NCBI RefSeq assembly: GCF_022539405.1
Contig: NZ_CP054394.1
Coordinates: forward strand, 2,501 to 66,500
DNA length: 64,000 bases
From: Natranaerofaba carboxydovora
GTDB taxonomy: Bacteria > Bacillota > Natranaerobiia > Natranaerobiales > Natranaerofabaceae
Direction: 5' to 3'
Part shown: piece by piece, positions 1 through 64,000 of the stretch
Layout of the letters: every line of letters starts with the position of its first letter
Position numbering within the stretch: the first letter of the stretch is position 1
The notes under the pieces: model-generated
Told to the model about the DNA's origin: nothing
Database searches by the model: none
What the model saw: only the letters and a program-made list of their open reading frames with translations
Made by a program: the position numbers and the translations under genes

Positions 1-2661
<2,661 letters not shown>

Positions 2662-2712
2662 ACCGGTTCAAATTTGGATCTACACTATGTGCAGCTTTCA
2701 GAGAATAAATGT

Positions 2713-2832
2713 GGCTGTATCTAGTTCAATTTAAAAATCAAGCGGCTTTTATTGATACATCTAAGGCTCATACCTTCGCCAAGATGTATTAGCAAAAAAC
2801 CCTAAAGATTTTAAATTGAACTAGATACAGCC
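2713..2832. repeat. 24-bp perfect inverted repeat in the 23S-5S spacer
   Basis: The arms at 2713-2736 and 2809-2832 (starting GGCTGTATCTAGTTC) are exact reverse complements. Between them an inner stem pairs ATACATCT (2755-2762) with AGATGTAT (2782-2789). The RNA would fold into one long branched or extended hairpin within the rRNA transcript. It could be a processing signal, a small insertion with inverted ends, or an rRNA-operon stem. It lies wholly 3' of 23S, so it is not the usual stem that joins both flanks of 23S. Confidence 0.85.
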
Positions 2833-2888
2833 TGAAAAAAAGCCAAAAACAAGACAATGTAATATTGATATGACCTTTGAATCTAAGG

Positions 2889-3006
2889 GTCCGGTGAAAA
2901 TAGCGGAGGAGACACACCTGTTCCCATTTCGAACACAGAAGTTAAGCCCTCCTGCGCCTATGGTACTGGGAGCGAGAGCTCCCGGGAGAGTAGGTCTTTG
3001 CCGGAC
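2889..3006 (+). rRNA. rrf: 5S ribosomal RNA
   Basis: The sequence shows the 5S signature with loop segments CCCATTTCGAACACAGAAG and TTAAGCCCTCC, and a closing stem GTCCGG/CCGGAC. The flanks extend this stem to about 10 bp (AAGGGTCCGG at 2885-2894 with CCGGACCCTT at 3001-3010), likely a processing stem. It follows 23S by about 230 bases in the same direction, the normal order of a bacterial rRNA operon. No tRNA follows before the next protein gene. Confidence 0.97.
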
Positions 3007-3175
3007 CCTTTAGTTATTTCTGAGATTTTGTTATTGATTAAATTCTTAAACCATCAAATATAAGTAGTTAAATAAGAATATTAGTTAAAGGGTTAAAGTG
3101 GCGGAAGGTAGAAGACTATTAAGGGTATTAGTTAAAGCTGTTGAAATAATAGAATCTAATTGGAGGAATCCTGTT

Positions 3176-3877
3176 ATGTCACTCTATTTTAATAAAAAAG
3201 ATAGTGCGGTTTTGGTTATTGATCTGCAAAAATCAGTTAGTTCTGATAAAGATTCTTGGGCTGTTGAAGATTATGATACAGTGCTAAAAAATGCAGAGAC
3301 TTGTATAGATGCTTGCAGAGAGGCTGACATTCCTATCATTTATGCAGCCTATGAGTTAGATCCAAATGGAATGGATAAGATGAAATACGAGCCTGTAGAT
3401 AGCACTGGACGTCCCCTTCACAGTGTACGTGGAGACAAGGAAACAGAAATATGTGATGAAGTTAAGCCTGAAATAGACGATGTTATTTTTACAAAACAGA
3501 AATTTTCTGCCTGGTATGGTACCAAACTAGATATTATTTTAAGTAACTTGGGTATAAACCATCTTATAGTATTTGGCATTTGGACAGAGGCCTGTTTAGA
3601 GACAACTGTGTGGGATGCAATCTGGAGAGATTATCAAATTACTTTGGTTAAGGATGCATGTGGTTCTGCGACTAATGATATGCACAAAATTGCTGTACTA
3701 GATATGGCAAACTGGCTTTATGGTGGCTCAATTATTAATTCTACAGAACTTTCTAAAGCTCTTAATGGGCAGGATTATAAAGTGTGGCATTTTGAAAAGC
3801 CGGCCCAGTTTTTGTATACTCTTGATACCGTTAACTCGATGTACAAATCCTTGGATGACAGAATTAGTTTCCAATGA
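3176..3877 (+). CDS. isochorismatase-family cysteine hydrolase
   Basis: A 233-residue cytoplasmic hydrolase of the isochorismatase/nicotinamidase superfamily. The family triad is visible: Asp16 in VIDLQ, Lys107 in FTKQKFSAW and the nucleophile Cys140 in WTEACLETT. The start chosen is ATG 3176, preceded by TGGAGG at a good distance; an in-frame GTG at 3098 would add 26 residues of poor character and has no ribosome binding site. Substrates of this family include nicotinamide, isochorismate, N-carbamoyl compounds and ureides, and the exact one cannot be read from sequence. The 3' end overlaps the convergent aspartate dehydrogenase gene by 14 bases. Both families can touch NAD metabolism, but that link is only suggestive. 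Confidence 0.9.
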   Translation: MSLYFNKKDSAVLVIDLQKSVSSDKDSWAVEDYDTVLKNAETCIDACREADIPIIYAAYELDPNGMDKMKYEPVDSTGRPLHSVRGDKETEICDEVKPEIDDVIFTKQKFSAWYGTKLDIILSNLGINHLIVFGIWTEACLETTVWDAIWRDYQITLVKDACGSATNDMHKIAVLDMANWLYGGSIINSTELSKALNGQDYKVWHFEKPAQFLYTLDTVNSMYKSLDDRISFQ

Positions 3878-4655
3878 TTATATTACTTGACAAATTATCA
3901 AGAGCAGATATTACGCTAAGACAAGCTAAATGGCTTGTCTTATTATTCTGTGGGCTTGGGAGATTGGATATTTTTAATGTACAACTCCCGAACTGGCCTG
4001 AGATATCTACTTCATGAATGTTGTTTTTTACATTTGGGTCACAGATTACTTTTACCTTTGTTTTGTCAGGTCCTAGGCCGGCAAGGGACAAAATAGCTGC
4101 TACATTAACATTTGCCGGATAAGCCTTAACTGCTTCTCTAGCACTTCCATTGAACACTACTTTTTCCTTTGCTTCTTTTGCTGAAGATTCAACATCTAAG
4201 CTTTTTGGTGGTTTTCTTGTTGTAAGTTTAACAGAGTTTAGACCTGTTAACTTTGCTGTTTTTATAAGGTCTATCCCTCCAATAGCCCCGGAAGGGATAT
4301 AGATCTTAGAGTTATTTTTATTGCTTATGTCTTTTAGGTTAGAGTAGAGCTTATCATCAGTTAAAGCTCCAACGCTCATAATGAGTAGGTCAATATTGTT
4401 ATTTAGGATAATTTCAGAATATTTATAGACAGCATTTTGTGAAGCTGCTTCTACTACTAGATCAAGGGGTATTTTTGTAAAGTTATAAATTTCTGAGGTT
4501 GCAGAACAGCTATGCTTGTCTGCAAGTTTTTTGGCTCCTTCTAAGTTGTGGTCTCCAATGATTTTTAAATTTAACCCCGAAATTCCCCCGTTTATAATTG
4601 CATCCGATAATGTTTGTCCAATAGAACCTGCACCAATTAATCCTACTTCTATCAC
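3864..4655 (-). CDS. nadX: aspartate dehydrogenase
   Basis: A 263-residue NAD(P)-dependent aspartate dehydrogenase (EC 1.4.1.21), which turns L-aspartate into iminoaspartate, a precursor for quinolinate and NAD. The Rossmann motif GAGSIG is at residues 8-13. Family segments follow: VVEAASQNAV, IYIPSGAIGGID, the FNGSAREAVKAYPANVNVAA block and the closing HEVDISGQFG. The length matches the family. The start ATG lies just after AGGTGAAG and below a well-formed promoter. No nadA or nadC is adjacent, so the biosynthetic role is inferred from family only. Confidence 0.85.
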   Translation of the reverse strand: MIEVGLIGAGSIGQTLSDAIINGGISGLNLKIIGDHNLEGAKKLADKHSCSATSEIYNFTKIPLDLVVEAASQNAVYKYSEIILNNNIDLLIMSVGALTDDKLYSNLKDISNKNNSKIYIPSGAIGGIDLIKTAKLTGLNSVKLTTRKPPKSLDVESSAKEAKEKVVFNGSAREAVKAYPANVNVAAILSLAGLGPDKTKVKVICDPNVKNNIHEVDISGQFGSCTLKISNLPSPQNNKTSHLACLSVISALDNLSSNIIIGN

Positions 4656-4699
4656 GTAACTTCACCTCAACTTAAATAAGTAATTATCAATTAAAAAAG

Positions 4700-4728
4700 A
4701 TTATCTCACTGCCATTCTGTAATGTCAA
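4700..4728 (-). promoter_or_regulatory. sigma-A-type promoter with overlapping dyad, for aspartate dehydrogenase
   Basis: On the minus strand TTGACA (4728-4723) is followed after exactly 17 bases by GATAAT (4705-4700), about 45 bases before the aspartate dehydrogenase start. The -35 hexamer is half of a perfect 7-3-7 palindrome, TGTCAAG-TGT-CTTGACA (4723-4739), which could be an operator. Confidence 0.75.
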
Positions 4729-4750
4729 GTGTCTTGACACTAGTGTAAAT

Positions 4751-4788
4751 AAAAAAAGTCACAGTTTGATAAAGGCTGCGACTTTTGT
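4751..4788 (-). terminator. intrinsic terminator after the ABC/GntR operon
   Basis: On the minus strand a stem of AAAAGTCGCAG with CTGTGACTTTT (arms 4776-4786 and 4754-4764) ends in a run of Ts. It lies about 25 bases after the stop of the permease gene. Confidence 0.8.
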
Positions 4789-4810
4789 AGGGAGATCTCT
4801 AATTTTAAAT

Positions 4811-6763
4811 TTATAACCCTAATTGGTTCAAATTATCTTCTAGTTCAGATGAAATGTTATCATCGATAAGAAGTCTATCCTGAAAATATGGATGCCTCTC
4901 ATCTTGATAAAGTCCTACAAATACGTATTCGCCGTCTGACTTCTCATCTTGATGGCGAAGAAGTGAAAGAATTTCTTCAATCACTTGAGGGTCTCTTATT
5001 TCTACCTGTTTTTGTTCTAGGTCTGGAGATCTGCGTGTATTTTCTAAAACCACATAGTTTATATCATCGGGTGAGACGACGAATCTTTCGTAATAATTAT
5101 TTTCTTCTAGCCACTTAAAGATAGAATTATAACTTTCTTTTAGGCTGAGCCGAGTTGGGGTCCCATCTGGTTTTGTAATTGTGGCATAAATATATTCTCT
5201 ACCACTATCTATCAGGTCTTCATAAGATAGTCCTTTTATTTCTTCTTGTAAAAGGGTTGCAAATTCTTCTGTTTCTTCATCATCCAAAAATAAAGTTTTC
5301 TCATCAGGGGCCCTTGTATCTCTAAGTTCAATTCTGTTTATGTGGGCAGGGTCTTGTTCTAACATTGGATACCTGTTTATTTTGTATTCCATGGACTCGT
5401 AAATTGGTTTTAGTAATGAAGCATGCCTTTGGTCGTCTATTCTATATTCCCTGATTAGATGACTTCCATCCTCTAAGGTGTAGATAATATGCCTGTAACC
5501 TCCTGAATCGGTTTTTCCTTCTTCTATCAATTCCTTATGGAGGTTAATGATATTATCAATATTTTCTTTTTCTTTATATAAGTTTTGAAAATCCTTTGAC
5601 TGCTCTTTTTTTACATCTTGAAAGTGATGTAGGCCATGACCAAAATAAACTGACTTTACTTCTTCTGGCTCTGGCACTCTACCTACAAAACCAATTACGT
5701 CAGCTTGAATACCAGTAAATGCTAATAAAACTATCACAATATAGACCAAATAACCTTTGTAAGCACTTGATACTTTATAAGATTTTTGGATTAACATCTC
5801 CGCTATGAAATAACCAAGTAATGAACTAAATATATAGCCAAAGAATACGGTTATGAAACCTCCTGTGGAAATGCTTGTAAAATAAGCCCCGCCAAGAAGC
5901 ATTGAGCATAAGGTTACACCGTATTTGAAAATTGGTTTTACAACCTGAAAAGATATGACATCTCCTGCCACTTCAATATTTCTGAATTTATAGCTGTAAT
6001 ATGAACCTATAAAGAAAATTGTTGTAAAAATCAAATACCAAATAATTAATTCATTCAGGTCTTTACTACTAGTAATGGCGGCAAATGGTATATTTTCTAA
6101 AAAAGAAGGTTCATTTAGTGAACTTCGACTATAGCCGTGAAGTATATGGGTTATATTAGCCTGAAATAGAATGAAAACACCCAAAGGAAGCAGGTGTAAT
6201 ATATAATTAAAAGCTAGTTGAGCGATTGAATTTCCTGTAAACATTCCTATAAAGACTGAAAAGTTATACATTAAAAGTAGAAAGAGTAGACTATACCCTG
6301 CCCAGCTAAATACATCTGAGCTTGAGTAAATTTCACCCAGGCTTGTAGTTGCCTGAAAGATAAGCAAAAAGATTCCATTAAAAATTATGGGAAATGCTAT
6401 TAATACAAGGCCAGAGAAAGCCTGGTTGAAAAAAATGTCCTTTCTTGTAAAAGGTAGACTATGAATCATTGAAGCAGCATAGCCCTGCTGTAAATAGCGA
6501 AAAACTAATACACCAACAATCACAGGCACTATAAAAATAAGTAGAATTTGAATTTGGTTTTGGGATAAGGTTAGATCTAGGGAGCCTTGAATATTTCTTC
6601 TTACCCATTCTTCATGTATAACATCTAACTGCATTATAAGTCTTAAGGGAAGTGCGAAAAACAGTAGTATAGTATATAGTGCACTGACCCACCAAAAACG
6701 TTTTAGATTACTTGTTATAAGCCCTTTATTAAACGAATTATATAATGACGTTTTGTGCTTCAT
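4811..6763 (-). CDS. ABC transporter permease with C-terminal soluble domain (YtrC/D-like)
   Basis: A 650-residue membrane protein. The first ~370 residues contain about eight hydrophobic helices, including the conserved GYAASMIHSLPFTRKDIF loop typical of the clostridial and bacillar YtrB-partner permeases. The last ~280 residues form a hydrophilic domain (DUF6449-like by recollection) with alternating acidic strands. The gene overlaps the upstream ATPase gene by 26 bases, so the two are translationally linked parts of one transporter. Substrate is unknown; related bacillar systems respond to cell-envelope stress or acetoin. It is the third gene of a GntR-ATPase-permease operon. Confidence 0.85.
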   Translation of the reverse strand: MKHKTSLYNSFNKGLITSNLKRFWWVSALYTILLFFALPLRLIMQLDVIHEEWVRRNIQGSLDLTLSQNQIQILLIFIVPVIVGVLVFRYLQQGYAASMIHSLPFTRKDIFFNQAFSGLVLIAFPIIFNGIFLLIFQATTSLGEIYSSSDVFSWAGYSLLFLLLMYNFSVFIGMFTGNSIAQLAFNYILHLLPLGVFILFQANITHILHGYSRSSLNEPSFLENIPFAAITSSKDLNELIIWYLIFTTIFFIGSYYSYKFRNIEVAGDVISFQVVKPIFKYGVTLCSMLLGGAYFTSISTGGFITVFFGYIFSSLLGYFIAEMLIQKSYKVSSAYKGYLVYIVIVLLAFTGIQADVIGFVGRVPEPEEVKSVYFGHGLHHFQDVKKEQSKDFQNLYKEKENIDNIINLHKELIEEGKTDSGGYRHIIYTLEDGSHLIREYRIDDQRHASLLKPIYESMEYKINRYPMLEQDPAHINRIELRDTRAPDEKTLFLDDEETEEFATLLQEEIKGLSYEDLIDSGREYIYATITKPDGTPTRLSLKESYNSIFKWLEENNYYERFVVSPDDINYVVLENTRRSPDLEQKQVEIRDPQVIEEILSLLRHQDEKSDGEYVFVGLYQDERHPYFQDRLLIDDNISSELEDNLNQLGL

Positions 6764-7637
6764 AACCCATTCCTCCTAACTCATAGATGAAGATTTCTTC
6801 AAGGGTAAGGGGGAGGACATCAAGGACGATGGGATTGGTGCTATTTAAGTTAGAGAGGACATCTTCTTTGTTTCCCCTTACAATAAGCATAGTAACGCTG
6901 CCGTTTTTGGAATTGTGTAATACCTCAAATCCGTCTAAAAATATTTCGGGTACTTCACCTTTATAAGCTACCTGGATTTTGTGGATGTCGGATTTAAGGT
7001 TGTCTAATTCTCTTTGAACTACAATCTTTCCATTGTGAATAATCCCGATATGATCGCAGACATCTTCAAGCTCTCGCAAATTATGTGAAGATACAAGGAT
7101 TGTGGTGTTTCTTTCGGCAACATCCTGCAGCATTAGGTTCCATACTTTTTTTCGCATGACAGGATCAAGGCCGTCGACGGGCTCGTCTAATATCATTACG
7201 GCGGGCATAGTGGATATACCTAACCAAAAAGCTACCTGTTTTTGCATGCCTTTTGATAGCTTGGTGATTCTCTTCTTGATATCTATGGGGAAATAATCCC
7301 TTAACCTTTGAAATCTATTTTCATTCCAGCAAGGATAGATGCTCTTATAATAATATGCTGCTTCTTTGATACTGTACTGAGAGAAAAAGTATAAGTCGTC
7401 TGGAATATATATTAAGGACGATTTAATTTTAGGATTTTCAAAGACAGGTTCTCCTGCTATTTTTACTTCCCCTTTATCCTGGCGATATACCCCTACAAGA
7501 TGTTTTATAAGGGTGGTCTTCCCGGATCCGTTAGGCCCTAAAAGACCGTAGACAGATGACTTTTTAACTGTAATACTTAGATTATCAAGTGCATTAAAAT
7601 CTCCAAAATTTTTAGTTAAGTTTGTAACTTCAATCAT
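6738..7637 (-). CDS. ABC transporter ATP-binding protein (YtrB-like)
   Basis: A 299-residue ATPase. Walker A is GPNGSGKTT near residue 34, the signature is LSKGMQKQ near 127, and Walker B is VMILDEPVDGLDP near 147, followed by the H-loop in LVSSHNLRELED. The C-terminal ~80 residues form the extra domain common in drug and lantibiotic-type exporters. It overlaps the GntR gene upstream by 8 bases and the permease gene downstream by 26 bases, so the three are one operon. The direction of transport is probably export, by family analogy. Confidence 0.93.
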   Translation of the reverse strand: MIEVTNLTKNFGDFNALDNLSITVKKSSVYGLLGPNGSGKTTLIKHLVGVYRQDKGEVKIAGEPVFENPKIKSSLIYIPDDLYFFSQYSIKEAAYYYKSIYPCWNENRFQRLRDYFPIDIKKRITKLSKGMQKQVAFWLGISTMPAVMILDEPVDGLDPVMRKKVWNLMLQDVAERNTTILVSSHNLRELEDVCDHIGIIHNGKIVVQRELDNLKSDIHKIQVAYKGEVPEIFLDGFEVLHNSKNGSVTMLIVRGNKEDVLSNLNSTNPIVLDVLPLTLEEIFIYELGGMGYEAQNVII

Positions 7638-8013
7638 CTAATGCCCCCCTTTGTTGATAGACCTCTTCAATATATTGATGTAGCTCCTCTTTTGGTACGT
7701 TTAAGTATATTAGTTCTAGCGCAGTTTTTTTGAATTCTGTTAAAAGCTCATTCTTTCTTGCGAGGTTTGAAGTTTCATTTAAGGGAGTTACAAAACTACC
7801 CTTGCCGCGGATTGAGTAGATAAACCCTTCTGTTTCTAAATCTTTATAAGCTTTTTGTATTGTGTTGGGATTTATAGTAAGCATCCCGGCAAGCTCACGG
7901 ACAGAAGGTATCCTCTCGTCGGGTTTTAAGGCGCCGCGTATGATCAAAAACTTTAGCTTTTCTTTGATCTGTTCGTATAGTGGGCGACCGTCTGTTAAGT
8001 CAAGTTGGATCAT
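7630..8013 (-). CDS. GntR-family regulator of the YtrA type
   Basis: A 127-residue repressor with an N-terminal winged helix-turn-helix (LYEQIKEKLKFLIIRGAL, then SVRELAGMLTINPNTIQKAY) and only a short C-terminal dimerisation arm. This is the size and layout of the YtrA subfamily, which controls the ABC operon it leads. Direct repeats of TACAC overlap its own promoter, so autorepression is likely. The gene is first in the operon and overlaps the ATPase gene by 8 bases. Confidence 0.9.
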   Translation of the reverse strand: MIQLDLTDGRPLYEQIKEKLKFLIIRGALKPDERIPSVRELAGMLTINPNTIQKAYKDLETEGFIYSIRGKGSFVTPLNETSNLARKNELLTEFKKTALELIYLNVPKEELHQYIEEVYQQRGALDD

Positions 8014-8044
8014 GTTAACCTCCTGACTGTATTATTTATACTAA

Positions 8045-8089
8045 TACACTTATTACACTTAGAATACACCAGGTCTTATAATAAGTCAA
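8045..8089 (-). promoter_or_regulatory. promoter of the GntR-ABC operon with repeated TACAC operator motifs
   Basis: On the minus strand TTGACT (8089-8084) and TATTCT (8066-8061) are 17 bases apart. Plus-strand TACAC motifs at 8045-8049, 8054-8058 and 8065-8069 lie 9 and 11 bases apart, over and just after the -10 box. YtrA-type repressors bind GTGTA/TACAC sequences, so these are the expected operator, though here in direct order. Confidence 0.65.
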
Positions 8090-8090
8090 T

Positions 8091-8115
8091 AAAAAAATTC
8101 TCCGTTATGGAGAAT
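8091..8115 (-). terminator. intrinsic terminator after the hemerythrin-like gene
   Basis: On the minus strand ATTCTCC (8115-8109) pairs with GGAGAAT (8103-8097) and is followed by seven Ts. It abuts the -35 box of the next operon, so the two transcription units are packed end to start. Confidence 0.8.
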
Positions 8116-8168
8116 ATAATTAGAGGATAATAAAAGGTGAATAATTATGCTGTTAGTGCGTTTTTAAT

Positions 8169-8717
8169 TTATATTTTTTGCTTTAGATTCTCAAGGAGTT
8201 TGATGTATTTATCTCTATTTGCTTGATTTTCAGAACTGTTTTCAAATTTATCAACCTGATTATTAAATTCTTCCAACTTATTTGGTCCTAATGTATTTTT
8301 AGAATGTTTAAATAAAGCATTATCTTCTTTATCAATATGACGCACTAATAAGTTTGTATATCCTACTGCATTACCTATAATGTCTAGCTTAGCAGCTTTA
8401 TTTCCTTTGTTATATTCATCAAGGGCCTTTTCTAAATCCTGTAGAAGCAACCTTCCCCAGTTATGTTCTATTTCCATTGCATTTATCAAATTCTTTTCTA
8501 AATCTCCACCAGCTTCTTTTAGATAATCAAACAGAATCTCCTCTTCTTTGCCATGGTGGTGTTTGTCTGCATAATTTCTAAAAAATATTAAGGCATTGTT
8601 AAAAAAACTGGTGTCAACAAAATTTTCATCAACTATTTTTAAACACGCCTTTCTAGTAAGTTCTATCCCTTCCTTGATATATTCGTGTTCTTTAACCATC
8701 AAGTCAATGCCATCCAT
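8169..8717 (-). CDS. hemerythrin HHE-domain protein
   Basis: A 182-residue helical protein with the HHE iron-ligand pattern: His in KEHEYIKEG, His-His-His-x-x-Glu-Glu in the DKHHHGKEEEILF segment, His in EIEHNWGR, and His/Asp/Glu in RHIDKEDNALF. Such proteins bind a di-iron centre and usually sense or store oxygen, or act in nitrosative or iron stress. ATG 8717 is preferred because AAGGGG lies eight bases upstream; an in-frame GTG at 8726 overlaps that site. It is a single-gene unit ended by its own terminator. Confidence 0.88.
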   Translation of the reverse strand: MDGIDLMVKEHEYIKEGIELTRKACLKIVDENFVDTSFFNNALIFFRNYADKHHHGKEEEILFDYLKEAGGDLEKNLINAMEIEHNWGRLLLQDLEKALDEYNKGNKAAKLDIIGNAVGYTNLLVRHIDKEDNALFKHSKNTLGPNKLEEFNNQVDKFENSSENQANRDKYIKLLENLKQKI

Positions 8718-8853
8718 GAAAATCACCCCTTAAATTATTTATAAATCTCTGAAATTATCTAAATCCGTTTAACATATCTCAAAATGCTTATGTGAAGTAC
8801 CGCTAAGTAATAAGCTTTCATAATATAAAGAAACTTAAAGAGGAGGAATTGTC

Positions 8854-9141
8854 ATGTCATATTGGAAAAAGCCTAATTCTAATATTGAACACAACCATCA
8901 CCCCGATCCACCCCAAAATGATTGTCCAAGGGAACCAGGTACTTTAATTCGCATTTATATTCCTGCGGGAGCTGAAATAGATCTTGGACCACTTAGAATA
9001 AGCTCTCCCGATGGGATTTGCCTGATTATAAGTATACCCTTTCTTGGCGAACTGACTGGATTAAATATTAACGAAATAATGGATGCAATTCAAAACGCGG
9101 GCGGTAGTGTTCAAGTTGAAAAAACAGAAAACCAAGGTTAA
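8854..9141 (+). CDS. small hypothetical protein
   Basis: A 95-residue protein of no family I recognise. It has a strong ribosome binding site (AGAGGAGGAATTGTC before ATG 8854) and its own terminator, so it is very likely translated. The first ~28 residues are rich in His, Pro and Asn (HNHHPDPPQND). The rest looks like a small beta-rich domain (LIRIYIPAGAEIDLGP) followed by a helix (GLNINEIMDAIQNAGG). There is no signal peptide and no membrane segment. Confidence 0.75.
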   Translation: MSYWKKPNSNIEHNHHPDPPQNDCPREPGTLIRIYIPAGAEIDLGPLRISSPDGICLIISIPFLGELTGLNINEIMDAIQNAGGSVQVEKTENQG

Positions 9142-9169
9142 GGTATAAAAATTATTGTTGTTATTTTTG

Positions 9170-9198
9170 CCGGGGGACTATAAGTTTCCCGGTTTTTT
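9170..9198 (+). terminator. intrinsic terminator of the 8854 gene
   Basis: CCGGGGGACT pairs with AGTTTCCCGG through G-T wobbles in the middle, followed by six Ts at 9193-9198. It ends the small hypothetical gene and argues against an open frame that would start at 9155. Confidence 0.8.
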
Positions 9199-9504
9199 GT
9201 ATTATAACCTGCTAAATAAAATAAATGTAAATGTCTTCGGCAATATTAAAAATAAAAAAGATCTTGTATTTAACAGTATTAATAGCAAACCAATGGTTAT
9301 GGTTTATTTTATGACTTCATCTGTCTCAGGGTCTTTAGTTGTAAATAAGATAACATCAAGCGGCAAACTTAATACTCCACGAACACAGAGAGCTTTTTGG
9401 GCAATATTAAAATAAACTAAAAATAAAAGTATTGAAGTATTGCAGAATAATCTTAAAGTCTTTATTAAATAATAAAAAAAAACAATATGAGGAGGTTTAA
9501 TAAA
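9199..9504. other. intergenic stretch with a possible minus-strand gene remnant
   Basis: No convincing gene. On the minus strand an open frame ending at a TAA at 9304-9306 reads KALCVRGVLSLPLDVILF then TTKDPETDEVIK, which has the feel of a protein C-terminus, but the frame has no start codon or ribosome binding site before the next gene. The short motif GGCAATATTAAAA occurs twice (near 9239 and 9400). This may be a relic. Confidence 0.2.
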
Positions 9505-9816
9505 ATGGCAGTACTAGAAATTAGCATTTTACCCCTTGGAACTGATTCTCCAAGTATTAGCAGTTACATACAAGATGCAGTTAGAGAAGTTGATAGAAAT
9601 GGTTTTAAGTACACTATCACACCTACTGCTACTGTGATAGAGGGTGATGTGGATACCTTGATGGAGATATCAAAAACTCTTCATAAAAAGACTCTTGAAA
9701 GAAGTGATAGAGTAGTAACGAATATTCAAATAGATGATAGAACTGACAAAGATGTTACCATTGACCATTTAGTAGAAACAGCCAAACTTGGAGAATTAAC
9801 AGGTTCTAATACTTAG
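9505..9816 (+). CDS. thiamine-binding protein, MTH1187/YkoF-like family
   Basis: A 103-residue protein of the MTH1187 (DUF77) family, small ferredoxin-fold proteins that bind thiamine or its pyrimidine precursor. The family opening VLEISILPLGTDSPSISSYI is present, as are the central TPTATVIEGDVDTLMEI segment and the C-terminal RVVTNIQIDDRTDK. ATG 9505 follows ATGAGGAGGT; an upstream ATG at 9487 overlaps that site and is unlikely. The gene converges with the iron-sulfur protein gene and overlaps it by four bases. No thiamine transport gene is next to it. Confidence 0.85.
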   Translation: MAVLEISILPLGTDSPSISSYIQDAVREVDRNGFKYTITPTATVIEGDVDTLMEISKTLHKKTLERSDRVVTNIQIDDRTDKDVTIDHLVETAKLGELTGSNT

Positions 9817-10592
9817 TCAGGGCAGCTAATCTGACAGTTCCAGCAATAATAATAACAGCCAGTCATGAAATTTTGCCAGAGTTCTCTTGTAGTACCATCT
9901 CTAAGAAGATTCTTTCTTTTGTCTGGATTAGAATTTATAATATTTTCCATTTGGTCAGAATATTTTCTAAGTCCATAAGCAAAGATATAATCTCCACATA
10001 ATTTTTTGTTGGTAGAATAATCGCTTAAAGCTTCTTTTGGACAATTTTTCTGGCAATTAGTGCAAGAATTACATTTTGGATGTGTTAACAATTCTCTATT
10101 TTCACTTTTAGTATTGATGGGGGGATGTTCTGTAAGTAGTCCTCCTATTCTTATTCTAGGGCCAAAAGGTTCTGTTATTAACAGATTGTTTTTACCGATT
10201 TTTCCAAGTCCTGAAGCTACTGACGCTGTTCTCCAGCAGATTTCTCCTTTCATTCCCTTTCTTTCGCTCATCACGTCTAAAGGGATAAAAGCCGGGACAG
10301 CAGCGGCATTGTAGTCCTCAAATTCCAATTCTCTTGTTAGCTTCATCGAAATATCTCTTACTCTTTCATAGGTATAAATGGTATCGTACTGTTTAACCTG
10401 ATTATTATCCGAAATAAGGGCCCCCTTGCTGTGAGAAGCTATAACCACTATAAGTGATCTTGCGGAAGGTAATATTTTGTTTATATTATCCTGAAAACTA
10501 TCTAAAAGAGGGTTATCTATTGAACATACACCTACTAGAAGGTCTTTTTCGTTATTTGTATCCTCTAATAAATTACTTAATAAATTTGTCAC
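9813..10592 (-). CDS. QueG-like double 4Fe-4S cluster protein
   Basis: A 259-residue protein related to the iron-sulfur part of epoxyqueuosine reductase. One cluster motif is CNSCTNCQKNCP and a second set of cysteines is in CYYYCWNCQISCPD at the very C-terminus. The upstream half has the family segments RSLIVVIASHSKG and ICWRTASVASGLGKIGKNNL. It is much shorter than QueG (about 380 residues) and lacks the HEAT-like tail, so it is more likely one of the many uncharacterised QueG paralogues of anaerobes than the tRNA-modifying enzyme. True QueG uses cobalamin, but binding here is unproven. Confidence 0.8.
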   Translation of the reverse strand: MTNLLSNLLEDTNNEKDLLVGVCSIDNPLLDSFQDNINKILPSARSLIVVIASHSKGALISDNNQVKQYDTIYTYERVRDISMKLTRELEFEDYNAAAVPAFIPLDVMSERKGMKGEICWRTASVASGLGKIGKNNLLITEPFGPRIRIGGLLTEHPPINTKSENRELLTHPKCNSCTNCQKNCPKEALSDYSTNKKLCGDYIFAYGLRKYSDQMENIINSNPDKRKNLLRDGTTRELWQNFMTGCYYYCWNCQISCPD

Positions 10593-10613
10593 CCTAACAC
10601 TCCTTTATAAAAA

Positions 10614-11138
10614 TTAGTTTGAGCTAGTGCTAGCATGCTGATAATCTTTTAAAGTTTGATAAGTAACAGTAGAAAGTATAGCTCCTACTATAGGTGGAAA
10701 ATCATCAAGAGTTAGGTTGACATTAACTCCTATGATTTTGCCTCCTAGGCGGCCGGTTATACTTTCTTTTCCTGGGGATAGTTCTTGTGAGATAGATAGA
10801 TTGACATCAAAGCCTACTCTTTTCCCACCTACACGGCCTGTTATTTCGTTTTTTCCTTCTAGCTTGATGTCATTACCTATAGTGTCTCCACCAAGTCGCC
10901 CTGTGACATTATAACTGCTGCTTTCATCTTCTTTTATGTCTGCTTTTAAGTCGTTTCCAATAACGTTACCGCCGATTCTACCTGTTAACTTTTCACCATC
11001 AGGAGATAGAGTTAGGTTAATATCATTACCAGAAAGCTTTCCGCCAAGCCTGCCAAATATATTTCTACTAGAGTCAATCTCTGCACTTAAAGAAAATCCC
11101 ATAAAAGTCCCACCGATTCTTCCTTCTATATTTCCCAA
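10614..11138 (-). CDS. six-repeat GRLGG protein of unknown function
   Basis: A 174-residue protein made almost wholly of six repeats of 21-28 residues. Each opens with GR(I/L/V)GG and continues with a pattern like xxxGxDhxLxh, ending in IT or VT before the next unit. The period and the alternating polar and hydrophobic residues suggest a beta-solenoid or stacked beta-hairpins. A short hydrophobic stretch (PPIVGAILSTVTY) and a Ser/Thr tail follow the last repeat. The start is TTG 11138 after GGGAGTGAT. There is no signal peptide. I know no named family for it. Confidence 0.75.
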   Translation of the reverse strand: MGNIEGRIGGTFMGFSLSAEIDSSRNIFGRLGGKLSGNDINLTLSPDGEKLTGRIGGNVIGNDLKADIKEDESSSYNVTGRLGGDTIGNDIKLEGKNEITGRVGGKRVGFDVNLSISQELSPGKESITGRLGGKIIGVNVNLTLDDFPPIVGAILSTVTYQTLKDYQHASTSSN

Positions 11139-11292
11139 TTATATCACTCCCGATAGATTTGGCATATTGATAAATTCAATACTGTTTATCTTTCTACCTT
11201 TAAGTATATGAGAATATGTTTGTCATGTCAGTGATTTCTTTTTTTAAGAACTACGTTTAAGAAGGTTAAATAAACTAATTAGAAAGAGATTA

Positions 11293-11829
11293 ATGAAAGG
11301 GGTAGATAAATTGGGTGCATATTCTAAATACGAATTTAAAAGTAAAAAATCAAATTGGATGAAGAGAAGAACAACTTCCTATTCTTCTCTTGATATTAAG
11401 ACGTTAAAAGCTGCTATTGATACTGTGTTTCCTGGTGCAGTTAAAGCCAATGTTAATAACTATATTGAGGGGTTACTAAAAAGCTCAGATGAAGAAAGTT
11501 TAAAAACTTATGAAGAAGGACTTAGAGATTTAAATAGGCTTTCCTGGAGTTATTATGAGACTTTGTTTGCTAATCTTACTGTAAAAAATCGTATGGTTAT
11601 ACTAGAGACGATCGAAGAAACTAATTTTTTTGAGCAATTAAGACAGCATACAATGGAAGGGATGTTTGCCGATCCGATATATGGAGGTAACAAGGATAAA
11701 ATAGGTTGGAAATTGATAGGATTTCCAGGGGCACGCTTTCATCCGATCACGCATCTTAGTAGTGGGTGGAAAGCTTCTAAATTTGTTAGTCTAGAAGATA
11801 AGGAGAGGTTAAGAGAAAATGAGCGTTAA
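11293..11829 (+). CDS. gluconate 2-dehydrogenase subunit 3-family protein
   Basis: A 178-residue small subunit of a membrane-type GMC dehydrogenase. Family features are the DIKTLKAAIDTVFPGA opening, the central NRLSWSYYETLFANL region and the GMFADPIYGGNKDKIGWKLIGFPG motif. No twin-arginine signal is obvious, although KRRTTSYS lies at residues 24-31. TTG 11311 has the better spaced site (AAAGGGGT); ATG 11293 is given as the start and is not certain. Its last 11 bases overlap the GMC gene, so the two subunits are coupled. Confidence 0.85.
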   Translation: MKGVDKLGAYSKYEFKSKKSNWMKRRTTSYSSLDIKTLKAAIDTVFPGAVKANVNNYIEGLLKSSDEESLKTYEEGLRDLNRLSWSYYETLFANLTVKNRMVILETIEETNFFEQLRQHTMEGMFADPIYGGNKDKIGWKLIGFPGARFHPITHLSSGWKASKFVSLEDKERLRENER

Positions 11830-13492
11830 TAAAAAAGATGCTAATGTAATTATTGTTGGGTTTGGATGTGCAGGTGGGATTTTGGCTAGAGAACTTGCTG
11901 AATCTGGGTTGAAAGTCATAGCCTTAGAAAGAGGGCCAAATATATCTTCTGCACAGTACTCTATGGATGAATTGAGGTTTCCTATCCGAAATAAAGTGTT
12001 ATGGGGACCTCAGAATGAACCTCAGTATACCTGGCGTCCTAATAAATCGATTGAAAGAGAAAGAATTATTGAAGGTTTAGGAGGTTGGGGACCAGGTGGA
12101 GACCATCTTCACTGGGGAGCTAATTCCTGGAGATTTCAGCCGGAAACTTTCAAGGCAAAAACAGTTTTTGGTCAGGTAGAAAACGGGGCTATGATTGATT
12201 GGCCAATATCATATGAAGATCTTGAACCATATTATCAACTTTTTGAAGAAAGAATAGGGGTTAGTGGTGATCATACTAAAGACCCTTATCATCCACCTAG
12301 AGACAGATCTTATCCAATGCCTCCAACTGTTCCGGGGTATGCTACTAGACACTTTGTAGATACAGCAAGTTCTATGGGTTATCAACCTTTTCCAGTGCCT
12401 GCAGCTATAAATTCAGTTGATTATGATGGCAGGCACGCGTGTGGATACTGTGGCTTTTGTCAGAGCTTTGGTTGTGTTGTTGAAGCTAAAGGAGATGTTG
12501 GGCTTACTGAAATCAGAAAAGTTATGGCTAACCCTAACTTTGAACTTCGCACAAATAGTACTGCGACAAAGATAACTGTTGATAATACAAACCGTGCTTC
12601 AGGTGTTAATTATATAGATAGTGAAGGGTGTAATCGTTATGTTAGTGGAGATATAGTCATAGTTGCATCTCAGTACCTTCAATCGACCAGATTACTTCTC
12701 ATGTCAAAGTCATTTAGTTTCCCAAATGGGATAGGAAATAATAATGGGCAGGTAGGTAGATATTTTGTTCATAGGGCAATTAATCAAATAATTGGACTTT
12801 TTGATGAACCTATGAATGCTTTTCTGGGCCCTACACCTAGATATGCTGTTAATGCTTTTGCTGACAATAATTTTGATCCCAGGGATTGGGATCAAAACTT
12901 TATCATGGGAGGAAATATGACAGGGGCAGAACCTTATGGCCTTGCCGGCCAGCCAATAGAGTTTACCCAGGCCCCTACTCCTGAAGGGATTCCTTCTTGG
13001 GGAGAGAAGTACAAAAAATTTATAAGTGAAGCATATACGCACCACTATACGATAAGGTTTTACACAACTGAACCACCTCAGTTAAATAGCTTTATTGATT
13101 TAGATCCAAAAATAAAAGATAGCCTGGGTTTACCTGTTCCAAGGGTTACTTTTGATTGGCATCCTCAGGCTAAAGAACAGTTTAGTTTTTTACAAAATAG
13201 AGCTTATGAAATTCTTAGTGCAGCAGGAGCAAAAAAAATATGGGGAGAAGAGATGCAGGAGCCATGGGTGCTATCAAGTCATGCAGGAGGTTCTACTAGA
13301 ATGGGTGAAGACCCAAACAATTCAGTTGTTAACCGATACTGCCAGTCACATGAAGTCCCTAACCTATTTGTAGTGGGAAGCTCTTCAATGCCAGTAATAG
13401 GTGCTTATAATCCTGGCGAAACTGTAGGTGCCTTAGCTTACTGGGTTGCAGATTTTATCCAAAAAGAAACACGAAGCGGTAAACAATTATAG
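11819..13492 (+). CDS. GMC-family FAD-dependent oxidoreductase, large subunit
   Basis: A 557-residue flavoprotein related to gluconate and sorbitol dehydrogenase large subunits. The FAD motif VGFGCAGGILARELAE is near residue 14, and the GMC C-terminal block carries the active His in SSHAGGSTRMGEDP and the NPGETVGALAYW end. Four cysteines, Cys208, Cys211, Cys214 and Cys219 (CGYCGFCQSFGC), resemble the cluster site of FAD-glucose dehydrogenases that carry a 3Fe-4S cluster. With the subunit 3 gene just upstream it should oxidise an alcohol or sugar acid. No cytochrome c subunit follows, so the electron acceptor is unknown. Confidence 0.9.
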   Translation: MSVNKKDANVIIVGFGCAGGILARELAESGLKVIALERGPNISSAQYSMDELRFPIRNKVLWGPQNEPQYTWRPNKSIERERIIEGLGGWGPGGDHLHWGANSWRFQPETFKAKTVFGQVENGAMIDWPISYEDLEPYYQLFEERIGVSGDHTKDPYHPPRDRSYPMPPTVPGYATRHFVDTASSMGYQPFPVPAAINSVDYDGRHACGYCGFCQSFGCVVEAKGDVGLTEIRKVMANPNFELRTNSTATKITVDNTNRASGVNYIDSEGCNRYVSGDIVIVASQYLQSTRLLLMSKSFSFPNGIGNNNGQVGRYFVHRAINQIIGLFDEPMNAFLGPTPRYAVNAFADNNFDPRDWDQNFIMGGNMTGAEPYGLAGQPIEFTQAPTPEGIPSWGEKYKKFISEAYTHHYTIRFYTTEPPQLNSFIDLDPKIKDSLGLPVPRVTFDWHPQAKEQFSFLQNRAYEILSAAGAKKIWGEEMQEPWVLSSHAGGSTRMGEDPNNSVVNRYCQSHEVPNLFVVGSSSMPVIGAYNPGETVGALAYWVADFIQKETRSGKQL

Positions 13493-13503
13493 GTTTAAAA
13501 TGT

Positions 13504-14456
13504 TTAAAATAAAAAGATTAATACACTTCCTGCCATTACTACTAAGCCACCTATTAATAAACGTGGGGTGATTATGTCATGTTTTTTTAGCATGACTGCA
13601 CTAAAGATAATTGCACCAAGGGGTTCCATTGAAGCTAATGAGTTTACTATTGATACAGGGGCAAGGTTTAGTGCTGCAAAGATGGTATATAATGCAAGAC
13701 TGCTCCATACCCCAACTTTGACATAAGCCCAGCTTATGGTTTTTGGGCTAAGAGTGTATCCAAATCTGATATTTATTTTTTTGACAAAAATGAAAATATA
13801 ACAAGAGTGATTAATGAAACAGCACTGCCGATTACCACACCTAGAAAAGGACTGCCATAAAAGTCGGTTCCTAATTTTCGAAAAACATTACCGGAACCAA
13901 GGGACAACCCTGCAAGAATCCCTAAAATTATTCCGATCTTAGCCTTGCTATAATTAACACTATTTAATTTAACTTTTTCTTTATTATTATCGTTCTGCTC
14001 ACTGGATTTATTTTTGTTCATAAACCTCTGTGTATCCTGTGAAACAACTAAAACCCCGATTAACACTACAGCGATGCCTAAAAGTTCAAACGGACTAAGG
14101 TTTTCGTTAAGAACCGTGACGCCTAAGATTACAGTAAATACTGGAGCGGTTATCTTTAGAACTGTTGCTCTAGAGGCCTTAATCCTTTCTATACACTCAA
14201 AAAGAAGGTATCTTCCTAAAAATGAGGTTAGAAAACCCGCGATTATATATGCCATTATGCCATGAAAATTATAAGATGGAACTGACATAAACAAAATATA
14301 GAAAGGTAGAATAGCTAAGTTTAATATATTATTAACTACTACACTGACAAATAATCCTTCATATCTGCTGTAATCACTTTTAATCATGCCCTGATTAGCG
14401 AATATATTACTTACCGCAAATAAAAAAGCTGCAATGATTGCTAAAAATTCTCCCAT
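13504..14456 (-). pseudogene. EamA/DMT-family transporter, frameshifted
   Basis: From ATG 14456 the frame encodes 227 residues of an EamA (drug/metabolite) transporter with about seven hydrophobic helices, then stops at 13773. The missing last three helices continue at once in another frame (NIRFGYTLSPKTISWAYVK through PLGAIIFSAVMLKKHD to GSVLIFLF), ending with TAA at 13504. One extra A in the A7 run just before the stop would join both parts into about 317 residues. The damage is thus a single-base deletion in a homopolymer, or a sequencing error, or slippage. Confidence 0.85.
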
Positions 14457-14670
14457 TTTTTATCACCTATTGTTAAAGAATTTGTAAGATAATACGTCCA
14501 AACCATTATATCAGTTTTTTATGGAGTGGAAAAATAATTGTTTGACTTGTAAGAATTAATTAAATGATTACAGCTTTGCCCATCTCTTAACATTATGTTA
14601 ACAAAATGAAGATAATAGAAGAAAACAACTAACGCTAAGTCTCTAGTTTGCTCATGCTAATATAAAAAGT

Positions 14671-14699
14671 TTGTGCAATATAGTACTAACTGCTATAAT
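14671..14699 (+). promoter_or_regulatory. promoter for the SleB/CwlJ-type hydrolase
   Basis: TTGTGC (14671-14676) and a perfect TATAAT (14694-14699) are 17 bases apart, about 50 bases before the TTG start. Nothing else is seen in the 290-base gap upstream of the gene. Confidence 0.7.
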
Positions 14700-14748
14700 C
14701 CACGATGTTGAGATTATGTAAACTAATCGGTTAAAAGGAGGCTTTGAT

Positions 14749-15243
14749 TTGTTACAATCAAACAGAAAAATTCACTTATTTAAAGTTACTAAAGCTTTAG
14801 GAATACTTACATTAGCGTTAGTTATTCTTGTATTACCTATTATGAGTGGGGGAGTAGGTGCTTCAGACGATTATAGGCGACTAGAAGTATCAGATTATGA
14901 AAGAGATCTTATGGCCAAAGCAGTTTACAGTGAAGCAAGGGGAGAGCCTTATGAAGGACAAGTGGCCGTAGCAGCAGTGGTTATTAATAGAGTGCTAGAT
15001 GATCGGTGGCCAAATGATGTTGAAGGAGTAATTTTTGAGCCCTGGGCTTTTACTGCAGTTCATGACGGACAGTTTTGGTTAAGCCCAGATCAAACTGCTC
15101 ATGATGCAGTAGAAGATGCCATAAAAGGATGGGATCCTAGCAATGGTGCGCCATTTTACTATAATCCTGTGACAGCGACATCACAGTGGATTTTTACAAG
15201 AGATCCTGTAACAAGTATTGGAAAACATGTTTTTGCATATTAA
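14749..15243 (+). CDS. SleB/CwlJ-family cell wall hydrolase
   Basis: A 164-residue exported hydrolase. The first ~40 residues are a signal peptide or anchor (basic SNRKIHLFKVTK, then a hydrophobic run ending in GVGAS). The rest is the Hydrolase_2 domain: DLMAKAVYSEARGEPYEGQVAVAAVVINR with the catalytic Glu in SEARGE, and the closing FYYNPVTATSQWIF. Such enzymes cleave spore cortex or vegetative peptidoglycan. The start is TTG 14749, seven bases after AAAGGAGG. It is a single-gene unit with its own promoter and terminator. Whether it acts in spores cannot be told. Confidence 0.9.
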   Translation: MLQSNRKIHLFKVTKALGILTLALVILVLPIMSGGVGASDDYRRLEVSDYERDLMAKAVYSEARGEPYEGQVAVAAVVINRVLDDRWPNDVEGVIFEPWAFTAVHDGQFWLSPDQTAHDAVEDAIKGWDPSNGAPFYYNPVTATSQWIFTRDPVTSIGKHVFAY

Positions 15244-15261
15244 CAAAGGCTGGCTTTGATC

Positions 15262-15306
15262 GGACGGCCTAAAAGTGATAAACTTCACTTTTAGGCCGTC
15301 CTTTTT
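15262..15306 (+). terminator. strong intrinsic terminator
   Basis: A perfect 16-bp stem (15262-15277 with 15286-15301; core GGACGGCC/GGCCGTCC) with an eight-base loop and five Ts, right after the cell wall hydrolase gene. Confidence 0.95.
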
Positions 15307-15351
15307 ATTTAATTCGACAAAATAAGACTATAGTCGGTATTAAAAATATAT

Positions 15352-15379
15352 TTTACATGGTACTATATGAAAGTATAAT
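15352..15379 (+). promoter_or_regulatory. promoter of the chemoreceptor gene
   Basis: TTTACA (15352-15357) and TATAAT (15374-15379) are 16 bases apart. The predicted start would give a leader of about 245 bases before the chemoreceptor ATG at 15631. Confidence 0.55.
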
Positions 15380-15384
15380 TTCAA

Positions 15385-15630
15385 TAAGAGAGGTTTGAAG
15401 CTTGTTCAAACATTTATTTAAAGGACAAGCTTAAAGTAATTTAAAGAATAAATTGTCCCTCAAATTAACAATAGAAAATTAGTAATTTTTTACTCCTAAA
15501 CGTTGAGAATAAAGTGCTTTTCTACTAATTGTTAGAAAAGCCTATTTATTTTTAGATCAAAAATTAATAATGTTCAGTAGGTTAACAAAATAAAGATAAG
15601 TTTTAATAATTAATAAGGAGGAGTTTATTT
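15385..15630 (+). promoter_or_regulatory. long structured leader of the chemoreceptor mRNA
   Basis: Three helices compete for the same bases: GTTTGAA/TTCAAAC (15393-15399 with 15405-15411), AAGCTTGT/ACAAGCTT (15398-15405 with 15425-15432) and GGACAA/TTGTCC (15423-15428 with 15453-15458). Further down GCTTTTCTA pairs with TAGAAAAGC (15516-15524 with 15533-15541), followed by a T-rich stretch that could act as a weak terminator. The layout resembles an RNA switch, but it matches no riboswitch class I know. AAGGAGGAG before the ATG is the ribosome binding site. Confidence 0.4.
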
Positions 15631-17619
15631 ATGAGTATAGGGAGGAAGTATTCAATATTAGTAGTTGTATTACTTTTAGTAGCCTGTGTTTCTATAGCTA
15701 TTTATAGTTATATTACAAGTAGTAATACTGTAACAGAAGCTTCAGAAAATACTTTGTATAGATCGGCATACATAGCTTCTGAAAGGCTTGACGAGTGGCT
15801 TGATAATAGAGTTAATGTTCTAAATGAGCTTAGCAGAATGGAAGGTCTAGAGGACATGGATATTGAGGAGCAGAGAGAAGCCCTTCAGGGAGAGGCAGAA
15901 AGGCTTGGCTTTCTTGACATTGGAATAGTTGAACCTGACGAAACTGGCTATACGCAGTACATAGAGGACGAAGAAGCTGATGCTGAGTTAGGAGATAGAG
16001 ATTATGTTCAAACTGCTTTAGAAGGTGAACCAAATAGTTCAAATGTAATTATTAGTAGGGTGATCGATGCACCTGTCTTGATGCATGCAGTTCCTATATA
16101 TGATGAAGCCGAAGAAATAGTGGGTATTATGATCGCTAGAGATCTTGCGGAAACAATTCAAGAAGTTACAGATGGTTTAGGTTACGGTGAAACAGGGTAT
16201 TCTTATATTTTTGGTGAAGATGGAACTTTTTTTGCACATCCAGATATGGAGCTTGTAATGGAGGAAGTTAATATTTTTGAAGATGAATCTACTCAAGATT
16301 TTGGAAGGGCAATCGAAGAATTAGACGGTGAAGATGGTGTGGTTAGCTATGATTATGAAGGAATTACTAGATATCAAGGTGTCTCTAGGATGGATAATGG
16401 CTGGTATGTTGCTGTGGGCATGGAAGATGTAGAGTTTTTGGCCCCAATTTATACTATGAGAAACGCAGTTATTGTCTTTACAGCTATATTAATAATTGTG
16501 GCAACAGGTATAAGCTTGTATGGAGGCAGAAAGATGATTTCTCCAATTAGCAAACTAGATAGTATGCTAAATCAAATGGCAGATTATGATTTTTCTCTGA
16601 ATAGTGAAGAACTTTCGGGATTATCAAATAAAAAAGATGAAGTTGGTTCTATTGCAAGCTCTATGATAAAGATGCAGAAAAATGTGGTTAAATTAATAGA
16701 CAATATTAATGACAAATCAGAACAGGTAGCTGCATCTTCACAAGAGCTTAGTGCAAATACAGAGGAAAACAAAAATGCTGCTGATGAAGTTTCTAAAGCG
16801 GTAGAACAAATTGCTGAAGGGGCTAGCAATCAAGCAGAGAGAACAGAGCAAACTTCTATTAGCACTGAAGAATTTGGAAATATGATAAACAATGAACAGC
16901 AATATGTAAAAGAATTAAATACCAAGGCTGATGAGACAGATGAATTAAAAGAAGAAGGGCTTAAAGTAGTTGAGAATTTGTCTAAAAAGACAGCAGAGAG
17001 CAATAAGGCTTCTGAGTCAATTTATAATACAGTTATAGCAACGAAAGAAAGTGCAGATAATATAGGCCAAGCTGTGGATACTATAAAAGACATTGCTGAA
17101 CAGACAAACTTGCTGGCTCTTAATGCAAGTATAGAAGCCGCTAGAGCAGGAGAGACAGGAGCAGGTTTTGCTGTAGTGGCAGACGAAATACGTAAACTGG
17201 CTGAGAATGCTAATGAAAATTCTGAAAAAATTTCGGATATTGTACATGATTTAAATGAAAAATCCAATCATGCAGTAAATACTATGAAAGAAGTTCAGGG
17301 AATAGTTACAGAACAGAACCAAGGTGTAGAAAATACAAGATCTAAATTCAATGATATAGCTAATAGTATACAAAATGTAAAAGAGATTGCAAAGGTTTTA
17401 ACTGAAACGGGACAACACATGCAAGAGAAGAAAAAAGAAATAATTGATGGATTGCAGGATTTAGCGTCTGTTGCAGAAGAGAACTCTTCAAGTACAGAAG
17501 AAATTTCTTCTTCGGTAGAAGAACAAACTGCTTCGATGGAAGAGATATCAAGGGCTAGTGAACAGTTGGCGAATCTTGCTGAAGGAATGCAACAAGAGAT
17601 ATCAAAATTTAAATATTAA
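15631..17619 (+). CDS. methyl-accepting chemotaxis protein with dCache-type sensor
   Basis: A 662-residue receptor. A first membrane helix (residues ~7-29) and a second (~278-298) enclose an extracellular domain of ~250 residues. Its segments [20 protein letters not shown] and [11 protein letters not shown] are typical of dCache_1 sensors for small ligands. A HAMP region follows, then the long cytoplasmic coiled coil with the conserved hairpin tip [20 protein letters not shown]. The extracellular domain is strongly acidic, as expected in a saline or alkaline habitat. The ligand is unknown. No other chemotaxis gene is near, and the mRNA has a long structured leader. Confidence 0.95.
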
Positions 17620-17646
17620 AAAAAAGAACCCGGCGTTTTGCCGGGA
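17616..17646 (-). terminator. intrinsic terminator ending the orphan cobalamin-riboswitch RNA
   Basis: On the minus strand CCCGGC-AAAAC-GCCGGG (17645-17629) is followed by TTC and a run of eight Ts that overlaps the chemoreceptor stop codon. It is the last of three hairpins downstream of the riboswitch and would stop that RNA before it enters the chemoreceptor coding sequence. Confidence 0.85.
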
Positions 17647-17658
17647 TGGTGGTAACCT

Positions 17659-17708
17659 TGTATACAAATTAACCCCCTGGTACAAGGCAGGGGGTGAGTT
17701 TGTATACA
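17659..17708. repeat. nested inverted repeat in the riboswitch RNA 3' part
   Basis: An outer perfect 10-bp stem, TGTATACAAA (17659-17668) with TTTGTATACA (17699-17708), encloses an inner 7-bp GC stem, CCCCCTG (17673-17679) with CAGGGGG (17688-17694), with an eight-base loop. Neither strand has a T-run after it, so it is not a normal terminator. Confidence 0.8.
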
Positions 17709-17752
17709 GCAGTTAAAATAAATGACAATGATAATATTCCTGAATACAGGAG

Positions 17753-17802
17753 TGTATAAAAATTAAATCCCCGGCATAGTCGGGGATAATTTTTTGGTAT
17801 AC
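17753..17802 (+). terminator. hairpin between chemoreceptor and riboswitch; terminator on the plus strand
   Basis: ATCCCCG (17767-17773) pairs with CGGGGAT (17781-17787), and outer A/T pairs extend the stem towards 17753 and 17802. On the plus strand six Ts follow, so it can end chemoreceptor transcripts after a 3' UTR of ~175 bases. On the minus strand it is an internal hairpin of the riboswitch RNA. Confidence 0.7.
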
Positions 17803-17845
17803 AATATATCACCTTCTCTATACCTCGTAGAGCGGTAGTGAACCT

Positions 17846-18018
17846 TAAAACAGGCAGGTGTCCTGGCTTGAGATCACAGCAAAACCTTGCGCCTTCCCGG
17901 GGTTGTTTATTTAGTACCCAGTGGCATATTGCAAGCTTGCTCCCTCTTACAGTGGCGGGACCGCACCGGAATTTCACCGGTTTCCCTATTAAGTCCAAAA
18001 ATGGACCACCTGTTTTTA
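17846..18018 (-). promoter_or_regulatory. cobalamin (B12) riboswitch without a downstream gene
   Basis: Read on the minus strand, the class signatures appear in order: GGGAAACCGGTGAAATTCCG, then CCGCCACTGTAAG, then TGCCACTGGG, and the B12 box CAAGCCAGGACACCTGCCTG. The P1 stem closes AAAACAGG with CCTGTTTT. A promoter lies directly upstream. Downstream on the minus strand there is no open reading frame with a ribosome binding site. Three hairpins follow, the last a terminator, and then the 3' end of the chemoreceptor gene in the opposite direction. The element is thus an orphan riboswitch that seems to make an RNA of about 410 bases with no coding part. Confidence 0.93.
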
Positions 18019-18039
18019 AGCGCTATTTACTTTTGTTAA

Positions 18040-18068
18040 ATACTATCAGAACCTGGATAGAATGTCAA
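18040..18068 (-). promoter_or_regulatory. promoter of the orphan cobalamin-riboswitch RNA
   Basis: On the minus strand TTGACA (18068-18063) and TAGTAT (18045-18040) are exactly 17 bases apart, placing the transcript start near 18033, about 15 bases before the riboswitch P1 stem. It lies in the gap after the mutS-like gene, so the RNA need not depend on read-through. Confidence 0.75.
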
Positions 18069-18115
18069 GTGAAACAAAATAGGAAATAAACTAGATAGTA
18101 AAATCAACTTTGACA

Positions 18116-19981
18116 TTAATTTGAATTTGTTTCTGGTTCGATTCCCGCTAATTTCATTAAATATGCTGCATTGGTAGTAGGTGACAGTCCTTTTCGAAGA
18201 ATATAATCAAATTTTATTTCATCGTTTTGGTAGTATTCTCTAAAGTGATAATTTTTGAGTTCTGATTGTTCTTTTTCTAAATTTCCAAGCTCTAAGTCAT
18301 GGGTGGAGACAAGGCCTATGGCATCTTCTCTTTGAAGTTTTTTTATTACTGCTTTAGCCCCGGTGTGTCGATCCCATGAGTTAGTACCTTTAAATATTTC
18401 ATCTAATAGATAAAAAACTGGTTCTTGTTCTGCTAGCTTTATAATACTTTTGATCCTTAATAGCTCAGCATAAAAAGATGAAATATTTTTTTCTAAGTTA
18501 TCACTAATTCGCATACAGGTATAAACATTCATCAACGATGCTTTGAAAGATTTGGCACAGATTGGTGCTCCTATATAAGCCATTACGAGATTAATTCCTG
18601 CTGTTCTAAGTAACGTGCTTTTTCCTGACATATTAGAGCCGGTAATTAATAAGGTGTTAACAGGTTTTTTGAGCTCAAGATTGTTGCAAACCCTATTTTC
18701 AGTAATAAGCGGATGTCCAAGATCTTCTGCTTCAAAAAACTTTGGCTCTCCTGTAATTTCAGGCATCACCCAGTCAGGATTATCAAAATTGATATTACTT
18801 AAGCTTGATAAGGCCTCGATTTCCCCAAGGATATTAAACCATAATTCTATATCTTTTCCGGATTGTTTTTTCCACTTTTCTAAAGCAATTTGCCATCTGT
18901 AATCCAAAAGAAATAGGATATTAAAAACTAAATATAGCTGATTAAAACGATGAGATATTGCATCAACTATTTTTTCTAGTTGATTAATTTGCTGTGAAGC
19001 ATTTATCTTTTTATTATGATTTGTATTTGTTAGACTATTTAAAGTAAATTGTAGTTTTTTAAGCGGCTTTGACTTAAAGTTTTCTGATTCTACTAAACCT
19101 AGCATTTTTTTGTATCCTTTAAGGATGTCGATATATGCTGTGATAGCCATAAAATCATTTATGCGCCTTGAATAGTCATACACCAGGATACCTATATGTA
19201 AAGCTATCATTACAGCAGGAAAAAAGTAAGACATATCCGTGAAGAAAGCCGATAATAAAAGCGCTATAGTAATCAAAGGTAAAACCTTTACTGCTAAATT
19301 TACAAAAGGGTAAAGATATATTTTATTTTGATTTTTGGCCCATGAAAAAAGTTTTTCGGTGTTTTTATTTTGTAAGCTTGTTTTCTTGTTATCTTTATCA
19401 TTTATTTTCCTACCTTCAGTCATTAATTCTTGTCGCCACTTGAGCTTTTTAGAGAGTTCTTCTATAGCTTCTTGACGGTTATGAATATCTTCTATTTTCT
19501 CGCAAGGTTTTTTTAGGAGCTCTTTTAGTTTTTTACGTCCGTTGAAAGTTGTTGTGGTATTTATCCATTGAAATAGTGATCCTTGACCAAAGATATCTAA
19601 GTCATGAGTATATGGGTGTTCTTCATCTATGAATTCGCTTCCTTTATCTTCAAAAGAGTCCCAGTTTCCATTTGATCTAAGTATGGCTTCCTCGTTTATT
19701 TGACTTAGGATAAGGGCGTGGGTTCTCTTATCTTGAAACTGTCGATGCTTTGCCACAAGTATAACAAAAATTATCAAGAATATTGCTAGGATAGCTATGC
19801 TAGCAAAAATATTAGCAGACATATATAAATATATTGCTCCTGCTATACCTATTAGTGCTGTTAATAGTCTTAAGTTTGATGTTTTGTTAGCTTTTTTAAG
19901 GTATTCTTGTGCGGTTTTTGATTGGTGTTTTATTCGGTTATTGTATAGTTCTTTTGCAGTTTGGGGTTTTTTGTCTTGCAT
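18116..19981 (-). CDS. membrane-associated MutS-family ATPase
   Basis: A 621-residue protein with a MutS-type ATPase domain at its C-terminal end: Walker A GSNMSGKSTLLRT near residue 447, Walker B FYLLDEIFKGTNS, and LVSTHDLELGNL with the H-switch. Unlike MutS1 or MutS2, the N-terminal half holds two pairs of membrane helices (residues ~38-78 and ~225-270) and no mismatch-binding or Smr domain. It belongs to the poorly studied membrane MutS-like group, often loosely annotated as mismatch repair protein. A role in repair is doubtful. The ATG at 19981 follows AGGAAGATG. Confidence 0.85.
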   Translation of the reverse strand: MQDKKPQTAKELYNNRIKHQSKTAQEYLKKANKTSNLRLLTALIGIAGAIYLYMSANIFASIAILAIFLIIFVILVAKHRQFQDKRTHALILSQINEEAILRSNGNWDSFEDKGSEFIDEEHPYTHDLDIFGQGSLFQWINTTTTFNGRKKLKELLKKPCEKIEDIHNRQEAIEELSKKLKWRQELMTEGRKINDKDNKKTSLQNKNTEKLFSWAKNQNKIYLYPFVNLAVKVLPLITIALLLSAFFTDMSYFFPAVMIALHIGILVYDYSRRINDFMAITAYIDILKGYKKMLGLVESENFKSKPLKKLQFTLNSLTNTNHNKKINASQQINQLEKIVDAISHRFNQLYLVFNILFLLDYRWQIALEKWKKQSGKDIELWFNILGEIEALSSLSNINFDNPDWVMPEITGEPKFFEAEDLGHPLITENRVCNNLELKKPVNTLLITGSNMSGKSTLLRTAGINLVMAYIGAPICAKSFKASLMNVYTCMRISDNLEKNISSFYAELLRIKSIIKLAEQEPVFYLLDEIFKGTNSWDRHTGAKAVIKKLQREDAIGLVSTHDLELGNLEKEQSELKNYHFREYYQNDEIKFDYILRKGLSPTTNAAYLMKLAGIEPETNSN

Positions 19982-20017
19982 GTCATCTTCCTTTCTTCTA
20001 ATGAAAACTAAAAGCCC

Positions 20018-21145
20018 TTAAAGAGTTTTTCCTTTTTCTTTGGCCATTTTAATAGTTTGGTCTTTTTTATTTTTTGGTGGAGTATAAATTTTGTCTCGTC
20101 TAACTAGAAGGATAGCGTTTTTATTACATCCATCAATACAAGCTCCACATCCGATACATAAGTCTTCAATTATTTTGGCTGTTTTGCCATTTTTATTTGC
20201 TTGTGATTGTTCGATAATCTCTACAGCGTTTATATGACATTTTTTACTACAATTCCCACAGCCATTACAATTTTGGCTGTCAATATGAGGAATGAAATTA
20301 CTCGGAATAACAGAATGCACTTCGTGTTCGTTAATTGCACGTAATACTCCGCAGCAGCAGCCGCAGCAGTGGCATAAATAAAAAGGATTTTTTTCTACAT
20401 TATCAACTAGATGAACAAGTCCTTTTTCTTGTGTTTCGTCTAAGATCCTTAAGAGCTCATCAGTCCCTGCAGGACGGCCAAAGCCTTTTTCAACAACCCA
20501 TTCTGCAGCACTTCCAAGAGAAGTACAAACATCCATTGGAGCATCACAATTTTTCCCTAAGTGCCAAGCTTTGTGACGACAACTGCATGTAGTTATTGCT
20601 CCCTTGCCAGCATCTTTTATTAAATCAGCAGCTTTTTCATAGTCAAAAACTTCAGTCTCTATCTCCAAAGGAATATGCTTTTGATGAGTAGAAGCCCTGA
20701 AGAATTTTGTTTCCCCGCCAAAAATTTCTTGGACTACTTCTTTGTTAGTTAGATACTCTTCGAATAGCTCTGACAAATCCTTAAGAGGAAGGTTAGAAGT
20801 GGTTCTCATAAAAGTGTATTCAAAAAAACCTACAACCATTGGAGTTAACATGTAATACTGATCATCCTTACCTTCAGCATTTAGATCTGTGACTAGCCCC
20901 TTATTAATCATGTTGTTAAGGTGCTTTTTTAACTCGCTTTGACTTAGAGAAGTTTTTTTCTGTAGGCTGTTAAAAGAGCTAATGAATCTAGGGAATTTAG
21001 CACCTAAGCTAGCTTCCTCTTCGGTGTAAAGGCATTTTAAGATATGTAACAAAGTTTCATTATTAGGTGCTCCCGGTGGATGACTGTCTATTTTTTTGGC
21101 TAGTGCTTTATATACTGCTTCTTTATTAGTACCTAAATGACCCAT
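20018..21145 (-). CDS. 4Fe-4S ferredoxin-domain protein with winged-helix-like N-terminus
   Basis: A 375-residue cytoplasmic protein. The first ~110 residues resemble a helix-turn-helix (TSLSQSELKKHLNNMINKGL). A middle region holds unusual cysteines, CSCRHKAWHLGKNC and later the dense cluster CHCCGCCCG. The C-terminus has two classical cluster motifs, CNGCGNCSKKCH and CIGCGACIDGCN, as in two-cluster ferredoxins. Proteins of this architecture are common in clostridia and methanogens and have no firm function. A redox sensor or electron carrier is plausible. It starts 36 bases upstream of the mutS-like gene and may share its transcript. Confidence 0.85.
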   Translation of the reverse strand: MGHLGTNKEAVYKALAKKIDSHPPGAPNNETLLHILKCLYTEEEASLGAKFPRFISSFNSLQKKTSLSQSELKKHLNNMINKGLVTDLNAEGKDDQYYMLTPMVVGFFEYTFMRTTSNLPLKDLSELFEEYLTNKEVVQEIFGGETKFFRASTHQKHIPLEIETEVFDYEKAADLIKDAGKGAITTCSCRHKAWHLGKNCDAPMDVCTSLGSAAEWVVEKGFGRPAGTDELLRILDETQEKGLVHLVDNVEKNPFYLCHCCGCCCGVLRAINEHEVHSVIPSNFIPHIDSQNCNGCGNCSKKCHINAVEIIEQSQANKNGKTAKIIEDLCIGCGACIDGCNKNAILLVRRDKIYTPPKNKKDQTIKMAKEKGKTL

Positions 21146-21264
21146 AACTATTCTCCCCTCTCCCCAAATTTTTCATGTTTTATTTAATAAGCCTGAAGTG
21201 TAATTTCAATACACTGAGGTAAAAACCTGCTAATTTAACAATCTGAATTCCTCTATGAATTCCT

Positions 21265-22521
21265 CTAAGATACGCTATTAATGCCTGCAACATATCCGGT
21301 GGAAAAAGCTATTTGTAAGTTATACCCTCCAGTTAAGGCATCCACATCCAAAATTTCACCGGCAAAATAAAGCCCTTTAATTAACTTTGATTCCATGGTT
21401 TTGGGGTTTACTTCTTTAGTATTGATACCACCTGAGGTGACAGTCGCTTCTTTAATATCTCTTAGACTTTTGACTGTGATGTTGAAATCTTTTAGTGAGT
21501 TGATTATTTTCCCTCTTTCCTTTTTGGTTAGCTGGTTTAAACTAGTATTATTATCGACTTCTAGGTTTTCTAGTAGTTCCTTTACAAAATTTTTGGGTAG
21601 ATAATCGGTTAGGAGGGTAGAGACTTGTTTGTTACTATATTTTGAAGAAGTGAAGATTTCTTTTAATTCTTCATGAGGTATATTTGGCACAAAGTCGATA
21701 CTTATTGAATGACCAATTAATTTTTGCTTGCGAGACTTTGTGCTTGATGGATCTAACTTGTTTAAATAAGAGCTTAGTTTTAACACTGCTGGTCCAGAGA
21801 TTCCGAAATGAGTTATCAAAAGGTCCCCCTGTATTGTTTTTAGCTTATTTGCGATTTTGGTCTTAACCGCAACATTTTCAAAAGACATGCCGGATAATTT
21901 TGTTATCCATTTTTCTTTTATCTCAATTGGCACCAGGGCAGGTTTTAATGGGGTGATGGTATGGCCCAAATTATTTGCTATCTTATGTCCAAAACCTGTA
22001 CTACCGGTGCCGGGATATGAGACACCTCCAGTAGCCAAAATCACACTATCACAGGCTATAATGTTATTCTCGTTAATTTTAACACTTTCGATCTTATTAT
22101 TTTTTATCAAAATCTCTTCTGTACTCTTTCCAAGATAAAGCTTAACATTGTTTTTTTTAAGCAAATTATAAAAAATATTTATAACGTCGCTAGAATTATT
22201 GCTTTTGGGAAAGACACAACCATCATCTTCAATTATAACAGGGCAGCCATTATCCTCCATAAACTTAATCAAGTCTTGGCTTGTAAAAGCCTCTAAGCTT
22301 TTATATAAAAACTTATTATTTGTAATAACCTTGTCTATAATTTCAGCTGGTTCTTTGTCATTTGTTAGGTTACATCTGCCTCCACCTGTTATTTTTAATT
22401 TTTTACCCAGCCGAGAATTTTTCTCTACTAAAATCACGTTATTACAATGTTCTCCTGCTGTAATAGCTGCCATCATGCCAGCAGGGCCACCGCCAATTAT
22501 AACTACTGTTTTATCCTTCAT
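21265..22521 (-). CDS. HI0933/YhiN-family NAD(P)/FAD-dependent oxidoreductase
   Basis: A 418-residue flavoprotein. The dinucleotide motif IIGGGPAGMMAA is at residues 8-19 and is followed by the family hallmark KKLKITGGGRCNLTND. The end, LYFAGEILDVDALTGGYNLQIAFSTGYVAG, matches the HI0933-like (BaiN/YhiN) group. Members include flavin-dependent reductases acting on unsaturated steroids and lipids, but most have no known substrate. Length is normal. It stands alone on the minus strand between two terminated units. Confidence 0.92.
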   Translation of the reverse strand: MKDKTVVIIGGGPAGMMAAITAGEHCNNVILVEKNSRLGKKLKITGGGRCNLTNDKEPAEIIDKVITNNKFLYKSLEAFTSQDLIKFMEDNGCPVIIEDDGCVFPKSNNSSDVINIFYNLLKKNNVKLYLGKSTEEILIKNNKIESVKINENNIIACDSVILATGGVSYPGTGSTGFGHKIANNLGHTITPLKPALVPIEIKEKWITKLSGMSFENVAVKTKIANKLKTIQGDLLITHFGISGPAVLKLSSYLNKLDPSSTKSRKQKLIGHSISIDFVPNIPHEELKEIFTSSKYSNKQVSTLLTDYLPKNFVKELLENLEVDNNTSLNQLTKKERGKIINSLKDFNITVKSLRDIKEATVTSGGINTKEVNPKTMESKLIKGLYFAGEILDVDALTGGYNLQIAFSTGYVAGINSVS

Positions 22522-22614
22522 AGATTCAACATCCTTTAAAAATATTTCTACTTATTTTCTACTTATATTTTAACTCTTTTTCATAAAAAGAAACACCAAA
22601 AATTCATTTCTACA

Positions 22615-22639
22615 TAAAAAAAGCTCCTTTTTAAGGAGC
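22615..22639 (-). terminator. intrinsic terminator of the HD-GYP gene
   Basis: On the minus strand GCTCCTT pairs with AAGGAGC (22639-22623) across a three-base loop, followed by seven Ts. It lies 16 bases after the HD-GYP stop. Confidence 0.9.
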
Positions 22640-22654
22640 AACTAGTTAAAGAAA

Positions 22655-23689
22655 TTAAAATATTAAGACGTCTGCCAATTCTTTATTATCTTCTTTAGAT
22701 AAATCTATTATCTCATGATCGGTTCTTATCACAGGGTTATGTAAATCCTCTTTGTAAAAATAAACTATTTCACCTTTTTCCCCCGTATTTAAAACAACAT
22801 TAGAACCCACAAAAAACGATAAAATATTGTCAATAAATAACAGAGATATTTTGGGATCTAAATTTTTAAAAGCACCAGCTTTTATTTCATTTAAAGCATC
22901 GAAGGGTGAGTACCGTTGGTCGTAACTACGTTCAGAAGTCATAGCATCAAAAGTATCTGCAACAGCTATGATTTTAGCGAAATCAGTTATTTTGTCTTCT
23001 TTTAATCCTAAAGGATAACCACTTCCATCGGTCCTTTCATGGTGTTGAAGGATAGCAAAAGCTATATTTTTCCCTAATCCTTTAGTATTAAAAATAATTT
23101 CGTAACCATACTCAGGATGTTTTTTTATCTGTTCGAATTCTTCGTCACTTAGCTTGGTTGGTTTATTCAAAATTGTTTCAGGCACTTTCATTTTTCCGAT
23201 ATCATGTAAGAGGGCAGCCATACTCAATTCTTTAATAGTATCAAGGTCGTAGTTTAACCATTTACCAATTAAGGATGAATAAACCGCTACATTCATGCTA
23301 TGCTGAAATGTGTAGGAATCTTTAGATTTCATTTCATTGATTAAGCTAGCATGATTTCTTGTTGATAGTGTATATGTAAGTAATTCTTCGGTTATATTTT
23401 CTATTTTACCTATTTCCAAATCATCAGAGTATTTTATCTTTTTCATGAAATTAGAAATTAGATCCTTTGAGGCAGAAAATTTTTTTCTTAATTCTTTTTG
23501 GTCCATGAAAAAATTTTTGTCCTTCTTTACTTTTTCTTTTGCATAAACAATACCCCAGGATTGCAATAATTCAATATGTTTGGGTGTTAACTCAGTTTCT
23601 TTTGGGAGTATTATTGCTCCATTTTTGTTATAGACATCTGTTTCTAATTTCATACCTGAAACAAAATCTTTAACACTTAACTTTTTCAA
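22655..23689 (-). CDS. HD-GYP domain protein, probable cyclic di-GMP phosphodiesterase
   Basis: A 344-residue cytoplasmic protein. A short N-terminal domain (residues 1-60, DUF3391-like) precedes the HD-GYP domain: YTFQHSMNVAVYS, the metal-binding HDIGK, LQHHERTDGSGYP with the GYP motif, and ADTFDAMTSERSY. All the catalytic residues I can check are present, so it should hydrolyse cyclic di-GMP. A C-terminal PilZ-like or SH3-like strand region (NVVLNTGEKGEIVYF) follows. With the GGDEF/HD-GYP protein at 46.4 kb, it shows that this organism uses cyclic di-GMP. It has no sensory domain. Confidence 0.92.
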   Translation of the reverse strand: MKKLSVKDFVSGMKLETDVYNKNGAIILPKETELTPKHIELLQSWGIVYAKEKVKKDKNFFMDQKELRKKFSASKDLISNFMKKIKYSDDLEIGKIENITEELLTYTLSTRNHASLINEMKSKDSYTFQHSMNVAVYSSLIGKWLNYDLDTIKELSMAALLHDIGKMKVPETILNKPTKLSDEEFEQIKKHPEYGYEIIFNTKGLGKNIAFAILQHHERTDGSGYPLGLKEDKITDFAKIIAVADTFDAMTSERSYDQRYSPFDALNEIKAGAFKNLDPKISLLFIDNILSFFVGSNVVLNTGEKGEIVYFYKEDLHNPVIRTDHEIIDLSKEDNKELADVLIF

Positions 23690-23987
23690 AATATCCCCCC
23701 TTTATCTAGTTAAGTCTTTCTACAGTCCAATTTATATAATATTGTTATAAATACTAATTATCATATATTTCTAATTTTATCTAAATGAAATACAAAATGC
23801 TGTCGTTTATTGTCGAGTTTTAAAAGAAGTTAAAAGTAAATTTTTATATAGGTAATCTGGACGATGTAATGATTGGAAGGGTAAGAGAAGAAAATGTAGA
23901 ATTAAAAAGTATAATTAAATTAGAAACTATTTAAGTTAATGTAGTGTTTACTATTGACGAAATTATATAAACAAAGGGGGAGGAATA

Positions 23988-24713
23988 GTGAAGATATTAG
24001 CTATTTTTGAAGGGGCTTATGGAGAGAGAATAATAAATAACATTGAAAATAATATGCCAGAAGATTGGTGGGTAACAAGCTTTACACCACCGGATATAGC
24101 TGAGCCAGTGGTTGATTACCCTGAAGAATACTTGCCACAAGAACTACCACAGGTAGATTTAATTTTACATATGGCAGAAAACAGCCAGGCGCCTCAGCTT
24201 TTGCCTGAAATTGTAGATATGAGCGGGGCTAAGGGAGTGATAGCTTCAATTGATGATTCTTCCTGGATACCACCAGGACTTCGTAACCAACTAGAGAAAC
24301 AACTTGGCAAAAAAGGGGTTGCCATAGTGTTTCCAAAGCCTCTTTGTTCAATAAATGAAGGAAGTTGTGGATTTGAAGATAGTTATTATGAATATGAGAG
24401 CGAAATAATAGAAGAGTTTTCTAGATATTTTGGCAGGCCCAAATTTGATGTGACCTTGGATGAAGAAAACAAAATAAAAAAGGTTGAAGTACTAAGGGGA
24501 GCCCCCTGTGGAGCAACTCATTATACAGTAAAGAAGATAAAAGGAATGAGCGTTGATGAAGTGACTCCAAAAGCTGGCCTTATGAGCATTCATTACCCAT
24601 GTCTTGCTTCTATGGAATTTGAAAAAAAGAAAGAAGGTAATATTGATACTATAATGCACATATCGGGTAAAATTTTTAATGAAGAGTTGGATAAGGCTAT
24701 GGGGAAAGATTGA
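23988..24713 (+). CDS. DUF166-family protein
   Basis: A 241-residue cytoplasmic protein of the DUF166 family, known from archaea and some clostridia and without an established role. Visible traits are the opening KILAIFEGAYGERIINNI, the VIASIDDSSWIPPGLRNQLE segment, and conserved cysteines in FPKPLCSINEGSCGF, RGAPCGATHYT and HYPCLASM, which suggest metal or cluster binding. The start is GTG 23988 behind a very strong GGGGGAGG. It is a single-gene unit with a terminator. The 298 bases upstream hold no gene and no promoter I can call with confidence. Confidence 0.8.
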   Translation: MKILAIFEGAYGERIINNIENNMPEDWWVTSFTPPDIAEPVVDYPEEYLPQELPQVDLILHMAENSQAPQLLPEIVDMSGAKGVIASIDDSSWIPPGLRNQLEKQLGKKGVAIVFPKPLCSINEGSCGFEDSYYEYESEIIEEFSRYFGRPKFDVTLDEENKIKKVEVLRGAPCGATHYTVKKIKGMSVDEVTPKAGLMSIHYPCLASMEFEKKKEGNIDTIMHISGKIFNEELDKAMGKD

Positions 24714-24755
24714 TTTTTAGAACACATCCTCACTCAAAACAATTGATGAAATTAA

Positions 24756-24785
24756 CGGTGTTGTCATCACAGCACCGATTTTTTT
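24756..24785 (+). terminator. intrinsic terminator of the DUF166 gene
   Basis: CGGTGTTGT pairs with ACAGCACCG (24756-24777) with one G-T wobble and a four-base loop, then ATTTTTTT. Confidence 0.9.
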
Positions 24786-24855
24786 CTTTTAATATTTAAT
24801 TGAGCCCCCAAAAATCAAAGTATTTTTCGAATTTATATTTAAGAGGGTGAAATAT

Positions 24856-25683
24856 ATGGAGAGCTGGCAGCTAGATCTATTAAAAACTGCCAAAACAGGA
24901 AACGAAGAAGCTAGAGAAAAGTTAATTGAAAGCTATACATCGTTTATTAAACAAGCTGCCTCTAATTATTGCAAGCGAAAACTAGAATGGGAAAATGATG
25001 ATGAGTTGAGTATTGCAATGCTTGCATTTAATGAAGCCATAGACAGTTATGATCTTAATTCTGAGAAAAAATTTGAAAACTATGTTCGGATGGTGATGAA
25101 AAACCGTTTGATAGATTTTTACCGCAAGGAGTCAAGACACAACAATTTGTCTCTAGAAAATAATAATGAAGAAGGTATAGATAATTCTACAAATTCTAAG
25201 CAACACTCACAAGATACTAGCTACTTGGAAGCAAAAGTTTCTCTAGAAAGATATCGAGAAAAGAAAGCCGTAGAAAATAGAAAAGAAGAAATGGAAGAAT
25301 TTGAAAAAGAACTTAATAAGTTTGGTCTTTCGTTGGAAATGCTAGAAAAAAGTGCTCCAAAACACGAAAAAACTAGGAATAAACTTGTTGAAATAGCCCA
25401 GTACATAGCTTCGCAGTCAGATCTTTCTGGATATGTAAAAAAGAAAAAAAAGCTGCCATTAAAAGAAGTGGTTCTTGCTACAGGGATAAGTAAGAAGGTA
25501 TTAAAGAGAGGACGTCAATATATATTAGGGATAATGTTAATAATGATGGATGAACGCTTTAGTTACCTTCGCTCACTTTTTACATTGCCTTTGATTGGAA
25601 AAGATAATAATGAACATAATATAAGATCCTTTTATAGCCGAGGCGAAAGTGCGGCCTCGAAAGGAGATGGTCAAGGTGAATAA
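24856..25683 (+). CDS. sigI: RNA polymerase sigma factor SigI
   Basis: A 275-residue alternative sigma factor of the SigI family. The sigma region 2 segments are clear: ARKLIESYTSFIKQA-like helix near the start, DDELSIAMLAFNEAIDSYD, and KFENYVRMVMKNRLIDFYRKESR. The C-terminal part has the SigI-specific domain (LPLKEVVLATGISKKVLKRGRQYI). ATG 24856 lies eight bases after AGAGGG; an in-frame GTG at 24847 overlaps this site. The gene ends inside the rsgI start (eight-base overlap), so sigma factor and anti-sigma factor are coupled. In relatives, SigI answers heat or polysaccharide signals. Confidence 0.93.
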   Translation: MESWQLDLLKTAKTGNEEAREKLIESYTSFIKQAASNYCKRKLEWENDDELSIAMLAFNEAIDSYDLNSEKKFENYVRMVMKNRLIDFYRKESRHNNLSLENNNEEGIDNSTNSKQHSQDTSYLEAKVSLERYREKKAVENRKEEMEEFEKELNKFGLSLEMLEKSAPKHEKTRNKLVEIAQYIASQSDLSGYVKKKKKLPLKEVVLATGISKKVLKRGRQYILGIMLIMMDERFSYLRSLFTLPLIGKDNNEHNIRSFYSRGESAASKGDGQGE

Positions 25684-27085
25684 AAATAAAATAAAGGCAG
25701 TGGTGATGAGAATAGAAGGAGATTATGTAAAAGTTGCTACAGAGGACAGAAGATTTTTGACACTATCTCTTCCAAATGAAGGGACTGAGGTTGGAGAAGA
25801 GATCTGGATAGATCCCGCTGAAGTAGACAACAAGAAAAAAACTTCACTACTTGGGCATACTAGAGCTATTAGTGCTGCTGCAGTTATCTTAATTATGATA
25901 GTTGGCATTGTCTATTCAACAGTAGCTCCTACCAGCCCTACCGGGGAGGCAGCGGCTTATCTTGCTATCGATATAAACCCTAGCATCGAACTCGCTATAG
26001 ACTCTGAAAACCAGGTGGTTGATATAATTTCTTATGATACGGAAGCTGAAGAACTAACAAGAGATATTTCGCTAGATGAACTAGATAACAAAAATACTTT
26101 TACTGTATTAAAGGCTTTAGTTAATAAGGCAAAAGATAAAGGTTATATACATCCCGGGGATGAGAATTTATTTTTAATAACTCTTGTAGGTGCTAATAAT
26201 GATAGTGAAAATATAGATTCTGTTGCTTTGGCTGAATTAACTTCAAGGATAGTAAAAGAAGAGCTAACTAGCCACCTGCAAGATTTGGAAATATTCGGCA
26301 GAGTGGGAGTGCAGCAAGCTACTTTAGATGATAGGGTAGAGGCCAAAGGACAAGAAAGAAGTATTAACAATTATGTTTTACAAAAAAAAGCTTCTAAGGA
26401 AGTGGGAGCATCTAAAGAAGAGCTTAGAAACCTTGAAAACAGGGAGTTAATAGATGAAATTGCCAAAAGAGATTTGCCTGCTAGGAGAGTTTTTGATGAA
26501 TTTGATGAATCAAAAGGGCCTGAAGGTGAAGGACCACCTGAGGTGCCACCGGGGCAAAGAGAAAAACCCCCGGGTCTAAGAGACGAACCTCCTGGTCTAA
26601 GAGATGACCATCCTGGTCGTGGAGAAAAACCTCCTGGCCAAAGAGATGAGCACCCAGGAGAAAGGCCTGATGATGATCGCGATTCTTCGGGTAGGGAATT
26701 TGAGCCAGGTCAAGAAGAGCCTCCTGGACAAAAAGATGCGCCAGGGCTAGAGGAAGACCCATGGGAAGTAGATCCTTCGGAGAAAAATCAGGAACATGTT
26801 CCTCCTGGTCAAAAAGAGGTACCTCCTGGAAGAGAGGATGAAAGACCTGAGAAAGATGATGAAATATCTGAGCAAGATGACGATGAACTCCTCGAGAAAG
26901 AAGATGGTGATACTAGGGAAAAAGATCACCCCAGAGATAAAGTGCCCGGACAAGAAAAGCCTCCGGGTCTAGATGAGGATCTGCAGGAAGAAGATTCTCC
27001 AGAGAAGGGCCAAGAAGATATTCCTCCAGGTCAAAAAGAAGTACCACCTGGAAAAGAGGATGAAACATCCAAAAAAGGGCATTAA
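25676..27085 (+). CDS. rsgI: anti-sigma factor RsgI with long Pro/Gly-rich tail
   Basis: A 469-residue membrane anti-sigma factor. The N-terminal RsgI domain (IKAVVMRIEGDYVKVATEDR) binds SigI in the cytoplasm. One membrane helix (ISAAAVILIMIVGIVYSTV) is near residues 68-88. Next comes the conserved periplasmic domain that starts AAYLAIDINPSIELAIDSE. The last ~190 residues are repeats of (D/E)xPPG(Q/L)(K/R), very rich in Pro, Gly, Glu and Asp. Clostridial RsgI proteins often end in carbohydrate-binding modules; here the tail may instead reach through or bind the wall. The start is GTG 25676, nine bases after AAAGGAG. Confidence 0.9.
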   Translation: MNKNKIKAVVMRIEGDYVKVATEDRRFLTLSLPNEGTEVGEEIWIDPAEVDNKKKTSLLGHTRAISAAAVILIMIVGIVYSTVAPTSPTGEAAAYLAIDINPSIELAIDSENQVVDIISYDTEAEELTRDISLDELDNKNTFTVLKALVNKAKDKGYIHPGDENLFLITLVGANNDSENIDSVALAELTSRIVKEELTSHLQDLEIFGRVGVQQATLDDRVEAKGQERSINNYVLQKKASKEVGASKEELRNLENRELIDEIAKRDLPARRVFDEFDESKGPEGEGPPEVPPGQREKPPGLRDEPPGLRDDHPGRGEKPPGQRDEHPGERPDDDRDSSGREFEPGQEEPPGQKDAPGLEEDPWEVDPSEKNQEHVPPGQKEVPPGREDERPEKDDEISEQDDDELLEKEDGDTREKDHPRDKVPGQEKPPGLDEDLQEEDSPEKGQEDIPPGQKEVPPGKEDETSKKGH

Positions 27086-27170
27086 GCGGTTGCTAGCCAA
27101 AAGGAGTTCACAATCGTATGTAGAATTAAATAAAAATATAGAAAAGATCACAAAATGAGGAGGAAAAATA

Positions 27171-27602
27171 TTGAAAAAAGCGACTATTGAAACAGAGAAA
27201 GGAACAATGGTAGTGGAATTATACGAACAGAATGCACCAGGAACAGTAGAAAATTTTGTTAAATTGATTAAAGAAAACTTCTATGATGGACTTACATTTC
27301 ACCGGGTCATTCCAGGCTTTGTAAATCAAGGTGGCTGTCCTAAAGGAACAGGAACGGGCGGACCAGGATATACAATTAAATGTGAAACTGAAAATAACCC
27401 CAATAAACATGAAAGAGGGAGTCTTTCCATGGCTCATGCCGGTAAAGATACAGGAGGGAGTCAGTTTTTTATCTGCCATGCCTCTCAGCCTCATTTGGAT
27501 GGGAAACATACTGTCTTTGGTAAAGTGATAGAAGGAGACGAGGTAATAGATAAGATATCAAAAGGAGATAAAATTATTAAAATGACAGTGGAAGAAAATT
27601 AA
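27171..27602 (+). CDS. peptidyl-prolyl cis-trans isomerase, cyclophilin type
   Basis: A 143-residue cytoplasmic cyclophilin. The hallmarks are [13 protein letters not shown] with the active Arg, [29 protein letters not shown] and [11 protein letters not shown]. It catalyses proline isomerisation in folding proteins. The length is that of the short bacterial form, and there is no signal peptide. The start is TTG 27171 after GAGGAGG. It follows rsgI by 85 bases and leads the next membrane protein gene by 32, so a shared transcript is possible. Confidence 0.95.
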
Positions 27603-27634
27603 TAAATTAGCTAGAAAGGCAGGTTATTAGATAA

Positions 27635-28657
27635 TTGCTTCAGGAATTTAATTTAGGTGGACGGATATTAAAGACAGCTGTTGCCGTTACTATAGCAGTT
27701 TTTGTAGCCCAACATCTTGTGGGATACAAAGAAGTAAACTTAGCTGCTATAGTAGCGCTATTTACGGTTCAGAAAACTTTTTATCTCTCTTTGATGCAAA
27801 GCATTGGTAAGGTGGGTAGTGTCCTGCTAGGGGCACTAGTTGGGACAGGCCTAGCAGTGTTATTAGGGAACCATGCTTTGACCTTTGGTCTTGTTACACT
27901 GATAGTTATACTATTGTGTTTAAAACTTAATATTCAGTCCCAAATAACAATCACTTTTGTTATAGCTGTTTTTATGATTATGCCTCAGGCAGATAGTTTT
28001 GAAGTTCATATAATTATTGAGCAGGTATCTTTGGCTTTGATAGGTTCGGTCTCTGCATTAGGAGTAAATTATTTTTTCACCCCTGATCATAAACAAGAGA
28101 TTAAAGAAAAAGTCAAGCTAATTGACGGCGAATTAAGGGACAAACTCGAGGAGTTATCCGAAAAGATAATACATCCAACATATGAGATAGACTCGAATTT
28201 TTTGGATGAACTTTCTAACCTAAGAAGTGAAGCCTCTGAAGGTTTACAGCTAGCTAAATCATTTAGAGAAGAGCAAAGATTTCATTTTTCTGAGGATACT
28301 TTGTCGGATATATATAGGGCTCAATTTAGAACATTTAAATCTTTTATTGATTACATGGAAGAGATTTATAGGCTTACGGTTAGGATGACTAGCGAAGTGC
28401 CTCAATCAATACAGATAGCAAAGCTTACAAAAGTATTAAAAAGGATGCAAAAGAACGCAATTTACAACAGAAAAAATCCATACGAAGTTGTTGATAAAAC
28501 TATTAAAAACTTAGAGAGAGAATATGAGAAAATGGATCTGCCTACGACAAGGGAAGAGTTTGAAAACAGGGCGTCTCTCTATCATATCTTTAAAGAGTTA
28601 AAGAGGTATTATAGGAGAATCAAAGAGCTTCCCTCGTTAAAAAGGTCTACTTTTTAA
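27635..28657 (+). CDS. aromatic acid exporter (FUSC/ArAE)-family membrane protein
   Basis: A 340-residue protein. The first ~145 residues hold about five to six hydrophobic helices (ILKTAVAVTIAVFVAQHLVG, then VVALFTVQKTFYLS-like), matching the N-terminal module of the ArAE_1 group. The C-terminal ~195 residues form a cytoplasmic helical domain with FFTPDHKQEIKEKVKLID at its start. Members are thought to export aromatic acids or similar compounds, but few have been tested. It starts with TTG 27635. Neighbours do not point to a substrate. Confidence 0.85.
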   Translation: MLQEFNLGGRILKTAVAVTIAVFVAQHLVGYKEVNLAAIVALFTVQKTFYLSLMQSIGKVGSVLLGALVGTGLAVLLGNHALTFGLVTLIVILLCLKLNIQSQITITFVIAVFMIMPQADSFEVHIIIEQVSLALIGSVSALGVNYFFTPDHKQEIKEKVKLIDGELRDKLEELSEKIIHPTYEIDSNFLDELSNLRSEASEGLQLAKSFREEQRFHFSEDTLSDIYRAQFRTFKSFIDYMEEIYRLTVRMTSEVPQSIQIAKLTKVLKRMQKNAIYNRKNPYEVVDKTIKNLEREYEKMDLPTTREEFENRASLYHIFKELKRYYRRIKELPSLKRSTF

Positions 28658-28685
28658 AAAACTTAATATCGGAGGTAGGTTATTA

Positions 28686-29918
28686 ATGATGATGAATATT
28701 TTGGTGGGAGGGAAAATTTTTGATGGTGAAGATGGACTGATAAAAGATAATGAGATAATAATAACTAGAAACAATAAAATATTTAAAATCATTAAAAAGA
28801 AAATTGATATAGAAGGGCTGAAGAAAGTATACCCACATGGAAACTTTATATTTTTGGATGACAAAAATGTAATAATGCCCGGACTTATTGACTGTCATGT
28901 TCATGTAGGTTTAGAAGGTTTGCCAAATACATATGAAGAAAATTTGGTGGATGATAAACTTCGAACTGTTAAAGCCGCCTCCGATATGGAAAAAACTTTG
29001 ATGGCTGGATATACTACTGTTAGAAATGCCGGCAGCGTAAACTGGATAGATTTAAGTATTAAAGATGCGATTAAAAAGAGGTATATCCTAGGGCCCAAAA
29101 TTATTACTGCTGGCAAAATAATATCTATTACAACTGCTGGAGCAGAATATTTTGAAGGCCTATATGAAGAAGTTGATGGCCCTGAAGGTTTTAGACATGC
29201 TGCAAGAATACAACTCAAAAAAGGTGCCGAATTAATAAAAGTGATGGCTACCGGAGCGATAATGAATCCAGGTAGTGTACCTGGTGCTGTTCAGGCTGAC
29301 GAAGATGAGATAAGAGCTGTTGTTAAAGAGGCTAGAAAATTAAATAAACGTGTTGCAGCCCACGCCCATGCTGCTGAAGGTATTAAAAATGCGGTTAAGG
29401 CTGGAGTTAATACAATAGAGCACGGTACCTTTGCTGATGAAGAAGCCCATGACTTAATGTTAAGTGAAGATGTATATTTAATACCGACATTGTCACCGGG
29501 GTATTATATGGATAAATATGGCTCGGCGGGTGGAATTGCTCCTCATATGTTAAAGATGATTAAAAAAAGAAGACAAACACGCATTGAGGCTTTGCAAAGA
29601 GCTATAGAAAAAGGCGTAAAAGTGGCCTGCGGTTCTGATGCTGGTACACCTTATAACTATCACAAAAATAATAACATTGAAGCGCGTCTTTTTGTAAGGT
29701 TAGGGCTTATGACTAGCGCTGAGGCGTTAACTGCTAATACAAAGTATTCTGCTGATGCCTGTGGGTTACTTGACGAAATAGGAACAATCAAAGAAGGGAA
29801 AAGGGCAGATATCATAGTTGTTAAGGGAAATCCAGTAAAAGATATTCAGTTACTAGCAGATGAGAATAATGTTCAGGTGGTTATTAAAGAAGGTGAAATT
29901 GTTAAGAATTTGATTTAA
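28686..29918 (+). CDS. amidohydrolase-family metalloenzyme
   Basis: A 410-residue TIM-barrel hydrolase of the imidazolonepropionase/prolidase-like group. Metal ligands are visible: His-x-His in LIDCHVHVG, a likely carboxylated Lys in ELIKVMATGA, His in VAAHAHAAEG and NTIEHGTF, and the catalytic Asp in ACGSDAGTPYNYH. The ends show the beta-sandwich strands (LVGGKIFDG and GKRADIIVVKGNPVKDI). Related enzymes act on Xaa-Pro dipeptides, hydantoins or isoaspartyl and ring amides. The ATG cluster at 28686 follows CGGAGGT. It is 28 bases after the exporter gene, so they may form an operon. Confidence 0.92.
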   Translation: MMMNILVGGKIFDGEDGLIKDNEIIITRNNKIFKIIKKKIDIEGLKKVYPHGNFIFLDDKNVIMPGLIDCHVHVGLEGLPNTYEENLVDDKLRTVKAASDMEKTLMAGYTTVRNAGSVNWIDLSIKDAIKKRYILGPKIITAGKIISITTAGAEYFEGLYEEVDGPEGFRHAARIQLKKGAELIKVMATGAIMNPGSVPGAVQADEDEIRAVVKEARKLNKRVAAHAHAAEGIKNAVKAGVNTIEHGTFADEEAHDLMLSEDVYLIPTLSPGYYMDKYGSAGGIAPHMLKMIKKRRQTRIEALQRAIEKGVKVACGSDAGTPYNYHKNNNIEARLFVRLGLMTSAEALTANTKYSADACGLLDEIGTIKEGKRADIIVVKGNPVKDIQLLADENNVQVVIKEGEIVKNLI

Positions 29919-30005
29919 AAAATTGAAATCAAGCTGAAAATTTGATATATATTTATGGGGACCCATTAATATTTACAAGTATAAGGAAGGAAGGGGGAAG
30001 CTATC

Positions 30006-31883
30006 TTGGCTACAAAAGAATTTCAGGCGGAGACGAAAAGGCTATTGGATATAGTGATTAACTCGATTTATTCAAATAAAGAGATTTTTCTGAGAGAGTT
30101 AATTTCTAACTCTAGTGATGCAATTGACAAGTTATATTATAAGTCTTTGGCAGATGATACGGTAACTTTTAACAAAGACGATTATTACATTAAGATAACT
30201 TCGGATAAAGAGAATAGACTTCTTAAAGTCTCTGATACAGGAATTGGTATGACAAAAGAAGAACTAGAAGATAATCTGGGGGTTATTGCTAGGAGTGGTT
30301 CTCTTGACTTTAAGCAGGATATAGAAGTAAAAGACGGGCATGATATAATCGGTCAGTTTGGAGTTGGATTTTATTCTGCATTTATGGTAGCTGATGCAGT
30401 TACTATTATAAGTAAGGCCTATGGAAGTGATGAAGCTTATAAATGGGAATCTACTGGTGTTGAAGGTTATACCATTACCCCCTGTGAAAAGGATTCAGTT
30501 GGTACAGATGTTATCTTAAAACTTAAAGAAAGTAGTGAAGATAATGATTATGATCAATTCCTTGATGAACACAGGATAAAATCTATTGTTAAGAAGTATT
30601 CTGATTTTATTAGATACCCTATCAAAATGGATATGCCAAAAACCAAACCTAAAGAGGAAAACGAAGAGGAATATGAAGAGTATATAGAGGAAGAAACAGT
30701 TAACAGCATGGTTCCTATCTGGGATAGGAATAAGAACGAGCTGACAGAGGAAGATTACAATAACTTTTATAGAGAAAGGCACTACGGATTTGATAACCCT
30801 ATAAAGCACATTCATATTAACGCTGAAGGAACAGTGAGCTTTAAGGCTGTCTTATTCATCCCAGAAAAGCCTCCATTTGATTTTTATACCACAGAATATG
30901 AAAAGGGGCTAGAGCTTTACTCTAACGGTGTTTTGATCATGAACAAATGCCCTGAACTTTTGCCTGATTATTTTAGCTTTGTAAAAGGTGTAGTGGATTC
31001 AGAGGATGTGTCTCTAAATATTTCAAGAGAAATGTTACAGCAAGATCGCCAACTTCAATTAATTGCAAAGAATATCAAAAACAAAATTAAAAAAGAATTA
31101 AAAACACTGATGGATAATGACCGAGAAAAATACGAAACGTTTTTTAGTTCCTTTGGAAGACAACTAAAATTTGGAATACAAAGTGATTTTGGACAAAACA
31201 AAGAAGACTTAGAGGATTTACTTTTATTTTATTCCTCAAAAGAGAATAAAATGGTTTCCCTTGATGAGTATTTGTCGAGAATGAGTGAAGATCAGGAGTA
31301 TATCTACTATGCTACAGGAGAATCCGTAGATAGGATAGATAAACTTCCACAAACTGAATTTGTAAAAGATAAAGGTTATGAAATACTCTATCTAACTGAA
31401 GATGTAGACGAGTTTGCTATTAAGATGATGGGCACATACCAGGACAAAGAATTTAAGTCGGTTTCAAGTAAAGATCTTGGTATAGATTCAGAGGAAGAAG
31501 AATCTAAAGAAGAAACCGAAAAAGAACATAAAGAAATGTTTGATAAAATGAACGAAATCCTATCAGATAAAATAAAAGCTGTAAGAGCATCTGAACGACT
31601 AAAAAACCATCCGGTTTGTTTAGCAAACGAAGGTGAAATATCAATCGAGATGGAAAAAATACTAAAGTCCATGCCTAATAACCAAAACGTAGAGGCAGAA
31701 AAGGTCTTAGAGATCAATGTTAATCATGAAGTTTTTGATTCTCTAAAAGAAGCTTATGAACAGGATGAAGATAAATTTAAGCTTTATACCGATCTATTAT
31801 ACAATCAAGCCTGTCTAATAGAGGGATTACCTGTAGAAGATCCAGTAGAGTATACAAATAACATATGTAAGATAATGAAATGA
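30006..31883 (+). CDS. htpG: molecular chaperone HtpG (Hsp90)
   Basis: A 625-residue Hsp90 of normal bacterial length. The GHKL ATPase motifs are intact: [30 protein letters not shown], and [18 protein letters not shown]. The middle domain carries the catalytic loop Arg in [13 protein letters not shown]. The C-terminal dimer domain ends normally. It folds and protects client proteins in the cytoplasm using ATP. The start is TTG 30006 after AAGGAAGGGGGAAG. No CIRCE or CtsR-like operator is seen in the short upstream gap. Confidence 0.97.
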
Positions 31884-31907
31884 TTTTATGAGAAAAAATA
31901 ATTTCAA

Positions 31908-31938
31908 AATACCGGGGGATATGCCTCGGTATTTTTTT
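31908..31938 (+). terminator. intrinsic terminator of htpG
   Basis: AATACCGGGG pairs with CCTCGGTATT through one G-T wobble, followed by a run of seven Ts. Confidence 0.92.
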
Positions 31939-32036
31939 GTGGTTTTAAAGGTTTGTCACTAAAAGGGGTTAAAATATGTCGAAAAGTCATCTGGTAACAT
32001 AGATTAATTTAACCGTGAAGGTGGAGGTGAAGTGTC

Positions 32037-32318
32037 ATGGCAAAAACACCAGATGAACTAAAGAAATTAGAGAATAATATAATAGAATTACGTACCGAAT
32101 TGGAAAATACTAAAGAGTTAGTAAAAAAGCATAATGAGATTAGAAAAGATATGATGGAATTATTCGAGAGATTAAAAGCAATTGAAATACGAGAAGAAGA
32201 AAAAGAAAAACAAATAAGTTCTAGTAGAGCAGAAACATCAATCAAGCAGGAATGGTTTGCTGTAATTATATCAAGTGTTGCGGTGCTTATAACATTAGTT
32301 AATGTAATTTGGGGATAA
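32037..32318 (+). CDS. small coiled-coil protein with C-terminal membrane anchor
   Basis: A 93-residue protein of no named family. Residues ~5-68 are strongly heptad-like and charged (KKLENNIIELRTELENTKEL), a long coiled coil. The last ~22 residues (WFAVIISSVAVLITLVNVIW) form a single tail anchor. It should be a tail-anchored coiled-coil dimer facing the cytoplasm. Such haemolysin-XhlA-like proteins occur in prophages and in chromosomes; no phage gene is near. The ribosome binding site GGAGGTG is well placed and a terminator follows. Confidence 0.8.
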   Translation: MAKTPDELKKLENNIIELRTELENTKELVKKHNEIRKDMMELFERLKAIEIREEEKEKQISSSRAETSIKQEWFAVIISSVAVLITLVNVIWG

Positions 32319-32369
32319 GCAAACATTCATAACAACAATAGATTCTATAATAGCTTTTGAAATTTTTAT

Positions 32370-32402
32370 AAAAATAGGCCTGATTTATCTAGGTCTATTT
32401 TT
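32370..32402 (+). terminator. intrinsic terminator of the coiled-coil protein gene
   Basis: AAAAATAGGCCT pairs with AGGTCTATTTTT, with one G-T pair and an eight-base loop rich in A and T. The stem ends within its own T-run. Confidence 0.75.
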
Positions 32403-32544
32403 AATATTCTGCGCCATGCATTGAGGGAGTATAGAGACTACAACAGGGATTGTATATAATCCTGGCTATACATTTGTGCCAAAAGGGTGTAGAATAGGAT
32501 GAGCACAGTCTTATTTTTAAGTACAAAAAAGGAGTAGATTATTT

Positions 32545-33639
32545 ATGGAATTACCTTCGCTAAACATTGGAGAACTACAGGCTAAAGTACCAATAATTCA
32601 AGGGGCGATGGGGATTGGGGTTTCGTTATCAAATTTGGCAGCAGCAGTAGCAAATGAAGGAGGAGTAGGGGTTATATCAGGGGTCCAGATAGGCTTTGAT
32701 GAGCCAGATTTTAAAGAAAATACTGAAAGTGCCAATGTTAGGGCATTAAAAAATCATATAAAAAAGGCAAAACAATTGAGTCATGACGGACTTCTAGGTG
32801 TAAACTTGATGACTGTCATAAGTAATTACAAAGAAATGGCAAAAGCAGCTGTTGAGGAGAAAATAGATTTAATCTTTTCAGGTGCGGGGTTACCAAAAAA
32901 TTTACCTGAAATGGTAAAGGGGTCGAAAACCAAAATATCCCCTATAGTCTCATCTGGTAAGGCAGCTTCTTTAATAGCCAAAATTTGGGACAAAAAGTAC
33001 GATTATACACCGGACATGGTTGTTGTTGAAGGTCCTAAAGCAGGAGGACATTTGGGATTTCATGTGGATCAATTACAACAAAATCATATGCCAAGCCTGG
33101 ACAAAATAGTTATGGAAGTTATTGAAGTGCTAAAACCATATGCCAAAAAGTATAACAAATCTATTCCAGTAATTGCAGCTGGCGGGGTTTTTACTGGGCA
33201 TGACATTTCTAGAGCTATTGAGATGGGGGCAAGTGGAGTACAGATGGGTACAAGATTCGTTGCGACAGAAGAGTGTGATGCTAACTTAAAGTTCAAAGAA
33301 GCATATATAAATTCCGTCCAAAACAGTATACAGCTGATAAAAAGTCCTGTAGGTCTGCCAGGAAGAGCGATTAATAATAATTTTATTAAAAAACTAGAAA
33401 CAGAAAAAGTACCAATAAAAAACTGTTACAATTGCTTGAAAGCTTGTAAACCAAAAGAAGCTGATTACTGTATATCAAATGCGTTGATAGATTCAGTTCA
33501 AGGCAACGTAGATGATGGTTTGATATTTGCTGGTAGTAATGCTTATAGGATAAATAAGATGACTACCGTCAAGGAATTGATGTCAGAGCTAGCTGCTGAA
33601 GCAGCAGTACCGAATGAAATTAGATCTGCTACGTACTGA
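32545..33639 (+). CDS. nitronate monooxygenase-family flavoprotein
   Basis: A 364-residue FMN TIM-barrel protein. It shows the family segments PIIQGAMGIGVSLSNLAAAV, GVNLMTVISNYKEMAKAA, VVVEGPKAGGHLGFH with the catalytic His, and IPVIAAGGVFTGHDISRA followed by GVQMGTRFVATEECDAN. Enzymes of this group detoxify nitronates or, as FabK, reduce enoyl-ACP; the GGHLGFH form and the C-terminal Cys set (KNCYNCLKACKPKEADYC) favour the clostridial NMO-like group of unknown substrate. The four Cys may bind a metal. It is a single gene after AAAAAAGGAG. Confidence 0.9.
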   Translation: MELPSLNIGELQAKVPIIQGAMGIGVSLSNLAAAVANEGGVGVISGVQIGFDEPDFKENTESANVRALKNHIKKAKQLSHDGLLGVNLMTVISNYKEMAKAAVEEKIDLIFSGAGLPKNLPEMVKGSKTKISPIVSSGKAASLIAKIWDKKYDYTPDMVVVEGPKAGGHLGFHVDQLQQNHMPSLDKIVMEVIEVLKPYAKKYNKSIPVIAAGGVFTGHDISRAIEMGASGVQMGTRFVATEECDANLKFKEAYINSVQNSIQLIKSPVGLPGRAINNNFIKKLETEKVPIKNCYNCLKACKPKEADYCISNALIDSVQGNVDDGLIFAGSNAYRINKMTTVKELMSELAAEAAVPNEIRSATY

Positions 33640-33718
33640 AAGCATAAGTATATTGCTTTTGATTTGATCTAATAGCATTTATTTCAAAAAAGTAGTGTAT
33701 CCTCATATAGTAGTATTA

Positions 33719-33754
33719 GGGGCTGACCTAAGAAAGATATTTTAGTACAGCCCC
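33719..33754. terminator. hairpin between two convergent genes
   Basis: GGGGCTG (33719-33725) pairs with CAGCCCC (33748-33754), with an inner A/T-rich stem. It lies between the convergent nitronate monooxygenase and surface protein genes. Neither side has a good T-run, so its strength as a terminator is uncertain. Confidence 0.5.
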
Positions 33755-33783
33755 TCGTTAGTTAATATTACTAGATATTGCTT

Positions 33784-36700
33784 TTAACTTGGAGGTGGTT
33801 TTGGCAGTGGATTTTGTGGGTTGTTCTTTAGGTATGGATATGTCTTGCCTTCTTTGATACCCCATATATCACTAAAGCCCCACCCTATAAATGTTTCCTG
33901 TTTTAGCATTTCCGAAGTTTCTTTGCCCTCTCCGTTAGTGCCGTCTATCTTACCTGAAGTACCTTTGTCCCAGTAGCTGTTTATGATTGTTGGATCATCG
34001 CCGCTACCTCCAATTAGACCGCCGGGACCTATCACACGACCTGTACTATAACTATTTTTGACAACGAAATTACTGTTATCCCCTACAAGTCCTCCGGCAG
34101 CAATAGTCCAAGCACCACCTCCAGTTACAGAACCTGTGTTGTAGCTATCTTCTATTCTACCCTCGTTACGTCCTGATAGGCCTCCAAGAAAGGTATCACC
34201 TGTTAATGCCCCGGTGTTATAACATTCTTTGATAGTACCGTTATTGTCACCAACTAGTCCTCCCACATGTCTAATATGACCTGTCACAGCACCAGTGTTG
34301 TAACTTTTTTTAATAACTCCGTCGTTTGCGCCAACTAGCCCTCCTATGTAACCAGGATCACGATTACTTGTATAAGTGGTTTCTACATAGTTTGCACTAT
34401 AGCTGTGTTTGACTGATCCAGTGTTTTGTCCAGCTAGGCTTCCTACGTACTGCCAGCCCTTTATGTCGATGTTTTCTAATCCAATATTTTCAATTACTGC
34501 ATCTGCGGATGTTGAGGCAAATAAACCTATATAATTATCCTTCGGAAAATCAATTGTGCCATTATGAATTTTGTATCCTCTTCCATCAAAGGTCCCGCTA
34601 AACTCTGTAAAACCATTCCCACTTTCATATCCAATGGGTTCAAAATTTATTTGGTTTAGGTCGATATCGTTTACCAGGAAATAGTTTTTGTGATATCCTC
34701 CCCTGTACTGGCGTTGATAGCTTGTGCCATAGCCGAAAGTGTTTTCACTGTAGCTTTCAATTTGTTTTAGCTCATCTGCGGTGGCGATGGGGATTAATTC
34801 TACATCAAAGCCAACTTTTACAATCAGGTCTGAGTCGAGCTCTTTAATGGTTAAAACATCCCCTATTTCATCGCTTACTTCATCATTTATAGTCCAGTGG
34901 GCGGCTTGAAGTCCGGCATCAGGAGATGCAGTGAAAATAATAGTGCTGCCTTCTGCTATAACATCGCCAGAATTAATTGTTGTACCGTTTATGCTAGCTT
35001 CTATTAAACCTCCTTCACCTTCAGTATCAAAGTTCACCTTATGGACGGGAATTACAACAATATCCTGAGCTGTGGTTCTGTCACTTTCTGGGTGGGTGAT
35101 GATTAATTCTTTTATTCCCCTAATAAGTGGTGTGCCATCAGCCAAATCCGTTGCTATACCTTTTGTGTCAAACTCCCAAAACTCAACCACCTCTGTACTG
35201 TCATCAGTCTTGTTTAAAATTACTGTTAGGCCATCTAACTGAAGATTTTCTCCTTCAATGTAGACAGTTTTGTTTGGAGGAGAGGAAATTACTATATTTT
35301 TCACAATTACTTCTTTATACTCGGCGGTGATTATCATATCTTGGGTAATGTTAGTTAAGTCAGAAGGTTCCCACCTATAAAACACATACCCTTTTCGATT
35401 AGGTAGAGGTGGTGGAATAGCATTATCTCCATGTTTTACCTTTTTTGCTTTGAGTTCTGTATTATCATAATCTTTAAAGACAACAGTGTATTCCTGTCTA
35501 ACGAAGTTTGCTGTTATGTGTTTAGTTTCATCCATTGTAACTATTACTTCTAACTCATCACTTTCCAAATCACCCTGCCAGCCGTCAAACTTCCAACCTT
35601 TTAGAGGGGTAGCCAAAAGCGCTATCTCTTCACCATTTTTATAGGTATGTAATATTCCCGCTTCTAGGTTGGCTTGGCCTTGTCCGTTAATTGTTAGAAC
35701 CAGATCATAATACTGATGATTAATAACTTTTTCTAAATCTATCTCTACATAAATATCTTTGTCAAGGTTTTCATGAGTTTCAAAAAATTTGCTATAATCC
35801 TCTGCAACAGCTTTTATCGTGTAAGTACCAGGGTTTAACCCTGATACATAATAAGTTCCATCTTCCTTTGTTATTGTTTCGATATTAGACCCATTAGCAT
35901 TTTCAATGTAGATGAGGGCACCTTGAATGCCATTGCTTGTTTTCTGATCTACAACTTTTCCACTAATGCTTAAAGTGATTGGCACGTATTCCTCTTTTTC
36001 TTCTTCTTCAACTTCTTCTTCTGTCTCTTGAACTGTTTCTTGGAAAATTGCCGTTATTGTTACAGGCTTATCTGGCATTTCAAAAGTCGAAGCTAGTGAA
36101 AAATTATCACTAAAAAAGACACCGTCAGAATTCCACTTTGAAAACTCAAAGCCTTCTTTGGGTTTTGCTTTAATTGTTACTAGCTCGCTTTCTTCAAATA
36201 ATCCAGGACCTTTGACTATTAAGCCTGTTTGTTCCGGGAAGGTCTGTCCATTTACTGAATACAAAAATGTGCCTATGACATTATCACTTCTATAGTCGTT
36301 ACCATTTCCAGTTATTATCACATTTCTCCCAACGCTTGAATTGTTAATTTTGTTATTACTTCCCTGTAAAGTTAGGTCATTTTGAATAACGGTGTCCTTA
36401 ACTGTACCGTTATTTCCGGCTAAGATTACATTACCGCCTGGACTATTGGAATTAACACTAATATTTTCCATCGTGTTGCCGGTGCCATTATCCCTTAAGT
36501 TGCCTAAAACGTTTAAGTTTTTTATGGTGATGTCATCTGCTTCTATTGTAAAATCACCGTTAAGTATTTTGCCATTTCCTTCAACAGTCTGAGAACTAAC
36601 AGATACTGTAAAGTCATCATTGCCTATATCTTCTTTAAAGCTTATAATCTTGACATCAATGTCATTTAAAGCATTCTTTAGTGAATTTTTATCTTTTACT

Positions 36701-37080
36701 TCTGTTATTTTGGCAATGTAAGGGTTATGTTTCCTGGCAGTTCTTTTGTTCCTAATAGACCTTGGTTTTTCTTCAGATATTACAGTACCGACAGGAATTT
36801 TCAAAGAGGAACAGCTATGATAATAATTGAAGAAATGATTTAACTGGGAAGGAACTAACGAACTTATAAATGAATAGGGGATAAAAGAATAACGGTACCC
36901 TAAAGAGCCCATTATGTAAGGGGTTAAAGAAGGAAAACTTTTATTGATGGTTTCATTGCTGCCATCTTCTAAAGTCTCAATAGAAGACGGTGCCGAAAGC
37001 ACTGATGAAAAACTAAAAATTATGGTTATAACTATGATTTTTAAAGCAAACATTACTTTTCTAGATTTTACTATGTTCAC
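33784..37080 (-). CDS. large secreted multidomain protein with InlB-type and GLUG repeats
   Basis: A 1098-residue exported protein. A signal peptide spans about residues 10-30 (VMFALKIIVITIIFSFSSVLSAP). Next is a beta-helix-like region rich in Asn, Gly and Thr (~130-290). InlB B-repeat-like units follow (PKEGFEFSKWNSDG, ATPLKGWKFDGWQGD, RKGYVFYRWEPSDL), with a carboxypeptidase-regulatory-like domain between them (ISGKVVDQKTSNGIQGALIYI). Then comes a Big-type Ig domain, and five to six GLUG repeats near the end (GGLVGANDGVIKKSYNTGAV and similar). It has no LPxTG motif or SLH domain, so surface attachment is unclear. The start is GTG 37080. Adhesion is a guess. Confidence 0.85.
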   Translation of the reverse strand: MNIVKSRKVMFALKIIVITIIFSFSSVLSAPSSIETLEDGSNETINKSFPSLTPYIMGSLGYRYSFIPYSFISSLVPSQLNHFFNYYHSCSSLKIPVGTVISEEKPRSIRNKRTARKHNPYIAKITEVKDKNSLKNALNDIDVKIISFKEDIGNDDFTVSVSSQTVEGNGKILNGDFTIEADDITIKNLNVLGNLRDNGTGNTMENISVNSNSPGGNVILAGNNGTVKDTVIQNDLTLQGSNNKINNSSVGRNVIITGNGNDYRSDNVIGTFLYSVNGQTFPEQTGLIVKGPGLFEESELVTIKAKPKEGFEFSKWNSDGVFFSDNFSLASTFEMPDKPVTITAIFQETVQETEEEVEEEEKEEYVPITLSISGKVVDQKTSNGIQGALIYIENANGSNIETITKEDGTYYVSGLNPGTYTIKAVAEDYSKFFETHENLDKDIYVEIDLEKVINHQYYDLVLTINGQGQANLEAGILHTYKNGEEIALLATPLKGWKFDGWQGDLESDELEVIVTMDETKHITANFVRQEYTVVFKDYDNTELKAKKVKHGDNAIPPPLPNRKGYVFYRWEPSDLTNITQDMIITAEYKEVIVKNIVISSPPNKTVYIEGENLQLDGLTVILNKTDDSTEVVEFWEFDTKGIATDLADGTPLIRGIKELIITHPESDRTTAQDIVVIPVHKVNFDTEGEGGLIEASINGTTINSGDVIAEGSTIIFTASPDAGLQAAHWTINDEVSDEIGDVLTIKELDSDLIVKVGFDVELIPIATADELKQIESYSENTFGYGTSYQRQYRGGYHKNYFLVNDIDLNQINFEPIGYESGNGFTEFSGTFDGRGYKIHNGTIDFPKDNYIGLFASTSADAVIENIGLENIDIKGWQYVGSLAGQNTGSVKHSYSANYVETTYTSNRDPGYIGGLVGANDGVIKKSYNTGAVTGHIRHVGGLVGDNNGTIKECYNTGALTGDTFLGGLSGRNEGRIEDSYNTGSVTGGGAWTIAAGGLVGDNSNFVVKNSYSTGRVIGPGGLIGGSGDDPTIINSYWDKGTSGKIDGTNGEGKETSEMLKQETFIGWGFSDIWGIKEGKTYPYLKNNPQNPLPKPPPS

Positions 37081-37502
37081 CTATGCCTCATCTTCCTTTC
37101 TGTTTTTTCTGTCCAACTTCCTATAAAATACACCCCCTATCATTTTCATAGTAACTAGCCGCATAAGTGACATTGCTCACAATTTTCTGCCTTTAATACA
37201 TAAGGCCGGATGCTCAAAGTCACTTTAAATATTATATAATGTTTTGAAGTAGTTTGGCAATATGGTTTTAGAAAGTTAATTGGAGTGACCACTCTAATAT
37301 TGCTTCTTTAAACTCTTCAGAATTATAACAACAATATTATTGTAGGGCTTGATTACCACTTTCTCTTCATGATGCTTTAAAGTCACATCAAACATGGACT
37401 TCACCAAATAAAATAGAAAACTAGATTTTGTACTATATTCACTTAAAGAAGGGTCTTTTAAATGTCTTTTATTCGGCAAAAAGGTTAAAAACTGACACAA
37501 TA
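37081..37502. other. intergenic region, 422 bases
   Basis: Two minus-strand genes flank this AT-rich stretch, which should hold the promoter of the surface protein gene. No RNA gene or clear promoter was found. A 68-codon open frame at 37294-37500 on the minus strand starts two bases after the GTPase stop but lacks a ribosome binding site and looks like chance. Confidence 0.5.
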
Positions 37503-38474
37503 TTACGACTGCAGTTCTACTATATCTCGATCCTCTAAGACATGGTCCTTAGCCACTGCCTGTCCATCGAACCGGGCAGAACCCCAGACCAGAGCACTTT
37601 TTAATTTTTGAGGAATATCCTTGTGTATTGCTTCAGCAAAATCCAAAACGGTGCTTCCTTTTCTCAGTATGAAGGGGTTATCCCTATCGGCTGGTTTGCC
37701 GGCAGGCTTACCATAAACCCTGATGACTTGCAGAATCCTGAAAAGCTCTTCTTTTAGTTCCTCAAGCCCTTCCCCGCTAGCAGAAGCTTCAAGAATTCTT
37801 AAGTCAGGCTTGTAGTCCCTTAATAGCTCTAAGTTTTCCTTAGCTTGTTCAAGGTCTGTTTTCATAGCTAGCACAAGGAAAGGAATAGGAGCAACTATTT
37901 CACCTTCCTTGGATAAATCAATAATACTTTTGTCTAGAAGTAACTCCAGGGATCCATCTATTTGTTCTAGGCAATCGTCTGAAGAGGCATCAATTACGAT
38001 TAAAATCGCATCGGCACTTCTAATTGTATTAACTAGTTCTGAAGGAGTACTTCCTAGCATGATAGGTGGTGTATCTACCAATTGAACCCATGTATCTTCG
38101 TAGGGCATCATACCGGCAATAGGAAGAGAGGTAGTATATGGATAGTCGGCAATCTCAGCTTTCGCTCGGGTCAAAGATGTGATAAGAGATGACTTTCCAG
38201 TATTAGGATATCCAACTAAAACAACCTGCCCGGCCCCTTGTTTATCAATTTTAAAAGGATTATAAGTACTTTTAGAGGACTTCTTTTTCTTTTCTTCATC
38301 TTCCCGGAGGCGAGATATCCTCTTTTTTATATCAGCTTGAAGTTTTTCTGTGCCCTTGTGCTTGGGGATCTCTTTTAACATCTTTTGAAGGGCTTCCATT
38401 TTATCTTCAGGTGTACTTGCCTTTCGGTATTTTTCTTCAGCTTCTTTATACTGGGGTGTAAGATTAGCAGACAT
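37503..38474 (-). CDS. DRG/Obg-type GTPase with C-terminal TGS domain
   Basis: A 323-residue GTPase. After a charged helical N-terminus (~70 residues) come G1 GYPNTGKSSL near residue 87, the switch I and II segments with DTPP, and an MKTD motif in the G4 place, where most GTPases have NKxD. The C-terminal ~75 residues form a TGS domain (FILRKGSTVLDFAEAIHKDI through VLEDRDIVELQ). The order helix-GTPase-TGS resembles archaeal and eukaryotic DRG proteins more than bacterial ObgE, which has an N-terminal Obg fold. A ribosome-linked role is likely by family. It stands alone. Confidence 0.88.
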   Translation of the reverse strand: MSANLTPQYKEAEEKYRKASTPEDKMEALQKMLKEIPKHKGTEKLQADIKKRISRLREDEEKKKKSSKSTYNPFKIDKQGAGQVVLVGYPNTGKSSLITSLTRAKAEIADYPYTTSLPIAGMMPYEDTWVQLVDTPPIMLGSTPSELVNTIRSADAILIVIDASSDDCLEQIDGSLELLLDKSIIDLSKEGEIVAPIPFLVLAMKTDLEQAKENLELLRDYKPDLRILEASASGEGLEELKEELFRILQVIRVYGKPAGKPADRDNPFILRKGSTVLDFAEAIHKDIPQKLKSALVWGSARFDGQAVAKDHVLEDRDIVELQS

Positions 38475-38705
38475 TTTAAATTCCCCCTGAGAAAATAAAA
38501 ATACTTTATAATAAATTCTATAAAAGTAGACTCAGTAAATCAAGAAAACTCAATAGTATTATAAAAAAGGTTTTGAGGGATAAAAGATGTTTATACCAGT
38601 GCATAGAAATGTAAATAAATTAATAATTTTAATATATATTGATTTAAAATATTTTAAATGTTTATGTAAATTATATCAGAATAATAAATGAGGGGAGACT
38701 TGATT

Positions 38706-39623
38706 ATGAGAAAGTTGGTCAGCTTTGAAGATTTTCTAGAGGAAGCTTCAGAACTTCCCCCTTTAAAGACGGCCTTGTTGGCTCCTGAAAATGAAGAGGT
38801 AGTGACAGGGGTGAAAAGAGCAGTTTTGAATAAAATTATCGAACCGGTTTTTATTGGTAACAAAGACAAAATACAATTAGCTGCCCAAAAAATAAACTTT
38901 GATATTAGTAAATTTAAAATTCATGAAATAGAAGAAAGAATGGAAATAGCAAGAAAAGGTATAGAACTTTATTATAAAGGTGAAGTTTCCCTGGCTTGTA
39001 AAGGGCAAATTCCTACAGCGTACATTTATAAAGCAATAATCAGAAAAGAAAAAGAGCTTCAATTAAATAATCGGATTGCAGTTTATTCTGTCTGGGATTT
39101 AAAAAATCCAGAACAGCTTGTATTGTTAACAGATACAGGGGTAAATATTTATCCTGATTGGCAGGCAAAAACAGAAGTATTAAAAAAAGCTGTAAATTTT
39201 ATGAAGTCACTAGGTTATAAAGATTTAAAAGTTCTTGCATTAAGCGCTGCCAGGGAAATAAATAAAGAGGTTAGCTCGATGAATGATATCGAAAAAATTA
39301 AAGAAGTTTTCGATAGAGAACAGGTTCCTTGTCGATTTAAACATGGTAAAAATTTGCAACCCTTCTTAGATACTACTTCACAAGATAGTTTTCCGGATAT
39401 CATTTTAGTACCAAATTTAGAAACTGGAAATATAACAGTTAAGCTTGATTTTCTTTTGGATATTGAAAGATATTCTGCAGTAATTTCTTCTAAAGGGCCT
39501 GTTATAGTGCCTTCTCGCTCTGATAATGCCGAAAAAATATACAGGCAGCTTGGTTTTGGAGCAGTGATTTCTAATCGGCTCCACCGTCAGCAGGAATCAA
39601 GTAAAAGGAGTGAAGTATATTGA
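38706..39623 (+). CDS. phosphate acetyl/butyryltransferase-like protein, first of a tandem pair
   Basis: A 305-residue protein with the fold of phosphate acyltransferases (Pta/Ptb). The opening LKTALLAPENEEVVTGVKRA and the segment EPVFIGNKDKI match the family start. A central block VLKKAVNFMKSLGYKDLKVLALSAA matches the conserved core. The sequence is divergent towards the C-terminus (GPVIVPSRSDNAEKIYRQLG), and I cannot confirm the acyl-phosphate binding residues. ATG 38706 has AGGGGAG eight bases upstream. Its TGA overlaps the TTG start of the next gene, which is a second member of the family. Confidence 0.75.
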   Translation: MRKLVSFEDFLEEASELPPLKTALLAPENEEVVTGVKRAVLNKIIEPVFIGNKDKIQLAAQKINFDISKFKIHEIEERMEIARKGIELYYKGEVSLACKGQIPTAYIYKAIIRKEKELQLNNRIAVYSVWDLKNPEQLVLLTDTGVNIYPDWQAKTEVLKKAVNFMKSLGYKDLKVLALSAAREINKEVSSMNDIEKIKEVFDREQVPCRFKHGKNLQPFLDTTSQDSFPDIILVPNLETGNITVKLDFLLDIERYSAVISSKGPVIVPSRSDNAEKIYRQLGFGAVISNRLHRQQESSKRSEVY

Positions 39624-40429
39624 GAGCAATAAGTAGCTTTTCTGAGATGATCAAATCTGCCCCAAGAAAAAGAATTATAGCTGCCCCCGAGCCAGGTGAA
39701 AAACTAGATAAAGTTTTTGCTGAAATGGATAAAGATGGTTTTAATATTGATTGCCAAAAAGATGTCGATTCAGAAGAAGCGGTAAAAAATGCTTTTATCA
39801 AAATGAATAATAGAGAAGGAGACATATTAGTGCAGGGAGATATTTCCCTGGAGCTATTCTGGACATTGATGCAAAAGGAAGGGCTGATCACAGAAAAAAC
39901 AAGCTATGTTTCGATCTTAGAAAGTAAAAAGCTTAAGAAGCTTCTCATGGTTACTGATTCGTATGTTAATGAAAATCCAGACTTAAAGAAAAAAATTAAT
40001 ATTCTTGATGAAGTTTTAGCCTTTGCAAAAAATCTTGGCCTTGATAGCCCAAAGGTAGCGGCTCTCTCGGCAATAGAAAGTGTGAACCCCGCAATACTTT
40101 CAACAATAGAAGGTGCTGCACTTTCCAAAATGGCGGACAGAAAACAGCTTAATGGAGATATAGAAGGACCACTCGATATTGATACTGCCCTGTCTAGTGA
40201 AGCGGCTAAAAGAAAAGGAATAGAATCTCATGTTCCTGGAGAAGTTGATATATTTCTCACCCCTGATATTGAGGCAGGCTATGCTCTGTCTCAGTTTATG
40301 AGTTTTCTAGGCAAAATGCCCATTATTGGAGTTTTGCTCGGGACACCTTATCCAATTGTGATTCATCCATCTTTTGTTCCGATTAAATACAAAAAAGCAG
40401 AAATATGTGCCGCAGCTTTTAATTTATAG
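39620..40429 (+). CDS. phosphate acyltransferase-like protein, second of the tandem pair
   Basis: A 269-residue paralogue of the upstream gene. The same core is seen as ILDEVLAFAKNLGLDSPKVA and ALSAIESVNPAI, followed by PLDIDTALSSEAAKRKGI and the end PIVIHPSFVPIKYKKAEICA, which is nearer to true phosphate butyryltransferases. The start is TTG 39620, a four-base overlap with the upstream stop, preceded by AAAAGGAGTG. Two such proteins in a row suggest a heteromeric enzyme or one active and one regulatory chain. No butyrate or acetate kinase gene follows, so the pathway is open. Confidence 0.78.
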   Translation: MRAISSFSEMIKSAPRKRIIAAPEPGEKLDKVFAEMDKDGFNIDCQKDVDSEEAVKNAFIKMNNREGDILVQGDISLELFWTLMQKEGLITEKTSYVSILESKKLKKLLMVTDSYVNENPDLKKKINILDEVLAFAKNLGLDSPKVAALSAIESVNPAILSTIEGAALSKMADRKQLNGDIEGPLDIDTALSSEAAKRKGIESHVPGEVDIFLTPDIEAGYALSQFMSFLGKMPIIGVLLGTPYPIVIHPSFVPIKYKKAEICAAAFNL

Positions 40430-40526
40430 CCATTAGTTAATTAATTATTTAGTTCTTGGTAGAGATGACAATTTCATACCTTACAAATATCTATCTCATT
40501 CTCAGAATATTCTTTATGTTTTTTAA

Positions 40527-42056
40527 TTAATCTTCTAACTCTGCACCCGGTTTTGATAACCTAACTGACTTATCAAATTCATCAAGGATCTCTTCAGAAG
40601 GTTCTTTATCAATTAAGCTAAAGATTATAATAGCTATAAATGAAAGGATAAATCCAGGCACAATTTCATAAAGTCCCAGTGGTGTTCCGATAATATCCCA
40701 CAATATAACGGTTAGACCACCAACAATTATACCAGCTAACGCGCCATTTCTAGTAGTTCTTCTCCAAAATAAAGACATAATAATTAAAGGACCAAAAGTA
40801 GCTCCAAAACCAGCCCATGCATAAGCCACAAGCTCTAATACCTGCCCTTCAACCCAAGCTAAAGCATATGCTATTATAGTTATTATTAATACGCAAATTC
40901 TTCCTCCCCAAATCAGTTCTTTTTCACTTGCTTCTTTTCTTAAAAATCTTCTATAGAAGTCCTGAATTAAAGCACTAGATGAAACTAATAACTGAGAATC
41001 TACTGTACTCATTATTGCAGCCAATACTGCAGCTAGTAAAATACCTGCAATTAATGGATGAAAAATCAACTGTACAAGTTCAAGAAAGACCCACTCTGAA
41101 TCGGGAAGGGGATTGTCCATACCAAAGACACCAATACCCATAAATCCTACCATTGAAGCTCCAAGTAAAGTTAAAACCACCCATACTATAGCAATTAAAC
41201 GGGAACTTTTAATATCTCTAAGAGAGCTAATTGCCATAAAACGAGCTAATATATGAGGTTGGCCAAAATAACCTAGCCCCCATGCTAGAGCCGAAATTAT
41301 ACCTATAAAGCCTATGGCTCCGGTAGAATCCCAAAATACACCTTCTGAAAAGTTATAACTAACTCCTCTTGTAATGTCTAGTAAATCAATATTAATACTA
41401 CCAACTTGTGTTAAAACACCCTCGAAACCTCCAAGATGGTTAATAACACCTATTGGGGTAATTACTAACGCTAAAAACATTAAACTTCCATTGACAAAAT
41501 CAAGCCATGTAACTGCGATAAAGCCGCCGATTGCAGTATAGATTAGAATAACAATTGTACCTATAGTTAAAGCTACTAAGTATTCAACTCCTAAAAAGGA
41601 TTCAAATAACTTTCCTCCTGCAACTAAACCAGAGGCGGTATAAAAACAGAAGAACACTACAATAAAAATGGCCGAAACTATTCTTAACACTTCACTATTA
41701 TCTCTAAATCTATTTGAGAAAAATTCGGATAATGTAAGGGAATTTCCAGAAAGCTCTGTATAAACACGAAGCTTTTTGGCTATATACTGCCAGTTGAACA
41801 TTGTTCCTGTAGCAAGTCCAATACACATCCATATACTCCATTGTCCCATGCCTGAGGCATAAGCAGCGCCTGGTAGACCTAAAAGAAGCCAGCCACTCAT
41901 GTCACTAGCCTGTGCTGATAAAGCAGCGACCCATTTATTAAGTCCTCGACCTGCTAATACATAGTCATCAAGAGTATGAGTCTTTTTATAAGTTATGATA
42001 CCGACAACAATCATGAATATTAAATATGCCAAAAAAGTAAAAACAATAGAATTCAC
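40527..42056 (-). CDS. putP: sodium/proline symporter, SSS family
   Basis: A 509-residue membrane protein with about 13 helices. PutP hallmarks are DDYVLAGRGLNKWVAALSAQASDMSGWLLLG near the N-terminus, the Na+-site region TAIGGFIAVTWLDFVNGSLM, and GYFGQPHILARFMAI followed by STVDSQLLVSSSAL. It imports proline with sodium, which suits an organism that needs compatible solutes. The start is GTG 42056, sharing GTGA with the stop of a 36-residue membrane peptide gene just upstream. The gene ends just after a gap without a clear terminator. Confidence 0.93.
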   Translation of the reverse strand: MNSIVFTFLAYLIFMIVVGIITYKKTHTLDDYVLAGRGLNKWVAALSAQASDMSGWLLLGLPGAAYASGMGQWSIWMCIGLATGTMFNWQYIAKKLRVYTELSGNSLTLSEFFSNRFRDNSEVLRIVSAIFIVVFFCFYTASGLVAGGKLFESFLGVEYLVALTIGTIVILIYTAIGGFIAVTWLDFVNGSLMFLALVITPIGVINHLGGFEGVLTQVGSINIDLLDITRGVSYNFSEGVFWDSTGAIGFIGIISALAWGLGYFGQPHILARFMAISSLRDIKSSRLIAIVWVVLTLLGASMVGFMGIGVFGMDNPLPDSEWVFLELVQLIFHPLIAGILLAAVLAAIMSTVDSQLLVSSSALIQDFYRRFLRKEASEKELIWGGRICVLIITIIAYALAWVEGQVLELVAYAWAGFGATFGPLIIMSLFWRRTTRNGALAGIIVGGLTVILWDIIGTPLGLYEIVPGFILSFIAIIIFSLIDKEPSEEILDEFDKSVRLSKPGAELED

Positions 42057-42163
42057 TGCTCATGCCTCCTTTCTATAAAATAACTGATGATTGCCCAAAC
42101 TATTAATAACGGCATGGGAACCAACAACCAAAACCAAGTTGCCGTAGTTAAGGTGTATTCCAT
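42053..42163 (-). CDS. symporter small accessory protein, 36 residues
   Basis: A short frame from ATG 42163 to TGA 42053, missed by most length cut-offs. It encodes 36 residues with one membrane helix (TWFWLLVPMPLLIVWAIISY) and a basic tail ERRHEQ. AAAAAAGGAGTGG gives it a strong ribosome binding site, and its stop overlaps the putP start in GTGA. Tiny single-helix genes directly before SSS symporter genes are a recurring pattern in clostridia. It is probably a subunit or assembly factor for PutP. Confidence 0.8.
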   Translation of the reverse strand: MEYTLTTATWFWLLVPMPLLIVWAIISYFIERRHEQ

Positions 42164-42221
42164 CAAACCACTCCTTTTTTTGATTTGTAATTATTATCAC
42201 AAGACATTAAGACACAAGCTA

Positions 42222-42251
42222 ATTTTACTTTGGTAACCAACAAAATGTCAA
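42222..42251 (-). promoter_or_regulatory. promoter of the putP operon
   Basis: On the minus strand TTGACA (42251-42246) and TAAAAT (42227-42222) are 18 bases apart, about 60 bases before the accessory peptide ATG. Confidence 0.6.
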
Positions 42252-42303
42252 TTAATAATGATAAAAAAGTAATGGGCTTCGTAATGTTTAAAAAAACAGT
42301 TAA

Positions 42304-42330
42304 ATCACCCATAAGGGTGATATTTTTTTT
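42304..42330 (+). terminator. terminator-like hairpin in the leader of the TIG-protease gene
   Basis: ATCACCC-ATAA-GGGTGAT (42304-42321) is followed by a run of eight Ts on the plus strand. The gene to its left runs away on the other strand, so no plus-strand gene needs ending here. It lies ~60 bases before the start of the TIG-domain protease and may act as an attenuator. The words GTAACCAA (42233 and 42332) flank it. Confidence 0.65.
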
Positions 42331-42391
42331 AGTAACCAATGCTACGATGAGAGAAAGTGATTTCAGTTAAACTGAAAAGAGGGTGGGGAAA

Positions 42392-45300
42392 ATGCTATGG
42401 CAAAGGAGCCGTAAGAAAATACTAATGGCAGCAGGTCTAATGGTAATATTTTTTACCCTATTAGCAATAATTATATTGCCAGGATTTGGAGATAGAACCA
42501 GAATAGATGAGATATATCCTTTAGAAGGGCCGGTGGGAACCACAGTTACTGTTACAGGCAGGAACTTTGGTGATTCACCTGAGTCAAACATCGTATTATT
42601 TGGTGATACCGAAGCACGCACGCTATCGTGGAGTGATACGAAAATTCGTGCCAAGGTGCCCCGAGATGCACAAAGCGGCCTGGTAACAGTAATAAAAGAT
42701 GAAGAACATATTTCGGGGGAAACTTTCAACATACTGGCGGTAGAGGTGGAACCCCTGGGAGAAAAAGCTATTATCCCTACCGATGATTACCAGGAATTGC
42801 TCCAGGAAGAGATAGGAGTATTTTTGCCGTCGGGTTTTACGGAGGAAGAACTCCATCTTAAAATCGGTCGAGTAGCCAACGCACCGGGTTATGATGAAGA
42901 AATGTATGCAAAAACACCCGTATACCAGATCACCATGGGTGAAAAGAGACAATTCGACGACCACATAATGATCCGGTTGCCTTTGGACGAGGAAATGGCT
43001 GGAAATGGCCCCGTGAGGTTAACTTACTGGAATGAAGATACCTTGGAATGGACCCCCCTGCCCACTGAAGTGGATGAAGAAGAGGGCTTTGTTTACGGTT
43101 ATACTGATCACCTGAGCTTATTTAGAACCACTTACATGATTAGAGGGTATTGGTTTGTTGCAAGCAATCATTTTATGGTGGGTGTTGACCCGAATGATGC
43201 CATTGACCTTAAAGATGGGAGCATGGACAGCTTGCAAGATCTTGCAAGAGAAACAGGAAAACTGCTTGATCAGCAGTACCTAAGATACAAAGATGAACTC
43301 GGGGAGGATTACTCACCGGATTACTTTTATGGCGAGCGGAGCTGGTGGGACCGGGCTACTGGTGGTAAGACTGATACGAGGCCCATTGTTTGGCTTTTGT
43401 CTAACTATAATGAGGATGGGGCCGAATATAGCTGGAAGACAAGGCGCATCTATTTGCCCACCCAATATACTCACTACGAGGAGCTTGCGACTACGATTGG
43501 GCACGAACTGTTTCATGCATTTCAGCACGATGGACGCAATAGAAGTAAAAGGTTAACGATTGCAGAGATGGCCGGGGAAAGGCGCTGGCTTATGGAAGCT
43601 ACTGCTGAATATGCTGCTCACTATGTGGCCACTGATATAGGGTTAGACAAACTTCATCGACATGCAAGGCCGTATTACCATTTAGAATATTTTAGCAACC
43701 GGGGCCAAGGACATGAATATGCTATGGCTGCTTTTATTCACTTTTTGGTAATAGAAAAAGGAGCAGATTTTGGTGCCATGTGGCGTGAGATCGTTGATAA
43801 CAGACCCATGCTACAAAAAGCTTTTCAAGATTATACCCTTAGAGTATCAGGTGGTATTACTGTCACCCTTTACCGGGAGTTCTGGCATCATGTACTGACA
43901 AACAGTAATATGCCGGATGTAGATCATATGCGAGATCTCAGTGCGCCTATGGCTTTGATCCCTGCAGACGATGAAAATCTTTCTGTCAATAGATCCATGC
44001 GTATTAGGCGGGACTATTCTATGGATTTACTTTGGTTTAATCCGGTTACCCTTAATTATGATGATGACGGCAAAGCACTGATAAACATAGAGCCGGCAAA
44101 CCAAATACCAGAAGGTGTAAGGATAGATGCATTTAAGCTTAGTGACTTTGCATATTATACGGATGATGATGGCAATCCTTTTACTACCTACAAAAGAGTG
44201 CAAGGGGGAAAAGAACCGCATGGTTCAATGTTTGATGATACAGTAAGGGAAGCAGCACGAATGGAAGGTAGCCCATACTTGCAGTTTGAGATGGACGAAG
44301 AAGCTGATGAGATACTGGTTATTACCGCATACGGTTCTCGAGGTGGATCCTCCTTTGATATTAAAATAAGCCAGATGGTACTGGGGCTAGCTCCCCACGA
44401 ACTGACAGAAGTAGACCCGGAAGAAGAATATGAATTCACCGCCACCATAAAAAATGTCCCTGGTGGTATCTCCGATATTACTTTTAGATGGAAACTTGAA
44501 AACGGAGAAACCATAAGCGTGGAAGAGTACAGCAACGACAAGGATCAGATAAGTGACACTATAGAATTTAGCTTTGAATATACTATGGGCCCCACAGAGA
44601 AACAAAACTTGGAAGTAGAGGTGCTTAACTCACAAACCGGAGAAGTTATTAAAACAGGTACTGTAATTCTAGAAGAAGATCCTGAAGTTATTATTTTGGG
44701 AGACAGAAAATACCAGATTCCTTTGCGCAGTGCTGGGGATGAAGACGAAGAGAGCTTTGAATATGAACATAATTTTGAGGCCATAGTAGAGCCCGGAGAT
44801 GGAGAGGTGTATCTATTTGACTGGGATTTCGATGATGGTAATGTATACCAAGAAAGAGGAGAAAACTCTCGTTACACTCATACCTACAGGGATATAACAG
44901 AAGAAGATGTATTTAACCCCAAGGTTAGCATCACGCCGGTCAAAGAAGGAAAACTAGCAAGAGAAACTGTATCTGAAGATAGTATTCGTATCGAATTTAG
45001 CACAGAACCGGAAGGCCTAGAAGGGGATTTCTCTGGCTATCTTGTTATAGAAGAAGCAGACAAAATTAGGGAGTATGCTATCGACTTGTTTACTCCGTTT
45101 GGTGTTATAATTGCTCGAGCTTTTGGGAGTGATATCAGCAGGGAAGAGGTTCGTGATATTGTGGCCGATTCCATTGAAGAAACCGGTATAAATCGACAGA
45201 TTGGTTTGTCCATCAATATAGAACTTCAGGAAGACGGCAACTACCTAGTGCGCGGTTATATACAGGGAGAGGAAGGATGGGTAGAGTACTCAAATATTGG

Positions 45301-45490
45301 TGTTTATGAGAATGAGGTACTTTCTTTTAACCTGGATGATGAAGACGGTAGCACGCTCAAAATGGAAGGTAGATTAATAGACGAAAATCATATAGAAGGG
45401 ACTCTAAGTATTGATGCCTGGAGTTTCTGGGGTTTGTGGAGTTTTCTAGATAATGCAGCTAGCGGTAGCTGGTGGGTGGAAAGAGAGTAA
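42392..45490 (+). CDS. membrane-anchored TIG-domain zinc metalloprotease
   Basis: A 1032-residue protein. A basic start and one hydrophobic helix (~10-30) anchor or export it. An IPT/TIG Ig-like domain follows (IDEIYPLEGPVGTTVTVTGRNFG). The central region has the zinc motif H371-E372-x-x-H375 in TTIGHELFHAFQHDGR, with Glu402/Glu406 in WLMEATAEYAAHYV as the likely third ligand, the gluzincin spacing. The C-terminal ~350 residues contain PKD-like Ig domains (FDWDFDDGNVY, then YTHTYRD). It should be an extracellular protease of unknown target. ATG 42392 lies behind GAGGGTGGGG; GTG 42383 is a less likely start. The sequence is highly acidic. Confidence 0.87.
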   Translation: MLWQRSRKKILMAAGLMVIFFTLLAIIILPGFGDRTRIDEIYPLEGPVGTTVTVTGRNFGDSPESNIVLFGDTEARTLSWSDTKIRAKVPRDAQSGLVTVIKDEEHISGETFNILAVEVEPLGEKAIIPTDDYQELLQEEIGVFLPSGFTEEELHLKIGRVANAPGYDEEMYAKTPVYQITMGEKRQFDDHIMIRLPLDEEMAGNGPVRLTYWNEDTLEWTPLPTEVDEEEGFVYGYTDHLSLFRTTYMIRGYWFVASNHFMVGVDPNDAIDLKDGSMDSLQDLARETGKLLDQQYLRYKDELGEDYSPDYFYGERSWWDRATGGKTDTRPIVWLLSNYNEDGAEYSWKTRRIYLPTQYTHYEELATTIGHELFHAFQHDGRNRSKRLTIAEMAGERRWLMEATAEYAAHYVATDIGLDKLHRHARPYYHLEYFSNRGQGHEYAMAAFIHFLVIEKGADFGAMWREIVDNRPMLQKAFQDYTLRVSGGITVTLYREFWHHVLTNSNMPDVDHMRDLSAPMALIPADDENLSVNRSMRIRRDYSMDLLWFNPVTLNYDDDGKALINIEPANQIPEGVRIDAFKLSDFAYYTDDDGNPFTTYKRVQGGKEPHGSMFDDTVREAARMEGSPYLQFEMDEEADEILVITAYGSRGGSSFDIKISQMVLGLAPHELTEVDPEEEYEFTATIKNVPGGISDITFRWKLENGETISVEEYSNDKDQISDTIEFSFEYTMGPTEKQNLEVEVLNSQTGEVIKTGTVILEEDPEVIILGDRKYQIPLRSAGDEDEESFEYEHNFEAIVEPGDGEVYLFDWDFDDGNVYQERGENSRYTHTYRDITEEDVFNPKVSITPVKEGKLARETVSEDSIRIEFSTEPEGLEGDFSGYLVIEEADKIREYAIDLFTPFGVIIARAFGSDISREEVRDIVADSIEETGINRQIGLSINIELQEDGNYLVRGYIQGEEGWVEYSNIGVYENEVLSFNLDDEDGSTLKMEGRLIDENHIEGTLSIDAWSFWGLWSFLDNAASGSWWVERE

Positions 45491-45576
45491 TGAGTGTTTT
45501 TGTGGCAGTTGCAACCTTATTATCCGTTCCTTTTATGGTCATCAACCTTTTTATTGCTGCGATGGCTATAAGCTAA
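45490..45576 (+). CDS. possible 28-residue membrane peptide coupled to the protease gene
   Basis: TAATG joins the protease stop to an ATG at 45490. The frame encodes 28 residues that are one membrane helix (MSVFVAVATLLSVPFMVINL and so on), ending at TAA 45576. GGAAAGAGAG lies just upstream. The overlap and the pure membrane character argue for a real coupled gene, but at this length chance cannot be excluded. Confidence 0.4.
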   Translation: MSVFVAVATLLSVPFMVINLFIAAMAIS

Positions 45577-45577
45577 A

Positions 45578-45763
45578 AACAATCCAAACAGCAAAAATGA
45601 TATTGATTTGTGTGTTGTAGTAGATGTTGACACAAAAGAGTTTTTGTTAAAAGAGTTTGAAAAGCCTTAGAGGGCATTAAGAAAATACAAAAATAAAGAC
45701 CTAAGACAAAAAGAAAATGGTGCCTGGGCAAGTGCGGTGAAAGAAAAACATGAAAATAGCTGA
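45578..45763 (+). pseudogene. relic of an MNT nucleotidyltransferase fused to a VapB-type antitoxin
   Basis: One frame first reads NNPNSKNDIDLCVVVDVD, the catalytic GSxxDxD-side segment of a minimal nucleotidyltransferase (the antitoxin of HEPN/MNT modules). It then passes without a break into TKEFLLKEFEK, the start of the antitoxin seen intact at 52084. A TAG follows, and the same frame resumes with RALRKYKNKDLRQKENGAWA, the antitoxin C-terminus, before TGA 45763. Compared with the copy at 52084 about 30 antitoxin codons are lost. Two toxin-antitoxin systems were thus joined by deletion. Confidence 0.7.
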
Positions 45764-45791
45764 TGCAAATATAATTTTGAGACCCTCTTAG
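45750..45791 (+). pseudogene. relic of a VapC PIN-domain toxin
   Basis: ATG 45750 opens MKIADANIILRPS and stops. MKIxDANxILR is the standard start of PIN-domain VapC RNases and carries the first catalytic Asp. The rest of the toxin is gone. It overlaps the antitoxin relic end, as intact VapBC genes do. Confidence 0.7.
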
Positions 45792-45826
45792 AATCTTAAA
45801 CATAAAACATTGTTTTAGAAATTATT

Positions 45827-45873
45827 AATAACCAGCCTTGTAAAGGTTAACTTTATATAGGCTGGTTATTTTA
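45827..45873. repeat. terminator-type hairpin repeat, copy 1 of 3
   Basis: AATAACCAGCC pairs with GGCTGGTTATT, with the loop TTGTAAAGGTTAACTTTATA. Near-identical copies lie at 51232-51280 and 52376-52422. Each follows a toxin-antitoxin relic or the PAS gene. The stem flanked by A and T runs fits a bidirectional terminator. Confidence 0.85.
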
Positions 45874-45884
45874 TGTTCAGTTAC

Positions 45885-45941
45885 AAAATCATCAAAGTAA
45901 TTAGGATAATCAACTTGTGGAGCAATTCGATCAAATAGCAA
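45885..45941. repeat. 57-bp direct repeat, copy A
   Basis: This stretch matches 53636-53692 at 54 of 57 bases, in the same orientation. On the minus strand it encodes LLFDRIAPQVDYPNYFDDF, and the copy keeps the same frame, so it is part of a duplicated and decayed gene whose family I do not recognise. Confidence 0.75.
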
Positions 45942-46399
45942 AAAAGTTATGATTCCGTTACTATAGCCCTTAATAGAATTTATCTCCAAGTATTTGTCCA
46001 TACATCTTTTGGGGAATTTTCATTGACACTAACATACTGATTGAAACAAAAACCATGGTCAAATCTTTGTCGTGGTATTTACAGCGCTAGGTGACGCATG
46101 ATTAATGATATTGCAACATTAGTGATATTTCATTAGTTGATATTTCATTTTTTTCCTAAATTAAGAAGGAAATTAAAATGACAGAACGAAAGTAAGCTAG
46201 TATGATTAATTGTAATAATAACTTCTTTTATATTAAAAAATGCAGTAGTGCAAACGTAGAAGTGCTCGGAACTAATCCTGTTAACGAAAAAGGAGCTACT
46301 ATGGCTAAGAAAGTAGGTATGGTATTTCAGGCCGGGTTAATATGTATTTTATTAATAAAAAAATAGCTAAAAGTGATTGACTAAAAGGAGGTGGTTTCA
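45942..46399. other. intergenic region before the PAS-GGDEF gene
   Basis: AT-rich and without a clear gene. On the minus strand, open-frame pieces upstream of the 57-bp repeat (MKIPQKMYGQILGD, then a stop) may belong to the same relic. On the plus strand a 21-codon frame at 46301-46366 (MAKKVGMVFQAGLICILLIK) has AAAAAGGAG before its ATG and one hydrophobic helix; it may be a tiny leader gene or chance. AAAGGAGGT before 46400 is the ribosome binding site of the PAS gene. Confidence 0.4.
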
Positions 46400-49300
46400 A
46401 TGTTCTCAAGCTGCGAAAATAATAATTCTTGCCGGGGCCAATTTATGCTTGATTCTTTAAGCGCTATGGTATGTCTTCTGGATAAAAATAAAAATATTAT
46501 CGGGTTTAATAAAGCTTGGTCTGAATTTTTTAAGGGAATTGGAGAAAGTATAAGTGAAGGCGATAATAGCTATAATTATTTGGACATTTGCTTAAATAAC
46601 AAACTTATGGGAGAAGAGACAGTTCAAAAAATTAAAATGGGAATTGAAGCTGTGGTTAATGAAGAACAAGATTTTTTTGAATGTGAATTTACTTATGAGT
46701 TTGATAAGGAACGTTGGTTTGTAGCCAGGGTAACACCATACCTTGCTCCTAAAGAGGGGTCTTACGGTAGAGAAGTGGTAATAGCGCATGAAGAAATTAG
46801 TGACAAAAAGAAGACCAGCGAAAATCAAGCTAAAGCTGATGATTTTTTGGATAATGCAGTAGAGTTAATTACTTTTCAGGATAATGATTTGAATATAGTT
46901 TGGGCTAACCGTGCTGCTAGAGAAGCTTTTAAAGAAAAAACTGACGAATTGATTGGTAAAAAATGTTATGAAATTGCACAAGGAAGATCTACCCCATGTG
47001 AGGATTGTCCTGTTATACGGGCGATAAATTTAGGTCAACGCTGCACTGAAGAGAAAGTTACACCTGATGGACGATATTTTAGTATCATAGGCTCACCTGT
47101 AAAAAATGAAAATGGTGAAGTGATTGGCGCTGTAGAAACTGCACTAGAAATAACTGAAAAAAAACATTTAGAGATCAACTTAGAAGAGCGTAATAAAATT
47201 TTAGAAGGTATAGTAAACAGTGTTGATGATGGATTAACGGTGCAGTATCCTGATTTGACAAGGGAATTCTGGAACCCTGCTGCTTATAAAATTTTTGGTT
47301 TAACAGAAGACGATTCTGTTGAAGGTGAGAAATGCTACAAAGCTTTAGGTTATGAAAATGAATGTAAAATCTGTGCTAGTAAAGAAGTATTAAATACTGG
47401 TGAAGCTGCTGAAGTTGAGAAATATCATTCACACCTTGATCTTATATTGAAATGTAAAGCCCATCCTGTTTATGATAAGAAAGGAAATGTCATCAGGATA
47501 ATTGAGCATTTGAAAGATATTACTGAGCAAAGGACATGGGAAAAAAAGTTAGAAGAATATCAAAATAGGCTTAAAGATTTAACTAAAGAATATGAAACAA
47601 TTTTGGAGAATACTTCAGATGCCATTTTTTTCATTGAAGTGGAAGAAGGAATAGTGGATAATACTTTTAAGTTTTTAAGAAATAACGTACAGCATCAAAA
47701 ATTAACAGGCCTTTCCATGGAAAAAATTAGGGGCAAAACTCCCTATGAGGTGTTGAATAAAAAAACTGCTGACTTTGTCATCTCAAATTATAAGCACTGC
47801 TGCCAAGTAAAAGAAACAATAGAATATGAGGAGACTCTTGACCTTCCCAACGGAAAGCGCACATATCATACATCTTTAACTCCGGTCCTCGAGAATGGAA
47901 AGGTAGTTAAAATTGTAGGATCCAGTAGGGATATAACCAGGCGAAAAGATATGGAACGAGCGTTAAAAGAAAGTGAAGAAAAGCTAAGAACTTATATTGA
48001 AGAAGCACCGGTAGGAATATTTGTTATCGATGAAAATGGCTATCATCTAGAAACTAACCCTGAAGGGTGCAGGTTAAGAGGGGCTTCAAGAGAGGAATTA
48101 AAGAAGTATAAAAACTTTGATTTCGTGCACCCGGATTATAAAGATAAAGCATTAACTAATTTCAAGAGAATAAAAGAAGAAGGTCGAATTCACGTGGAAC
48201 TATTGGGTATTAAGTTTGATGGGACACCTATTTGGTTGAATATACTTGCCGTTAAATTGAGTGGCAACCGTATTATAGGTTTTGTGACTGATATTAGCAA
48301 GCAGAAAAACACTGAAGAAAGGCTCCGCCAAAGCGAGCAGTTTTTGGAAGGTATTTTGAACTCTATCCCCGATGTTATAGGCATTCAAAGACCAGACCAT
48401 ACTGTGGTCAGGTATAATGAAGCCGGATATGAATTTTTAGATATGTCCCATGAAGAAGTTTCGGGAAATAAATGCTATCAGCTTATTGGTAGAACAACTC
48501 AATGTAAACCCTGTGCGACAAGTAAAGCTCTTGAAACAAAAAATCTAGAGCAGGTAGAAAAATATATACCGGAATATGATACTTATCTTGAAACCCGGGC
48601 CAACCCTTTGTTAGATGAAAATGGGAATGTACACTATATAATAGAACAGCTTAGAGATATAACAGTTTATAAGAAGACTTTAAATGCTTTGAAAGAAAGT
48701 GAACAGAGGTTTAGATCCATTATAGAAGCGGCTAAAACTGTTTCTCTTATTGTTACAGATTTAAACTCCAATGTAGTAGAATTTAGTCCAGGTGCTGAAG
48801 AAATTTTTGGCTACAACAGGAATGAGATTATAGAAAAACATGTTGGGATGCTTCATACAGCCGAAGACATAAAGAAATTTCCTGCTTTAATTGAAAAGTT
48901 AATCAAATTTAAAGAAGGGTTTACCTTAGAAACTGAACTGGTAAAAAAATCAGGAAAAGTTTTTCCTGCCCTTTTTTCTTTGCAACCCCTTTTTGATTTT
49001 GAAGGAAATGTTAGCGGGACCCTTGGAATTACAGTGGATATTACAGAATTGAAAGAAACTGAGGAAAAGCTGCGCAAAAGTGAACAAAAGTTTAGAAGCT
49101 TTGTTGAAAAAGCATTTGACCTTATATTTACAGTTAATGAAAAGGGCGAAATAACTTATGTTTCACCGAACTGTAAAGAACTGCTTGGTTACGAGCCCGA
49201 AGAAGTTTTAGGAGGTAATTACTTAACAGGTATTCACCCGGAAGATTACGATAAAACAGTTCAACACTTTTATAATATTTTGAAGAAAAATTATATTGAG

Positions 49301-51202
49301 GAAGAAATTGAAGGGAGGATTTATCATAAGGATGGTGAATGGCGCTGGTTTGCCACCAGAGCCGCTGTTATAGATAGAAGTAAGGAAGAAACAGTTATTT
49401 TAGGGATTTCCAGAGATGTAACTGAGCGTAAACAGTTCGAAAGGGCACTAAGGAATAGTAATGAATTATTAAATGGTATTTTTGAAAGTATACAGGATGG
49501 CATGAGTGTTTTAAATCCTGATCTTACTATACGTCATACCAATTATATAATAAAAAGCTGGCATGAAAGTGAGCTGCCCCTGGAGGGTAAAAAGTGCTAT
49601 CAAGCTTTTCATGGGCTTAGTAAACCGTGCAAAGATTGTCCCACTTTGCGATGCCTTGAAACCGGTGAAATGGAAAATGAAGAGCTTACTGTAAAAACTG
49701 AACACGGGGAAAAATGGATTGAACTTTATAGTTACCCTATGTTTGAAGGAGAGAACAATGAAGTCTCCGGTGTAGTTGAGTTCATTCGTGATATCACTCC
49801 AAGAAAATTATATGAGATAGAACTAGATAATCAGAAAAATCAGTTTGAAGCTTTATTTAAAAATACTTCTGATGCAGTAGCGCAGATAGACCATAACAAT
49901 AGTATAGTAGACATTAATGAAAAATTTACTGAACTATTTGGTTATACTGTTGAAGAGGCAGCAGGAAAACAGTTAAGCGAATTAGTTTTAAAGAATAAAA
50001 ATGAAAAAAACCTTCAGAAAGAAGTTTTATATGAAGGGAAAACTGCAGAAGATGAGGCCACCAGGTACAAAAAGGACGGAGAACCGGTAGAAGTAATAGT
50101 AAAAGGAGTACCTATATTTATTGATAATGAAGCTGTGGGTGGCTATGCGGTTTATACAGATATAACCCAGCGTAAAAAGGCGGAAGAAAGAATACGTTAT
50201 CTAAGTTTTCATGATAGTTTGACTGGACTTTATAATAGGGCTTATTTAGAAAAAGAAATGGAAAGATTAGATACCAAGCGTCAGCTCCCTGTAAGTATTT
50301 TAATGGCTGATGTAAATGGCCTGAAATTGCTTAATGATACTTTTGGTCATGATGCAGGAGACGAACTTTTAATGAAATCTGCTGATATTTTGACTAAATC
50401 ATGTAGGAAAGAAGATATAATAGCCCGCTGGGGTGGTGATGAGTTTGTTATTTTACTCCCCCAGACAAATGGAAGTGAAGCTGATGTGATAGCAGAAAGA
50501 ATAAGGGAAGAAAGTAAAAACTATTACGTACACTCAGTACCGGTTAGAATAGCTGTTGGATGTTTTACCAAATATAATCCTAAAGAATCAATGGAAGAAG
50601 TGCTAAATGAAGCAGAAGACCGTATGTATAAAAATAAGCTTATGGAAAGAAGTAGTACCAGACAGGATATAGTATCAGCATTACTAAAGACCCTAAAGCA
50701 AAAAAGTAATGAGACTGAAGATCATTTAAAGAGAATGGGTGAATTAAGCTATGAATTTGGCCGGGCTATAGGATTATCTGAAGAAGATTTGGAAAGATTA
50801 TACCTACTAGCGACTATGCATGATATTGGTAAAATAGTTATCTCGGAAGAAATACTAAAGAAGTCATCGTCACTTAATCAAGAAGAATGGACCTTGTTAA
50901 AAGAACACCCTAAAAAAGGAGAATATATTGCCCGGGCTTCTGAAAATTTAGTCCATATTGCTGATGAAATCGGAGCTCATCATGAAAGATGGGACGGCAA
51001 GGGTTATCCATGGGGATTAAAACAAAAAGAAATACCTTTGCTATCTAGAATTATTGCAATAATTGATACTTATGATGTGATGACTAATGGCACTTATTAT
51101 AAAAATCCTGTGTCTAAAGAGGAAGCTTTAAAGGAGATAAAAAACTGTGCTGGAACCCAATTTGACCCTGAGTTGGTGGAGGAGTTTTTGAAAATAGTAT
51201 GA
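46400..51202 (+). CDS. ten-PAS hybrid diguanylate cyclase / HD-GYP phosphodiesterase
   Basis: A 1600-residue cytoplasmic protein with no membrane helix. About ten PAS domains occupy residues ~10-1270. Four of them (2nd, 3rd, 6th and 9th) carry a Cys motif such as KCYEIAQGRSTPCEDCP or KCYQAFHGLSKPCKDCP. A GGDEF domain follows (~1275-1435) with an intact WGGDEF, then an HD-GYP domain (~1450-1600) with MHDIGK and HHERWDGKGYPWGL. It can thus both make and break cyclic di-GMP by motif. The PAS series should sense several redox or ligand signals. ATG 46400 is eight bases after AAAGGAGG. It is flanked on both sides by decayed toxin-antitoxin genes. Confidence 0.93.
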   Translation: MFSSCENNNSCRGQFMLDSLSAMVCLLDKNKNIIGFNKAWSEFFKGIGESISEGDNSYNYLDICLNNKLMGEETVQKIKMGIEAVVNEEQDFFECEFTYEFDKERWFVARVTPYLAPKEGSYGREVVIAHEEISDKKKTSENQAKADDFLDNAVELITFQDNDLNIVWANRAAREAFKEKTDELIGKKCYEIAQGRSTPCEDCPVIRAINLGQRCTEEKVTPDGRYFSIIGSPVKNENGEVIGAVETALEITEKKHLEINLEERNKILEGIVNSVDDGLTVQYPDLTREFWNPAAYKIFGLTEDDSVEGEKCYKALGYENECKICASKEVLNTGEAAEVEKYHSHLDLILKCKAHPVYDKKGNVIRIIEHLKDITEQRTWEKKLEEYQNRLKDLTKEYETILENTSDAIFFIEVEEGIVDNTFKFLRNNVQHQKLTGLSMEKIRGKTPYEVLNKKTADFVISNYKHCCQVKETIEYEETLDLPNGKRTYHTSLTPVLENGKVVKIVGSSRDITRRKDMERALKESEEKLRTYIEEAPVGIFVIDENGYHLETNPEGCRLRGASREELKKYKNFDFVHPDYKDKALTNFKRIKEEGRIHVELLGIKFDGTPIWLNILAVKLSGNRIIGFVTDISKQKNTEERLRQSEQFLEGILNSIPDVIGIQRPDHTVVRYNEAGYEFLDMSHEEVSGNKCYQLIGRTTQCKPCATSKALETKNLEQVEKYIPEYDTYLETRANPLLDENGNVHYIIEQLRDITVYKKTLNALKESEQRFRSIIEAAKTVSLIVTDLNSNVVEFSPGAEEIFGYNRNEIIEKHVGMLHTAEDIKKFPALIEKLIKFKEGFTLETELVKKSGKVFPALFSLQPLFDFEGNVSGTLGITVDITELKETEEKLRKSEQKFRSFVEKAFDLIFTVNEKGEITYVSPNCKELLGYEPEEVLGGNYLTGIHPEDYDKTVQHFYNILKKNYIEEEIEGRIYHKDGEWRWFATRAAVIDRSKEETVILGISRDVTERKQFERALRNSNELLNGIFESIQDGMSVLNPDLTIRHTNYIIKSWHESELPLEGKKCYQAFHGLSKPCKDCPTLRCLETGEMENEELTVKTEHGEKWIELYSYPMFEGENNEVSGVVEFIRDITPRKLYEIELDNQKNQFEALFKNTSDAVAQIDHNNSIVDINEKFTELFGYTVEEAAGKQLSELVLKNKNEKNLQKEVLYEGKTAEDEATRYKKDGEPVEVIVKGVPIFIDNEAVGGYAVYTDITQRKKAEERIRYLSFHDSLTGLYNRAYLEKEMERLDTKRQLPVSILMADVNGLKLLNDTFGHDAGDELLMKSADILTKSCRKEDIIARWGGDEFVILLPQTNGSEADVIAERIREESKNYYVHSVPVRIAVGCFTKYNPKESMEEVLNEAEDRMYKNKLMERSSTRQDIVSALLKTLKQKSNETEDHLKRMGELSYEFGRAIGLSEEDLERLYLLATMHDIGKIVISEEILKKSSSLNQEEWTLLKEHPKKGEYIARASENLVHIADEIGAHHERWDGKGYPWGLKQKEIPLLSRIIAIIDTYDVMTNGTYYKNPVSKEEALKEIKNCAGTQFDPELVEEFLKIV

Positions 51203-51231
51203 TCTCATAAAACAGTGTTTTAGAAATTTTT

Positions 51232-51280
51232 AATAACCAGCCTTTGTAAAGGTTAACTTTATTTAGGCTGGTTATTTTGT
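51232..51280 (+). terminator. terminator-type hairpin repeat, copy 2 of 3; ends the PAS gene
   Basis: AATAACCAGCC (51232-51242) and GGCTGGTTATT (51266-51276) form the stem, 30 bases after the PAS gene stop, with T-rich flanks. It differs from the other two copies by a few bases. A smaller AAAAC/GTTTT hairpin precedes it at about 51210. Confidence 0.85.
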
Positions 51281-51484
51281 GTTATAACGGTGTATTATAT
51301 TTTAAATAACAGTATAATGGTGCCGAAGGTGGGTATGATGGATATTTAATAAACTTTGAGTTTATCAGTGAATCTGAAAAGTTTATTTTATCTAAGAAAG
51401 CGAATTTTAGTTTGACTTGAAAAAAACAATTAGATACTGATATAATTATGTTACCTAAAAATGTAAATATGTGAGGTGCTTCTT

Positions 51485-51726
51485 TTGTCAATTAAAGAAC
51501 GAACTAAAAAGGATATAGATAGATTAGTTAAAGGGATTAGAGAAAAATTTGGACCCCAGAAGATTATTCTGTTTGTCTGGACTTTGAAAGACCGGTAGAT
51601 TTAATTTTATATACATCAGAAGAATGGGAAACTAATGTAAAAGATTCTGCTACTTTTGCAAGTTTAATTGAAAAAAAAGGTGTGAAGCTATATGGATGGT
51701 ACAAAACCTGGAGATTGGCTATATAA
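51485..51726 (+). pseudogene. MNT nucleotidyltransferase relic lacking its active site
   Basis: TTG 51485 opens SIKERTKKDIDRLVKGIREK and FGPQKIILF, the N-terminal helix of a minimal nucleotidyltransferase. The expected GS-x-x-DxD core is missing. After a frame change the C-terminal part follows (FERPVDLILYTSEEW, then SATFASLIEKKGVKLYG). Deletion has removed the catalytic centre. The end overlaps the HEPN relic, the normal gene order of HEPN/MNT modules. Confidence 0.7.
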
Positions 51727-51823
51727 AGCCAAACAGGACCTAGAATCTTCATGGATATTACTTCAAAACGATGGTCCAGAAGAAACAATTGCTTTTCATG
51801 CTCACCAGGCTATATGGAGCTAA
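51692..51823 (+). pseudogene. HEPN-domain toxin relic
   Basis: ATG 51692 opens GDWLYKAKQDLESSWILLQN and continues to AFHAHQAIWS before TAA 51823. WLxKAxxDLxSAxxLL and FHAxQAxEK are the two first helices of HEPN proteins of the MNT-partner type. The protein is cut where the Rx4-6H RNase motif would come. It overlaps the MNT relic by 35 bases. Confidence 0.7.
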
Positions 51824-51843
51824 TATGAGGGGAGGAGAATAGT

Positions 51844-51924
51844 ATGCTTTGAAACTATAAAGTTGCGATCCCACTGTTAGTGGTGATTGGTCTTTATTTG
51901 GTTGTGAGTAATATATTGGGGTAA
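51844..51924 (+). pseudogene. tiny membrane peptide frame with an in-frame TGA at codon 3
   Basis: AGGGGAGGAG stands six bases before ATG 51844, a strong ribosome binding site. The frame is Met-Leu-TGA, then NYKVAIPLLVVIGLYLVVSN and ILG, one membrane helix ending at TAA. A single TGG to TGA change would explain the break. It may be a dead small gene of the same kind as other single-helix peptides in the window. Confidence 0.4.
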
Positions 51925-52083
51925 TGTATTACTTAAATGGTTTTTTTTTCTTGTTAACGAGAGAAGATACAAAGGCTGCAGGATTCAAAAAGATGGATTT
52001 TCGAATTTAAAGGAATAAATGTTAGTCTGTGGTATAATTTAGGGAGTTGTTAAATTTGTATAAGAACCTGGAGGTGTATAGCA

Positions 52084-52323
52084 ATGAGTACTACCGAATC
52101 AAAAGAGTTTTTGTTAAAAGAATTTGAAAAGCTAGATGAAGAAGGCCAGAAAAAAATCCTTGATTATGTTAAAAGACTATCTCGTGCTCAGGAATATACT
52201 AATAGTAAAACTCCGAAAATCCTTAGGGGTGCATTAAGAAAATATAAAAATAGAGAGCTAAGACAAAAAGAAAAAGGTGCCTGGGCCTGCAAATATAATA
52301 ATTTTGAGATACCTGCTAGATGA
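52084..52323 (+). pseudogene. VapB-type antitoxin fused out of frame to a VapC toxin fragment
   Basis: From ATG 52084, with GGAGGTG upstream, the frame encodes ~66 residues of an antitoxin (TTESKEFLLKEFEKLDEEGQ, then GALRKYKNRELRQKEKGAWA). It ends in a run (CKYNNFEIPAR) that is VapC coding sequence read in the wrong frame. The antitoxin end and toxin start, seen separately in the relic near 45.7 kb, have been deleted. The N-terminal helical part and most of the antitoxin remain, so a 79-residue product could still be made, but no partner toxin is left. Confidence 0.7.
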
Positions 52324-52399
52324 TGATGAACTATCCAATAAAGCTGCTGACTTAATAAAAGATAATAAAATATTTAATAACCAGCCTTGTAAAGGTTAA
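52289..52399 (+). pseudogene. VapC PIN-domain toxin fragment
   Basis: In the frame that starts at 52289 the bases read ANIIILRYLLDDDELSNKAA then DLIKDNK, the usual DANxILRYLLxDDxxxSxKA stretch of PIN toxins. There is no start codon, and the frame runs into the hairpin repeat and stops. It overlaps the antitoxin pseudogene in another frame. Confidence 0.65.
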
Positions 52400-52422
52400 C
52401 TTTATTTAGGCTGGTTATTTTA
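52376..52422. repeat. terminator-type hairpin repeat, copy 3 of 3
   Basis: AATAACCAGCC (52376-52386) and GGCTGGTTATT (52409-52419) form the stem. The repeat unit is longer than the hairpin: copies 2 and 3 also share AAATAACAGTATAATGG and GGTGCCGAAGGT 40-60 bases downstream (about 51308 and 52446). Confidence 0.85.
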
Positions 52423-52504
52423 TTTTGCAGTTTTATATTATATATTAAATAACAGTATAATGGTAATGGTGCCGAAGGTACGTATGGTGAAGAACCCACA
52501 CTGG

Positions 52505-52685
52505 AAAATTACATGATTAAGATTTTGAAAGATTTTACTTTCAGGATTGAATAGAGACGTTAGTCCAGCCCAGCAAGGTGATGTACCATCAGTGCATCGG
52601 AGTAAACGTTTATTAAACCTACAAAGAGATCTCTTTATATAATCTTTGATTTAGGAGAGGAATTTTTTGTTTGTAGGCTTTTTTT
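52505..52685 (+). ncRNA. candidate structured RNA ending in a terminator-like hairpin
   Basis: CCTACAAA (52618-52625) pairs with TTTGTAGG (52670-52677), followed by a run of seven Ts, a terminator with a long internal loop. Upstream, ACGTT near 52558 can pair with AACGT near 52607 and encloses a GC-richer stretch with the small stem GATG/CATC, unlike its AT-rich surroundings. No gene follows for 500 bases. I cannot match it to a known RNA class; it may be a small RNA, a riboswitch remnant or the end of a lost mobile element. Confidence 0.3.
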
Positions 52686-53109
52686 AAGAACTGACAAGAC
52701 TAAAGATAGCTCCACTCACATTCTCCCTCTGCCACAGATATAATTAGGCAGTGGCTACGATACAAAATAATCACTGCTTAAGTTATTAGAAATAAATCGT
52801 TCAAAAATAGAACTGTTTAAAGCTATTTTATTGAGATTGAAAATATTAACTATAAAAAGAAAAATATGAAAATTGATTGTTTGATCTTGCTCATGTTACT
52901 ATATCATTTGTTTAATATTTAAGTATGAGAACGCTAACTTTAAATGAACTAATTTAGATACTATAACCTCTTTTTAGCTTAAGAGCTAATTAGGTAGCAT
53001 TCCTCAATTTACTTTTAAATCTTCCTTATACTATTCACTTTCTGTAAACTTTCCCTATAAGAATTAAAATATAAAAGAAAATAAAAAATTAAAACCAGAT
53101 TGTAACGTA
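52686..53109. other. AT-rich intergenic stretch
   Basis: I see no gene, relic or conserved RNA in these ~420 bases. Confidence 0.5.
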
Positions 53110-53149
53110 AAACATGCTCTTAAGTCTCCCTGGCATGTTTATTATTTTT
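53110..53149 (+). terminator. hairpin upstream of the 80-residue hypothetical gene
   Basis: AAACATGC pairs with GCATGTTT (53110-53117 with 53133-53140), followed by ATTATTTTT. It could end a transcript or act in the leader of the next gene. CTCCCT in its loop could also pair with the AAGGGAG ribosome binding site near 53178. Confidence 0.55.
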
Positions 53150-53191
53150 CGCCCAAGGGGCCTTTTAAATTTTCTTAAGGGAGTGATTTTG

Positions 53192-53434
53192 TTGAGGGTT
53201 ATCACTAGAAAAAGAATGGATTGGGATACTTTTTTGGAAGAGATAGTATTGAAGGTAAAGCGAACTTCTCTTCCTAAGGTGGTATGGAAAGACAGAAAGC
53301 ATGTAAGTTTCGAAGAAGTAGAAGATTTTATTCTTGGAACTAGGAATAAAAAATGGATGGTTGTATATTATGACTGCATGATTAAGGCAAAGCCTTATAA
53401 CTTAAGTAAAATAGTCGTGGAAATTTGGTTTTAG
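53192..53434 (+). CDS. small hypothetical protein
   Basis: An 80-residue protein of no family I recognise. TTG 53192 is preferred because AAGGGAGTG lies seven to ten bases upstream and a hairpin ends just before; a longer frame from ATG 53114 would run through that hairpin. The sequence mixes charged helices (RKRMDWDTFLEEIVLKVKR) with strands (KKWMVVYYDCMIKAKPYN). There is no signal or membrane segment. A strong terminator starts one base after the stop, which supports a real gene. Confidence 0.6.
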   Translation: MRVITRKRMDWDTFLEEIVLKVKRTSLPKVVWKDRKHVSFEEVEDFILGTRNKKWMVVYYDCMIKAKPYNLSKIVVEIWF

Positions 53435-53470
53435 CCCCGTAGCCTGTGAAGGTTACGGGGGATATTTTTT
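53435..53470 (+). terminator. intrinsic terminator of the 80-residue gene
   Basis: CCCCGTAGCC pairs with GGTTACGGGG (one G-T pair) over a six-base loop, then GATATTTTTT. Confidence 0.9.
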
Positions 53471-53480
53471 GGCAACAAAA

Positions 53481-53524
53481 TGTAAGCGTCATCGTGTGTC
53501 CTGAAAATTGATCGGCAAAAAAGT
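53481..53524. other. possible solo insertion-sequence end
   Basis: TGTAAGCGTCATCGTG resembles the GTAAGCG ends of IS66-type elements and the GTGAGCGTCA at the edge of the IS66 element near 62318. CCTGAAAATTGATCGGC follows, as in several transposon ends. No transposase remains here, so this is a weak call. Confidence 0.25.
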
Positions 53525-53635
53525 AACATGATTTTTGTTAATGGGATTTATAGGTTTTCTATGTCTAAAGTTGATAATGTAGTTGACAAGATAAATAAAG
53601 ATTAAAGTCATTAAAACATCAGTGGAATAGTATTA

Positions 53636-53692
53636 AAAATCATCAACGTAATCAGGATAATCAATTTGTGGAGCAATTCGATCAAATAGCAA
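53636..53692. repeat. 57-bp direct repeat, copy B, within a decayed minus-strand gene
   Basis: Matches 45885-45941 with three differences. On the minus strand an ATG near 53733 with AGGAGG opens SENPGIKIISLI, and one frame change later LLFDRIAPQIDYPDYVDDF ends at TAA. The gene type is unknown. In the surrounding 53471-53923 nothing else was found. Confidence 0.7.
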
Positions 53693-53923
53693 CTATCAAA
53701 CTTATAATCTTAATACCAGGATTTTCACTCATGTAAGACCTCCTAAGTCATTTTTACACTAACTAATTCTCATTTTTACTTTCTATTAAAATTATACTAT
53801 ACCTATACATTTTTCTTTAAAAGGTTCTAATGAATTTAGAAATGTTTAGCAGAATTAATAAGTAGCTGATATTTTAAGTGAATAATAAGTATAGAGTTGC
53901 TAAAATAGTGATTAAAGAAAAGG

Positions 53924-53965
53924 GGTGTAACCTCCGGCTGGCATATAAGGAGGGGAGGCTACACC
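53924..53965 (-). terminator. terminator of the 190-residue hypothetical gene
   Basis: On the minus strand GGTGTAGCCTCC pairs with GGAGGTTACACC (arms 53965-53954 and 53935-53924) with a ~18-base loop, followed by CCTTTTCTTT. It lies eight bases after the stop. Confidence 0.75.
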
Positions 53966-53972
53966 GTTTGTT

Positions 53973-54542
53973 TTATCGTACTTTTGTATCGTTATAATAG
54001 TGGCGGTTATAAAAACGATAACCTTCCATATTGTTGGCTTTATCTTTTGTTGCTTTACTTATATCTTGAATTAATCTTTTTACTAAAAACCCGTATCTAT
54101 GTTTATATTCAATTTTTTTTGTAATTTTACCGTGAATAAGTAGATAATCATTAAGCATTACTTCCCAATTAATTCTTTCCATAGGGATAAATACATCGAC
54201 TAAATAGTTTACAGTGCCTTCAATCAACTCTTCCATCATTCCTTGGTCTCTCATATCCTTGACTTTTTCACCTACATATTTGTCCGCTTCATCTTCTGTG
54301 TAAATTTTTTTGTTTCCTTCATCTTTATAACCTAAAACAAAGATATGATTCTTTTTCGGACTAGGTATTCTTAATTTCAAACTTTCGTCAACCCAGTATC
54401 TAACCGGAAAAATTCCATTTTCATATATGACTGTTTTGTCAAGTACAACTTGAAAAATCCCAGGTTTATTTGAAGTTAGAATTTCCACTGCTTTTTCAAC
54501 AAAAACTTCCCTGGTAACAACAAAAGGGCTATTTAAATCCAT
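53973..54542 (-). CDS. hypothetical protein
   Basis: A 189-residue protein of no family I recognise. It has no signal peptide or membrane helix. The N-terminal half has alternating strands (PGIFQVVLDKTVIYENGIFP, then RIPSPKKNHIFVLGYKDE). The C-terminal half is helical and basic (YGFLVKRLIQDISKATKDKA), ending in an aromatic run, YRFYNRHYYND. ATG 54542 is preferred, with AAGGAG upstream; an in-frame GTG at 54554 overlaps that site. The low GC content is like the rest of this accessory region. Confidence 0.65.
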   Translation of the reverse strand: MDLNSPFVVTREVFVEKAVEILTSNKPGIFQVVLDKTVIYENGIFPVRYWVDESLKLRIPSPKKNHIFVLGYKDEGNKKIYTEDEADKYVGEKVKDMRDQGMMEELIEGTVNYLVDVFIPMERINWEVMLNDYLLIHGKITKKIEYKHRYGFLVKRLIQDISKATKDKANNMEGYRFYNRHYYNDTKVR

Positions 54543-55187
54543 TAAAAAAATCACTCCTTACAGTATTATAAAAGGTGACTTTTTACCCTTCCTAACCCCA
54601 TAAAGAGTTTGTCGTCTTTTTAGATAAAATGTTTTAAAGCTAATGAGTAATAAAAAACTTTGTGACGGGATAGCCGAATTTTCTGAAACAAAAATGAGAA
54701 ATAATCTTTTAAGTTAACGGGGTTTCATTATTAAAATAAAAGGAATGCTCCTTTGTTAGTAGAAATAAAGGCCAAGGAGTCGTCTGCTCATTTCTTATAG
54801 CTGAAAAGCTATTCTTTTTAGTTTAGTTGTTTTTATTTAGGAAGTATTAAATCAAGATACTTGCTTGAGTAAAGAAAAATTATTAGAGAGGGAACATTAG
54901 TATTTCTAGGGAAGTTATTACTTTGAAATTCTTTTAGGAGAAATTTAAGGTGTATGGCTTATGATAAGTAAATCGCCTGACTATTTTACCATTAAAAAGT
55001 TAATTTGGCAATATTTTTATAGTAAAGAAATTTACTTCTAAATTTTTGGGTTGAAAATTTAATTAGTTTGAAGGAAATATTATACAAATTATAGAACAAA
55101 GAACACTGATAATTTTGAATTTATAGTATGTATAATATTAGCTCAAATTGCTAGAAGTATTACTAAGATTAAATTAGGAGGAGTGAA
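54543..55187. other. intergenic region, 645 bases
   Basis: Divergent genes flank this AT-rich stretch. The one structure I can support is a small hairpin, ATAGCT-GAAA-AGCTAT (54797-54812), followed by TCTTTTTA, terminator-like on the plus strand although no gene precedes it. No relic could be read. AGGAGGAG before 55188 is the ribosome binding site of the next gene. Confidence 0.5.
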
Positions 55188-57172
55188 ATGAATTTTATCG
55201 ATTGGCTAGATACTTTTAAAGAAAAATTTTCAAAGAATTTAAAAGTTAAATATGATACTGAAAAGGAATATGCAAGAAAAAATGAGGTTTTAATTGGCTT
55301 AGGAAAGAAGGATTATGGAGGAATAATTATCAATTATAATTTAGATGAATCAAATTCTGAGAAATATAATTCAAATAGTAGTTTAATATACAAAAAAAGT
55401 AAAGGAATATTTAATAATAGACTTAACAAAGACATGGAAAAAGTAATTTATTATATTAAGGATCTTTCAACGGATACTTGTTTAAGTTATATTTTATTTA
55501 ATTATTTTTCTGAATATCCTGAGAAAAATTTACAGAGTTTTGATAAAGAATGGTTAGAATATATAGATAGATGGAAAATTGGCGACTGTAGAAGTACTGG
55601 AAAGCTGTTTGATCATGGGGAAGTTTACATAATGCTTTGTCTCATGCTTACATTGAATATGATGATAAAAGCGGAGATATAAATCAAGAAAGAATAAAAG
55701 AAGGTTTTATTAGATGTGTTAACTTTGTTATTCAATTAATCCTAAAAGGAATTAAGCCGTATAAAGTTCCCGCTTTACCTTATGTTGATGAATATCATAA
55801 TGCAGTTGCTTTTTTAAAAGAAGAGTACAATCAGTATAAACAGTCTTTTAGTTATGCAAGAACACTGCAATTGGAACTACCTTTAAAAAAATCAAGTAAA
55901 AATAGACTTGTTGATGCTTATTTTGTTTCAGAAAATGATCCACTTGGTTCATTAAAGGTTTTTTTAAGAACTGATGACGAATACTCTTTTTTAAAAGACG
56001 GTTATGCTCTAATGGGAATTCATCGCCCTCAAAAAAATGATCAATATCATATAACAATTTCTGTTGATCCCAACAAAAACATACACCTTGAAGATTTGTG
56101 GTATAAATTGGAACATTTAGAAGAAGTAAAGTGGAAAAATAAGTACCCACCTGCAAGAATTGCAGAGAGAGGGAACTGGCATGATGAAAAAGGTAAATAT
56201 ACTATTATAGGTTCTCCTGATACAGGTACAGAAATTTCGTGGGGAGAAGTTCTTGAACTTATTTGGGAGCTATACAATCCTGTTAAAGCAGTAAAGGTTC
56301 GAGAATTTAAGAAGGACAGGAAGGATGAAATAAAGTTTATACATGAATGTTCACCAGATGTTGAAGAAAGTGTAATTGAAACGAAAAAGAAATTTATTGC
56401 TGCAAAATGGGACGCTTCAAATGATAAAAGGGCTTTGTTAGTTACTCCTACTGTATTAAAGTATTTTGCTGCTTGTATCGAAAACATAAATCCTGGAAAT
56501 ATGCCTGGAATCAAAGACTTGCCTTCTATAAAAAGCTTTGATTATATGGAGATGCCTGGTGGGTTAGCTGTTATTCACACTAAAGGTGTATTTTTATTAG
56601 ATGATTGGAGTAGTTTTACATTACCAGTGGAATCTTATAAATCTGAATTTTGTAAAATTCTTAAACGGTACAAAACCATTTGTAAAAACCAAAAAGAGTT
56701 AAAAGGCAGAATTAAACAAATTAAAAAAAATTTAAACAATAAAAAGATATTTAACAGGAAAGAAGTCATAAATCTTAGTGACGAAATGGCTGAAATAAAA
56801 ATGGAGTTGAGACAAATTAATTTAGAAACAATGCAAGAAACTGGAGATTATAACGTTAAAAAATTTAGAGATTTGTTAGAAAAAAGATGGGGAATAAACA
56901 CTCAATTAGAAGATTTATATGATTCAGTGCAAGAAATAGAACAAATTATTAATAATTACACAGATACTAGAATAAATCGTGCGATCAATAATATTTCGAT
57001 ATACGGATTTCCTGTATTACTTTTTGCTAGTTTATTTCAGTTTATATTTGCAAAAATACCAAGGCCAATAGATTGGTTTGGGGTTCATTGGTTAGGTTTG
57101 TTTTTATTTTTAGCGTTAATAATTATTGGTATTAAAGTTGTGAAACTTTTTTTAATTGATGATACAACTTAA
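55188..57172 (+). pseudogene. frameshifted membrane protein of unknown family (candidate defence-cassette gene)
   Basis: Two overlapping frames (55188-55682 and 55637-57172) make one protein of about 661 residues. Near 55630 the first frame derails at DHGEVYI; one more A in ATAATGCT would continue it as NALSHAYIEYDDKSGD, the natural sequence of the second frame. The N-terminal part has acidic and polar motifs that may be enzymatic (STDTCLSYILF, EYIDRWKIGD, DHGE), but I cannot name a family. The C-terminal part is a coiled coil (~500-580) and two membrane helices (YGFPVLLFASLFQFIF; WLGLFLFLALIIIGIKVV). The start has a strong AGGAGGAG. It is the first of three genes in one direction. Confidence 0.7.
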
Positions 57173-57481
57173 CATGTATAGTTTATTTGTATCTAAATCA
57201 GTAAAGGCTAACATCAAATTAGTAGCTAACTTTGTTTGTGTAAGTGGAGGTGTGGTAATAAGTAAACTTCCTAATCGAGAAGAGTTGATTAGCTCTCAAC
57301 CAGATACGGAAGTCCTGGAGATAGCCAAAGTATAGACAAAACATCAGTTAAACTAAATGGTAAAAAATATAAAAATTAAATACAACCTTATCGTAAAGTT
57401 CACTGTATGATTAACTTGTATAAGATTATTATGAAAGCACTTGGTTTTATAACGGGGAGTTATTTAAAAGGGGGGTAATGT
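57173..57481. other. intergenic region before the DUF3800-TPR gene
   Basis: A 27-codon frame at 57252-57335 (SKLPNREELISSQPDTEVLE) reads like a protein piece, but its only ribosome binding site is too close to the GTG start; it may be a relic. The rest is AT-rich. AAAAGGGGGG before ATG 57482 is the site of the next gene. Confidence 0.4.
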
Positions 57482-59620
57482 ATGATCACAATAGGTCTTG
57501 ATGAAGTTGGTCATTTTAATCCAGAGATAAGTGATAACAATAATGTGAATTTTGTAGCAGGTTTTATCTATAAAGGTTTAGATTATGAAAATGAAAAAAG
57601 AAGAATTGATTTATTCCTAAAAAACATATGTAATGAATTTAATATTCGATATCCAAATGATTTACATTATGATAGAAGAAAAACAAACAGAACTAATGTA
57701 GAATACTTTGAAAATAATATTGAAGGACACTTGAAAGATTATCTAAGAAAAAATGGGAACTATCATCTTACATGTATGATAAAAAGTAAGGAAGAGAGAA
57801 AAGATTTTAAAAACATTAGTAATTTATTGGATGACAGAAAAGCAAATAATTTATATGAGCATATGATATGTGGTTTACTAAACAATTTAATTTTTAAAAA
57901 TTTAGATATGGAAAATGAAAATGAAGTAAACTTAGAAATCCCTACCAGAGTTTCGGTGCTGTCCTCTGATGACCCTAAAATAAATGAATATTTTCAATTT
58001 GGATATCCGTACAAAGTTAATCCAAATGGCACTTATAGATTTTTTTCTACAGATCAAAAAACATTTAAAACAGCTTTGGCTTATCAAACAATAAACTCTA
58101 AAAAAAGCTCAATTCTAAAATTTTACAATATCAATATTCAACCAATAAATTATAATGAAGCAAGTATGGACATGCCTTTTTTATATTTAGCAGATATAAT
58201 ATGTAACTGCTTTAAAACCAAATTTTTAAAATATACTTATCAAAACGATTATGGTATTAAGAAAGTACATGATTGGGCTTTCGATTTCACAGGTGACTTT
58301 CCTTATTTATGGGCTTATGACGACATAGACAGCATTTATAATGATTTGTTAGATAAATTTTTAGGCAAAGAATTTATATCAACTGTTGAAACTCTTTATA
58401 AAGCTAAGGATTTTAAAAGTGATTTTACTAATTATTATAACGAAAATTGGTTTGAAGAAGTGGAGAGTAAATTGGATCATGCATTTGATTTGAATAAAAT
58501 CGATGTTTACACTTCGGAATTGGATAATTTTTATAAACAAAATGTTATAAATTTTGACAAAGGTCTTGAAATATTTGAAAAATTATGGGATATGGTTGAG
58601 AAATACAATGATGACATTTCCAATTTGATTAAATATAAAATAGCAGACATAGGAATAAGAGCTAATAACCACACTGGCAAATCGACATATAATAATTCTT
58701 TTTATGAAATAGTTGAAGAATTAAAAAATGAGGTGCCTATTGAAATGTATCTGGATACTTTAAACAGAAAAGTTCAAACACATGCCAATGAATTTGACTT
58801 TGATAAAGCTATAGAGCTTCAGGAATATAACTTAGAATGTATTAATATTTTAAATGAAGCCAGAAAAGATATATCTAAATTACAAGAAGCAGATAATATA
58901 GAAACTACAAGGCTAACTGCTAGAGGAAGAGCATTGAGCTCTCTCGGTCAAATGTATGCTTTTAAAAGAATGGATGATGCACTAAAATACTTTGAAGAGG
59001 CTTTAAAAGAGTTTCATAACGATCCAGGAAACAGAGAGATTACCATCTCACATATATTAAACTATGCTAGTGATCATAATAATAGATATTTATATAAAAA
59101 ATATGCTAAAGAATATTATAACGGAGCTTCAGAACTTAACGACCAATTTAACTTTGTTTTGTCTAGTAAGGATCCGTTTAAAGTTTATACGTTTTTTAAA
59201 TCTATTAATAATCTCTATATAACTGAGATAAGTAATGATTTTCTAAACAAAATTAATTCAGTTGATTTTGATGATAAAGGGTTTAAAGTAAATAGACACC
59301 CCTGGGAGCTGATTTATAAGAATTTAGGAATTATTTTCTATAAAATTAATCTGAACAAACAAGCGAGAAAATATATGAAAAAAGCAGTTAACTGTGTTGA
59401 AAATCGTAATGAGACTATTGAAGCCATTAATTATTTTACTAAAATTCAAAATGCATACTACCAAAATAACGAAAAGGAAATGGAAGTTCATATTAATGAA
59501 TTTAGAGATTGGATAAAAAATAATGAAGCAATATATAAATATTTTCAAAATGCATTTTGTGAAGAACTAAATAAAATTTATTTTAATTTATGTGATAAGT
59601 TTACTTTTACTTATACGTAA
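57482..59620 (+). CDS. DUF3800-like (RNase H-fold) domain fused to TPR-type repeats
   Basis: A 712-residue cytoplasmic protein. The first ~260 residues resemble DUF3800, a putative RNase H-fold nuclease. They have acidic residues Asp7-Glu8 in IGLDEVGHF, the strand VNFVAGFIYKG, His62 in NDLHYDRRKTN, and Asp238 in MPFLYLADIICN, as the family's closing Asp. The rest is a long helical-repeat domain, with TPR-like units such as SLGQMYAFKRMDDALKYFEE and LGIIFYKINLNKQARKYMKK. The order suggests a nuclease held by a protein-binding scaffold. DUF3800 genes are frequent in defence islands. The gene stands between the broken membrane protein and the NTPase. Confidence 0.7.
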   Translation: MITIGLDEVGHFNPEISDNNNVNFVAGFIYKGLDYENEKRRIDLFLKNICNEFNIRYPNDLHYDRRKTNRTNVEYFENNIEGHLKDYLRKNGNYHLTCMIKSKEERKDFKNISNLLDDRKANNLYEHMICGLLNNLIFKNLDMENENEVNLEIPTRVSVLSSDDPKINEYFQFGYPYKVNPNGTYRFFSTDQKTFKTALAYQTINSKKSSILKFYNINIQPINYNEASMDMPFLYLADIICNCFKTKFLKYTYQNDYGIKKVHDWAFDFTGDFPYLWAYDDIDSIYNDLLDKFLGKEFISTVETLYKAKDFKSDFTNYYNENWFEEVESKLDHAFDLNKIDVYTSELDNFYKQNVINFDKGLEIFEKLWDMVEKYNDDISNLIKYKIADIGIRANNHTGKSTYNNSFYEIVEELKNEVPIEMYLDTLNRKVQTHANEFDFDKAIELQEYNLECINILNEARKDISKLQEADNIETTRLTARGRALSSLGQMYAFKRMDDALKYFEEALKEFHNDPGNREITISHILNYASDHNNRYLYKKYAKEYYNGASELNDQFNFVLSSKDPFKVYTFFKSINNLYITEISNDFLNKINSVDFDDKGFKVNRHPWELIYKNLGIIFYKINLNKQARKYMKKAVNCVENRNETIEAINYFTKIQNAYYQNNEKEMEVHINEFRDWIKNNEAIYKYFQNAFCEELNKIYFNLCDKFTFTYT

Positions 59621-59750
59621 TAAAAAAAATAATATATTTGGCAATAAATGGTTGAAATAGACTTGGAGTGAGGCAAATTTATGTAGAAATAAATTTATTA
59701 GAATTCTTAATTAGTGATTTAACTTATAGTATAACAGAGGGAGGTTAAAA

Positions 59751-62321
59751 ATGATTAATTGTAAATGTGAGTATCCCACCGATATTTATGTGTTAGAAAA
59801 CGATATTCTTTGTAACGGTTGTGGTGGAAGGGTAGGTATTAAAACTAATATTGGATATAACGATATGATGTTGTTGGAAGATGATAATATATGGTATTCG
59901 GAAATATTGGACAAAAACAAGGAAAATGATTTCCCTCCAATATTAGCACATGAATACCAGCGGTTATATTCATTATTTAATGAAAAAAATGTTTTTGGTT
60001 TAATGTTACAAGTGAAAGATGTATTTGAACTGTTATTAAAAATGCCTGTTCTCTTAGCTGGAAACATAACGTATCATAAAGTAGATAAAAGTATTGATGA
60101 AAAAAAATTTTTATATAAGTTTTTCAAGCCATTAAGCTTGAATAATTGGCTTGAGGAGCTGGCTTCAGAGATATTAAAGCATGAAAAGTTACCAGATTTA
60201 TTAAGGAATCCATTGGAAGATATTAAGCAAAAATATGAAGATAATAAAATAGTTGAATGGCGCAACGAAACAATCGGTCATGGTGCATTAAAGTTCGAAA
60301 ATGATTCAGAACTAGCAAAAGATATTAACGAAAAATTAAAGATAATAAGTGAACATATTAAATCTTATTCTAAAAACTATAAATTGTTGAAGATTTATCT
60401 CAAAAACACACCAATAGTTGGGCCAAAATCAGTTTTAGAGTTGAATAACTCTAGTTGGAATGAGCTTTATTTTGTAGTAGATGATGAATTTGAACCCGCT
60501 TTTCCTTTTGTAATTTCTGAGAAGGAAAGTATATATTTTTATGACAGTTTTAAAAATTCTAAAGCTTACTTTCTTAATTATTTAAATGGAGATAAAATTG
60601 AAAATACTGCGGAAGTAAATATAACACTTAAAGAAAGCCATGCTAATTTAAAGAAAGAAATCGGAAAATATAAAGAAGTAGAAAATAAAATAATAGATGA
60701 CAAATCAGCTGTAATTCAAAAAACGGGGACATTTAAGTTGTCTACTGAAGATAAATATCTTAAAAAATTAGATGTAGATGATTACCTAACGCCAGATCAT
60801 ATTTTAAACTGGTTGAAAAAACAAATTAAAGATAATAGCAAGGGTATATTATTATTACAGATGGCTGGAGGGTTAGGAAAAACAACTTTTGCTCGTGCAT
60901 TAGATCCAATCGGGTTGAATAAAGAAAATTTAATAGAGCACAAATGTTCAATTAGGACCTATTATATCAATGAAATCTATTCTTATGATATAGAAAACTT
61001 TATGGCAAAATTGTATGATGTTATGCGAGCTAAGCCAGATCTCAAGAATCCAGATATAGAGATTAACAAGTTATATTTCCCTAATTTGAAGATTGATCCT
61101 AAAATAGAATTTGCCAAATTTTTAGAGAGCTGCTTAAAAGAACATGACAATCATTTTAGAAAATTTAACAAAAATAGGCCCGTAGAAAAATTATTATTAA
61201 TAATTGATGGAATTGATGAAATCCCCAAAACTAAACAAACGATTTTAGATATTATTCCTGAAAATGACTCTCTACCAGAAGGTGTATATATACTTTTAAC
61301 AAGCCGTTTAGATAATGAATTAAAAGAGAAGAATAAGACTTTTAACTTAAAAAAATTACAACGGCTTCGTAATACTAAAACAATAACTAATGAGTTGCAC
61401 ATAAAACACTATGATGATAATAATATAAAGCTACTTAAAAAATATATTAATGAAAGTATATTAGATAAGGAAAATGATAAAATTTCAACTTATTTAGTTG
61501 ATAAAGCAGATAAACGTTTTCTATACTTAAAAGCTTTAAAAGAGATACTAGATATAAGTAAAGAAGGTGTTGATTTAGAAAACCTAAATGATTTAGAAGA
61601 TTTATTTGTTGAATATCTTGAAAAACTTAAAGAGATTTATGGAGATAAATATTTTCAGTATTTATTGAATATTTTAATAGTAGTAGCGACTGCTCCCGAG
61701 CCTTTAACTATTTCAGAAATATTATATTTGATTAATGAACCGCATGAGGAGGAAACAATAAACTTTAAACTGTTGGGTTGTTTATCTGATATAAAAATGT
61801 TTTTAAAAGAGGATCGGACTGCAAGGGGAAGTTGCATATCAATTTCCCATCATGAATGGAGAACAGCTATTGAAAATAATTATCACAAAAAAATAGATGA
61901 ATTAATACAAAGTTATTATAATAAAGCTTTAAACTGTAATTTAGAAGAAGAATTAAAAAATCGAGAAAATGAAAGTTTAAAGAATTGGGATGGAGAAACT
62001 TATATTTTATCATGGTTAATTTTCTACTTTCCCTGGCCATTCCAACAACAAAAGGTAAATGAAAAGGATGTTATAAAAATAATTAATAATTTTAAACAAA
62101 ATGGTATTGTTTTATATAGTCGCATAAGTCACCCAAAGTCTGCACCTATATATTTAAGAGAGAGATTAGAGAGAATTTTAACGTATCCTATAATGCTAAT
62201 TGAAGAAGATATACAACTTATCCCAGATAAAATAGTGACTAGTGAGATCTACTACTTTAGAAGTTTAGTTAGAACAGATTTAAAACGTTATGAAAAAGCG
62301 TTGAAGGATATTGATGAGTGA
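59751..62321 (+). CDS. NACHT/STAND NTPase with zinc-ribbon and HEPN-like N-terminus, cut by IS66
   Basis: 856 residues remain. The N-terminus has a zinc ribbon (Cys4, Cys6, Cys21, Cys24). A helical region follows with WRNETIGHGAL (Arg171 to His177), an Rx5H-type motif of HEPN RNase-like domains. The NACHT core has Walker A MAGGLGKTT (371-379), Walker B LLLIIDGIDE (481-490) and LLTSRLD. The last residues, RTDLKRYEKALKDIDE, are the start of a TPR unit. The frame then enters the end of an IS66 element and stops at once, so the sensor repeats are lost. This layout matches STAND defence ATPases. As it stands the gene is probably dead or altered. Confidence 0.8.
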   Translation: MINCKCEYPTDIYVLENDILCNGCGGRVGIKTNIGYNDMMLLEDDNIWYSEILDKNKENDFPPILAHEYQRLYSLFNEKNVFGLMLQVKDVFELLLKMPVLLAGNITYHKVDKSIDEKKFLYKFFKPLSLNNWLEELASEILKHEKLPDLLRNPLEDIKQKYEDNKIVEWRNETIGHGALKFENDSELAKDINEKLKIISEHIKSYSKNYKLLKIYLKNTPIVGPKSVLELNNSSWNELYFVVDDEFEPAFPFVISEKESIYFYDSFKNSKAYFLNYLNGDKIENTAEVNITLKESHANLKKEIGKYKEVENKIIDDKSAVIQKTGTFKLSTEDKYLKKLDVDDYLTPDHILNWLKKQIKDNSKGILLLQMAGGLGKTTFARALDPIGLNKENLIEHKCSIRTYYINEIYSYDIENFMAKLYDVMRAKPDLKNPDIEINKLYFPNLKIDPKIEFAKFLESCLKEHDNHFRKFNKNRPVEKLLLIIDGIDEIPKTKQTILDIIPENDSLPEGVYILLTSRLDNELKEKNKTFNLKKLQRLRNTKTITNELHIKHYDDNNIKLLKKYINESILDKENDKISTYLVDKADKRFLYLKALKEILDISKEGVDLENLNDLEDLFVEYLEKLKEIYGDKYFQYLLNILIVVATAPEPLTISEILYLINEPHEEETINFKLLGCLSDIKMFLKEDRTARGSCISISHHEWRTAIENNYHKKIDELIQSYYNKALNCNLEEELKNRENESLKNWDGETYILSWLIFYFPWPFQQQKVNEKDVIKIINNFKQNGIVLYSRISHPKSAPIYLRERLERILTYPIMLIEEDIQLIPDKIVTSEIYYFRSLVRTDLKRYEKALKDIDE

Positions 62322-62352
62322 GCGTCAAATAGCGCCCACCTTGAAATAAAGA

Positions 62353-63909
62353 TTACTTTTGGATTTTACACTCTGAAGGGATAGCATCAGACCATGGTAG
62401 TAACTCATCAATAGCTTCTTGGTCTTGAAGATCAATATTAGGAAGGTTTTCAAACAGGAATTTGAGGTATTCAAATGGTTTCAAACCGTTTTCTTTGGCT
62501 GTTTCTACAATACTGTAAATTGTAGCACTGGCCTTAGCACCCTTAGGAGTATTGGCAAACAACCAGTTTTTTCGACCCACTACAAAAGGCTTGATGGAAC
62601 GCTCAGCTCTGTTGTTATCTAACTCTAAGCGACCATCTTCTAAAAACTTCACAAGTTTAGGCCACTGATTTAAACAGTAGTTGATAGCCTTACCAAAGGC
62701 ACTTTTAGGAAGAACTTTAGGTTTTTGTTCTTTAAGCCATGCGTAGAACTCTTCTAATACCGGCAAACTACGCTCGTGCCGAATTTTGTGACGCTCTTCG
62801 GGCGTTTTATCCCGAAGGTCATGTTCTATGGCAAAGAGTTGGTTGCAAAACTCCAGTCCTTTCTTAGCACTTACTTGAGCATTTTGTTGGTCTTTTGGGA
62901 GCGCTTTTAATGCTTCATCAAATTTACGCCTAGCGTGAGCTAAACACCCAACAAGGCTGATATCAGATAAATCATTGTACCCTGAGTAGCCATCAACCTG
63001 TAAGAATCCTTCAAAATCAGCCAAGAACTTTCGGGGGTGCTTACTTGCCCTGGTGGTTCTGTAGTCATAAAGTATTATTGGTTCATCTTCTCGTCCGGTA
63101 CGGTAAAGCCAAAGAAATGATTTATTCTTTGCAGACCTACCATCTTCACGAAGTACCTGAAGATTGCTCTCATCAGCATGCAAAATGTCTTTTTCAACTA
63201 ATAGTTCATGTAATCTATTGTATAAAGGAGTGAGCCAGCGATTTGAGCATTCTATCATCCAGTTAGCCATAGTCTGTCTTGACAGTTTTATACCCAAACG
63301 AGATAACTGTTGTTCCTGACGATAAAGGGGCAGAGCATCTACGTATTTTTGGTTCATGATATGAGCTACGGCAGAAGAGGATGCTACACTGCCGGGTAAA
63401 ACCGGGTTAGGCATGGAAGCTGTAATTATGGAGTTCTCAGTGCCTTCCTTATCACAGCGGCGACAAGCATAAACATAGCGTACATGTTTAACTACGCTTG
63501 CCTTAGCAGGAATGATCTTTAGTTCTTTTCTCTCTTCTGTACTCATTTCATGAAGCTCGTCACCACAGCAGGAACACACCTGCTCCTCGGGGGAAAGGCG
63601 GTGCTCGATAGTCTCTTCAGGCAAACCGTCAAGCTGGTCTTCACGGTGCCCTTTACTTTTACGGCGCTTGTATGTAATTTCCTCCAGTTCGGGTTCTTTA
63701 GAATTAGAATCAGATTCTTTTTCAGCTTCGTTAAAGAACTGCAGCTGATCTGGAGGGGTGGCTTCACTAGAACTTCCAAACTGCTTTTTTTGCTTAAGAC
63801 GAAACTGTTCCTTTAGCCAGTCGTTTTGTTCTTTTAAATCAGCATTTTGGCGTTCCAGTTGGTCACATCTATTTTTTAATTGGTTAATGGTTTCTGATTT
63901 ATTTTCCAT
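62353..63909 (-). CDS. tnpC: IS66-family transposase (TnpC/DDE type)
   Basis: A full-length 518-residue transposase. The order is: leucine-zipper-like N-terminus (QLERQNADLKEQNDWLKEQF), a homeodomain-like part (KQFGSSSEATPPDQ), an IS66 zinc finger (CSCCGDEL and CRRC), and the DDE catalytic domain. The acidic triad is visible in LHADESNLQV, FLQVDGYSGYND and LDNNRAERSIKPFVVGRKNW. The end with TAKENGLKPFEYLKFLFENLP is typical. No frameshift is seen, so the element may be active. It is transcribed against the NTPase gene it broke. Confidence 0.95.
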   Translation of the reverse strand: MENKSETINQLKNRCDQLERQNADLKEQNDWLKEQFRLKQKKQFGSSSEATPPDQLQFFNEAEKESDSNSKEPELEEITYKRRKSKGHREDQLDGLPEETIEHRLSPEEQVCSCCGDELHEMSTEERKELKIIPAKASVVKHVRYVYACRRCDKEGTENSIITASMPNPVLPGSVASSSAVAHIMNQKYVDALPLYRQEQQLSRLGIKLSRQTMANWMIECSNRWLTPLYNRLHELLVEKDILHADESNLQVLREDGRSAKNKSFLWLYRTGREDEPIILYDYRTTRASKHPRKFLADFEGFLQVDGYSGYNDLSDISLVGCLAHARRKFDEALKALPKDQQNAQVSAKKGLEFCNQLFAIEHDLRDKTPEERHKIRHERSLPVLEEFYAWLKEQKPKVLPKSAFGKAINYCLNQWPKLVKFLEDGRLELDNNRAERSIKPFVVGRKNWLFANTPKGAKASATIYSIVETAKENGLKPFEYLKFLFENLPNIDLQDQEAIDELLPWSDAIPSECKIQK

Positions 63910-63934
63910 ATTTAATTAATTCTACTTAAATGGT

Positions 63935-63962
63935 AAAAAGCCCTTTAATATCAGGGCTTTTT
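63935..63962. terminator. bidirectional terminator hairpin upstream of the transposase
   Basis: AAAAAGCCCT (63935-63944) pairs with AGGGCTTTTT (63953-63962), T-tailed on both strands. It would shield the transposase gene from outside transcription, a common feature inside insertion sequences. Confidence 0.8.
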
Positions 63963-64000
63963 GGAGAAAAAAATTTATAATATTGTTCTTGCCTTTACTT

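Follow-up and report, generated by a model that had tools for sequence, protein, structure and literature searches.

Analysis of a 64,000-nucleotide stretch of DNA (the window) from Natranaerofaba carboxydovora, a haloalkaliphilic carboxydotrophic acetogen (PMC12835891), points to a cobalamin riboswitch that, from its own promoter, would control the production of a non-coding RNA in place of a gene. Behind the aptamer, part of the RNA body is complementary to the mRNA of acsC, which lies elsewhere in the genome. We suggest that the locus encodes a B12-riboswitch-controlled, trans-acting small RNA (sRNA) that lowers AcsC and so spares corrinoid, a reading to which we assign, on sequence grounds, a probability of about 0.58. 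That cobalamin shortage turns on a trans-acting RNA repressing the mRNA of a Wood-Ljungdahl corrinoid protein, so that cofactor supply directly tunes acetogenic carbon fixation, seems to us slightly better than an even bet. The features of the locus are the following:

18040..18068, minus strand: sigma-A type promoter TTGACA-17-TAGTAT (10/12 matches, TG before the second hexamer)
17836..18028, minus strand: complete cobalamin riboswitch aptamer (RF00174, 125.3 bits, E 4.6e-31, model 1-189)
17807..17824, minus strand: 3' strand of P13/L13, GGUAUAGAGAAGGUGAUA, proposed 5' half of an antiterminator (paralog alignment, truncated folds)
17773..17788, minus strand: UAUCCCCGACUAUGCC, proposed 3' half of the antiterminator, overlapping the 5' arm and loop of hairpin A (truncated folds)
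17767..17787, both strands: hairpin A, bidirectional intrinsic terminator (by terminator criteria on both strands; z -4.5)
17709..17743, minus strand: linker, proposed antisense seed, complementary to codons 95-106 of the acsC mRNA
17659..17708, minus strand: hairpin B, arms TGTATACAAA...TTTGTATACA around ACCCCCTG/CAGGGGGT (folding)
17619..17645, minus strand: hairpin C (17645-17629) and T run TTCTTTTTTTT, final terminator of the minus-strand RNA (terminator criteria)

An earlier note on this DNA had described a sigma-A promoter, a complete B12 riboswitch, some 220 bases without a gene behind it, a final GC stem with a T run and an RNA of about 410 bases, and all of these elements are recovered here. 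The promoter (18068-18040), a strong one, places the predicted transcription start near 18033 on the minus strand. A covariance check assigns the aptamer to RF00174 with the full model spanned and a score far above the gathering score of 31.5; nine cobalamin aptamers are found in the 3.26 Mb genome, the one in the window included. The stretch 3' of the aptamer folds far more stably than its shuffles (z -6.6) and comprises about 215 nt without a credible gene. Hairpin C, followed by TTCTTTTTTTT, puts the 3' end at 17619-17620, and the predicted full-length RNA measures about 415 nt. As had also been reported, the next gene on that side runs the opposite way: it encodes an MCP chemoreceptor of the dCache type (15631-17619, plus strand) and is therefore convergent with the minus-strand RNA unit. 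The upstream neighbour is a MutS-like gene, for which a scan of genome contigs returned distant relatives only.

Between the aptamer and the final stem two hairpins had been taken for non-terminators. This does not apply to the first of them (17787-17767, hairpin A), which qualifies as an intrinsic terminator on either strand and has TTTAATTTTTA as its minus-strand tail. Its position is that of the terminators in the paralogous riboswitches. In truncated folds GGUAUAGAGAAGGUGAUA (17824-17807) pairs with UAUCCCCGACUAUGCC (17788-17773), which would exclude terminator A; this pairing is only moderately above shuffles, 3.2% of which equal it (P 0.03). By computation, the aptamer is followed by an expression platform consisting of terminator A and a competing pairing. 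Given that hairpin A occupies the site of the regulated terminator in the paralogs and that an antiterminator can be drawn, B12 probably stops transcription at this point, and the downstream body would be made when B12 is absent. The direction assumed here (termination with B12, read-through without) is that of the usual logic of the riboswitch class. We propose that hairpin A serves as a B12-regulated terminator on the minus strand and as the MCP terminator on the plus strand.

Comparison with other riboswitches shows what is unusual about this locus. The other eight riboswitches of the genome and the eight of two order-level relatives display, by eye, terminator-like hairpins and then a gene. 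The window riboswitch aligns best (57-61% identity) with those before the genes for a CDP-alcohol phosphatidyltransferase, an LPG_synthase_TM protein and an Opp-type ABC ATPase, and shares the P13/L13 strand with them. Except for one locus (L013), all riboswitch loci fetched from the phylum precede genes; L036 and L024 were considered as gene-less cases and rejected, as both precede genes. At L013 (positions 1-687, genome G029) a B12 riboswitch with the same type of P13 and a terminator is followed by no gene up to the high-copy repeat in which the contig ends, which makes it at most a candidate for a gene-less case. Neither the two order-level relatives nor 299 other genomes of the phylum contain the RNA locus. 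A repeat element was rejected as an explanation of the 3' region, which occurs once in the genome and in 0/299 other phylum genomes. acsC scores above the cut-off in this genome and in neither order-level relative; among the three genomes of the order, acsC and the RNA are both found in this one only, which is consistent with the proposed link but weak with three genomes.

Some further observations were made on these riboswitches and their surroundings. Four B12 riboswitches of the same genome (L001 1501-2696, L002 1501-2851, L004 1501-3194 and L006 1501-3191) stand before unusual genes, encoding a CDP-alcohol phosphatidyltransferase, an LPG_synthase_TM (YbhN-like) protein, a 4Fe-4S protein with an aldehyde ferredoxin oxidoreductase, and an Opp/Dpp-type ABC ATPase. 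The gene at L001 may be independent of the switch, given a separate TTGACA promoter-like site beyond the riboswitch terminator. In one relative (G001; L105 3691-4226, flipped) two cobalamin riboswitches stand in tandem ahead of ECF-type transporter genes, with about 165 nt between them, and in the other (G002) the same pair is separated by a gene. Finally, four sampled stretches of the genome (L088, L091, L095 and L098) share an intergenic repeat some 150-220 bases long, whose copies show inverted matches to one another and which is possibly MITE-like.

When the 3' region is searched as DNA against the genome it belongs to, one clear non-self match results (E 1.8e-4), at 3138710-3138744 (G000:C1). 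The matched segment lies within acsC on the plus strand, and the RNA is antisense to the mRNA of this gene. Model NF003195 identifies the product as acetyl-CoA decarbonylase/synthase subunit gamma (608 bits, cut-off 306), the corrinoid iron-sulfur protein of acetyl-CoA synthase. The gene sits in a CODH/ACS gene cluster, about 146 kb from the riboswitch locus across the numbering origin. The match coincides with the linker between a small hairpin, located after terminator A, and hairpin B: linker positions 17743-17709 and acsC codons 95-106 can form 30 Watson-Crick and 4 G-U pairs with 1 mismatch over 35 positions. When the whole genome was searched with a wobble-aware pattern that tolerates up to 3 mismatches, the acsC site and the locus itself were the only hits, and a control pattern had none; across 380 kb sampled from the genome, every site on either strand has at least 6 mismatches. 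A single target is found for the candidate sRNA. Further genes with B12-binding domains were rejected as targets, with best scores (plus strand of the locus) of 27-39 against 67 for acsC. The expectation that the RNA has a target other than an ANTAR protein thereby gains a specific candidate, acsC mRNA by base pairing; literature searches returned nothing on such an RNA for acsC.

The significance of this pairing was assessed with an ungapped score (G-C 3, A-U 2, G-U 1, mismatch -4), in which acsC reaches 67. Extreme-value fits give P ~2.4e-4 for both genome strands and P 2.3e-4 for coding sequence (800 shuffles); the value for the linker alone (P 2e-5) is too favourable, since the match was already known when the linker was singled out. 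Real intergenic controls, with 362-364 segments as queries, result in a moderate significance of P 1.8e-3 to 2.2e-3: against 310 kb of coding sequence none attains 67, the top score being 64 and the next ones stemming from intergenic repeats. A first intergenic control was inflated by such repeats, and the control figures given are those against coding sequence. All P values leave out the corrinoid identity of the target, which was noticed afterwards and is extra support that is not multiplied in. Overall, the RNA has a complementarity to a distant mRNA that is beyond chance, as sought in a base-pairing sRNA.

The energy of the predicted duplex amounts to -41.7 kcal/mol; opening the sRNA costs about 9 and opening the target 8.6-10.2, which leaves a net energy near -23. 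Duplex energies computed with free loops are not discriminating (acsC -43.7, best background -42.7). The linker is mostly unpaired when the RNA body is folded; in a full-length fold, which ignores the tertiary structure of the aptamer, it is partly paired with other parts of the RNA, including the 5' leader. The pairing is located inside the acsC coding region at codon 95, away from the ribosome binding site. A decayed sense copy of acsC on the plus strand was also considered as the source of the match and rejected: the similarity ends at both edges of the 35 bases, only one of the five changes affects the third base of a codon, and the four transitions all preserve the RNA pairing. Separately, the plus strand carries a short TTG frame (MYTAVKINDNDNIPEYRSV) behind AGGGGGTGA at 17690-17760 of the window, in the MCP 3' UTR, which spans the acsC-like segment in sense orientation. 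This 3' UTR could also serve as a decoy for the sRNA.

Taken together, the locus may operate as follows. With B12 bound, transcription would stop at hairpin A after about 270 nt. In the absence of B12 the antiterminator would form, and polymerase would pass hairpin A to produce the RNA of about 415 nt that carries the linker. The linker could then pair over its 35 nt with acsC mRNA within the coding region and lower the output of AcsC, probably through cleavage of the duplex or blocked elongation. When the cofactor is short, the cell would in this way cease making a corrinoid-dependent protein. Of this scheme, the sequence shows the promoter, the aptamer, the terminators, the absence of a gene and the complementarity with its statistics; that the RNA is transcribed, that it responds to B12 and in which direction, that it pairs in the cell and that it represses acsC are inferred. 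A B12-controlled small RNA, as put forward in the earlier note, is still the best reading, although that account missed both the regulated terminator and the antisense match to acsC.

The main rival to the sRNA is a riboswitch orphaned by the loss of a B12-regulated gene, in which case the hairpins would be terminators of two convergent units and the acsC match a product of chance. In its favour, genes follow 16/16 other riboswitches of the order (three genomes) and nearly all of the loci examined in the phylum, and the SD-like P13 strand here conforms to the usual type. However, aptamer, promoter, terminator A and antiterminator look intact, and a chance match has a probability of 2e-4 to 2e-3 and would have to fall in a corrinoid gene. 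A relic of a lost gene was sought in the three minus frames and rejected, one Pfam match (E 0.047) being discounted. We consider such an orphan unlikely, though it deserves to be taken seriously. A gene might also be present in miniature. The statement that no frame with a ribosome binding site exists holds as far as a credible gene is concerned, but it overlooked an SD-like GAAGGTGA (17816-17809) a few bases before a TTG at 17804, which opens a 13-codon frame (17804-17763) that might be translated under B12 control. Against this, the frame starts with TTG and crosses the terminator stem. Paralogous riboswitches have the same SD-like strand at the same place without a start codon behind it, so we read GAAGGTGA as part of the switch rather than of a gene, and a short coding gene appears least credible of all.

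Two other explanations retain a non-coding RNA and give it a different task. With hairpin A as the proposed MCP terminator on the plus strand, the read-through RNA and the convergent MCP mRNA would overlap by about 170 nt, and the former might affect MCP in cis, as AspocR acts on pocR. Yet the overlap concerns the 3' UTR only and includes no coding sequence, and this dCache receptor is without a known B12 link; we regard a cis-antisense role as improbable. Alternatively, the read-through hairpins might sequester an RNA-binding antiterminator protein in the manner of EutX and Rli55, given that the layout is alike (an aptamer, a terminator, then hairpins and no gene) and that the genome encodes one ANTAR protein. 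As had been pointed out before, however, the loops (ACUAUGC, UAUU, CCUUGUAC and AAAAC) do not fit the A-x-x-G-x-x rule, and dual hairpins with such hexaloops are not found. The sole ANTAR gene, judged by its flanking genes, lies between glutamine synthetase-like and carA-like genes rather than with eut genes. Sequestration of an ANTAR protein such as EutV was rejected on both counts, which makes a protein sponge very improbable.

The sRNA proposed here can be compared with several known systems. EutX of Enterococcus and Rli55 of Listeria consist of a B12 riboswitch with its own promoter and a B12-stabilised terminator after the aptamer; without B12 a longer, trans-acting non-coding RNA is made, which keeps B12-dependent enzymes off (PMC5821096, PMC8079631). 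The same logic of promoter, riboswitch, terminator and longer RNA is proposed for the window RNA, but whereas EutX and Rli55 sequester EutV through an ANTAR dual hairpin, the window RNA would pair with an enzyme mRNA. AspocR of Listeria is an RNA ended by a B12 riboswitch, which represses a B12-linked gene without B12 and is capable of acting in trans (PMC8079631). It is a 1.4 kb antisense RNA to the adjacent regulator gene pocR, in contrast to a short seed directed at a distant enzyme gene, and the window RNA does not overlap the coding region of its neighbour. As the defining features of both types (ANTAR loops and overlap with a neighbouring coding region) are lacking, we do not file the window RNA with either of them. 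SreA, from a SAM riboswitch of Listeria, is a riboswitch-derived RNA that pairs in trans with an mRNA (PMC8079631). There the terminated product is active and an operon is controlled in cis, whereas here the read-through product would act and no operon follows.

In cofactor sparing of the RyhB type, scarcity of a cofactor leads to an sRNA that lowers the proteins needing that cofactor. The sparing logic is the same, but RyhB is under the Fur repressor, concerns iron and is not riboswitch-controlled. Known B12-riboswitch non-coding RNAs belong to the eut and pdu systems (Listeria, Enterococcus), where their target is a regulator protein or the gene encoding it. If correct, the present proposal would add a riboswitch counterpart of RyhB-type sparing whose direct target is a corrinoid enzyme mRNA, and the Wood-Ljungdahl pathway would be controlled post-transcriptionally by its own cofactor. 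It also suggests a search rule, namely to screen gene-less riboswitch RNAs for antisense seeds.
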